Shown here: one piece after another, positions 1 to 34,780 of the stretch
How positions within the stretch are numbered: position 1 is the stretch's first letter
Layout: every line of letters starts with the position of its first letter
NCBI GenBank assembly: GCA_005888595.1
Contig: VBAL01000110.1
Span: 1 to 34,780 of the forward strand
DNA: 34,780 nt
Direction of reading: 5' to 3'
From: Candidatus Segetimicrobium genomatis
Lineage (GTDB): Bacteria > Sysuimicrobiota > Sysuimicrobiia > Sysuimicrobiales > Kaftiobacteriaceae
Made by a program: the position numbers and the translations under genes
Notes under the pieces: model-generated
Seen by the model: the letters and a program-made list of their open reading frames with translations, nothing else
The model's database searches: none
Told to the model about the DNA's origin: nothing

Positions 1-59
1 CCTGTTCCCGTTCAAGTCGTTTGGCCATGGCGCGAGCACGCAATTGGTCCGATGTTGCC

Positions 60-320
60 TCAATGTTTGCGCGACAAGGCAACGCGGCGGAGAGCCTTTC
101 GTCCGCGGGCCGGGACGAAGTCGATCAGCGAGCCGCCGCACTCCAGGTGATGTGGGCAACTCCAAAGCCCGTCGACCCAAACGGCGTCGCCCAACTCGAA
201 CACGCTGCCGCAGTGAATGCACTCGACCACGGATGCAATATTGGCGAAAAAGGAACCCGCGAAGATGTCTTTGGGCAGATGATTGCATCCGGGTGGTCGG
301 CCGTCTCGTAGTCGATGCAT
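60..320 (-). CDS. Small zinc-ribbon-like protein, unknown function
   Basis: An 86-residue protein with no family I can name. Seen: a CxxC pair (CIHC, residues 34-37) and a second Cys-rich stretch (WSCPHHLECGG, about 53-63), the spacing expected of a small zinc ribbon. The N-terminal 30 residues are not Cys-rich and the C-terminus is basic. The ATG at 318-320 is preceded by AAGGA about 9 bases upstream, which supports this start. It lies downstream of the ridA-like gene on the same strand, with 125 bp between them. A structural zinc site is inferred from the cysteine pattern only; nucleic-acid or protein binding cannot be told apart. Confidence 0.55.
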   Translation of the reverse strand: MHRLRDGRPPGCNHLPKDIFAGSFFANIASVVECIHCGSVFELGDAVWVDGLWSCPHHLECGGSLIDFVPARGRKALRRVALSRKH

Positions 321-445
321 GTCCGCTGATCCTTAGCCCTAGAGCAGGTGTTCCTTATCAAAGCAATCCATCGAGGTTCAGTATTCCGGAAAGAGGAGTT
401 TGTACGCGGCCGATAGGCGCGGCGGCGGGTCTGTCCCGCGACTCC

Positions 446-826
446 TCAGAGCATCGCAATCACATCGATCTCAATCAGCCCATCCCGAGGCAGCTTGGCC
501 ACCTGCACGGTCGTGCGGGCCGGCGGCAGTTCACGGAAATAGCTGCCGTACTCCTCGTTCATTGGGCCGAAATCGTTCATGTCCTTCAGAAAGACGCCGC
601 ACCTCACCACCTTGTCCAGCGACGACCCCGCCGCCTGAAGCACAACCTTGATGTTGTCCAGGACCCGGCGGGTCTGGGTCTTGATGTCCTGACCGACCAT
701 CTGCCCCGTGCGCGGATCCAGAGCGAGCTGGCCGGACAGAAACACAAACCCGTTGGCCTTGACCGCCTGTGAGTACGGGCCGATCGCCGCAGGTGCCTCA
801 TCCGACTTGATGGTTTCTCGAGCCAC
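446..826 (-). CDS. ridA: RidA-family reactive intermediate (enamine/imine) deaminase
   Basis: RidA (YjgF/YER057c/UK114) proteins are trimeric cytosolic enzymes that hydrolyse reactive enamines and imines released by PLP enzymes such as threonine dehydratase. The 126-residue length is typical. Seen: the GPYSQAV motif at 16-22, FLSGQLALDP at 29-38, and the catalytic pair of the true RidA subfamily, Arg104 in PPART and Glu119 in LIEIDVIA. The start is GTG at 824-826, with GGAGGG about 7 bases upstream. A hairpin sits in the leader at 856-882. The gene follows the four-helix-bundle gene on the same strand and may be the end of the lipA operon or a separate unit. The family is sure; the in vivo substrate is not shown. 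Confidence 0.93.
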   Translation of the reverse strand: MARETIKSDEAPAAIGPYSQAVKANGFVFLSGQLALDPRTGQMVGQDIKTQTRRVLDNIKVVLQAAGSSLDKVVRCGVFLKDMNDFGPMNEEYGSYFRELPPARTTVQVAKLPRDGLIEIDVIAML

Positions 827-855
827 GGGTATCCCTCCCCACGTTAAGCTGGCGC

Positions 856-882
856 CGCCGGCATCTTTGGAGATGCGCGGCG
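856..882 (-). other. Leader hairpin upstream of ridA
   Basis: CGCCG-GCATC (856-865) pairs with GATGC-CGGCG (872-882, one bulged G) around a 6-base loop. It lies about 30 bases upstream of the ridA GTG and downstream of the four-helix-bundle stop. There is no T-run on the minus strand, so a classical intrinsic terminator is unlikely. It may be an RNA-stability or weak termination structure. Confidence 0.35.
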
Positions 883-941
883 TCTATTGACATGACGCCG
901 GATGGACTTCGGCGGATGCGCAGCCGGAATCCTGCGGTCCA

Positions 942-1322
942 TCAGGTCAGCCCCGGTCTGCGCTGACCGGAATCCGCGTTCAGCAACGGCTCTAGGTGAT
1001 GACTCACGTCCTCTTCCAGTGAGGTCATCTTGCGGAGGTCCAGATCTCCGATGAACCCGGACCGGCGCGCGAAGTGCATGCAGTATCCAAGTTCGGCCAG
1101 CGCGATGGACACCGCCTGTAGCGTCCGGCGGGCCTGCGCCCGTCCCCCACGCTGCGAGGCGGCGATGCCGGCCGCGACACTAATTGCCGCCGCGCGCATG
1201 CGTTGCACCAATCCAGGGTCGGCCTGCATGAACTTCCACGTCAGCCGGTAGACCAGCTGAGCCAGGTCGTCAGCCCGCTGCCAGACGTGCAGGTCACGAT
1301 GGGACCGAGCGGCGACAGGCAC
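942..1322 (-). CDS. Four-helix-bundle protein (23S rRNA intervening-sequence/bAvd-like family)
   Basis: About 126 residues, starting VPVAARSHRDLHVWQRADDL. This LxVWQ-A-DLxxxxY opening, followed by QMRAAAISVAAGIAxSQ-type helices, is characteristic of the four-helix-bundle family that includes proteins encoded in 23S rRNA intervening sequences and is related to the retroelement accessory protein Avd. The reading frame stays open upstream to 1526, but that part would overlap lipA. GTG at 1320-1322 has GGAGG about 7 bases upstream and starts exactly at the family's N-terminus, so I chose it. No reverse transcriptase or variable repeat is present, so an Avd role is not supported here. Function unknown; these proteins are usually pentameric and basic. 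Confidence 0.75.
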   Translation of the reverse strand: MPVAARSHRDLHVWQRADDLAQLVYRLTWKFMQADPGLVQRMRAAAISVAAGIAASQRGGRAQARRTLQAVSIALAELGYCMHFARRSGFIGDLDLRKMTSLEEDVSHHLEPLLNADSGQRRPGLT

Positions 1323-1361
1323 ACCCTTACCTCCGAAGCGCAGACCTTCGCGCGAGCCTGG

Positions 1362-1383
1362 GGCGCGGGGCAACCCCCGCGCC
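1362..1383 (-). terminator. Strong GC hairpin after lipA (possible terminator or attenuator)
   Basis: GGCGCGGGG (1362-1370) and CCCCGCGCC (1375-1383) form a perfect 9-bp stem with a 4-base loop, 64 bases after the lipA stop and before the four-helix-bundle gene. No U-tract follows on the minus strand, so it is not a textbook intrinsic terminator. A second small stem (CGAAG/CTTCG, about 1330-1350) abuts the GGAGG of the next gene and could mask it. Confidence 0.35.
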
Positions 1384-1446
1384 TGAGTATCTCGTCTCAG
1401 TTGGGATTTGTCTGCCGCCGGACGCCAACCGGCGCCCGCCCGTGAT

Positions 1447-2379
1447 TCAGAGGAACAAACAATAGGCGGGTGACGGGGCGGGCTGAATCCGAGCGTGAAT
1501 CGCGCGGACGGCCCTGGCTTGCTCATCGGCGTGGTACGAGGATCGTACCAGCGGACCGGACTCGACGTATTTGAAACCCATCTCCAGGCCGATCCGCTTC
1601 AACTCAGCAAACTCCTGGGGGGTATAGTAGCGGTCGATGGGATGATAGTCGGGGCCGGGGCGCAGGTACTGGCCCACGGTCAGGACGTCGCAATCCACTG
1701 CCCGCAGGTCCGCCATGGTGTGCAGCAACTCGCCCCAGGTCTCGCCCATACCGGCAATGATGCCGCTCTTGGTGAACGCGGTGTACCCCCACTCCTTCGC
1801 GCGCCGCAGCAGTTCCAGGGACCGTTCATAGCCACCACCGTGGCGGACGATCTTGAACACCCGGGGGACGCTCTCGATGTTGTGCCCGAGGATTTCGGGA
1901 CCGGCGTCCAGCACCATCTGCAGCGCCGCGGCGTCCCCCTTGAAATCGGGGATGAGCACTTCCACCGTACACTCCGGGAGGTACTGATGAATTTTTGCGA
2001 TGATCGCGGCGAAGATCCCGGCGCCGCCGTCGGCGAGGTCGTCGCGGTTGACCGACGTGATCACCGCGTGCCGGAGCCCCATGGCCTGCACCGCCCGCGC
2101 CACGCGTTCGGGTTCCGCCAGATCCAGTTCCGTCGGCAGCCCGTGCGCGATCGCGCAGTACGCGCAGTTGCGGGTGCACAGGTTCCCCAGTGCCAGGAAC
2201 GTCGCCGTGCGGCGTTCCCAGCAATCCCCGATATTCGGACAGCGCGCCTCCTCGCACACCGTATGGAGGCCCTGCGCGCGCATGATCTGCACGAGATCGG
2301 CATAATTGGGCCCGGCCGGCAGCTTTGCTTTCAGCCACTCCGGGCGCTTGAGCTGGTGATCCCCGAGGTTAGAAGTCAT
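1447..2379 (-). CDS. lipA: Lipoyl synthase
   Basis: LipA is a radical-SAM enzyme that inserts two sulfur atoms into octanoyl groups on lipoyl domains of E2 proteins. The 310-residue length is normal. Seen: the auxiliary-cluster motif C42-x4-C47-x5-C53 ([12 protein letters not shown]), the radical-SAM motif C68-x3-C72-x2-C75 (CTRNCAYC) and the C-terminal RSSYHA, whose serine ligates the auxiliary cluster. ATG at 2377-2379 overlaps the last 11 bases of the upstream E2 gene, so the two are translationally coupled. Being last in a 2-oxoacid dehydrogenase operon, it directly supplies the cofactor for that E2. The cysteines needed for activity are all present. Confidence 0.97.
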
Positions 2380-3616
2380 TCGGCACCGCGTCTCCGCCTG
2401 GGGCGCTCTCCAGTTTCTGCCTGATCCGGGTCAGGAATCCGTCCGCCACCGCGCCATCGAAGATGCGGTGATCGAACGACAGACCCAGATGCATGATATC
2501 ACGGAGGGCGATGGCGTCATCGCGTGCCACCGGCCGCTTCACAATCGCGTCGGTGGCCAGGATCGCCGCCTGGCCCGGGATGATGATCGGCATCGACCAG
2601 ATGGAGCCGAACACACCGGGGTTGGTGATGGTAAACGTGCCCCCGGAGACGTCGTCGAGGGCGAGGGATCCCTCGCGGGCCTTGCGGCCCAGCGTCTCGA
2701 GCTCCTTTGCAATCCCGACCAGCGGCTTCTGGTCAGCCTGTTTGATGACGGCGACGATGAGCCCGTCGTCCAACGCGATGCCGATGCCGATGGCAATGGC
2801 GCTGCGCAGAATGATCCCGTCTTCGCTCCAGCTGGAGTTGACCAGCGGGAACGCCCGGAGCGCGTCGGCGGCGGCCCGCACGAAGAATGCCGTATAGGTG
2901 ATGTTCACCCCTTCCCGGCTGCGCCATGCGTCCTTATGCGCCTCGCGCCAGCGCACCAATGCCGTCATGTCGACTTCAATGACGCCATACGCATGCGGGA
3001 TCTCTCGCTTGGACTGCGCCATGCGCTGGGCGATCGAACGCCGCAACGGCGTCAGCTTGACCAGCTGGTCACCGGGATGCTGGCTCGGAGCGACCGGCGT
3101 GGTGCGGGGCACGGTCGCGGCTGGTGCCACCGGTGGCGCCCCGTGCCGGGTCTCCACGTACTTCAGGACGTCCTCCTTTGTCACCCGGCCGCCGGCGCCG
3201 CTGCCCCGCAGGCGAGCCACCTCCTCCAGCGGCAGGCCGTGCTCCTCCGCCAGCTTGCGGACCACAGGCGAGAGCCGCACCCGCTCCGTGTCGGCGAGTT
3301 GAGTCCGGTCCTCGCGCGTGCCCACGCCCGTCGCGGTCGGCGTGGGCTGAGCCGCCGCAGGGCTCTGGATGGCGGCGTCCGGCGTCTCCATGACCGCGAT
3401 GGGCGTGCCGACAGGTACCGTTTGTCCCTCGGGAATCAGAATCTTGGCCAGCACACCCCCGTAGGGGGCAGGCATCTCCACGTTCACTTTGTCGGTGATG
3501 ATCTCAACCAGCGGCTCGAATCGCTCGACTCGATCCCCCGGACGCTTGAGCCACTTTCCAATCGTGCCCTCGAAGGTACTCTCGCCCAACTGGGGGAGTT
3601 TCACTTCAACGGGCAT
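2369..3616 (-). CDS. bkdB: 2-oxoacid dehydrogenase E2, dihydrolipoamide acyltransferase (branched-chain-type set)
   Basis: The E2 core transfers the acyl group from E1 to CoA through a swinging lipoyl arm. Domains seen: one lipoyl domain (1-78) with the lipoylated Lys43 in [10 protein letters not shown], a Pro/Ala-rich linker, a peripheral-subunit-binding domain (about 114-155, [14 protein letters not shown] to [11 protein letters not shown]) and the catalytic acyltransferase domain (about 185-410) with His383 and Asp387 in SFDHRIFDG. At 415 residues with one lipoyl domain it is a standard E2. The GGAG preceding ATG 3614-3616 is part of the repeat element at 3622-3729. E1beta lies just upstream and lipA overlaps the 3' end. 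The branched-chain assignment comes from the neighbouring E1 sequences; pyruvate or another 2-oxoacid is possible. Confidence 0.93.
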
Positions 3617-3621
3617 TGCAC

Positions 3622-3729
3622 TTCTCCAGTCTTCCCAGTCTACACAGTCTACTCTGCCCTCCCACCGTCCGGCTCAACAGATCACGCAGACTGGGGAGAC
3701 TGGGTAGACAGGGGAGACCGGGTGGACTT
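3622..3729. repeat. Inverted short-tandem-repeat dyad, 9-bp word (locus A)
   Basis: Left arm 3622-3653 repeats the 9-bp word AGTCTNCCC about 3.5 times. The right arm 3688-3729 carries the reverse complement (GACTGGGNA) about 4 times. The spacer is about 35 bp. It fills the gap between the E1beta stop (3732-3734) and the E2 start (3616). Its E2-proximal word supplies the GGAG Shine-Dalgarno. It uses the same word as the element at 17912-18032. Confidence 0.85.
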
Positions 3730-3731
3730 TC

Positions 3732-4715
3732 TTAATAGGCCGCAAGCGTCCGGATCGACGCGGCGATCTTGCCCCGGCTGATGGAAAACCATTCTTCGAG
3801 AGGCTTCGCAAACGGGATGCCGGGGACATCCGGTCCGGCCAGCCGCATCACCGGGGCATCCAGATCGAAGAACGCCTCTTCGGCGATCCGCGCGGCGATC
3901 TCCGCGCCATAGCCCAGGAACTGGTTATCCTCGTACACAATCAGGGCGCGGTTGGTCTTGGCGACGGATTTCAAGATGGTGGCAGTGTCCAGCGGTGCCA
4001 GGGTGCGGATATCCACGACCTCCACCTCGATGCCCTCCCTGGCCATCTCCTCGGCCGCCGCCAACGACTCGCTCAGCATCCAGCCATACGCGAAGAGTGA
4101 CAGGTCCCTGCCCGGCCGGCGGACCGCCGCAGGGCCGATCGGCACCGTGTAGTCCCCGTCGGGTACTTCGCCGCGCACGATCCGGTACATCCGCTTATGC
4201 TCCAGGAACAGCACGGGGTCGGGATCGCGGATGGCCGCCTTAAGCATCCCCTTGGCATCGTACGGGGTGGAGGGCGCCACGACCTTGAGACCCGGGACAT
4301 GCGCGTAAAAGGCTTCGATCGATTGAGAGTGGTACAACGCGGTGCCGTGCGACCCGCCGTACGGCGCCCGGAACACCACCGGGCAGCCATACACTCCATT
4401 GGAACGGTACCGCATCCGCGCGGCCTCGCTCACGATCTGGTTGAACGCGGGGTGGATGAAATCGGCAAACTGAAACTCGGCAATCGGCAGTAACCCGTTG
4501 CACGCCATCCCAATCGCCACGCCGGCGATCGACGACTCGGCCAGGGGCGTGTCGATGACCCGATCCTCCCCGAACTTTTCGACCAGCCCCATCGTCGCGC
4601 CAAACACGCCGCCCTTGCGGCCGACGTCTTCTCCGAGGACGAGCACGCGCGCATCCTGCGCCATCTCCTCGTGGTGGGCTTGATTGATCGCGTCGATGTA
4701 CCGGATCTCGGCCAT
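3732..4715 (-). CDS. bkdAB: 2-oxoacid dehydrogenase E1 beta subunit (branched-chain type)
   Basis: The E1 beta subunit pairs with E1 alpha to form the thiamine-diphosphate heterotetramer that decarboxylates a 2-oxoacid. 327 residues, full length. Seen: the Transketolase_pyr domain (about 1-180) with VLGEDVGRKGGVFGAT, the TPP-activating Glu in VIDTPLAESSIAG, and YGGSHGTALYHSQSIEAFYAHVPG read in separate blocks, followed by the C-terminal domain (about 195-320). The phrases VFGAT, AEFQFADFIHPAFNQI and LEHKRMYR match branched-chain (BkdAB-like) enzymes more than pyruvate-dehydrogenase beta. It starts 6 bases after the E1alpha stop. The substrate is inferred, not proven. Confidence 0.93.
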   Translation of the reverse strand: MAEIRYIDAINQAHHEEMAQDARVLVLGEDVGRKGGVFGATMGLVEKFGEDRVIDTPLAESSIAGVAIGMACNGLLPIAEFQFADFIHPAFNQIVSEAARMRYRSNGVYGCPVVFRAPYGGSHGTALYHSQSIEAFYAHVPGLKVVAPSTPYDAKGMLKAAIRDPDPVLFLEHKRMYRIVRGEVPDGDYTVPIGPAAVRRPGRDLSLFAYGWMLSESLAAAEEMAREGIEVEVVDIRTLAPLDTATILKSVAKTNRALIVYEDNQFLGYGAEIAARIAEEAFFDLDAPVMRLAGPDVPGIPFAKPLEEWFSISRGKIAASIRTLAAY

Positions 4716-4721
4716 GGGGCT

Positions 4722-5759
4722 TTACTCCCCCTCGAAGAACAGGTGCCGCGTCGCGGTGTCCGGTTGTGGAAGAGGCGCGCGGTCGGCTTCGTCGGTGGCC
4801 GTGTCAATATCCCGCCGGATACGCTCCGCAATGTCTTTGAGCGTGCTCTCGTTCAGCAGGCCGACGCGCTCCAGGTAGGCGCGGAACGTCAGGAGGGGAT
4901 CACGCTTGCGGACCTGTTCCAGCTCCTCGCGAGAACGGTACCGTTCCTGCTGGTCGTCACTGCTGTGCGATCCAAGGCGGGGAACGCGATATTCGATCAA
5001 CGTCGGACCCTCGCCGCGCTTCGCGCGATCGTAGGCCTCCTTGGCCACGCGGTAACACTCCAACACATCACTCCCGTCCGCGGTCACGCCCGGCATGCCG
5101 TACCCGGCGGCCCGGACGGCCACGCTGGGGACCGCCATCTGTTTGCGCAGAGGAACCGAGATCGCCAGTTCGTTGTTCTCGACGATGAGAAGCACAGGGC
5201 ATTTGTGAATGGCGGCAAAGTTCAGCGCCTCGTGCCAGTCCCCCTGGCTGGTGCCGCCCTCGCCGATGCTGACCATGGTGACCTCACCGGTCCGGCGGAG
5301 CTTGCTCGCGTAGGCAATCCCCACCGCATGCGGGTATTGCGTTCCAACGGGGCTGCTCGTGGAAAGGATCTTAAACCTCGGGTGGCCGTAGTGCCCGGGC
5401 ATCTGCCGGCCGCCGCTGCTGGGATCGGTCGCGCGGGCAAACAGCCCCAGCAGCATGTCCGTCACCGTCATACCCTTGACCAGACAGGCGGCCACCGAGC
5501 GGTAGAAGGGGACGAACCAGTCCTGCTTCTTGTCCATCGGCCACATCGCGGCGACCTGACAGCCTTCGTGCCCCGGGCCGGAGATCACGAACATCGCCTT
5601 GCCGGCGCGCTGCAGGACCCACATCCGGTCGTCCAGCGCGCGGGCCAGGGCGATGTAGTAGTACATCTCCAGGACGTCCTGGTCGGACAGTCCCAGCGCC
5701 CGGTGCCGGGCTTCCACTGTGGTTTTCCCGCCGGGAACTGCCTGAGCCTCAGCGCTCAC
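4722..5759 (-). CDS. bkdAA: 2-oxoacid dehydrogenase E1 alpha subunit (branched-chain type)
   Basis: This subunit binds thiamine diphosphate and decarboxylates the 2-oxoacid together with the adjacent E1 beta. Seen: the TPP-binding block GEGGTSQGDWHEALNFAA followed by VENNELAISV, and the conserved GGRQMPGHYG and SSPVGTQYPHAVG stretches. The motif reads GEG rather than GDG, which is common in branched-chain members. The frame is open to an ATG at 5831, but that would translate the repeat element at 5776-5888. The tandem GTGs at 5757-5762 lie just after AAGGGGGG, so I place the start at 5759 (about 345 residues, usual for the family). Tight coupling to E1beta (6-bp gap). Confidence 0.92.
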   Translation of the reverse strand: MSAEAQAVPGGKTTVEARHRALGLSDQDVLEMYYYIALARALDDRMWVLQRAGKAMFVISGPGHEGCQVAAMWPMDKKQDWFVPFYRSVAACLVKGMTVTDMLLGLFARATDPSSGGRQMPGHYGHPRFKILSTSSPVGTQYPHAVGIAYASKLRRTGEVTMVSIGEGGTSQGDWHEALNFAAIHKCPVLLIVENNELAISVPLRKQMAVPSVAVRAAGYGMPGVTADGSDVLECYRVAKEAYDRAKRGEGPTLIEYRVPRLGSHSSDDQQERYRSREELEQVRKRDPLLTFRAYLERVGLLNESTLKDIAERIRRDIDTATDEADRAPLPQPDTATRHLFFEGE

Positions 5760-5775
5760 CACGCCGCCCCCCTTG

Positions 5776-5888
5776 CGTCTAGGCGTCTCTCGCGTCGATT
5801 GCGTCTGCCGCGTCCATTGCGTCACATGCACCCTGCTCTTTGACGCGATAGACCCGACGGACGCGATAGACGTCGGACCTTGCGTCTC
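5776..5888. repeat. Inverted short-tandem-repeat dyad, 9-bp word (locus B)
   Basis: Left arm 5776-5828 repeats GCGTCTNTT-like 9-mers about 5 times. Right arm 5841-5872 repeats the reverse complement (GACGCGATA) about 3.5 times, and one more forward word overlaps the lpdA stop codon at 5887-5889. It fills the lpdA-E1alpha gap. It shares its word with the dyads at 13462-13547 and 22757-22848. Confidence 0.82.
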
Positions 5889-7290
5889 ACATATGAATCA
5901 CGCGTCCCATCGCATCGAGAGCTGCTTCTTTCAGGGCCTCCGACAGCGTGGGGTGCGAGTGAACCGCCGCGCCGAGTTCTGTCACCGTCGCCTCCAGGTA
6001 CTTGGCCGCAACACCTTCGGCCAGCAGCTCGGTCACGCCGGGCCCGATCATATGGATGCCCAGGAGTTCGCCGATCTTCGTATCGGTCACAACCTTGACA
6101 AAACCTTCACGCGTCCCTTCGATGGTCGCCTTGCTGTTCGCCTGGAAACTGAACCGCCCCACCTTCACGTCATGCCCGCGTTCTTTGGCCTGCCGCTCGG
6201 TGAGCCCCACTGTGGCCACCTGCGGAATAGAGAACGTGGGCCGCGGCACCGCATCGTAGTTGAGCGCATGCGTTCGCTGGCCGGCGATGGTCTCGACGGC
6301 TGCGATCGCCTCATCGCTGGCGACATGGGCCAGGCGGAACGGCGCCTGTCCTGTGAGGACATCTCCGATGGCATAGACGTGGGCCGCCGTGGTACGGAAC
6401 TGTCCGTCCACTTTGACCGCACCCTTGTCGAGCACGATACCCGCCTCCGCCACCGCCAGTCCCTCGGTCACAGGCGCGCGGCCCACCGCAACCAGCAGGT
6501 AGTCGGCCTCCAGGGGCGAGGTCTGATCACCGCGCCCCACGGTGATTTTCACCCTGTTGTTCCCGATTTCAGCCGCCTTGGCCGTGGCCTGGGTGAGCAC
6601 CTTGATGCCCCGCCTCGAGAACGCCCGCTCCAGCGCCTGACCGATCTCCTCGTCCTCCAGCGGCACAAGCGTCGGCAGCAGCTCGATGACGGTGACCTCG
6701 CTGCCGAAGGCGCGGAACAGGCTGGCAAACTCCACCCCCACGGGGCCGGCGCCGAGAATGGCGATGGAGCGCGGCACCGCTTCTAAATTCAGTGCGTCGG
6801 TGCTGTCGATGATGCGGGTGTGATCGAACACGATGCCCGGCAGGGAGCGCGGCGCTGAGCCGGTCGCGATGAGGACGTGCCTGGCGGCAAGCTCGGTCTC
6901 TGACCCATCGGCCAGCGCGACCCCTATCTTGGCGGCGCTGAGAAAGCGTCCTTCGCCGATGAAGACGTCGATTTTGTTCTTGCGCATCAGCGACTGGACG
7001 CCCTTGTGGAGTTGATCGACGACGCGGGCCTTACGACGCTGCACGGCGAGCAGATCGACGGCGACGCTGTCGACGGTCAGCCCCAGTTCCCGGGGGTCTT
7101 TCAGGTGTTCGAGGAGCTCGGCGGTGTGCAGCATGGCCTTTGTAGGGATGCACCCGATGTGCAGGCAGGTGCCGCCGACCTTCTCCCGCTCTAACAGCGC
7201 GACCCTCAGCCCGAGCTGTGCGGCCCGGATCGCGCCGACATACCCGCCCGGGCCACTTCCGATGACGATGAGGTCGTACGCATCAGGCAT
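5887..7290 (-). CDS. lpdA: Dihydrolipoyl dehydrogenase (E3)
   Basis: E3 reoxidises dihydrolipoamide on E2 with FAD and NAD+. 467 residues, normal length. Seen: the FAD dinucleotide fold GSGPGGYVGA (11-20), the redox-active disulfide C42-C47 in GGTCLHIGCIPTK, the NAD-binding fold GAGPVGVEFASLF, the second FAD motif VYAIGDV, and the C-terminal catalytic HSHPTLSE (His446, Glu451). ATG at 7288-7290 has GGAGG 11 bases upstream. It precedes the E1alpha gene in the operon. As the only E3 in the window it could also serve the second E1/E2 set at 25.2-28.7 kb, which has no lpd of its own. Confidence 0.97.
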   Translation of the reverse strand: MPDAYDLIVIGSGPGGYVGAIRAAQLGLRVALLEREKVGGTCLHIGCIPTKAMLHTAELLEHLKDPRELGLTVDSVAVDLLAVQRRKARVVDQLHKGVQSLMRKNKIDVFIGEGRFLSAAKIGVALADGSETELAARHVLIATGSAPRSLPGIVFDHTRIIDSTDALNLEAVPRSIAILGAGPVGVEFASLFRAFGSEVTVIELLPTLVPLEDEEIGQALERAFSRRGIKVLTQATAKAAEIGNNRVKITVGRGDQTSPLEADYLLVAVGRAPVTEGLAVAEAGIVLDKGAVKVDGQFRTTAAHVYAIGDVLTGQAPFRLAHVASDEAIAAVETIAGQRTHALNYDAVPRPTFSIPQVATVGLTERQAKERGHDVKVGRFSFQANSKATIEGTREGFVKVVTDTKIGELLGIHMIGPGVTELLAEGVAAKYLEATVTELGAAVHSHPTLSEALKEAALDAMGRVIHM

Positions 7291-7312
7291 CGCTGGGATG
7301 TCCTCCGTGCGT

Positions 7313-7741
7313 CTAGTGAATCAGATGCCCGGGCATCGTGCTGAGCGGTTTCCGCCCGGCAAACCCCTCCTGCGCGCCGTGCCAGTAGTGCACGGCATCT
7401 TCCCCCAGTCGCCAGCACAGGAAGTATCCTGTCCCACGGAATTGCGCCGGGAAGTCCACGAGCCCCGTCTGCGGGTCCCGCACCACGCAGCCGATCTCGT
7501 CGAGGCGCCGCAGGATCTCCGCCACTTCCTGCGCCTGGGCATCCAGGTCTTGCTGGCGCGCTCCGATCTCATCGAGCACGCGATTCCCGGTTTCCAGGCG
7601 CTGCCAGAGAATGTCCAGGCGTTCCTTTAACGGGATGCCAGAGGCGTGTAGCTCTTTGAGGCGGGCCAGCAGCGGCGCTACCTGTGCTAGCGTCCGGTTG
7701 GCTTCGTCGAGGGAAAAGTAGCGGATGGGCCGCATCGGCAC
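7313..7741 (-). CDS. DUF2203 family protein
   Basis: A 142-residue protein matching the DUF2203 pattern: FSLDEANRTLAQVAPLLARL at the N-terminus, a helical, probably coiled-coil middle, then a C-terminal block with GLVDFPAQFRG, LCWRLGEDAVHYWHG and GFAGRKPL. The function of the family is unknown. It is the first gene of the dehydrogenase operon, 22 bp upstream of lpdA. The start is GTG at 7739-7741 or ATG at 7733-7735. Both lie only 8-14 bases from the predicted transcription start, so the mRNA is probably leaderless or nearly so. Conserved HYWH and Cys/Trp residues hint at a ligand or metal site, which is inference. Confidence 0.85.
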   Translation of the reverse strand: MPMRPIRYFSLDEANRTLAQVAPLLARLKELHASGIPLKERLDILWQRLETGNRVLDEIGARQQDLDAQAQEVAEILRRLDEIGCVVRDPQTGLVDFPAQFRGTGYFLCWRLGEDAVHYWHGAQEGFAGRKPLSTMPGHLIH

Positions 7742-7755
7742 CGAGTCCCGTCCCC

Positions 7756-7784
7756 ACTATAGGGTCCGGCGCCAGACGCGTCAA
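7756..7784 (-). promoter_or_regulatory. Sigma-70-type promoter of the DUF2203-lpdA-E1-E2-lipA operon
   Basis: On the minus strand: -35 TTGACG (7779-7784), a 17-bp spacer and -10 TATAGT (7756-7761). The predicted start near 7749 leaves only about 8 bases before the GTG at 7741. This is one of the best promoter matches in the window and lies in the gap between the molybdoenzyme stop (7811) and DUF2203. Confidence 0.7.
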
Positions 7785-7810
7785 GCAAAGCGGTCATGCC
7801 TGCCGACAGG

Positions 7811-9352
7811 CTATTTTCTGACGCGGATGCGCACCGTGTGGTATCCCGACGCACCATCCGGGAGCGTCGGAACCTCTCTGGCGTTCTGCACGACGCCAAG
7901 ACCGTCCCGGGCGCGGACTTTCAAGGTGTACTCGCCGGGCGCGGTGGGCGTCCAGAGCGCCGCCCACAACACCCAGGTGAACGGCCCCAGTGGTGGCTTG
8001 ACCTCGGCCGGCCGCCAGGTCCCCCCGCCGTCGGTGCTGTATTCGACGGCCTTGATCCCGCGATCGCCGCCGTACGCCGCACCACCCAGTCCAATCTCAG
8101 CGACGGTCCCGGAGCGCGGCGCGACGGTAAACTCCGACATCGTCTTCACGACGGCTTCGTCACTCCACCCAGACGCCTCCCAGTATCCGCGGAAGTCGTA
8201 GTTGACGACCTCGATCTTGGTGATCCATTTAGGATTCTTCATCCCAAACAACCCGGGGACCAGCAGGCGGACTGGAAAACCGTGCTTAGTCGGCAACGGC
8301 TCGCCGTTCATCTCGTAGGCGAGTAGCGTGGTGGGATGCATGGCGTCGGCGACGGGAATCGCCTCGGAGTATCCGTCCGCACACCGGAACGCCACTTTGA
8401 CCGCGGTGGCGGCCGGGCCTCCCGCGCGCATGAGGACGTCGCGTAACTGCACACCCTTCCACTTCGCGCTGCTGATCAGGTCGCCGCCCACCTCGTTGCT
8501 GATACACTCCAGCGTCTGCACCTGTTCGATCGCCGGCATCGCCCGGAGGTCCTCGAAGCTGAGCCGCACGGGCTTACTGACCAGGCCACCGATGTCCAGC
8601 GACCATTTCGCCACCTCGACAACGGGATCAAACCCGGGTGGATTCTTGCTGACGATATAGAACCGGTCGTTCGGCGTGATCTCCGACGGAAGCCCCTGGA
8701 CGCGCGCGAACAGACTCTGCGCTGCGGCTGTGGCGCGGCGGAGTGCGATCTGCAGCCACTGCGCCGCGGCGCCGCCGGCGGCCGAAGCGATCACCACGGT
8801 CACGGCCCGAGAGAGGAGTTCGCGACGGGTCACTCCCCCGGATGGGGGCGCTCCCGCCGCGGGCCGGCGCGACATCGCCACCATCAGCACGGTATAGAGC
8901 GCGGCAAACAACACGCCGTAGGCGGCCAGTGCCAGCGGCACCGTGTAGGGATTCGCAGCCATGCCTTCGGCGGCCAGCCGTTCCGCGAGATAACGTGACG
9001 CGGGACCAAACGCCAGGACGGCCAGCAGCCCGGTGACGACGACCCATGCACCCACCAGGAGCCGCCCGGCCTTCCACCCGGCCCACCGGGCGATCACGGC
9101 TCCGATCAACCCCAACAGTACGACCAGCCCGGCGAGCATGCCCCAAAACGCCGCGGGCTTGGCGGCGAACTTGAGGCGCACGATCAGGAACGAGAACACC
9201 TGCAATGGAATAAGCCGCATCTGCCGTTCCCAGAGCGCGAGGGCCACCGCAGGGATACGATGCGTAAACCAACCGAAGTACATGGCAATCGCGACGAGGA
9301 GTCCGGCCGCGAGGCCGGCCCAAAACCCTGACCGCGTGGATGACATCGTCAT
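7811..9352 (-). CDS. Membrane-anchored sulfite-oxidase-family molybdoenzyme with internal twin-arginine motif
   Basis: A 513-residue fusion. Residues 1-160 contain four hydrophobic segments (about 8-28, 69-88, 97-117, 138-159). A twin-arginine sequence, VTRRELLSRAV, follows at 174-184 with a fifth hydrophobic stretch (185-200). The oxidoreductase molybdopterin-binding domain spans about 215-400, with the molybdenum-ligand Cys283 in LECISNEVGG, and a C-terminal Mo-co dimerisation domain (about 405-513) follows. The molybdenum domain is probably extracytoplasmic. It is a close paralog of the gene just upstream (shared ITPN-FYIVSKNPPGFDP and GWSDEAVVKTMS). The substrate is unknown: sulfite, methionine sulfoxide and others are handled by this superfamily. 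Shine-Dalgarno is weak (AGGCGG). Confidence 0.88.
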   Translation of the reverse strand: MTMSSTRSGFWAGLAAGLLVAIAMYFGWFTHRIPAVALALWERQMRLIPLQVFSFLIVRLKFAAKPAAFWGMLAGLVVLLGLIGAVIARWAGWKAGRLLVGAWVVVTGLLAVLAFGPASRYLAERLAAEGMAANPYTVPLALAAYGVLFAALYTVLMVAMSRRPAAGAPPSGGVTRRELLSRAVTVVIASAAGGAAAQWLQIALRRATAAAQSLFARVQGLPSEITPNDRFYIVSKNPPGFDPVVEVAKWSLDIGGLVSKPVRLSFEDLRAMPAIEQVQTLECISNEVGGDLISSAKWKGVQLRDVLMRAGGPAATAVKVAFRCADGYSEAIPVADAMHPTTLLAYEMNGEPLPTKHGFPVRLLVPGLFGMKNPKWITKIEVVNYDFRGYWEASGWSDEAVVKTMSEFTVAPRSGTVAEIGLGGAAYGGDRGIKAVEYSTDGGGTWRPAEVKPPLGPFTWVLWAALWTPTAPGEYTLKVRARDGLGVVQNAREVPTLPDGASGYHTVRIRVRK

Positions 9353-9370
9353 GATGAGTATACCGCCTGA

Positions 9371-10420
9371 CTACGCACGGGCGTACACGCGAACGCGGTG
9401 CAGCCCCGACGCGCCGTCCGGCAGCGTGGGAGCTTCATCTGGTGTCTGCCACTCTCCAGTGCCGTCCTGGGCCCGTGCCCGCAGCAGATACGACCCCGGT
9501 CCCGGCGGCGCCCACTCCACTGCCCACAGGACCCAGGTGTGAGGGCCGAACACCGACCTGATCGCGGCCGGCAGCCAAGTGCGGCCGTCATCGAAGGAAT
9601 ACTCGACCGCGCGGACTCCGCGCTTGCCCGCATAGGCCACACCGCCCAGCTGCGTGGGCTGGCCCGTGGGGAGGATTGCTCCGGAGTTCGGCGTGGTGAA
9701 CTTGGACATTGTCTTCACCACTGCCTCGTCGCTCCAGCCCCGCTGCTCCCAGTACCCTAGGAAGTGGTCGACGGGCTCGATGCGTGTAATCCACTTTGGA
9801 TTCTTCATGCCGTACAACCCGCCGACCAGCAGCCGCGCGGGAAACCCATGCTTGGACGGAAGCCGCTCACCGTTCATCTCGTAGGCCAGCAATGTATCCG
9901 GGTGCAGGGCGTCGCTCATCAGGATCGCCGTGCTATAGCCGTCCGCACAGTGGAACGCCAGCTTCCTGGTGTTAGTGTCTGCTCCGGCCATCTCCAGAAT
10001 CGCGCGCAGCGGCACCCCTCGCCACTTCGCGTTGCTGATGAGATTCCCACCGACTTCGTTGCTGATGCACTCCAACGTATGGTCCCGCTGCACCGATGGC
10101 AGCGCGACGAGCTCACGGTACGTGAGCCGTAGGGGCTGTGTGCGGCCGGCGACCTCCAATCGCCAGAGCGCCGCATCCAGGTCTGGGTCGAACCCCGGCG
10201 GGTTCTTGCTGACGATGTAGAAGTCACTGTTGGGAGTGATCTCCGCCGGGAGCCCGCGCACGTCCACCCCTTGCGCCTGGGCGAAACGCTGCCCCCCTCC
10301 GGCACGCAGCCACTGAGCCAGCGCCGGGCCTGCGAGCGCGCCCGCGGCCATGACCGCCGACCGCCGCAGAAGTTCACGCCGGGTCAGTGCGGGTGCATCG
10401 TGATCCGACCGGCTGGGCAC
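9371..10420 (-). CDS. Tat-exported sulfite-oxidase-family molybdoenzyme
   Basis: About 349 residues. The start is GTG at 10418-10420, preceded by GGGAG 10 bases upstream and 7 bases after the previous stop. The frame stays open further upstream but would overlap that gene. Seen: a Tat signal with TRRELLRRS (about residues 13-21) and a hydrophobic AVMAAGALAGPALAQ; a molybdopterin domain with the ligand Cys118 in LECISNEVGG; GYGMKNPKWITRIE-type conserved blocks; and a C-terminal Mo-co dimerisation domain. It is a tandem paralog of the downstream membrane-anchored protein but has no transmembrane domain. It is predicted to act outside the cytoplasmic membrane. Substrate unknown. Confidence 0.88.
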   Translation of the reverse strand: MPSRSDHDAPALTRRELLRRSAVMAAGALAGPALAQWLRAGGGQRFAQAQGVDVRGLPAEITPNSDFYIVSKNPPGFDPDLDAALWRLEVAGRTQPLRLTYRELVALPSVQRDHTLECISNEVGGNLISNAKWRGVPLRAILEMAGADTNTRKLAFHCADGYSTAILMSDALHPDTLLAYEMNGERLPSKHGFPARLLVGGLYGMKNPKWITRIEPVDHFLGYWEQRGWSDEAVVKTMSKFTTPNSGAILPTGQPTQLGGVAYAGKRGVRAVEYSFDDGRTWLPAAIRSVFGPHTWVLWAVEWAPPGPGSYLLRARAQDGTGEWQTPDEAPTLPDGASGLHRVRVYARA

Positions 10421-10427
10421 GTCCGCG

Positions 10428-11024
10428 CTACTCCCAGGGGGAGGAGTAGCGTTCCTCCTTCCACGGGTCGGCATGATTATGGTAGCCGTTGCGCTCCCAG
10501 AAACCGCGCCGGTCTTTTGCCAGCAGCTCCACGCCGCGGACCCACTTCGCGCTCTTCCAGAAATACAGACGAGGCACCACCAGGCGCAGCGGCCAGCCAT
10601 GCTCGGGCGTCAGGTCCCGCCCGTCGGCCCGATAGGCGAACAGCGCGTCATCGGACAGCAGATACTCCAGCGGGAGGTTGGCCTCGTAGCCCTGCTCGGC
10701 GTGCACCATGACAAACGTTGCGTCCGGTTTCGGCTTCGCCAGCGCCAGCACCGCTTTGGCCGGGACGCCTTCGAAGTTGACATCCAGCTTGCTCCATGCG
10801 GTCACGCAGTGGATGTCAGACCGCAGCGTGGTTTTCGGGAGCCCGACGAACTCCTGGTAGGTCAGACGCACCGGCTGTTCCACCAACCCCCAGATCTTGA
10901 AATCCCACTGTCCGGGATCGAACCGAGGAATGCTGCCGGCATGAAGCACCGGCCACTTTTCGGTCAGATACTGCCCCGGGGGCAATCGGTCTTTCCCGTC
11001 CTGGCGCGTCGCGCGTTCCTTCAT
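10428..11024 (-). CDS. Sulfite-oxidase-like molybdopterin oxidoreductase, cytoplasmic type
   Basis: A 198-residue single-domain member of the molybdopterin-binding oxidoreductase family (COG2041-like). The molybdenum-ligand Cys is Cys73 in IHCVTAWSKLD, followed by GVPAKAVL, EHGWPLRLVVPRLYFWKSAKW and a C-terminal GFWERNGYHNHADPW. There is no signal peptide and no dimerisation domain, unlike its two neighbours. ATG at 11022-11024 has AGGAGG 5-6 bases upstream. It is first of three tandem molybdoenzyme genes and ends 7 bases before the next start. It may be a partner or an independent enzyme; no heme domain is present, so electrons must pass to a separate carrier. Confidence 0.88.
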   Translation of the reverse strand: MKERATRQDGKDRLPPGQYLTEKWPVLHAGSIPRFDPGQWDFKIWGLVEQPVRLTYQEFVGLPKTTLRSDIHCVTAWSKLDVNFEGVPAKAVLALAKPKPDATFVMVHAEQGYEANLPLEYLLSDDALFAYRADGRDLTPEHGWPLRLVVPRLYFWKSAKWVRGVELLAKDRRGFWERNGYHNHADPWKEERYSSPWE

Positions 11025-11088
11025 GTGGTCCTCCTCTGCCCCTCACTATGCTACGAAGGTTGTGTAAAAGTCCCGTAAACCGAAGCAA

Positions 11089-11148
11089 GGGAGCACCGTC
11101 CTCGCTCCCCTGCCGACTCGCCTTCCCAGCTCGCCTACTCGCTGGGGG
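11089..11148. repeat. Degraded short-word repeat and hairpin after nuoC (locus L, candidate)
   Basis: GGGAGC (11089-11094) and GCTCCC (11104-11109) form a 6-bp stem with a 9-base loop. Next to it, CTCGC-type words recur irregularly up to the nuoC stop at 11149 (about every 8-9 bp). It looks like a one-armed or decayed member of the dyad family, or a weak terminator. No T-run follows on the minus strand. Confidence 0.4.
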
Positions 11149-11820
11149 TTAAACCCGCTCTCCCAGCCCGAGGCCTTCTGCGTCCTTCTGTCGCTCTTTG
11201 GCGACCTCCACCAGCCACGGCGGGTCCTGGTAGACGTAGTCCTTGCGGAGGGGATGCCCGACCCAATCGTCGGTCATCATGATGCGGCGTAGGTTGGGGT
11301 GCCCGTCGAAGGTGATCCCCAGCAGGTCGTAGGCTTCGCGCTCGTGCCAGTTGGCGCCATCCCACACCCCGCTGACCGAGGGAATGTGGGCATCGTCGCG
11401 CGGAATGCGCACCTTGAGAGCAAGTTCCTGTCGTGTCTGGTGCGAGTACAGATGGTAGAGCACTTCCAGCTCGTTGCGGTCCGGCCAGTCAACGGCGCTG
11501 ACGCAAGAGAGGTACGTCAGCCCGAACCCAGGATCCCTGGCGAGCGTCGTACACACGGGCAGTAGCTTCTCCCGCGGCACATAGACGCCTGGGGTCAGGT
11601 ACTGCGGCGGCACCTCGTGCGCGGGACGGCGCGGCGCGGCCGGCGTACTCTCCGGCACCGCCGTACCCTGCTCACCGGACCCGGTCCCCGGTCCCTGGTC
11701 CCTGGTCCCTGCGGGTTCCGTGCCCGCCCGCGGGAAGAGTTCTACGTCGGGGAAAACGGCTTTCAGCTTTTCCGCCAGCGCCCAACTCATCTTCCCACCC
11801 CGGGCCTTACAAAGCTCCAT
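11149..11820 (-). CDS. nuoC: NADH-quinone oxidoreductase subunit C (30 kDa)
   Basis: NuoC is a cofactor-free subunit of the peripheral arm that packs against NuoD near the quinone site. Seen: the 30-kDa signature WHEREAYDLLGITFDGHPNL, then RRIMMTDDW and HPLRKDY. N-terminal MSWALAEKLKAVFPDVE is typical, so the ATG at 11790 may be the real start; the one at 11820 adds ten residues and starts 16 bases after the nuoI stop. Odd: residues about 37-48 (Gly/Pro/Asp/Gln-rich) are encoded by five copies of a 7-bp repeat (AGGGACC), a linker between the N-terminal helix and the domain. The gene is placed after nuoI rather than between nuoB and nuoD. Confidence 0.93.
   Translation of the reverse strand: MELCKARGGKMSWALAEKLKAVFPDVELFPRAGTEPAGTRDQGPGTGSGEQGTAVPESTPAAPRRPAHEVPPQYLTPGVYVPREKLLPVCTTLARDPGFGLTYLSCVSAVDWPDRNELEVLYHLYSHQTRQELALKVRIPRDDAHIPSVSGVWDGANWHEREAYDLLGITFDGHPNLRRIMMTDDWVGHPLRKDYVYQDPPWLVEVAKERQKDAEGLGLGERV
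11677..11711. repeat. Heptamer tandem repeat inside nuoC (locus M)
   Basis: Five near-perfect copies of the 7-bp word GGTCCCT (plus strand; AGGGACC on the coding strand) lie in-frame within nuoC and encode a Gly/Pro-rich linker at residues about 37-48. No inverted partner arm is present. The word is like those of the intergenic dyads. Confidence 0.75.
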
Positions 11821-11835
11821 TTCTCGCGCATCGAT

Positions 11836-12342
11836 TCATCGCCTCACTTTCACGATGCCGGTGGCGATCGGTTCCTTGGGCGTGGCGCGGTGGAGGTCGT
11901 CCAGGTCATAGAGCAGGTTGGCCCGGTTGTAGGTACTGGCCTCGTAGTGCGGGACGAAGACAATGGCCTCCGTCGGGCAGACCTCCACGCACAGCCCGCA
12001 ATAGCAGCACTTGTCCATCTCGATATCGAAACGCGTCAGCAGGCGGTCCTTGGCCTTCCCGGTCGCCTCGATATGAATGCAGCGATCGGGGCAGACCCGC
12101 TCACACTGGAAACAGATAATGCACTTGTCGTTGTCGGTCTCGGGGTCGATCGGCAGCGCCAGCAGGCCATGCCAGCGCGGTGACACGTTCAGCTTCTGCA
12201 GCGGGTACGAGACCGTGACCTTGGGCTCGAACATCGCCCGCAGGGTGGATTTGAGACCGACGACCAGCCCCACCAGTCCCGCCACGATCCGGACCATCCG
12301 CGATCGCCTGCCGTCGGAGTGGGGCATCATCTCGGCGCTCAT
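11836..12342 (-). CDS. nuoI: NADH-quinone oxidoreductase subunit I (2x[4Fe-4S])
   Basis: NuoI carries clusters N6a and N6b, which pass electrons to N2 in NuoB. 168 residues. Seen: an amphipathic N-terminal helix (about 15-35, membrane-edge contact) and two ferredoxin motifs, C74-C77-C80-C84P (CIICFQCERVCP) and C112-C115-C118-C122P (CYCGLCVEVCP), then PHYEASTYNRANLLYD. The frame is open upstream to 12618, but that overlaps nuoD. ATG at 12340-12342 overlaps the nuoD stop (ATGA), which is the natural coupled start. All eight cysteine ligands are present. Confidence 0.95.
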   Translation of the reverse strand: MSAEMMPHSDGRRSRMVRIVAGLVGLVVGLKSTLRAMFEPKVTVSYPLQKLNVSPRWHGLLALPIDPETDNDKCIICFQCERVCPDRCIHIEATGKAKDRLLTRFDIEMDKCCYCGLCVEVCPTEAIVFVPHYEASTYNRANLLYDLDDLHRATPKEPIATGIVKVRR

Positions 12343-13442
12343 CGGTCCACGTCGGACAGCACGATATCGATGCTGCCCAGGATCGCGATCACATCGGCGA
12401 CCTTCCACCCACGCATCATCTCGGTCAGGGCGTACAGATTGGAGAATGCCGGCGCGCGGATCTTCACGCGGTACGGCCTGTCGGCGCCGTCGCTGACCAG
12501 GTAGATGCCCAGGTCGCCGCGGGGAGACTCCGTGCGAGCATACACCTCGCCCTTGGGCAGCCGCAGCGTGACGGCCACCTTGGAGCGGATCTCCCCCGCC
12601 GGCAGGCGCTCCAGACACTGCCGGATGATGCGCACGCTCTGCCGCATCTCCTCCAGCCGTACCAGATACCGCGCGTAACAGTCACCCTCGGAGCGCACCG
12701 GGATGTCGAACTCCACCCGCTCGTAGACCTCGTAGGGATGGGCCTTGCGGACGTCATAGGCGAGCCCCGACGCCCGGGCCACCGGGCCTGAGGCACCCAT
12801 GGCGATCGCCGTATCCAGAGGAAGCACTCCCACGCCCTGCGTGCGGGCCAGGAAGATCGGATTCCCGGTGAGCAGCTCGTCATATTCCGGCAGCCGGTCC
12901 AGGAAGTAGTCGCAAAACTCCTCACAGCGGTCGGTCCATCCCTCGGGGAGGTCCTCGAACACCCCGCCGATGCGGAAGTACACGTGGTGCAGCCGGCCGC
13001 CGGTCGCCGATTCAAACAAATCCATGATACGCTCGCGCTCGCGCATCGCCCACAGGAAGGCGGTGAACGCGCCCAGATCGATGCCGAACGTCCCCAGCCA
13101 GATCAGGTGGCTGCTGATCCGCTGCAGCTCCAGCATGATCGTGCGGATGTACCGGGCGCGTTCAGGCACCTCGATCTTGCCCAGCCGTTCGCAGGCCAGG
13201 ACCCATACCTCCTCGTTGGCCATCGCCGAGAGGTAATCCATCCCGCGGTCGACCAGCGCGATATTTTGGAGGTAGGTGCGGTTCTCCATCATCTTCTCGA
13301 CGGAGGAGTGCAAGTAGCCGATGTCAGGCTGTACGTCCACGACGTTCTCGCCGTCGAGGGTGACCACCATGCGCAACACCCCGTGGGTGCTGGGGTGCTG
13401 GGGTCCCATGTTCAGCATGAGCTCTTCAGTTCTCAATGCCAC
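12339..13442 (-). CDS. nuoD: NADH-quinone oxidoreductase subunit D (49 kDa)
   Basis: NuoD forms the quinone pocket with NuoB. About 368 residues. Seen: ALRTEELMLNMGPQHPSTHG at the N-terminus, DIGYLHSSVEKMMENRTY, GIDLGAFTAFLWAMRERE and the C-terminal GSIDIVLSDVDR. The CxxC pairs that bind nickel in group 4 hydrogenases are absent, so this is a Nuo, not a hydrogenase, subunit. The frame runs up to 13466, but the extra residues lie next to the repeat dyad. GTG at 13440-13442, with GGAGG 11 bases upstream, gives the normal N-terminus. The stop overlaps the nuoI start. Confidence 0.95.
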   Translation of the reverse strand: MALRTEELMLNMGPQHPSTHGVLRMVVTLDGENVVDVQPDIGYLHSSVEKMMENRTYLQNIALVDRGMDYLSAMANEEVWVLACERLGKIEVPERARYIRTIMLELQRISSHLIWLGTFGIDLGAFTAFLWAMRERERIMDLFESATGGRLHHVYFRIGGVFEDLPEGWTDRCEEFCDYFLDRLPEYDELLTGNPIFLARTQGVGVLPLDTAIAMGASGPVARASGLAYDVRKAHPYEVYERVEFDIPVRSEGDCYARYLVRLEEMRQSVRIIRQCLERLPAGEIRSKVAVTLRLPKGEVYARTESPRGDLGIYLVSDGADRPYRVKIRAPAFSNLYALTEMMRGWKVADVIAILGSIDIVLSDVDR

Positions 13443-13461
13443 GAGTGTGCATCCCTCCGCT

Positions 13462-13547
13462 GTCAACGTCTGTCGCGTCTCTTGCGTCCATCGCCTCTAG
13501 TGCGTCCGCCAGGGCTCACGCAAAAAACGCAATAGACGCGAGAGACG
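13462..13547. repeat. Inverted short-tandem-repeat dyad, 9-bp word (locus C)
   Basis: Left arm 13462-13509 repeats GCGTCTNTT-like 9-mers about 5 times. Right arm 13517-13547 repeats the reverse complement (ACGCRANAG) about 3 times. The spacer is only about 8 bp. It starts 7 bases after the nuoB stop (13555) and ends before the nuoD Shine-Dalgarno. Confidence 0.83.
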
Positions 13548-13554
13548 TTTCCGG

Positions 13555-14130
13555 TTACGCCTGTGTGGCCGCGGCGGCGGCTCTCGCGATCCGCCGGCGC
13601 AGGAACGGTTCCTTTTTGATCTTGTCCTGGAGATTGAGCAAGCCTTCGATCAGCGCCTCCGGCCGCGGAGGCCAACCCGGCACGTAGACGTCCACCGGGA
13701 TCACCTGGTCGATGCCCTTCAGGATCGAGTAGTTATCGTAATAGAACGGCCCCCCACAGGTCGCGCACGAACCCATGGAAATCACGTACTTTGGCTCGGG
13801 CATCTGTTCCCACAGGCGGCGCACGATCGGCGCGATCTTGATCGTGGCCCGTCCGGCCACGATGATGCAGTCGGCCTGCCGGGGAGTGGCCCGGGGGATG
13901 ATGCCCATCCGGTCCATGTCGAAGCGGGTCGCATACGCCTGCATCATTTCGATGGCGCAGCAGGCCAGTCCGAAGGTGAGCGGCCACACCGAAGCGGCCC
14001 GCCCCCAGTTCAGGACTTCCTCTACCTTGGTGAGAATCACACCCCCGCCAGGCAGCGCGTCGATGACCTCCAGCGCCTTGTCGAGTGGCAACACCTGGCT
14101 GCGGGGGACGTATTGGGGCTCGGTGGGCAC
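13555..14130 (-). CDS. nuoB: NADH-quinone oxidoreductase subunit B, with an altered N2 ligand
   Basis: NuoB normally holds the terminal [4Fe-4S] cluster N2, which reduces quinone. 191 residues. Seen: the tandem Cys57-Cys58 in [10 protein letters not shown], Cys122 in MGSCATCGG, and [12 protein letters not shown] where the family has VPGCPPRPEA. The fourth N2 ligand is therefore Trp153 (codon TGG, 13672-13674). An extra cysteine, Cys125, sits three residues after Cys122 and could replace it, or the base may be an error. The start is GTG at 14128-14130, with GGAGG 8 bases upstream. A promoter lies at 14236-14264. First gene of the nuoB-D-I-C cluster. Confidence 0.93.
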
Positions 14131-14235
14131 GCGTCATGCCTCCTCGTAGACAGCGCCGGGTCGCCTGTTGGTACGGCGGCGCGGCGGTGATGTCCTGCCC
14201 GAGGTCGTCGCCGTCCGCCTCCGGCTCTCACTGTG

Positions 14236-14264
14236 ATGATACGGTCAGGAAAAATCTACGTCAA
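14236..14264 (-). promoter_or_regulatory. Sigma-70-type promoter of nuoBDIC
   Basis: Minus strand: -35 TTGACG (14259-14264), a 17-bp spacer and -10 TATCAT (14236-14241). It leaves a leader of about 100 bases before the nuoB GTG at 14130. It diverges from the arsR-like promoter at 14311-14339, with about 47 bp between the two -35 elements. Confidence 0.68.
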
Positions 14265-14310
14265 ATCTCAATCTCTTCGAGCAGCGGGCATCGAGAGGCA
14301 ATTATGTTAG

Positions 14311-14339
14311 TTGACACTTACGTAAGTCTATGATTAAAT
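14311..14339 (+). promoter_or_regulatory. Promoter of the arsR-like operon, with a palindromic operator in its spacer
   Basis: -35 TTGACA (14311-14316), a 17-bp spacer and -10 TTAAAT (14334-14339). The 12-bp perfect palindrome ACTTACGTAAGT (14316-14327) sits between the two hexamers, a standard place for an ArsR-family operator that blocks RNA polymerase. The ATG at 14347 is at the expected transcription start, so the message is probably leaderless. Confidence 0.72.
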
Positions 14340-14346
14340 AACGGCC

Positions 14347-14670
14347 ATGGAACCCGCGATGAAAGCGATCGCCGAGCCGCGCCGGCGCGAAATCCTGCGC
14401 CTGATCTGGGCCCGGGAACTACCGGCCGGACGAATCGCCTCGCACTTTGCGGTCACGCGTCCTGCGATTTCGCAGCACCTGCGGGTGCTCAAGGAGGCAG
14501 GGCTGGTGAGCGAACGCCGGGATGGCACGCGCCGCCTCTATCGCGCCAGACCCGACACCGTTGCCGAAGTGCGGCGGTTCCTGGAGGCATTCTGGGACGA
14601 GGATCTGCAACGTCTGAAGCAGGAAGCGGAAGCTGAGGAGCGCCGAAAGCGGAATCGCCGCCGGCGGTAA
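14347..14670 (+). CDS. ArsR-family winged-helix repressor
   Basis: 107 residues. Seen: MKAIAEPRRREILRLI, a recognition helix region with FAVTRPAISQHLRVLKEAG (about 36-54), then a wing (VSERRDGTRRLYRA) and a basic tail rich in Arg and Glu. There is no ArsR cysteine metal site. This subgroup, followed by an SRPBCC (AHSA1) protein, is common and usually autoregulated. The palindrome inside its own promoter (14316-14327) fits that. ATG at 14347 lies about 7 bases after the -10, without room for a Shine-Dalgarno, so leaderless translation is likely. The inducer is unknown. Confidence 0.92.
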   Translation: MEPAMKAIAEPRRREILRLIWARELPAGRIASHFAVTRPAISQHLRVLKEAGLVSERRDGTRRLYRARPDTVAEVRRFLEAFWDEDLQRLKQEAEAEERRKRNRRRR

Positions 14671-14703
14671 ACGAAACCAGACTCTGGAGGAGGGGATCCG
14701 CAG

Positions 14704-15171
14704 ATGACGGTTGAGGAACGCAGCGCCATCAGGCGTGAGGTGCGTGTGGGGGCGAGGCCGGAAACTATCTTTGCCTTGCTCACCGATCCGGCCAAGTACG
14801 TGCGGTGGAAGGGTGCGGTGGCCACGCTGGATCCGCGACCCGGCGGGGTCTACCGCGTACAGTTCAATAGCCGCGACATTGCCCGCGGGACGTACGTCGA
14901 AGTGGTGCCCTTTCGCCGAGTGATCTTCACCTGGGGCTGGGAGGGGGGCAAGGAGGGTACCAGTCCCGTGCCGCCGGGCTCGAGCACCGTCGAGATCACC
15001 CTCACCCCTGATGGGGATGGGACGATCGTGCGGCTGGTGCACCGGGACCTGCCCGAGGAAGCGCGCGACAAACACATGCAAGGCTGGGAGTTGTATCTGA
15101 ACCGGCTGGCGATCACTGCTTCAGGCGGCGACCCGGGGCCGGATCCCAACCAGGAGGCAGGCAAGATGTAA
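14704..15171 (+). CDS. SRPBCC (AHSA1-like) domain protein
   Basis: 155 residues forming one START/Bet v1-like domain: an N-terminal strand with IRREVRVGARPETIFALLTD, then YVRWKGAVATLDPRPGGVYRV, VEVVPFRRVIFTWGWEG and a C-terminal helix around GWELYLNRLA. Members bind hydrophobic ligands or help Hsp90; the actual role is unknown. ATG at 14704 has GGAGGAGG about 10 bases upstream. It lies 33 bp after the arsR-like gene and is probably co-transcribed with it and the VOC protein. Confidence 0.9.
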   Translation: MTVEERSAIRREVRVGARPETIFALLTDPAKYVRWKGAVATLDPRPGGVYRVQFNSRDIARGTYVEVVPFRRVIFTWGWEGGKEGTSPVPPGSSTVEITLTPDGDGTIVRLVHRDLPEEARDKHMQGWELYLNRLAITASGGDPGPDPNQEAGKM

Positions 15172-15205
15172 GGAAGAAATTCATCCTATCACGGAGGTGG
15201 TTGGA

Positions 15206-15565
15206 ATGGGCAAGCCTGTCGTGCACTTCGAAGTCACGGGCAAGGACGGAAGGCGATTGCAGAAATTCTATGCGGATCTCTTCGACTGGAAAGTCGACGC
15301 GAACAATCCGATGCAATACGGGATGGTGAACACCGGCGCCAAGGGGATCAACGGGGGCGTCTCGGCCGCCCAGGAGGGCAGCCCGGGCGGCGTCACCTTC
15401 TATGTTGAAGTTGAGGACCTGGACGAATACCTCCGGACGGCTGAGCGGCTCGGAGGGAAGACTGTGTTGCCTGCCAGCGAGGTACCGGGGGGACCGGCGC
15501 TCGCGATGTTCGCCGACCCCGACGGCAACCGGATCGGCCTCGTCAAGGCCGGCACGATGAGGTAG
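15206..15565 (+). CDS. VOC (glyoxalase/bleomycin-resistance) family protein
   Basis: About 119 residues, the length of a two-module VOC protein. Seen: N-terminal KPVVHFEVTGKD with LQKFYADLFDWKVD, then VTFYVEVEDLDEYLRTAERLG and the C-terminal FADPDGNRIGLVK. The His and Glu positions that bind metal in glyoxalases are only partly recognisable. The open frame begins at 15197, but ATG at 15206 has GGAGG 8 bases upstream and gives the family N-terminus. Third gene of the ArsR-regulated operon. It converges on the transketolase gene, whose stop is 4 bp away. Confidence 0.88.
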   Translation: MGKPVVHFEVTGKDGRRLQKFYADLFDWKVDANNPMQYGMVNTGAKGINGGVSAAQEGSPGGVTFYVEVEDLDEYLRTAERLGGKTVLPASEVPGGPALAMFADPDGNRIGLVKAGTMR

Positions 15566-15568
15566 GGT

Positions 15569-17431
15569 TCAGCGCGCGACCGGGGCCGGGCCGGCTTGCG
15601 CAGTCAAAGTGCGGACGGCCCCGGCGATGTGCCGGGCGCTGATCCCTGCGGCGTCCAGCAGTTCGTCCGGCGTGCCGGAACCGGGCATCGCCCGCACGGC
15701 CAGGATGTGCACGCGGGGGAACGGCTCCAGCCCGGCCAGCGCAGCCAGGACCGCCTCTCCCAAGCCGCCCTCGGGCCAGTGATCCTCGGCGGTAACGATC
15801 ACTCCCGTCTCGCGGGCGGCCTGACGCAGCATCACCGCGTCGATCGGCTTGACGGAATACGCATCGATCACCCGCACGGCGAGGCCCACAGCGGCCAGCG
15901 CCTGCTGCGCCTGCAGCGCCTCATGCACCGTGATGCCGGCGGCCACGATGGTGGCCACGTCCCCCTCCGACCGTCGCAGCACCACGCTGCCACCAATCGG
16001 AAAACGCTGCTCGGGCGCGTACAGGACCGGCGTCTTCTCGCGCGTAGTCCGCAGGAAGACGACGCCGGAGCGATCGACCATCTGCACGACCAGCTGCGCG
16101 GTCTGATTCGCGTCGCATGGGTACAGCACGGTGCTCCCGCCAACAGCGCGCATCATGGCGATGTCTTCCAGCCCCATCTGGGAAGGACCATCCCAGCCGA
16201 TGGACACGCCGGCGTGCGAGCCGACCAGCTTGACATTGGCCCGTGACACCGCCGCCATCCGGATGAAGTCGTAGGCCCTGGTGAGGAACGCCGCAAACGT
16301 GGAGGCAAACGGCGCGTACCCCCGTACCTGCAGGCCGACCGCAGAGGCGACCATCTGCTGCTCCGCGATGTACATTTCGAAGTAGCGGTCGGGAAAGGCA
16401 CGGGCGAAATCTTCGGCGTAGGTGGAGTTGCTCACTTCGCCGTCCAGCGCGACCACATCCGGACGGGCGGCGCCCAGTGCTTTGAGCGCATCACCATAGG
16501 CGCGGCGGGTGGCCACGCTCTCCCCCACACGGTAGACGGGGACCTGCACCGGCTGTGCGGCCGGGCGCGCCGTCCGGGCCGTGTCGGGGCTGCGGACCTG
16601 CACAGTCAGGTGCCGTTCACCGCCGAGCTCCGCGATGGCCTGGACGGCCTGCTCTTTGGACATCGCCTTGCCGTGCCAGCCTTCCTTATTCTCGACCAGG
16701 CTGCTGCCCTTGCCCTTGACGGTCCGGGCGACGATCATCGTCGGGACGTCGGACGGTCCTTCCGCCTGCGCATACGCCCGCTCGATCTCCTCCAAGTTGT
16801 GGCCATCGATCTCGAGTGTCCGCCACCCAAAGGCCTGCGCCTGCTGTGCGTAGGCGCGGGTGTTCCATCCCAGCATCGTTTCGCCTCGCTGGCCCAGACG
16901 GTTCACGTCCACGATGCAGATCAGGTTCGCGAGCTTGTAGTGCGTGGCGTGCTGAACCGCCTCCCACACCGACCCTTCGGCCATCTCGCTATCGCCGGAG
17001 AGCACCCACACACGATAGGGAAGCTTATCCAGGTACTTGCCGGCCAGCGCGATCCCCACGCCGATGGCCAGCCCTTGCCCGAGCGACCCCGTGGCCACAT
17101 CCACCCATGGCAAGACCGGGGTGGGATGCCCCTCGAGCCGGCTGCCGAACTTGCGTAGGGTCATCAGCTCCGTGTCGGTGATCGCGCCGGCGGCCCGCAA
17201 CATCGCGTAGAGGAGCGGCGAGGCATGCCCTTTCGAGAACACCAGGTGATCGTTACTAGGATTCTTGGGATTGGCGAAGTCGTAACGCAGATGATCGGCC
17301 AGCAACACCGCCATCAGGTCGGCGGCCGACATCGACGAGGTGGGATGGCCGGAGCCCGCCTCCGTGGTGGCCCGGATACTGTCCACACGCAACTGCGCTG
17401 CGAGTTCGCGCCAGAACTCTTGTCGTGTCAT
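15569..17431 (-). CDS. tkt: Transketolase (short, single-chain type)
   Basis: Transketolase moves two-carbon units between sugar phosphates in the pentose-phosphate pathway. About 620 residues, the shorter form that resembles animal and some bacterial enzymes rather than the 660-residue E. coli form. Domains: TPP-binding (about 1-270) with SKGHASP, GSLGQGL and the TPP motif GDSEMAEGSVWEA; a pyrimidine domain (about 305-480) with the catalytic Glu in YIAEQQMV and FASTFAAFLTRAYD; and a C-terminal domain. The frame could start at TTG 17446, but ATG 17429-17431 has GAGG 5 bases upstream and follows the sufU stop by 7 bases. The fusion could also be a 1-deoxyxylulose-type enzyme, but the GSHAGVSIGWDGPSQMGLED block supports transketolase. 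Confidence 0.92.
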   Translation of the reverse strand: MTRQEFWRELAAQLRVDSIRATTEAGSGHPTSSMSAADLMAVLLADHLRYDFANPKNPSNDHLVFSKGHASPLLYAMLRAAGAITDTELMTLRKFGSRLEGHPTPVLPWVDVATGSLGQGLAIGVGIALAGKYLDKLPYRVWVLSGDSEMAEGSVWEAVQHATHYKLANLICIVDVNRLGQRGETMLGWNTRAYAQQAQAFGWRTLEIDGHNLEEIERAYAQAEGPSDVPTMIVARTVKGKGSSLVENKEGWHGKAMSKEQAVQAIAELGGERHLTVQVRSPDTARTARPAAQPVQVPVYRVGESVATRRAYGDALKALGAARPDVVALDGEVSNSTYAEDFARAFPDRYFEMYIAEQQMVASAVGLQVRGYAPFASTFAAFLTRAYDFIRMAAVSRANVKLVGSHAGVSIGWDGPSQMGLEDIAMMRAVGGSTVLYPCDANQTAQLVVQMVDRSGVVFLRTTREKTPVLYAPEQRFPIGGSVVLRRSEGDVATIVAAGITVHEALQAQQALAAVGLAVRVIDAYSVKPIDAVMLRQAARETGVIVTAEDHWPEGGLGEAVLAALAGLEPFPRVHILAVRAMPGSGTPDELLDAAGISARHIAGAVRTLTAQAGPAPVAR

Positions 17432-17438
17432 CGAGTCC

Positions 17439-17906
17439 TCACTCAACCTCGCTTGTCGCTTTCGCCTCCACCTTGCCGCGAGCCGACTCGAATTCCTCTA
17501 CCCCTTGATCCAGGGCCACCCAGGCCAGCGTCGCACATTTGATGCGCACCGGGAATTTGCGCACGCCTTGCAGCGCCATCAGATCACCTAGTTCCTCCTC
17601 CGGAACTTCCTCCCCGTGCATCATTGCCTTGAACTGCCCCACCAGGGCTCTGGCCTCGTGCAGCGTCTTGCCTTTGATCTGGTCGGTCATCATCGAGGCC
17701 GACGCCTGGCTGATGGAACACCCCCGTCCTACGAAGCGCACGTCGGAGATCCTGCCGCCGGTGAGCTTCACGTAGACGGAGAGTTCGTCGCCACACAGCG
17801 GGTTGGCGCCTTCCACCGTGATGTCGGCGCCGTCAATGGTGCCCTTGTTCCGGGGACGGGTGTAGTGGTCAAGGATGACTTCGCGATAGAGGTCATCTAA
17901 CGCCAT
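17439..17906 (-). CDS. sufU: Iron-sulfur scaffold/sulfur-transfer protein SufU
   Basis: SufU takes persulfide sulfur from SufS in SUF systems of Firmicutes and related lineages. 155 residues. Seen: the zinc/thiol site Cys38-Asp40 in NPLCGDE, Cys63 in GRGCSISQAS and Cys124 in RIKCATLAW, matching the four zinc ligands of SufU. The extra 18-residue region typical of SufU versus IscU is present between QFKAMM and GVRKFPVR. Its ATG (17904-17906) has GGGGAG about 8 bases upstream, and that sequence belongs to the repeat dyad at 17912-18032. It directly follows sufS. Confidence 0.95.
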   Translation of the reverse strand: MALDDLYREVILDHYTRPRNKGTIDGADITVEGANPLCGDELSVYVKLTGGRISDVRFVGRGCSISQASASMMTDQIKGKTLHEARALVGQFKAMMHGEEVPEEELGDLMALQGVRKFPVRIKCATLAWVALDQGVEEFESARGKVEAKATSEVE

Positions 17907-17911
17907 TTCAG

Positions 17912-18032
17912 AGTCTCCCCAGTCTACACAGTCTTCCCAGTCTTCTCAGTCTACCCCGCAATTCACGGCTCGTCAAAATAGACCGGGCAGTAGACTGGGA
18001 AGACTGGGGAGACCGGGAAGACCAGGTAGACT
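17912..18032. repeat. Inverted short-tandem-repeat dyad, 9-bp word (locus A')
   Basis: Left arm 17912-17954 repeats AGTCTNCCC about 5 times. Right arm 17980-18032 repeats the reverse complement (AGACTGGGN) about 5.5 times. The spacer is about 25 bp. It abuts the sufS stop codon (18033-18035) and reaches to within 5 bases of the sufU start, providing its Shine-Dalgarno. It shares its word with the dyad at 3622-3729. Confidence 0.87.
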
Positions 18033-19277
18033 TTATCGTTTCGCCGGCGCCGGCCTGGGCGAGAACAGGTGACGCGCCACGTGAAGTCCACGCACCAGGG
18101 CGTCGATGTCACTCTCATTATTGTACAGGTACAGGCTGGCCCGCGTCGTGGCCGCGACACCCAGCCGTCGATGCAGGGGCTGCGTGCAGTGATGGCCGGC
18201 CCGCACGGCGATGCCTTCCTGATCCAGCACCTGCGCCACATCGTGCGGGTGCGCCACGTCTGTCGCGAAGGCCACCACCCCGCCCCGGCGGTCCAGCTGC
18301 CTCGGCCCAAAGAGCGTCACGCCCTCCACCTCGGCGAGCCGCCGCAGGGTGTAGTCGGTCAGGCGCTGTTCATGGGCCCGGATCGCCGCCATGCCGATTC
18401 CCTGCAGGTAGTCCACGGCTTCTCCCAGCACGATGCAGTCCGCAATGCTTGGGGTCCCCGCCTCGAACTTGTGCGGCGGGTCTTTATATGTGGATGATTC
18501 CAACTGCACGAGCATGATCATCTCTCCGCCGCCGTGGAACGGAGGCATGGCGTCCAGCAGATCATAGCGCGCCCACAACACACCGGCTCCAGTGGGGCCG
18601 CACATCTTGTGGCCGGAGAAGGCGACAAAGTCTGCCCCCAGGTCGCCCACGCTCACCGGCATATGCGGGACGCTCTGCGCGGCGTCGACGAGGACGGTGG
18701 CGCCGGCGGCGTGCGCGGTCATCGCGATCTCTTTGATGGGGTTGATCGTCCCCAGCACGTTGGACTGATGCGTGACCGCCACCAGCTTCGTGCGCTCCGA
18801 CAGCAGGCGCTGGTACTCGTCCAACTGCAGGATGCCCTGGCCGTCGAACGGGATGAATCTCAACTTGGCCTGCTTCTCTGCCGCCAGGAGCTGCCAGGGG
18901 ACGAGGTTGCTGTGATGCTCCATCTCGGTGAGGATGATCTCGTCGCCGGCGCGGATGTTGGCCCGGCCCCAGGCGTAGGCTACCAGGTTGATGGCTTCGG
19001 TCGTGCTGCGGGTGAAGACAACTTCTTCGGGCCGCGTCGCACCGATGAATGCGGCGATCTTCCCGCGCGACTGCTCGTACCGCATCGTGGCTTCTTCGGC
19101 AATCCGGTAGATGCCGCGGTGAATGTTGGCGTTGTACTCCTGGTAGTAGCGCACCAGTGCGTCGATGACCCGACGCGGCTTCTGCGAGGTCGCCGCGCTA
19201 TCGAGATAGACGAGCGGCTTCCCGTACACGGTCTGCTTCAAGATGGGGAAGTCCTCACGAACCCGCTCTGCTAGCAT
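18033..19277 (-). CDS. sufS: Cysteine desulfurase SufS
   Basis: A PLP-dependent group II desulfurase that makes persulfide for SufU. 414 residues from the chosen start. Seen: PLP Lys224 in FSGHKMCGPTG, TEMEHHSNLVPW and HQSNVLGTINP around the cofactor, and the active Cys364 in RAGHHCTQPLHRRLG, in the short-loop context of SufS. The reading frame runs up to 19349, but its first 24 residues are encoded partly by the repeat dyad at 19311-19392. ATG 19275-19277 has GAGGAG 9 bases upstream and gives the typical MLAERVREDFPIL start, so it is preferred. Confidence 0.95.
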   Translation of the reverse strand: MLAERVREDFPILKQTVYGKPLVYLDSAATSQKPRRVIDALVRYYQEYNANIHRGIYRIAEEATMRYEQSRGKIAAFIGATRPEEVVFTRSTTEAINLVAYAWGRANIRAGDEIILTEMEHHSNLVPWQLLAAEKQAKLRFIPFDGQGILQLDEYQRLLSERTKLVAVTHQSNVLGTINPIKEIAMTAHAAGATVLVDAAQSVPHMPVSVGDLGADFVAFSGHKMCGPTGAGVLWARYDLLDAMPPFHGGGEMIMLVQLESSTYKDPPHKFEAGTPSIADCIVLGEAVDYLQGIGMAAIRAHEQRLTDYTLRRLAEVEGVTLFGPRQLDRRGGVVAFATDVAHPHDVAQVLDQEGIAVRAGHHCTQPLHRRLGVAATTRASLYLYNNESDIDALVRGLHVARHLFSPRPAPAKR

Positions 19278-19310
19278 CGAACTCATCTCCTCACCAATTT
19301 CTCCAACCGC

Positions 19311-19392
19311 GGGACTTGGGACTGGGGACTGGTCAACGTCGTCCTTCATCGCCCTGGCCAGTCCCGAGTCCTGAATCCCTAGTCCCGTCCCA
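19311..19392. repeat. Inverted short-tandem-repeat dyad, 7-bp word (locus J)
   Basis: Left arm 19311-19333 repeats GGGACTG three times. Right arm 19357-19391 repeats the reverse complement (CAGTCCC, with variants) about 4.5 times. It lies between the Rieske stop (19395) and sufS, ending 3 bases from that stop. It artificially extends the sufS reading frame upstream. Confidence 0.82.
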
Positions 19393-19394
19393 TC

Positions 19395-19757
19395 TTAAGC
19401 TTTGTGCGGCATGCCCCGGCCCCGCTGTGGAACGGGTAGGAGCAGCACGTGGCCATCTTCCACCTTCACCTGGTAGGTATTTACAGGGATCACCGCAGGC
19501 AGCGACAGCACCCGGCCGGTGGGAAGATGAAACCGCGACCCGTGCTTTGGACACGCGACGATCTCGCCATACAACGCCCCCTCCGCCAGAGACGCCTCCT
19601 CATGCGTACAGGTGTCGTCAATCGCGTAGAAGGTCCCGTTCACGTTGAACAGCGCAATCCGCCGCCCGTCCACCACGACAGCTTTTCCCGTGCCCGGGGG
19701 AATCTCGTCCGTGGCCGCAACCCTTACAAACTCCGCGGTGCGCTCAGTCATCGTCAT
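19395..19757 (-). CDS. Rieske-type [2Fe-2S] ferredoxin in the suf operon
   Basis: 120 residues, one Rieske domain. Seen: Cys50-x-His52 (DTCTHEEASL) and Cys69-x2-His72 (VACPKHGSRF), so both ligand pairs are present. There is no signal peptide, so it is a soluble ferredoxin of the biphenyl-dioxygenase/NirD-like type. The ATG overlaps the sufD stop (ATGA at 19754-19757), so it is translated with sufD. This position, between sufD and sufS, is common in SUF operons and suggests an electron donor for cluster assembly, which is inference. Confidence 0.93.
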   Translation of the reverse strand: MTMTERTAEFVRVAATDEIPPGTGKAVVVDGRRIALFNVNGTFYAIDDTCTHEEASLAEGALYGEIVACPKHGSRFHLPTGRVLSLPAVIPVNTYQVKVEDGHVLLLPVPQRGRGMPHKA

Positions 19758-21199
19758 AATGCCGGTTGCCGCTCTTCGCTCCGCACGGGGCGCCGTGTGG
19801 GGATTTCCCCCTTCCCGTTTCCGTCGGCGTCATCCGCCATCTTCTGGTCGATCTCCCGCTGCAGACGGGCTCGGAGGTCATCCAGCGGAACGCGATCCAG
19901 CAACTCGGCAAAGAACCCTTCCACCACCATCCGGACCGCCTGCGCCCGGGCCAGCCCGCGGCTCATCAAGTAGAAGAGGTGCTCCTCGTTGATCCGGCTG
20001 GTGGCCGATCCGTGCGTGCAGCGAAGGTCGTTGGCCATGATCTCCAGGTTGGGGATGGAGTCGGCCTTTGCTCCCCCCGAGAGAATCAGGTTACGGTTGG
20101 CCTGGAACGCGTTGGTCTTCTGGGCGCCGGGAAGCACGCGGATCATGCCCGAAAATACGCTGCGGGCCCGATCTTTCACCGCGTTCTTGTACAGCAGGTC
20201 GGACAGCGTATGCGGCGCGCGGTGCTCCTGCAGCGTGTGCAGGTCGAAGTGCTGCCGGGAGTCGCCAAACACCAGTCCTAACATTTCTGATGTGGCGCCC
20301 GGTCCATCCAAAATGGACTCGACATTGGTCTTCACGACCTTGCCGCCGAAACCGACCAGCAGGCTGCGCAGCTCCGCGTCGCGCGCCAGCACGGAACGGA
20401 TGATCCCGATCTCGGCGACGTTGCTGCCCCACTCCTGCAGCGTCACTAGGCGGATCTGCGCCCCGTCGCGGAGGATCAGCTCAGTCACGGGGTCGGCAAA
20501 CGCCTGGCCCTCGACGCGCCCGGGCCCCCCACCGTCGATCGATGAGCCGGGCCGATCCCCTGGGGGAGACGCGGCACACGTGATCAGGGTGACCTTGCTG
20601 TTCTGGCCGGCGATGACCAACAGATGGGGAAAAATCCCGACCCCATCGGCGTCGATCCAGGCCAGCGAGACCAGCGGCGTGGTGATCTCGACGCCGTCGG
20701 GAACGTACAGCAGCGCGCCTCCACTCCACAACGCCGCGTGCAGTGCACGGAACTTCGTCTCATCGGGACGGACACAGGTCGTCATGAAATTCTCGCGGAT
20801 CAGGTCGCCTCGCTCGCGGAGGGCGGTGTGAAGATCGGTGAAGACGACGCCGCGCCGTGCCGCCCCGGCGTCCAGCTGAGACCGCACCCCCTGGGAGTTG
20901 CGCTGCAGCAGCAGCCCAGCCGGAGCCTGCCAGGCGTCCACCACCTGCTGCAGGCTCGCCGGCAAGGCGCCGGCGGGCGCGTCGGCAAACGGTCGGATCC
21001 CCTCCAGCCGGAACATCGTGGGGTCGGTGCGGCGCCACTCCGGATCCGCGGGCGCAGGCCACGGCAGCCGCTCGAACGTCTCCCACGCCGCCAGGCGGAA
21101 CTCCCGCATCCACGCAGGCTCACCGAGCCGCTCCGATAGCGCGAGCACGCTCTCGCGGCTGAACCCAGCCCGCGCGAGATGCGTCATCTGCTCCTGCAT
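19754..21199 (-). CDS. sufD: Fe-S cluster assembly protein SufD
   Basis: SufD pairs with SufB as a right-handed beta-helix scaffold in SufBC2D. About 481 residues. Seen: N-terminal PAWMREFRLAAWETFERLP, the beta-helix core (about 150-420) and the C-terminal NDLRCTHGSATSRINEEHLF with the conserved His, then YLMSRGL. The frame opens at 21256, but the first 19 residues are coded by the repeat dyad at 21236-21284. ATG 21197-21199 with GGAGG 5 bases upstream is a better start. It overlaps the Rieske gene by 4 bases. Confidence 0.93.
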   Translation of the reverse strand: MQEQMTHLARAGFSRESVLALSERLGEPAWMREFRLAAWETFERLPWPAPADPEWRRTDPTMFRLEGIRPFADAPAGALPASLQQVVDAWQAPAGLLLQRNSQGVRSQLDAGAARRGVVFTDLHTALRERGDLIRENFMTTCVRPDETKFRALHAALWSGGALLYVPDGVEITTPLVSLAWIDADGVGIFPHLLVIAGQNSKVTLITCAASPPGDRPGSSIDGGGPGRVEGQAFADPVTELILRDGAQIRLVTLQEWGSNVAEIGIIRSVLARDAELRSLLVGFGGKVVKTNVESILDGPGATSEMLGLVFGDSRQHFDLHTLQEHRAPHTLSDLLYKNAVKDRARSVFSGMIRVLPGAQKTNAFQANRNLILSGGAKADSIPNLEIMANDLRCTHGSATSRINEEHLFYLMSRGLARAQAVRMVVEGFFAELLDRVPLDDLRARLQREIDQKMADDADGNGKGEIPTRRPVRSEERQPAL

Positions 21200-21235
21200 C
21201 GTCTCCTCCGCACCGGCACTACGTTGACGGATGAA

Positions 21236-21284
21236 ATGTTGAAGGTTGGAGGGCAAAGGCGCTTCCCTTCAACCTCCAACCTCC
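21236..21284. repeat. Inverted short-tandem-repeat dyad, 8-bp word (locus K)
   Basis: Left arm 21236-21253 contains the words GTTGAAGG and GTTGGAGG. Right arm 21265-21284 contains their reverse complements (TTCAACCT, CCAACCTC). The spacer is about 11 bp. It lies in the sufB-sufD gap, which ends at the sufB stop (21336). This is the shortest member of the family, with only two words per arm. Confidence 0.72.
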
Positions 21285-21335
21285 TGCGCCATGAAACGCG
21301 CTATGCCCGATCAGCCAACCGAGCCCTCCATGCCA

Positions 21336-22742
<1,407 letters not shown>

Positions 22743-22756
22743 CGATCAAGCCCTCC

Positions 22757-22848
22757 ACGTCTTGTTGCGTCTCTCGCGTCTATTGCGTCTCTTGCGTCCC
22801 TGCATTCACTTCCCTGACGCAATGGACGCGACGGACGCGAGAGACGTC
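22757..22848. repeat. Inverted short-tandem-repeat dyad, 9-bp word (locus D)
   Basis: Left arm 22757-22800 repeats GCGTCTNTT about 4.5 times. Right arm 22815-22847 repeats the reverse complement (GACGCRANN) about 3.5 times. The spacer is about 15 bp. It fills the sufC-sufB gap and ends 3 bases before the sufC stop (22851). It shares its word with the dyads at 5776-5888 and 13462-13547. Confidence 0.87.
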
Positions 22849-22850
22849 AG

Positions 22851-23681
22851 TTAGTGCGCAACCCAGAACACCTTGCCCGCACGCCGGACGGCGCCCTCCG
22901 CCTGCACCTCCGCGGCGATCACTTCGAACTGCGCCTTGATGCCCTCGTACCCGCTCTGCTCCAGTTCCTCCGCCAGGTCGGGGCCACCGGACACCACGAA
23001 GCGCCCATCGAACATCACGTGCACGTAGGAGGGTTTGATGAAGTGCAGGATCCGCGAATAGTGCGTGATGAGCAGGATCCCCATCGCACCCTTGGCGCGC
23101 TCGAGCATGCGGTTGACGCCGTCGGAGACGACCTTCACCGAGTCGATATCCAGCCCCGAATCAGTCTCGTCCATGATCGCGATCTCCGGCTCCAGCATCG
23201 CCATCTGCAGGATCTCGGCGCGCTTCTTCTCGCCACCGGAGAAGCCCTCGTTCACGTACCGGGACACGATTGCCGGCTCGATTTTCAGTTCGTCCATCTT
23301 TTGTTTCAGCAACTTCTGAAACTCGCCGACGGGCATCAGTTCCTTGTCGTAGCCGCGGCGGGCCGACACCGCGGTGCGCAAGAAACTGCTCATGGTGACC
23401 CCAGGGATGCTCACCGGATACTGGAAGGCGATGAACAGCCCCCGCCTGGCGCGTTCATCGGGTGACATCGCCAGCAGGTCCTGGCCTTTGTACAGCACCT
23501 CCCCCTTCACTACCTGGTAGAAGGGGTTGCCCATGAGGACGTTCGCCAGGGTTGACTTGCCCGACCCGTTCGGCCCCATCAACGCGTGCACTTCACCCTT
23601 GCTGAGGGTCAGGTTCGCACCCTTCAGGATGACCTTGTCCTCGACCTGTACCGTCAGGTCCCTGATTTCCAGATCAGCCAT
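22851..23681 (-). CDS. sufC: ABC-type ATPase SufC
   Basis: SufC powers the SufBCD scaffold by ATP hydrolysis; it is not a transporter. Seen: Walker A GPNGSGKST (36-44), signature FSGGE, Walker B with the characteristic AIMDETDSGLDIDS and LITHYSRIL with the switch His. 276 residues, with a C-terminal extension (QAEGAVRRAGKVFWVAH) beyond the usual 250. First gene of the suf operon. ATG at 23679-23681. The promoter and dyads are described at 23710-23722 and 23754-23782. Confidence 0.96.
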   Translation of the reverse strand: MADLEIRDLTVQVEDKVILKGANLTLSKGEVHALMGPNGSGKSTLANVLMGNPFYQVVKGEVLYKGQDLLAMSPDERARRGLFIAFQYPVSIPGVTMSSFLRTAVSARRGYDKELMPVGEFQKLLKQKMDELKIEPAIVSRYVNEGFSGGEKKRAEILQMAMLEPEIAIMDETDSGLDIDSVKVVSDGVNRMLERAKGAMGILLITHYSRILHFIKPSYVHVMFDGRFVVSGGPDLAEELEQSGYEGIKAQFEVIAAEVQAEGAVRRAGKVFWVAH

Positions 23682-23709
23682 GCGCCCTCACGCCATCCTT
23701 AGTATTTCG

Positions 23710-23722
23710 GAGAATAATTCTC
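23710..23722. promoter_or_regulatory. Palindrome GAGAAT-N-ATTCTC in the suf leader
   Basis: A perfect 6+1+6 inverted repeat in the only AT-rich patch of this region, about 30 bases before the sufC start. It is bracketed by weaker ACTAA/TTAGT copies at unequal distances. It could be the site of an iron- or redox-sensing regulator of the Fur, PerR, SufR or IscR type; the sequence does not decide which. It lies downstream of the promoter hexamers proposed at 23754-23782 and overlaps a second weak promoter-like pair (TTGAGT at 23732-23737). Confidence 0.4.
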
Positions 23723-23753
23723 GACTAAATTACTCAAGAACTGGTCCGGTTTC

Positions 23754-23782
23754 ATTGTGGCACGGCACCCCGGGGGTGTCAA
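23754..23782 (-). promoter_or_regulatory. Candidate suf operon promoter, overlapping the upstream stop
   Basis: Minus strand: -35 TTGACA (23777-23782), a 17-bp spacer and -10 CACAAT (23754-23759). The -35 overlaps the deaminase stop codon (23779-23781). A 13-bp palindrome, CACCCC-G-GGGGTG (23766-23778), covers the spacer and part of the -35. The -10 is only a 4/6 match. Confidence 0.45.
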
Positions 23783-24795
23783 GGAAGGGCGGGAACCGGC
23801 GCAAACGCGGCGCGTGCGGCGTTCGTCACCAGGCGCGTCACCTCAGCGGCCCCGAGTGAAAACGTCGTAGCCACAGCGTGCAGTTCGCGCGAGAGGTCCG
23901 TCCCCAGGAGCATAGGATCATCGCTGTTCACGGTCACGGACACGCCGGCGTCAAGCAGGCGCCGCAGAGGGAGGGCCCCCATGGACGCGCACAACCCGAG
24001 ATGAAGGTTGCTTGTGGGGCAGAGTTCCAGCGTCACGCCGCGCTCCCGCAGGCGGGTGAGCAGTTCCGAGTCGTCCGCGGCGCGGATTCCATGGCCGATA
24101 CGCTGCGCCCCCAGGTGATACACCGCGGTCCAGACACTGGCCGGACCGGCGAATTCACCGGCGTGCACCGTAATTCCCAGACCGGCTTCACGGGCCAACC
24201 CCAGAGGCCTGGCAAACAGGGCCGGCGGGTAGTTCTGCTCGTCGCCGGCCAGGTCCACGCCCACCACACCGCAGTCGCGGCAGGCAATCGCCTCGCGAAC
24301 CCGCTGCTCGGCCTCCTCCGGGCCCCGCTCCCGCACAATCGTCACGAGGAACCCACTAGAAATCCCCAGCCGCGACTCGGCCCGGGCGCGTGCGCGCGCC
24401 ATGGCGCCGAGCATACGGTCTGCGCCGAGTAACGCAAAGCCGCGGCGGCCGCCCACCCGCACCTCGACGTACCGCACCCGTTGCAACGCTGCTTCCTCTA
24501 ATAGTTCCAGCGTGATCTGCTCGATATTCTCCGGCGTGTACCACTCGTCGGCAATTCTCCCGGCACGGCTGAGGTACCGCAGGCGGCGGAGGCGATCGTA
24601 CCCGGTGAATCGTGCCGGATCGGCGATGCGCTGCGGCTCCGTGACGTCAGAAGGGCCGGGAGAATCATCGTGCGGACCACTCGCCCGCCTGCCGCGTTCC
24701 GCGAGCCGGCGCAAGCGGAGGGAGGTTTCCAGATGCAGGTGGAGTTCAACCTTGGGAAGTTCGCGGATAAACTGGAGCGATGCAGCCAGCGTCAC
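23779..24795 (-). CDS. Adenosine deaminase-like amidohydrolase
   Basis: A 338-residue zinc-dependent TIM-barrel deaminase of the ADA/ADGF family. Seen: His19-x-His21 in ELHLHLE, the substrate-binding Gly block VGVDLAGDE, His211 and Glu214 in TVHAGE, His235 in RIGHG, LCPTSN, and the tandem Asp292-Asp293 in VNSDDP. All zinc and catalytic ligands are present. HLHLET replaces the common HLHLDG/HLHLEG, and a polar insertion (about 35-60) follows it. The substrate could be adenosine, adenine or a modified nucleoside. It is followed by suf on the same strand, but the two are probably separate units. Confidence 0.88.
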   Translation of the reverse strand: MTLAASLQFIRELPKVELHLHLETSLRLRRLAERGRRASGPHDDSPGPSDVTEPQRIADPARFTGYDRLRRLRYLSRAGRIADEWYTPENIEQITLELLEEAALQRVRYVEVRVGGRRGFALLGADRMLGAMARARARAESRLGISSGFLVTIVRERGPEEAEQRVREAIACRDCGVVGVDLAGDEQNYPPALFARPLGLAREAGLGITVHAGEFAGPASVWTAVYHLGAQRIGHGIRAADDSELLTRLRERGVTLELCPTSNLHLGLCASMGALPLRRLLDAGVSVTVNSDDPMLLGTDLSRELHAVATTFSLGAAEVTRLVTNAARAAFAPVPALP

Positions 24796-24837
24796 GCGCG
24801 CACTCGGTGTGGTGTGAGAGCAATCATAGCAAAGGAA

Positions 24838-24937
24838 CCAGTCATCAGTCAGCAGTCGGCAGTCGCCAGTCGGCAGTCACAGATCAGGCCCACCGGCTGT
24901 TGACTGCAGGCTGCTGACTGCGGACTGCCGACGATCT
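24838..24937. repeat. Inverted short-tandem-repeat dyad, 7-bp word (locus I)
   Basis: Left arm 24838-24880 repeats NNCAGTC six times. Right arm 24899-24932 repeats the reverse complement (GACTGCN) about 4.5 times. The spacer is about 18 bp. It lies between the deaminase and the coiled-coil gene, ending at the latter's stop codon (24936-24938). Confidence 0.83.
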
Positions 24938-25151
24938 ATTCGGCAAGAATCTCCCGCACCCGGCGCTCCAGCGACTCGAGCGCGGTGCGCAGGCGCTGAT
25001 ACTCGGCCTGCTGTGCGGTGGACAGGGACGCCGCGACCGCCGTCTGATCGAGCGCGCGACGAATCTCATCCACCTGCGCCAGCAGCCTGTTGCGCAGCTC
25101 GCCGGCGGACGGAACAGGCGTGGAGGTCGTCTTGGTGGAATCTCGGTCCAT
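24936..25151 (-). CDS. Short coiled-coil protein, unknown function
   Basis: 71 residues. The first 15 are polar and Thr/Ser-rich. From about 17 to 70 there is one long amphipathic helix with heptad-like Leu and Ile (ELRNRLLAQVDEIRRALDQ, LRTALESLERRVREILAE), so a coiled-coil is likely. There are no cysteines, signal peptide or catalytic motifs. ATG at 25149-25151; a TATTAT lies 3 bases upstream, but no good -35 was found. It is divergent from the plus-strand E1alpha gene. The stop abuts repeat locus I, as real genes in this window do, which supports it being expressed. Confidence 0.5.
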   Translation of the reverse strand: MDRDSTKTTSTPVPSAGELRNRLLAQVDEIRRALDQTAVAASLSTAQQAEYQRLRTALESLERRVREILAE

Positions 25152-25226
25152 GTGATAATATTAGTCCGTTTTACGCGGCGATGCCACGAGTAAGATGACC
25201 AGCGCGATGGGTAGGTGGTTCAGTAC

Positions 25227-26252
25227 ATGGACACGCGATCCGTGAAAACCGCCCCTCCGCGCGACCTCGGCCGTGACGAGCTCGCCGCCGCCGTGGAGTG
25301 GTATGGGAAGATGGTCCTGGCGCGTCGCTTCGAAGAGGAAGCGGAGCGAGAATTTCGCCGCGGCAAGATCGGCGGCTACCTGCACGTCTACAGCGGCCAG
25401 GAAGCGGTCGCTGCAGGTTTCCTGAGCGCGATCCGTCCCGAGGACATCTTCTTCACCGCCTATCGAGACCACGCTCATGCCCTGTTCCGCGGCGCCGCGC
25501 CTGGTGCGGTGATGGCGGAACTGTTCGGCAAGGCGACCGGCCTGGCCAAGGGCAAGGGCGGGTCGATGCATCTGTTCGACGTGGCGCGAGGATTCTATGG
25601 AGGCTACGGCATCGTGGGAGGCCACATCCCGCTGGCCACCGGCGCGGCCTTCGCGCTGCGCTACCAGCAGGCAGACCGGATCTGTCTGTGCTTCCTCGGC
25701 GATGGGGCGATGAACAGCGGCTCGTTCCACGAACCGGCTAATCTGGCTGGGCTCTGGGGCAAGCAGGGTTTGTGCCCGATCGTCTATATCGTTGAGAACA
25801 ACCAGTATGCGATGGGCACACCTGTGGATCGATCATCCGCGGTCACGAACCTGGCCAGCCGGTTCTCGATGTATGCGATTGAAAACGAACGCGCCGACGG
25901 GATGGATTTCATCGAGGTCCGCCGGCTGGCCGGGCGTGCGGTGCGGCGGGCGCGCGAGACCGGCCGGCCCTACGCGGTGGAACTGCTGACCTACCGCTTC
26001 GCCGGCCATGGGGCGGCCGATCTCTTCCAGCCCTACCGCACCAAAGAAGAGATCGCGCAGGCCCGGCAGCGTGACCCGATCACGCTCCTGGAGGACCGGC
26101 TCCGCGCAGCCGGGGCGCTGTCCGACGACGAGGTGAAGCGCGCGCGCGCAGACGCCGAGCGGGTCGTGACCGACGCGGTGCGATTCGCCGAGGAGAGCCC
26201 ACCCCCGGAGCCTGACGAACTGTTCAAGGACGTCTACGGAGCTGAACGCTAG
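25227..26252 (+). CDS. pdhA: Pyruvate dehydrogenase-type E1 alpha subunit (second set)
   Basis: The TPP-binding E1 alpha of the pyruvate/acetoin dehydrogenase group. About 341 residues from ATG 25227 (AGGTGG 8 bases upstream); the frame also has a GTG four codons earlier (25215). Seen: GKIGGYLHVYSGQEAVA, AYRDHAHALFRG, KGKGGSMHLFD and the TPP motif LGDGAMNSGSFHEPANLAGL, then VENNQYAMGT. These match the PdhA/AcoA group rather than the branched-chain one at 4722-5759. The start lies 75 bp from the divergent coiled-coil gene. Downstream E1beta is broken, so this subunit may lack a partner. Confidence 0.92.
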   Translation: MDTRSVKTAPPRDLGRDELAAAVEWYGKMVLARRFEEEAEREFRRGKIGGYLHVYSGQEAVAAGFLSAIRPEDIFFTAYRDHAHALFRGAAPGAVMAELFGKATGLAKGKGGSMHLFDVARGFYGGYGIVGGHIPLATGAAFALRYQQADRICLCFLGDGAMNSGSFHEPANLAGLWGKQGLCPIVYIVENNQYAMGTPVDRSSAVTNLASRFSMYAIENERADGMDFIEVRRLAGRAVRRARETGRPYAVELLTYRFAGHGAADLFQPYRTKEEIAQARQRDPITLLEDRLRAAGALSDDEVKRARADAERVVTDAVRFAEESPPPEPDELFKDVYGAER

Positions 26253-26265
26253 AACGACCAGCGAT

Positions 26266-26384
26266 GAAGGGAAAAGGGAAGAGGGAAGAAGGAAGAAGGA
26301 AAAGATGGGAGGACGTCGAGACATCCGCCCGTCCGGACTTTCCCCTGTTCCATCTTCCCTCTTCCCTCTTCCTTCTTCCCTCCC
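26266..26384. repeat. Inverted short-tandem-repeat dyad, 7-bp word (locus E)
   Basis: Left arm 26266-26309 repeats AAGAGGG-like 7-mers about 6 times. Right arm 26349-26384 repeats the reverse complement (TTCCCTC) about 5 times. The spacer is about 39 bp. It fills most of the gap between the E1alpha stop (26252) and the E1beta GTG (26403). It is purine-rich on one arm and pyrimidine-rich on the other. Confidence 0.85.
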
Positions 26385-26402
26385 GTCTCGCGGGTGATCG
26401 CC

Positions 26403-27345
26403 GTGGCTGAACTCACCTACCGGGACGCGCTGCGGTCCGCCCTCATCGAGGAGATGGACCACGACCGCCGGGTGATCCTCATCGGCGAGGACATCGGCGG
26501 GTACCAGGGCACGTTCCGGGTCACTGCCGACCTGCTCCAACGGTATGGCCCGACGCGCGTGATCGACACCCCCATTTCCGAACTCGGGTTCGTGGGGGCG
26601 GCGATTGGGATGGCGATGCTCGGATTGCGGCCGGTGGTAGAAGTCATGACCTGGAACTTCTCCCTGCTGGCGATGGACCAGATCGTGAACAACGCCGCCA
26701 AGCTGCGCTACTTCTCCGGCGGACAGGTCAACGTTCCGTTGGTTATCCGGGGCCCCAACGGCGCCGGCGTGCAGTTGTCCGCGCAGCACTCGCAGAGTCT
26801 GGAGGCCACCTACGCGCACTTCCCCGGCCTGTATGTCGTTGCGCCGGCCACGCCGGCGGAGGCGAAAGGACTGCTCCGCACGGCGATCCGCAGCCAGGAT
26901 CCCGTGATCTTCCTGGAAAATGCCGCGCTGTACGGGTTGAAAGGAGAGGTACCGGATTCGGATTTTGCCCTGCCCTTTGGGAAGGCCGCGCAGCCGGATG
27001 GTCCATGCGGCCGTCGCCGCGGCGGAGCAGCTCGCCGGCGAGGGCATCGAGGCTGAGGTGATCAGCCTCCGGTCGCTGCGACCGCTCGACATGGCGACCG
27101 TGGTGGAGTCGGTGGCGCGCACGCACCGGGCCGTGGTCGTCCAGGAACAGTGGAAGCCATTCGGAGCCGCTGCTGAAATTGCGATGCGAATTTATGAAGA
27201 TGCGTTCGATCAACTGGACGCGCCGGTCGAACGCGTCACCGGCGCCGATGTGCCCATGCCGTACGCCCGTACCCTGGAAGTACGGACGGTGCCACATGAG
27301 GCGGACATCGTGAAGGCGATTAAAAAGACGCTTGGCAAAGCCTGA
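26403..27345 (+). pseudogene. pdhB: Pyruvate dehydrogenase-type E1 beta subunit, broken by an internal deletion and frameshift
   Basis: The N-terminal part (to about 26987) is a normal PdhB: ELTYRDALRSALIEEMDHD, VILIGEDIGGYQGTFRVT, VIDTPISELGFVGAAIGMA and PVIFLENAALYGLKGEVPD, ending in DFALPFGKA. The C-terminal half reads on in the +1 frame from about 26990 (RMVHAAVAAAEQLAGEGIEAEV to GKA, stop 27343-27345). The roughly 16-17 residues that normally link these blocks are missing, and the frames differ, which fits a deletion of 3n+2 bases. The two open frames (26394-27056 and 26965-27345) cannot give a whole subunit. It could be a true pseudogene, a strain variant or an assembly error. No strong Shine-Dalgarno; GTG 26403 matches the family start. 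Confidence 0.8.
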
Positions 27346-27347
27346 CA

Positions 27348-27426
27348 AGGGTACCATGGGACCAGGAAACCAAGGCACCAGGCAGACGTAGCAGGCAGGC
27401 ATGGTACCTTGGTCCCCTGGTTGCTT
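27348..27426. repeat. Inverted short-tandem-repeat dyad, 8-bp word (locus F)
   Basis: Left arm 27350-27382 repeats RNACCANG about 4 times. Right arm 27398-27426 repeats the reverse complement (CNTGGTNC) about 3.5 times. It starts 3 bases after the E1beta stop and ends before the GAGGGGG of the E2 gene. Arms and spacer match the plan of the other dyads. Confidence 0.82.
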
Positions 27427-27451
27427 GATCCCGTCGTGAGGGGGTCCTCCG

Positions 27452-28690
27452 GTGGCTGACGTCATCATGCCAAAGATGGGCGACGCGATGACCGAGGGGA
27501 AAGTCCTGAACTGGAAGAAGCGTCCCGGCGATCCCATTGCCAAAGGCGAAGCCATCGCCGAGATCGAAACCGACAAAGTTAACGTCGATATCGAGGCTGA
27601 GGAAGGGGGCGTTCTGCTCGAGATTCTCGTCGACGAAGGGAAGAGCGCACCGGTGGGCGCCAGCATTGCGGTGATCGGCGCTCCAGGGCAGAAGGTCCAG
27701 CCTCGCCCCCTGTCTGTCCCCGCCGCGCAGCCCGCTCCCGCACCTGCGCCAGTGGCGGCGGGTCCGGCGCGGCCCACCTCCGCTCCGCCCGCAGCGGCCC
27801 CCACCGAGGCCACAGACCGGTTGAAAGTCTCGCCGCTGGCGCGGAAACTGGCCGCTGAGCACGCCATCGATCTGGCCACCGTCCGGGGCAGCGGTCCGGA
27901 TGGACGCATTACAAAGGAAGACATCGAAGCACTCATCGCAATCGGCACGCGTCCCAAACCGACCCCGAGCCCGGCGGCACCGCCCACTGCCCCATCCGGC
28001 CCAGACGTCGAGTCCGTCCCCCTGTCTCGCATCCGGCAAACCATTGGCCGCCGGATGACCGAGAGCAAGCAGCAGGCGCCTCACTTCTACGTCACAGCGG
28101 AAGTAGGTATGGATGAGGCGCTGCGCGTCCGCCAGCAACTCAACGAGACGCTGGAGGACCGTGGGAAGGTATCCGTGAATGACTTCGTGCTCAAGGCGGC
28201 GTCGCTGGCCCTGCGCAAGTTCCTCAACCTCAACAGTAGCCTGGCCGATGCCACGGTCCGCCGGTTCCGCCGGATCAACATGGCGCTGGCCGTGGCATTG
28301 CCGGAGGGCCTGATCGCGCCGGTCATCCACGATTGCGACCGGCTGACGTTGGCGGAGATCGCGGTGAGGGCGAAAGACCTTGGCGAACGCGCGCGCTCCG
28401 GCCACCTACGGCCAGAAGACCTCGAGGGCGGAACGTTCACCGTCAGTAACCTGGGGATGTTTGGGGACGTGGACAGCTTCGTGGCCATCATCAATCCGCC
28501 GCATACCGGGATCCTGGCCATCGGCAAGGCGATGCCGCGCGCCGTCGTGCGAGGCGGCCAGATTGCCGCCGCGACCACCATGAAAATAACGCTCTCGGCC
28601 GACCATCGTGTGACCGACGGCGCCGAAGCCGCGCAATACCTCAACGAAGTCAAACGCCTGCTGGAGAACCCGCTGCTCTTGGTACTCTAA
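27452..28690 (+). CDS. pdhC: Dihydrolipoamide acetyltransferase E2 (second set)
   Basis: 412 residues. One lipoyl domain (1-78) with Lys42 in EIETDKVNVDIE, a long Pro/Ala linker (80-120), a peripheral-subunit-binding domain (about 123-165, RLKVSPLARKLAAEHAI to ITKEDIEALI) and a catalytic domain (about 185-410) with His385 and Asp389 in SADHRVTDG. GTG 27452 has GAGGGGG 7 bases upstream. It is intact, although the E1beta gene before it is broken. The protein differs clearly from the E2 at 2369-3616 (ETDKVNVDIE versus [10 protein letters not shown]), so this is an old paralog, not a recent copy. It would need the lpdA at 5887-7290 or another E3. Confidence 0.93.
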   Translation: MADVIMPKMGDAMTEGKVLNWKKRPGDPIAKGEAIAEIETDKVNVDIEAEEGGVLLEILVDEGKSAPVGASIAVIGAPGQKVQPRPLSVPAAQPAPAPAPVAAGPARPTSAPPAAAPTEATDRLKVSPLARKLAAEHAIDLATVRGSGPDGRITKEDIEALIAIGTRPKPTPSPAAPPTAPSGPDVESVPLSRIRQTIGRRMTESKQQAPHFYVTAEVGMDEALRVRQQLNETLEDRGKVSVNDFVLKAASLALRKFLNLNSSLADATVRRFRRINMALAVALPEGLIAPVIHDCDRLTLAEIAVRAKDLGERARSGHLRPEDLEGGTFTVSNLGMFGDVDSFVAIINPPHTGILAIGKAMPRAVVRGGQIAAATTMKITLSADHRVTDGAEAAQYLNEVKRLLENPLLLVL

Positions 28691-28691
28691 C

Positions 28692-28783
28692 TGCAGTTGG
28701 AATGTTGGAGAGTTGGAAAGTTGAAGAGTACACGGCAGAGAGATGGACGCAGTAACTCTCCAACTTTCCAACTCTTCAACTGC
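28692..28783. repeat. Inverted short-tandem-repeat dyad, 8-bp word (locus G)
   Basis: Left arm 28692-28728 repeats AGAGTTGG about 3.5 times. Right arm 28753-28782 repeats the reverse complement (AACTCTCC) about 3.5 times. It begins at the E2 stop (28690) and contains the TGA of the convergent nfu-like gene (28776-28778), so it spans the junction of two converging genes. Confidence 0.83.
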
Positions 28784-29063
28784 CTTCGATTCCGAAATGC
28801 CTGCGAATCGCGTCCTCCACTTTGTCTGCAATCTCTTCCCACCGCGCGCTGGGATTGCGGGTTACGGTGATGAAGTCGTTGAGCAAGAAGACCTGCACCA
28901 CGCCCGGGATGGCCAGCAATGCCGCCGCCAGCGGTGAGGCGGCCGCCTCCTGGGGCGTGCGAAACGTTTGACTCTTCCCCTCGGTCAGACGACGGTTCAA
29001 CACGAATTTCAGCGCGTTCACATTCGGAGTTGGCTGCGTATCAATCGTGATGGATTCCGCCAT
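28776..29063 (-). CDS. Nfu/NifU N-terminal-domain protein
   Basis: 95 residues matching the scaffold-protein Nfu/NifU N-terminal domain: ITIDTQPTPNVNALKFVLNR, SPLAAALLAIPGVVQVFLLNDFITVTR and a C-terminal helix KVEDAIRRHFG. The CxxC-bearing Nfu C-terminal domain is absent, so it cannot be a complete cluster carrier. Such stand-alone N-domains are known and may bind Nfu or its client proteins. ATG at 29061-29063 has GGAGG 10 bases upstream. The stop codon lies inside repeat locus G. It is downstream of the usher-like gene, with locus H between them. Confidence 0.85.
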   Translation of the reverse strand: MAESITIDTQPTPNVNALKFVLNRRLTEGKSQTFRTPQEAAASPLAAALLAIPGVVQVFLLNDFITVTRNPSARWEEIADKVEDAIRRHFGIEGS

Positions 29064-29088
29064 TCGGGAATGGCCTCCCTAAAGATGT

Positions 29089-29206
29089 AGTGAATAGTGA
29101 TTAGTGAATAGTGAATAGCTAAGACGTCCGGGCCGGCGGTGGCTATTCACTATTCACTATTCACCATTCACTATTCACGTTACCTATTCACTAATCACTA
29201 TTCAAC
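29089..29206. repeat. Inverted short-tandem-repeat dyad, 7-bp word (locus H)
   Basis: Left arm 29089-29119 repeats AGTGAAT about 4.5 times with few errors. Right arm 29142-29206 repeats the reverse complement (TATTCAC) about 8 times, with one break. The spacer is about 23 bp. It lies between the usher-like stop (29216) and the nfu-like start (29063). This is the most regular and AT-richest dyad. Confidence 0.9.
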
Positions 29207-29215
29207 AGACGTTTT

Positions 29216-31616
29216 CTACGGGAAGGTCCTCTTCTCGATGGGCTTCGTGCTCTGCAGTGGGATGTCCACGACGGCGAGTGCGCCAGGCTGAAGGACGAGG
29301 GTCACCCCACCGCCGTCCTTCGCCGTCAGGTCGGGAGGCAGGACGCGCTGATCCACGCCGACGCGATACTCGCCGGGCAGCAACTGAAGGAACTCGAAGA
29401 TTCCTGCTGAGTCGGTGTGGCGGGTATCCCCGGATGGCAACAGGGTCACTGCAACCCCTTCCAACACCTGCTCCCCGGGATCCCGCGCGCCGTTTCCATT
29501 CTCATCGATGAAAACGACCCCGCGTACGCCGGCAGCAGGGACCAGCGCGAACTCGATCCGGCTGGTCTCACCGGTCGCCACGAGTATCGTCTGCCGTGGC
29601 TGGGCAACCACCAGGCCGGCGGGAACCGTGGCTTCGTCGACGGCGACCCGGAAGCGGCCCTCGTGCACTCCGTCGAGGGCGATGCCGCCATCATCTCTCG
29701 AGATGGCAGCGCTGCGATCGTCCAGTGGCCTCGCGACGACCGTTCCCATTGCTATCGATGAAGACGAGTCCCTCCACTCGCCCGATGCGCGGGACCCCAT
29801 AGAGGTACAGCGGGAGACCGTACTGTAGCGTCAGGTACGACGTCGGGTTGGGATCCACCGAGGTGTATTTCAGTCCGGCGCCAAGCATGAGGGACGCCCC
29901 AGTCGGGAGCGGCGTGGCGAAGCCGATTTCAAAGGCGTTCTCCCAGGACGCGCTGGGCAGTGTGTATATTTTTTGACGCACAGTCGCGGTCAAGTCCAGG
30001 TTCGTGGCGAGGTGGAAACCCAGGCCCGCCGCCGTCGCCCATGCCTCGGTAGCGCCGGTCGACTGCGAGAGTTCAACCCACAACGGCAGCCCATTGTGGA
30101 GCGTGTAGCCGGCCCGCAGCGAGAACGTGGAGGTCGCAGACGATGTACCAGCCAGCAGATCGTCATTGTCCACATAACTGGCCCCCGCCACTACTCCCCA
30201 CCGGCCGATGGCATATGTCATGGCCATGGCCGCCGTGGTCGTTCGGATCCGCGTCCCGCCTGAGGTATCCTCGGTTGCGCGCAGTTCCGCGGTCAGCCCG
30301 ACCGCGTCGGAAGCGCGGTATCCTGTCAACAGACCGTAGGTGACGCGGTCCGGCAGTCCAGAGGACGCACCGCTCAGGACCGCGGCGCTGGTGAGCAACG
30401 ACCACTGCGGTGTCGGCTGGAAGCCCAGTTCAAGGAGCGGTCCGCTGCGGCCTGCAAACAACGACGCATTCCCGATCGTCGGGTAATCTGCAGACAACAC
30501 GACGTAGCTCAGCGACGTGGTGAGCGTAGGCGACGCACCGGTCAGTCCGAGGCGAAACGCTGATCCGGATCCCAACGGCGACGAGCCCATCGCGAGTTCA
30601 CCGAATGCGTTGAGGTCGCCAGCCGGATGTTCGACGCGCAGCTTCGTCAGGGTAGCCCCCGTGCCGGCATCGAAAAACGCTCCCGCTCCCATCAGCCACT
30701 CGCCCGACGCCGGCAACTTGACCGTGACACCGTAGACGGATCCTCCCCCGGTCAAGCTGCCGGCCACGATGCCGCTGTCATACCCTCCCACCGGACCCTC
30801 GTAGAGCCCCCCACTCACGCCTTGTTGGTACAGGGTCAGCGGTGAGTCGTCCAGGGCAAACGTACCCACCGTCAAGAGAGAGGTAAGGGTGCGTATCCGC
30901 ACCGTACCCGTGGCCCCGAGCGCGCCACTCTGCGCCGACATGACGATGATACCGTCGACGCGCTGCTCTCCTTCGTGCGTGGCGAACTGGAGCTGCGAAG
31001 CCGCCGACGTACCGGCAGCGCCACCCAGTGACAACCCCACACTCACGTAGCCCGATGCCACGAGAGGCGGCGAGGTGTCGGGTTTGAACTCTGGCTCAAA
31101 CGCCGGTTTCGGTGCCACCGGAGTGGGTGGGGGCACGGCCGCCACGGGTTTGGGGGGCGTCTCGGACCGGAATGCCTTCGGCGTGGTAATTTCCAAGACT
31201 CCTTCGCTCTCGCTCCACACCGTGAGCACGCCAAACACGGCTTCGACGATACCGCGCGGCACCATTGTCGTACCCGCGACGAGCCGCACCGGCGCCTCGG
31301 CCACCATCCATACCACACCGTCCGACCACACCTCCAGCCGGTCGAGGCGCAACAGAAACGTTCTGCCGCCGGCGCGCCGGAGTTCGATCGACTGTTTGTC
31401 GACGGTCAGCGTGGTTTGAAACTGCTGAGCGAGAGGACGCAGTGGGAGGTACAGCATGCCGTCGAGGACCACTGGCGCAGGCGTCAGCGGAAGTGGAACG
31501 TCGTCAACAACAACCCGGACCGGTGAGTCGGCCTGCGCCTGGGGCACTGCGGCGACGATGTACATCACGGCCGCCAAGACCACCCCCATCCCCTGCATCC
31601 AGCGCCTGGTCTCCAC
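29216..31616 (-). pseudogene. Usher-like outer-surface beta-barrel protein, frameshifted
   Basis: One protein split into two frames, 29691-31616 (641 residues) and 29216-29800. In the long frame: a signal peptide (about 1-30, ending AVPQAQA), a copper-amine-oxidase N-terminal-like domain (about 31-150, with VVLDGMLYLPLRPLAQQF and VPRGIVEAVFG), a Pro-rich linker, then about 420 residues of alternating Gly/Ser/Thr beta strands resembling an outer-membrane barrel. The beginning of an SdrD-B/carboxypeptidase-like repeat follows, VEGLVFIDSNGNGRRE. The second frame continues with LDDRSAAISRDDGG and a second repeat, VFIDENGNGARDPGEQVLEG. One base too many near 29726 explains the break. GTG at 31616 follows the chaperone-like stop by 15 bases; ATG 31598 is an alternative. 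Similarity to fimbrial ushers is architectural only. Confidence 0.6.
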
Positions 31617-31631
31617 GTCACGTTCCGCCCG

Positions 31632-32474
31632 TTACGGCTTGCGCGCGGTGAAGGCGATCTCACCGGCCACGAGCGCTGCGCCGCCGTAGTCGACCACCGC
31701 ACGCAGTGTGTAGGATCCCGGGCTCAATACGGCGGCCGCCCACGTGGCCTTGAACTCGCGCATACTCGACGGCAAAACCAGGGTGTCTGGCAACGCAATC
31801 TTGGAGACTTGCTGCCCGGCTGGATCCAGGACAAGGAGATAGCCGGTGGTGCGGACGTGGACGTTGCCGGTGTTCTTGAATACGACCTTGACGTCGGCGC
31901 CCTTTCCCCCGGGGAGAGGAGCGGCCACCATGCTGACGATGTCTCCATGCACATCCTCGGTGCCGTGGACTGGTACGAGAAGCTTAGCCGCCAGCTTCGG
32001 GACGATGACCGACACGGTACCGCCCACGACGCTGGTTTGCAGCACCGGAGTGGGTGAAACGACGATCACCGCGTACCGGCCTCCGCGGGCGTCGGCCGGC
32101 ACCGTCACAGTGATCCGGACCCGCATGGTGCGGGAAGGGTCGAGATCGAATTGGGCCGGTGTCACTTTGCTCAGCGCCACGGCCGACCAGGGCACGCTGC
32201 CCGGCGCAAGGACGTCCATTGTGCCGCTGGGGCGGATGAAGATGTCTTCGAGGCTAACGGTAAATCGGATGCGGCGTTCCGACTGATTGTACACGACCAG
32301 GATGCCGCTGGCCGTACCTCCCGGAGGCGGGACGAGTTCGATCTCTGCAGGACTGATGCCGTAGTGCAGCGGCTGCGCCACTAAGGGCGCACCTAGTGCG
32401 AAAAGGAGGAAGGCCGCGGCGAGCACCGCGGCCTTTGTGACGCACGATCCACGCACCGGCCTTCCCCACATCAT
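31632..32474 (-). CDS. Secreted chaperone-like protein (PapD/DUF916-like fold)
   Basis: About 280 residues. A signal peptide (AAVLAAAFLLFALGAPLVAQ, about 15-34) is followed by an N-terminal beta-sandwich opening ISPAEIELVPPPGGTASGIL with VVYNQSERRIRFTVSLEDI, the style of pilus chaperones and of DUF916/WxL-interacting proteins. A second beta domain (about 190-280) has VKVVFKNTGNVHVRTTG and PGSYTLRAVVDYGG. The frame is open to 32495 with a TTG, but ATG 32472-32474 after GAGAGGG is better. It sits between the small secreted subunit and the usher-like gene, the order subunit - chaperone - usher. The function is inferred from this order and fold pattern. Confidence 0.6.
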   Translation of the reverse strand: MMWGRPVRGSCVTKAAVLAAAFLLFALGAPLVAQPLHYGISPAEIELVPPPGGTASGILVVYNQSERRIRFTVSLEDIFIRPSGTMDVLAPGSVPWSAVALSKVTPAQFDLDPSRTMRVRITVTVPADARGGRYAVIVVSPTPVLQTSVVGGTVSVIVPKLAAKLLVPVHGTEDVHGDIVSMVAAPLPGGKGADVKVVFKNTGNVHVRTTGYLLVLDPAGQQVSKIALPDTLVLPSSMREFKATWAAAVLSPGSYTLRAVVDYGGAALVAGEIAFTARKP

Positions 32475-32539
32475 TGAACCCTCTCTTCCACGCAAGTCCT
32501 CAGGTCATGAGGACTCGCGCGGCGAATCTTCGCGGTCGC

Positions 32540-33043
32540 TTAAGGCTGGATCCCCAGGTACTCGACGACGATCGTGTACGTCGCCGGACTGTCCGAGTAG
32601 TCCACGCACTGCTGGTACGTCATCGACACGTCCACACCCGCGCCTGCGGTCTTCAGCTGGTTGGAACCATACAGGTTGGCGTATGAAGATGTGACGCTGG
32701 TGAACGAGGCCACATCGGCACCCTTATACTGGAAGGCGTTGTACATCTCCGTGGTGCCGTTCTTCGCCTTCCCGTTGGGATAGCCGACCGGCTCTGAGCG
32801 GATCTGCAGATTCCACGCTTTGTTGCTCTTCACGTTTACTGCGCTCGGCGTGCTGCTGCCGCAGCTGCCCGGCACCGTGGAACCGATCGACGCTGCCCCT
32901 GGCACGGTGATGTCGATCCCTGCCGCGGCAGCGACCGACACAGACGAGCTGCCACCCGGCGCACCGTATCCGGCGACGGCCATCACGACCGTCAGTAAGA
33001 ATCCCGCCAACACGACTCGTGTGAATCTCACACCCATGTCCAT
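32540..33043 (-). CDS. Small secreted beta-rich protein (pilin/coat-U/WxL-like subunit)
   Basis: 167 residues (ATG 33043, or ATG 33037 with AGGGG 9 bases upstream). A signal peptide (about 10-28, VVLAGFLLTVVMAVAGYGA) is followed by a Gly/Ser/Ala/Val stretch and a beta-rich domain with two cysteines, Cys61 (GSCGS) and Cys146 (YQQCVDY), likely a disulfide. The C-terminal strand SPATYTIVVEYLGIQP resembles the edge strand of pilin-like subunits. KAWNLQIRSEP (75-85) contains a W-x-L that recalls WxL proteins. Neither family can be confirmed from sequence alone. It is first of the putative fibre operon. A 7-bp hairpin lies in its leader (33072-33090). Confidence 0.6.
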   Translation of the reverse strand: MDMGVRFTRVVLAGFLLTVVMAVAGYGAPGGSSSVSVAAAAGIDITVPGAASIGSTVPGSCGSSTPSAVNVKSNKAWNLQIRSEPVGYPNGKAKNGTTEMYNAFQYKGADVASFTSVTSSYANLYGSNQLKTAGAGVDVSMTYQQCVDYSDSPATYTIVVEYLGIQP

Positions 33044-33071
33044 TGACCCCTAACGAAATCGAAGTGGTCTC

Positions 33072-33090
33072 CCCGGCGCCATTCGCCGGG
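33072..33090 (-). other. Leader hairpin of the secreted subunit gene
   Basis: CCCGGCG (33072-33078) and CGCCGGG (33084-33090) form a perfect 7-bp stem with a 5-base loop, about 30-45 bases upstream of the start at 33043 or 33037. No U-run follows, so termination is less likely than mRNA stabilisation or translational control. Confidence 0.45.
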
Positions 33091-33130
33091 CCCGACCCGA
33101 GGTATCTATCAAGCAAATACAGCAAGTTGT

Positions 33131-33226
33131 GTGCCGCCCCTAGCTGCCCGTCCGAAAGTCCCAGGGCCAGGCAAATCAGGTCAACTGGTAGGGGTTTGCC
33201 CGGCCCAGGCGACGACTAGACGGCAC
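33131..33226 (-). ncRNA. Candidate structured RNA with nested stems (unnamed)
   Basis: On the minus-strand transcript an outer stem GTGCCG/CGGCAC, extended by TAG/CTA (33216-33226 with 33131-33143), encloses a strong 12-bp hairpin (33195-33206 with 33164-33175, one G-U pair, 19-base loop with a small inner CAG/CTG stem) and a single-stranded segment containing GGGACTTTCGGAC. It lies between two genes on the same strand, about 110 bases after the pilin-like stop. It contains GGGCAAACC as found in c-di-GMP-I riboswitches, but the rest of that consensus is missing. It could be a regulatory leader or a processing signal. Confidence 0.35.
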
Positions 33227-33333
33227 TTCTTAATATGAAGGTGAGATCTGCTCAACCGGAGTCGCGAGGCGTAACCGGGAGGGAACCTTGTGTCTTAGGG
33301 TTGGTAACAAGGATACTCTCTATGACGGTGTGT

Positions 33334-33783
33334 CTACGGCGTGCTCTCTAGCCCTCCGCCAGGAGTGTACCGAATGTTTGCGCCGCCGTTGGCACTGTAG
33401 CATGGACCGCCGGTGCCACCGTTAGTCCAGTTTGTGCGCAGGACGTAGTCGGTCCCCGGGTTCCCGACAATGCTATACAGGTAGCCGCCCCCCATGCCGA
33501 ACACGACGCCCGTGCACGGGTCTCTTGGCAGCGACCGCGTGTAGTCAGGTTGGAGGCTGGTGGCCTGCTGCGGATACGCCGCGTTGTCTGCGAAGAAGCT
33601 CTCCAGCGCTGTGGCGACGTTCTTCATGTTGCCCTTGCTGGCCGCCACCTGCGACTGCGCCCTGGCCCTCAAGAAGTTCGGAATCAGGATCGCCGCCAGG
33701 ATGGCGATGATCGCCACGACAATGAGCAGCTCGATCAATGTGAAACCTCGGTTGTTGCGGAACCTCCGTGCAAACCGGCACAT
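33334..33783 (-). CDS. Type IV pilin-like/pseudopilin protein
   Basis: 149 residues. Seen: a short basic leader (MCRFARRFRNNRG) cleaved after Gly13, then FTLIELLIVVAIIAILAAI with Glu at mature position 5, the standard type III signal for a prepilin peptidase. The hydrophobic helix is followed by a PNFLRARAQSQVAASKGNMK helix, and the C-terminal half is a GspG-like beta region (AAYPQQATSLQPDYTRSLPRDPC) with two cysteines that may form a disulfide. It would need a PilD peptidase and an assembly platform that are outside the window. The start is ATG 33781-33783. It is in the same direction as the roadblock and sigma genes. Confidence 0.9.
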   Translation of the reverse strand: MCRFARRFRNNRGFTLIELLIVVAIIAILAAILIPNFLRARAQSQVAASKGNMKNVATALESFFADNAAYPQQATSLQPDYTRSLPRDPCTGVVFGMGGGYLYSIVGNPGTDYVLRTNWTNGGTGGPCYSANGGANIRYTPGGGLESTP

Positions 33784-33878
33784 CGGGTGTAGACCTCCCG
33801 ATGTCTAAAACAGCAACTCCTGTGCCGGGAGTGCAATCCTTGACGGGCGGGGGAGGTGGAAAAAGCTGCCGGGGACCG

Positions 33879-34388
33879 CTATACCAGTCCTGGATTGATG
33901 CGGATGCCTGAGAGATCCTCGTCAGCCATGGAGTCGTCGCCGGCAGAGGCCGGCGTCTGGCTGGCGTGAGGTCCGGAGGGCAACTCCCCCCGGAGCGCTG
34001 CGCTCAGGTCGTCCAGGTACCGCGCCACTGCCAGCCGCAGCATGCCTAGCTGCGAGGCGGCTCCGATGATCACGGCCACCACCGGACCCAGGGGCGCCAT
34101 CACCACCGCACGACCGCCGTACACCACCATCACAACCTCGGGCGCGCCGAACGCGGCACTCTCCCCCAGGCGCTCGGACACCATCACGCTGCTGGCCGCG
34201 TAGGCCGCCAGGGCATCGAGGTCGGTTTGCAGGTCGCCGATGGAGTGCAACACCACCCCATCACCGGACAGCATCAGAACCGCCTGAGCCGCCGACTGCC
34301 GTCGGAGCTCCGTGAGCACGGTCTGCACCTGCTCGTTGATCTGCTGTTCGTTGGTCACAGGAGAGTTGTACCCGCGCCGCAAGCCCAC
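33879..34388 (-). CDS. Roadblock/LC7-domain protein
   Basis: 169 residues. A roadblock/LC7 domain occupies about 15-125 (VTNEQQINEQVQTVLTELRR, VLMLSGDGVVLHSIGD, LDALAAYAASSVMVSERLGE, VVMVVYGGRAVVMAPLGP), followed by an acidic Ser-rich tail. Such proteins often act with small GTPases (MglA/MglB type) or as regulators. A GTG at 34386-34388 has GAGGT 8 bases upstream, and that GAGGT overlaps the stop region of the sigma gene, so it is chosen over the GTG at 34358. Function unknown, but the context beside a pilin-like and a sigma gene suggests motility or surface control. Confidence 0.82.
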   Translation of the reverse strand: MGLRRGYNSPVTNEQQINEQVQTVLTELRRQSAAQAVLMLSGDGVVLHSIGDLQTDLDALAAYAASSVMVSERLGESAAFGAPEVVMVVYGGRAVVMAPLGPVVAVIIGAASQLGMLRLAVARYLDDLSAALRGELPSGPHASQTPASAGDDSMADEDLSGIRINPGLV

Positions 34389-34399
34389 TAGCCCCGACC

Positions 34400-34780
34400 T
34401 CAGGCCACCACCGTGGCGTTGGAATCCCCGCCGCCCGCTCGACGCGTGTCACCGTCCAGCCAGGACCGCAAGGCGAGGTGGGTGCGCAATGCCTGCAGCG
34501 CTTCGCCGCGCATCTGGCTGATTCGAGACTCGGTCACGCGGAGCACGCGGCCGATCTCCCACAAGGTGAGTCCCTCACAGTAGTACAACCCGATCACGAC
34601 TTTGTGGCGGACCGGCAGCGCTTCGATGGCGTGCCACAATTCCGCATTGCGCGCCTGTTGCTCCATGCTCCCGACAACGTCGCCACCGGCATCCCGCGCC
34701 AGTGCCTCAGGGAACCGGTCTGCGTCGCCGAATTCGTCCAGCGACAGAGGCAGTGCCGCGTGCTGGTCGGTGCGGGCCCG
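34400..34780 (-). CDS. FliA/WhiG-type sigma factor, C-terminal part (truncated by the window)
   Basis: The reading frame is open to the right edge of the window, so the N-terminal half is missing. The visible 127 residues include a LPLSLDEFGDADRF-like region 3 end and a region 4 helix-turn-helix: IEALPVRHKVVIGLYYCEGL, then TLWEIGRVLRVTESRISQMR. This matches flagellar/sporulation-type sigma-28 factors (FliA, SigD, WhiG). An ATG at 34666 exists but would cut region 4 off from region 3, so I do not take it as the start. The C-terminal tail is Gly/Asp-rich. Confidence 0.83.
   Translation of the reverse strand, partial: RARTDQHAALPLSLDEFGDADRFPEALARDAGGDVVGSMEQQARNAELWHAIEALPVRHKVVIGLYYCEGLTLWEIGRVLRVTESRISQMRGEALQALRTHLALRSWLDGDTRRAGGGDSNATVVA

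Follow-up and report, generated by a model that had tools for sequence, protein, structure and literature searches.

A conserved gene trio of Sysuimicrobiota combining a WxLIP-like chaperone with a predicted outer-membrane barrel of usher-like layout

Three adjacent genes coding for secreted proteins, namely a small subunit, a chaperone and a large barrel protein, form a real and conserved unit in Sysuimicrobiota that is under purifying selection. By architecture rather than by sequence homology, we give an even chance to the reading of this trio as a surface-protein assembly working like a chaperone-usher pathway. The results that were observed or computed concern the gene set, its co-occurrence, purifying selection, the family of the chaperone, the loss of its membrane anchor, the predicted arrangement of domains in the barrel protein, which resembles that of ushers, and the exchange of the cassette. 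The window, i.e., the whole stretch of 34,780 nucleotides that was analysed, is contig 2 of a metagenome-assembled genome (MAG; 2.94 Mb, 87.8% complete) of an uncultured soil bacterium. This genome encodes an Omp85 protein (E 2.8e-31), and the host is therefore very probably diderm; no LptD was detectable in the same genome. Relatives named 'Terrabacteria group bacterium ANGP1' and 'Armatimonadetes' MAGs are taken by us to belong to phylum CSP1-3 (Sysuimicrobiota). One contig labelled Acidobacteria (L022) was treated as a mis-binned Sysuimicrobiota contig. The phylum CSP1-3 carries the name Sysuimicrobiota in PMC11604079.

The three genes lie in tandem on the minus strand from 33043 to 29216, in the order subunit, chaperone-like protein and large signal-peptide protein given by the preliminary description. 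The subunit gene (32540-33043, minus strand) encodes 167 aa with a signal peptide, an N-terminal extension and a predicted beta-sandwich of about 120 aa bearing the cysteine pair C61/C146. The WxLIP-like chaperone gene (31632-32474, minus strand) encodes a soluble, two-domain protein of about 280 aa devoid of a C-terminal transmembrane helix; its ATG at 32474 is preferred to the TTG at 32495 with which the mechanical ORF starts. The ORF of the large protein begins 15 nt after the chaperone gene, and the part in the intact frame (29691-31616, minus strand; 641 aa) comprises a signal peptide, a copper amine oxidase N-terminal-like (CuAO-N, or stalk) domain and a predicted 26-strand barrel. The stalk domain occupies 31191-31508 (minus strand; residues 37-142; PF07833, Cu_amine_oxidN1, E 6e-10), whereas the outer-membrane barrel is predicted at approximately 29799-31064 (minus strand), as mapped from residues 181-601 of the ortholog L019 by means of AlphaFold2 (AF2) and alignment A3. 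Pfam returned stalk and SdrD_B matches on the window proteins, and no more than sub-threshold Ig-like matches in the chaperone.

The barrel and the SdrD-B-like repeats, previously described as one protein, are both present and form one ORF in relatives, but they stand in separate reading frames in the window. The 641-aa ORF stops at 29691, and the remainder (29216-29800, minus strand), in another frame, codes for the rest of the first and the whole of the second SdrD_B/TTR-like sandwich domain and ends in KRTFP. This remainder matches PF17210 (SdrD_B, E 1e-10) and, aligned with the ortholog profile, covers its residues 633-807. As judged from alignment A3 and a three-frame translation, the barrel gene of the window is frame-broken near 29726 (29720-29732, minus strand) by a deletion of about 32 nt, which is not a multiple of three, inside the first of these domains. 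The deletion is assigned to the window copy because one ORF of about 800 aa encodes the large protein in every intact relative; it may be genuine or may stem from the assembly.

A search for the same trio in the neighbourhoods of other genomes, as had been proposed, was fruitful. Profile searches located the chaperone, the subunit and the full-length barrel protein in an identical set of eight genomes out of 43 from Sysuimicrobiota, while the subunit and the chaperone were absent from the remaining 35; across these 43 genomes, subunit homologs occur only where the chaperone does, and in non-trio genomes the large-protein profile matches almost only the common stalk domain. In one family (f1), the trio adjoins pyruvate-dehydrogenase-type (pdh) and sigma-factor genes. 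In another (f3, genome G011), it is found at a different place, next to EF-P/TlyA-like genes. Given these two unrelated chromosomal settings, the linkage of the trio is not merely an inherited neighbourhood. Between congeners, dN/dS ranges from 0.17 to 0.34 for all of its genes.

The trio is also part of a cassette (29205-33878, no strand), here together with a type IV pilin-like gene, that has been exchanged between flanks nearly identical to those of G001, a genome of the same genus. Flanking proteins are 86-99% identical to their G001 counterparts and flanking DNA 90.7-95.0% identical, up to 29204 and from 33878, whereas the proteins of the trio share only 39-56% identity; similarity resumes at the end of the trio (29204) and at the end of a roadblock gene (33878). 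Moreover, the window chaperone is nearer to the chaperones of two other genera than to those of its genus mates. It is this combination of near-identical flanks, a divergent trio and a chaperone closer to other genera that reveals the exchange, which would fit surface loci under selection, often swapped.

The preliminary description had called the middle protein 'PapD/DUF916-like', and profile comparison sides with the second half of that label. A profile built from 29 chaperone homologs matches EfmWxLIP1 of Enterococcus (PDB 9i25, 9i1y) with an E value of 2.7e-8 over the first Ig-like domain, and nine of these 29 family members match Pfam WxLIP_PGBD (PF06030, formerly DUF916), the window protein alone giving no match. 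The chaperone is thus, by profile, a distant relative of WxLIP, and its homology to EfmWxLIP1, whose structure is solved, implies the immunoglobulin-like fold expected of it. The second WxLIP domain, DUF3324 (HBD, PF11797), was matched by none of the 29 family members, and phmmer of the window chaperone alone against PDB gave no match. Likewise, a single chaperone sequence used as a query over genome contigs found nothing, while the chaperone alignment found 24 loci. WxLIP itself combines a pair of Ig-like domains with a membrane helix, and the WxL sandwich is predicted to be completed by a WxLIP hairpin (PMC10599100).

Chaperone homologs in Nomurabacteria, Saccharibacteria, Doudnabacteria and Actinomycetota adjoin one or more secreted beta-rich proteins. 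Lineages of the CPR/Actinomycetota type are presumed monoderm, and Sysuimicrobiota, Spirochaetota and Aerophobetota presumed diderm, Omp85 having been seen here in the window's own genome. A C-terminal membrane helix is present in 19/19 sampled homologs from CPR, Actinomycetota and kin, and in 0/16 from Sysuimicrobiota, Spirochaetota and Aerophobetota; on the tree of these 35 homologs, its presence or absence requires 3 changes vs 11.9 for shuffled labels. The membrane anchor therefore tracks the presumed envelope type in the 35 sampled homologs and is lost in the versions from presumed diderms, a simple and checkable pattern.

The subunit is the least recognizable by family searches, Pfam and NCBIfam giving nothing usable on it. 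Its cysteines C61 and C146 are invariant in 10/10 homologs, along with nine other columns, which makes the disulfide suggested earlier plausible. The WxL-like tryptophan motif fared less well, since it amounts to one [WY]x[LM] with W in 6/10 rows, and no Pfam WxL domain (PF13731) was found here or in the 43 genomes of the phylum. Structure prediction gave a sandwich of about eight strands with an unplaced N-terminus, a poor model (pLDDT 62.6) for which Foldseek returned no match with E <=0.001; CUB-like and enterotoxin C-domain fold matches, being generic sandwiches with TM <=0.45, were left unused. The subunit profile matched neighbours of chaperone homologs in Actinomycetota (2e-9) and Saccharibacteria (6e-8), with filters off, in a small set and with the signal peptide included, which suggests a relationship to these proteins; hhalign against CPR subunits reached a probability of only 18%. 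Most subunits have an N-terminal extension, with alternating hydrophobics in the window (SSVSV). Two genus mates, G001 and G002, each possess two tandem subunit genes, and the copy adjoining the chaperone gene lacks the extension (GSQTVTV) present in the others; by analogy, this paralog could be a tip subunit.

Modelling of the intact barrel ortholog L019 by AF2 (6 sequences) yielded the beta-barrel that had been anticipated, with a pLDDT of about 83 over residues 168-600. The model contains an N-terminal domain, 26 strands between residues 181 and 601, then two C-terminal sandwich domains; its 167 N-terminal residues fall below a pLDDT of 50 and are unreliable. No inserted domain that could be a plug was found in the barrel model, the longest inter-strand break being 370-386. 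The predicted layout nonetheless corresponds to the architecture of ushers, i.e., a periplasmic N-domain, a large barrel and two C-terminal sandwich domains, at a low quality of superposition. In a Foldseek search of PDB, the top 11 matches were all FimD/PapC usher chains in complexes (E 3.6e-19 to 8.1e-15). As TM-scores to ushers are low (about 0.3-0.48), this match reflects local structure and domain order, not precise shape. Furthermore, isolated usher pores (E 1e-11 to 7e-8) hardly outperform OprD-type porins, the best non-usher barrel being OccK11 (E 1.9e-8), so the specificity for ushers comes largely from the domain layout. The Usher family (PF00577) was matched neither by the barrel protein nor across the 43 genomes of the phylum, and hhalign of the barrel protein against FimD and EcpC detected no relation. 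The CuAO-N domain in front of the barrel is indeed present, as the preliminary description had it; it is not diagnostic, because it matches proteins throughout Sysuimicrobiota, and its use as a rare marker of the system was dropped.

Under the chaperone-usher-like reading, all three products would be exported to the periplasm, where the WxLIP-like chaperone, with its two Ig-like domains, would bind the small beta-sandwich subunit. The subunit fold would be completed by a strand that the first chaperone domain contributes from its F-G hairpin, and the chaperone would then pass the subunit on to the large protein in the outer membrane. The stalk domain and the two C-terminal SdrD_B/TTR-like domains of the latter would face the periplasm, both ends of the barrel lying on one side because the strand number is even. 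The wide barrel would serve as the exit pore, through which subunits, single or linked via their N-terminal extensions, would reach the cell surface. Strand donation, polymerisation and export through the barrel are thus the steps that we infer. Weighing against this reading are the frame break in the window's own barrel gene, the missing plug, the low TM-scores, the poor subunit model and the lack of sequence similarity to PapD or usher families.

Rather unlikely in our view, the trio could instead form a diderm WxL-type surface complex in which the barrel acts as an outer-membrane anchor, the sandwich and stalk domains are docking or peptidoglycan-binding parts, and there is neither polymer nor export through the barrel. 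The WxLIP homology of the chaperone points in this direction, as do the anchored homologs of CPR and Actinomycetota loci, which adjoin one or two secreted beta proteins, and the abundance of stalk domains in Sysuimicrobiota. Monoderm WxLIP remains associated with WxL and has been proposed to bind peptidoglycan (PMC10599100). However, the chaperone is here soluble and free of any anchor, the barrel protein has an usher-like layout, and the existence of paralogs with and without the N-terminal extension suggests an ordered assembly.

The closeness of the barrel-only structural matches, which are about as good for OprD-type porins as for ushers, also raises the quite improbable case of a large porin or transporter equipped with stalk and TTR-like domains, the subunit and the chaperone being a separate secreted pair that shares its operon. 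In keeping with this, the neighbours of five subunit-chaperone pairs read in other Spirochaetota genomes are different proteins, with no barrel of this kind seen among them. Against such independence stand the exact co-occurrence of all three proteins in the eight genomes and a gene order conserved in two different chromosomal contexts.

As for a PapD-type identity of the chaperone, Pfam PapD_N was found neither in the window's own genome nor among the matches of the chaperone and the 28 relatives aligned with it. Using hhalign, the chaperone profile A4 aligned with E. coli EcpB over 159 columns with a score of 25.7, the highest of 60 shuffles being 18.8; this match is weak because FimA, an unrelated control, scores 22.4. 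Carboxylate-anchor residues in the cleft of archaic/alternative chaperones are known from EcpB (PMC4654587). In this weak alignment, the positions of EcpB Arg89 and Tyr169 are not conserved in the chaperone family, and that of Arg148 is basic in part. The EcpB match is too weak for the chaperone to be called PapD-like. That the trio consists of true distant chaperone-usher homologs, with a PapD-like chaperone and an usher diverged past sequence recognition, is very unlikely, as the EcpB score and the usher matches by fold are outweighed by the FimA control, by the plug that was not found, by anchor residues not seen in the weak alignment, and by the closer relationship of the chaperone to WxLIP.

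The favoured reading, an assembly working like a chaperone-usher pathway, thus draws on two known kinds of systems, and the mixture of diderm and monoderm traits noticed at the outset finds partial support: the chaperone is of the type found in WxL clusters, the nearest solved structures of the barrel are ushers, and neither PapD nor Usher families can be detected by sequence. Of the two outcomes named beforehand as refuting, a model without a barrel or without an immunoglobulin-like chaperone fold, neither was encountered, a barrel being predicted and the fold implied by homology. The trio resembles the E. coli ecpA-ecpB-ecpC operon in its gene order (subunit-chaperone-barrel), and shares with both the alternative EcpA-EcpB-EcpC class and classical FimD/PapC systems a soluble two-domain chaperone and a barrel protein made of an N-domain, a large barrel and two C-terminal sandwich domains. 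It differs from them by the lack of Pfam PapD or Usher matches, a chaperone of WxLIP type, a barrel predicted to have 26 strands vs 24 and no plug, and the replacement of the usher domains by SdrD_B/TTR and CuAO-N domains. With the WxL/WxLIP (DUF916-DUF3324) clusters of Firmicutes, it has in common a chaperone distantly related to the WxLIP PGBD, an adjoining gene for a small secreted beta-sandwich, and the insertion of a strand into a partner that is predicted for WxLIP (PMC10599100). Unlike these clusters, it has no transmembrane helix and no detectable DUF3324 or WxL domain, and it has a diderm host and an added outer-membrane barrel.

Diderms are the known hosts of chaperone-usher systems, and monoderms those of WxL clusters. 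With a WxLIP-type chaperone operating alongside an usher-shaped barrel, in a phylum devoid of a detectable Usher, the trio would either connect these two solutions or add a third one. We tentatively put forward, as possible, that diderm Terrabacteria, together with some Spirochaetota, possess a chaperone-usher-type pathway of their own, in which a monoderm WxLIP/WxL-like strand-donating pair would have been joined to an outer-membrane barrel as usher, linking the strand-complementation systems of monoderms and diderms evolutionarily. It thereby becomes testable whether the handling of surface proteins by strand complementation is ancestral and shared, and the trio offers a candidate for a surface structure in this widespread and uncultured phylum.

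Finally, a Spirochaetales locus (L040) codes for a barrel protein whose C-terminal third matches profile A3 (E 6.7e-9). As in the trio, a barrel with two C-terminal sandwich domains is accompanied there by two secreted beta proteins and an adjacent soluble WxLIP-like chaperone, although the barrel bears another N-terminal domain and the cluster includes a DUF4114 protein and a secretin gene. The association of barrel and chaperone therefore recurs outside Sysuimicrobiota.

Comparison with the same-genus genome G001 suggests that a surface locus was swapped through flank recombination at window 29205-33878, as the flanks of this cassette retain 90.7-95.0% DNA identity with G001 whereas its interior shows just 39-56% protein identity. 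Within the cassette, a type IV pilin-like gene (33334-33783) lies upstream of the trio; a counterpart with 77% identity occurs in G003, another Sysuimicrobiota genome, and none was found at the corresponding place in G001. Directly downstream of the trio, the region 29100-29205 carries inverted and tandem GAATAGTGAATAG repeats, a sequence found in three exact copies across the window against none expected by chance, and likewise present as repeats in G001.

The trio locus shows lesions in several MAGs. An in-frame TGA lies inside the match to the first subunit gene of G001 (G001:C39:30596-31081). Contig L022 (QHWF01000462.1), labelled Acidobacteria and probably mis-binned, bears a trio near-identical to that of the Sysuimicrobiota genome G002, and its barrel gene, like that of the window, is frame-broken.

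The genome that the window comes from encodes Omp85, and no LptD match was found in this MAG, which is only 87.8% complete; its outer membrane may lack standard LPS export.

WxL-like clusters also exist in CPR bacteria (L024, L026, L028-L031), where they comprise a secreted beta-rich protein, a WxLIP-like protein with a C-terminal membrane helix, a second secreted protein and a fibronectin-type protein; none of the secreted proteins scanned matched a Pfam family. In Aerophobetes and Spirochaetales, secretin genes adjoin soluble WxLIP-like chaperones (L023 2-4907; L040 6192-7436).
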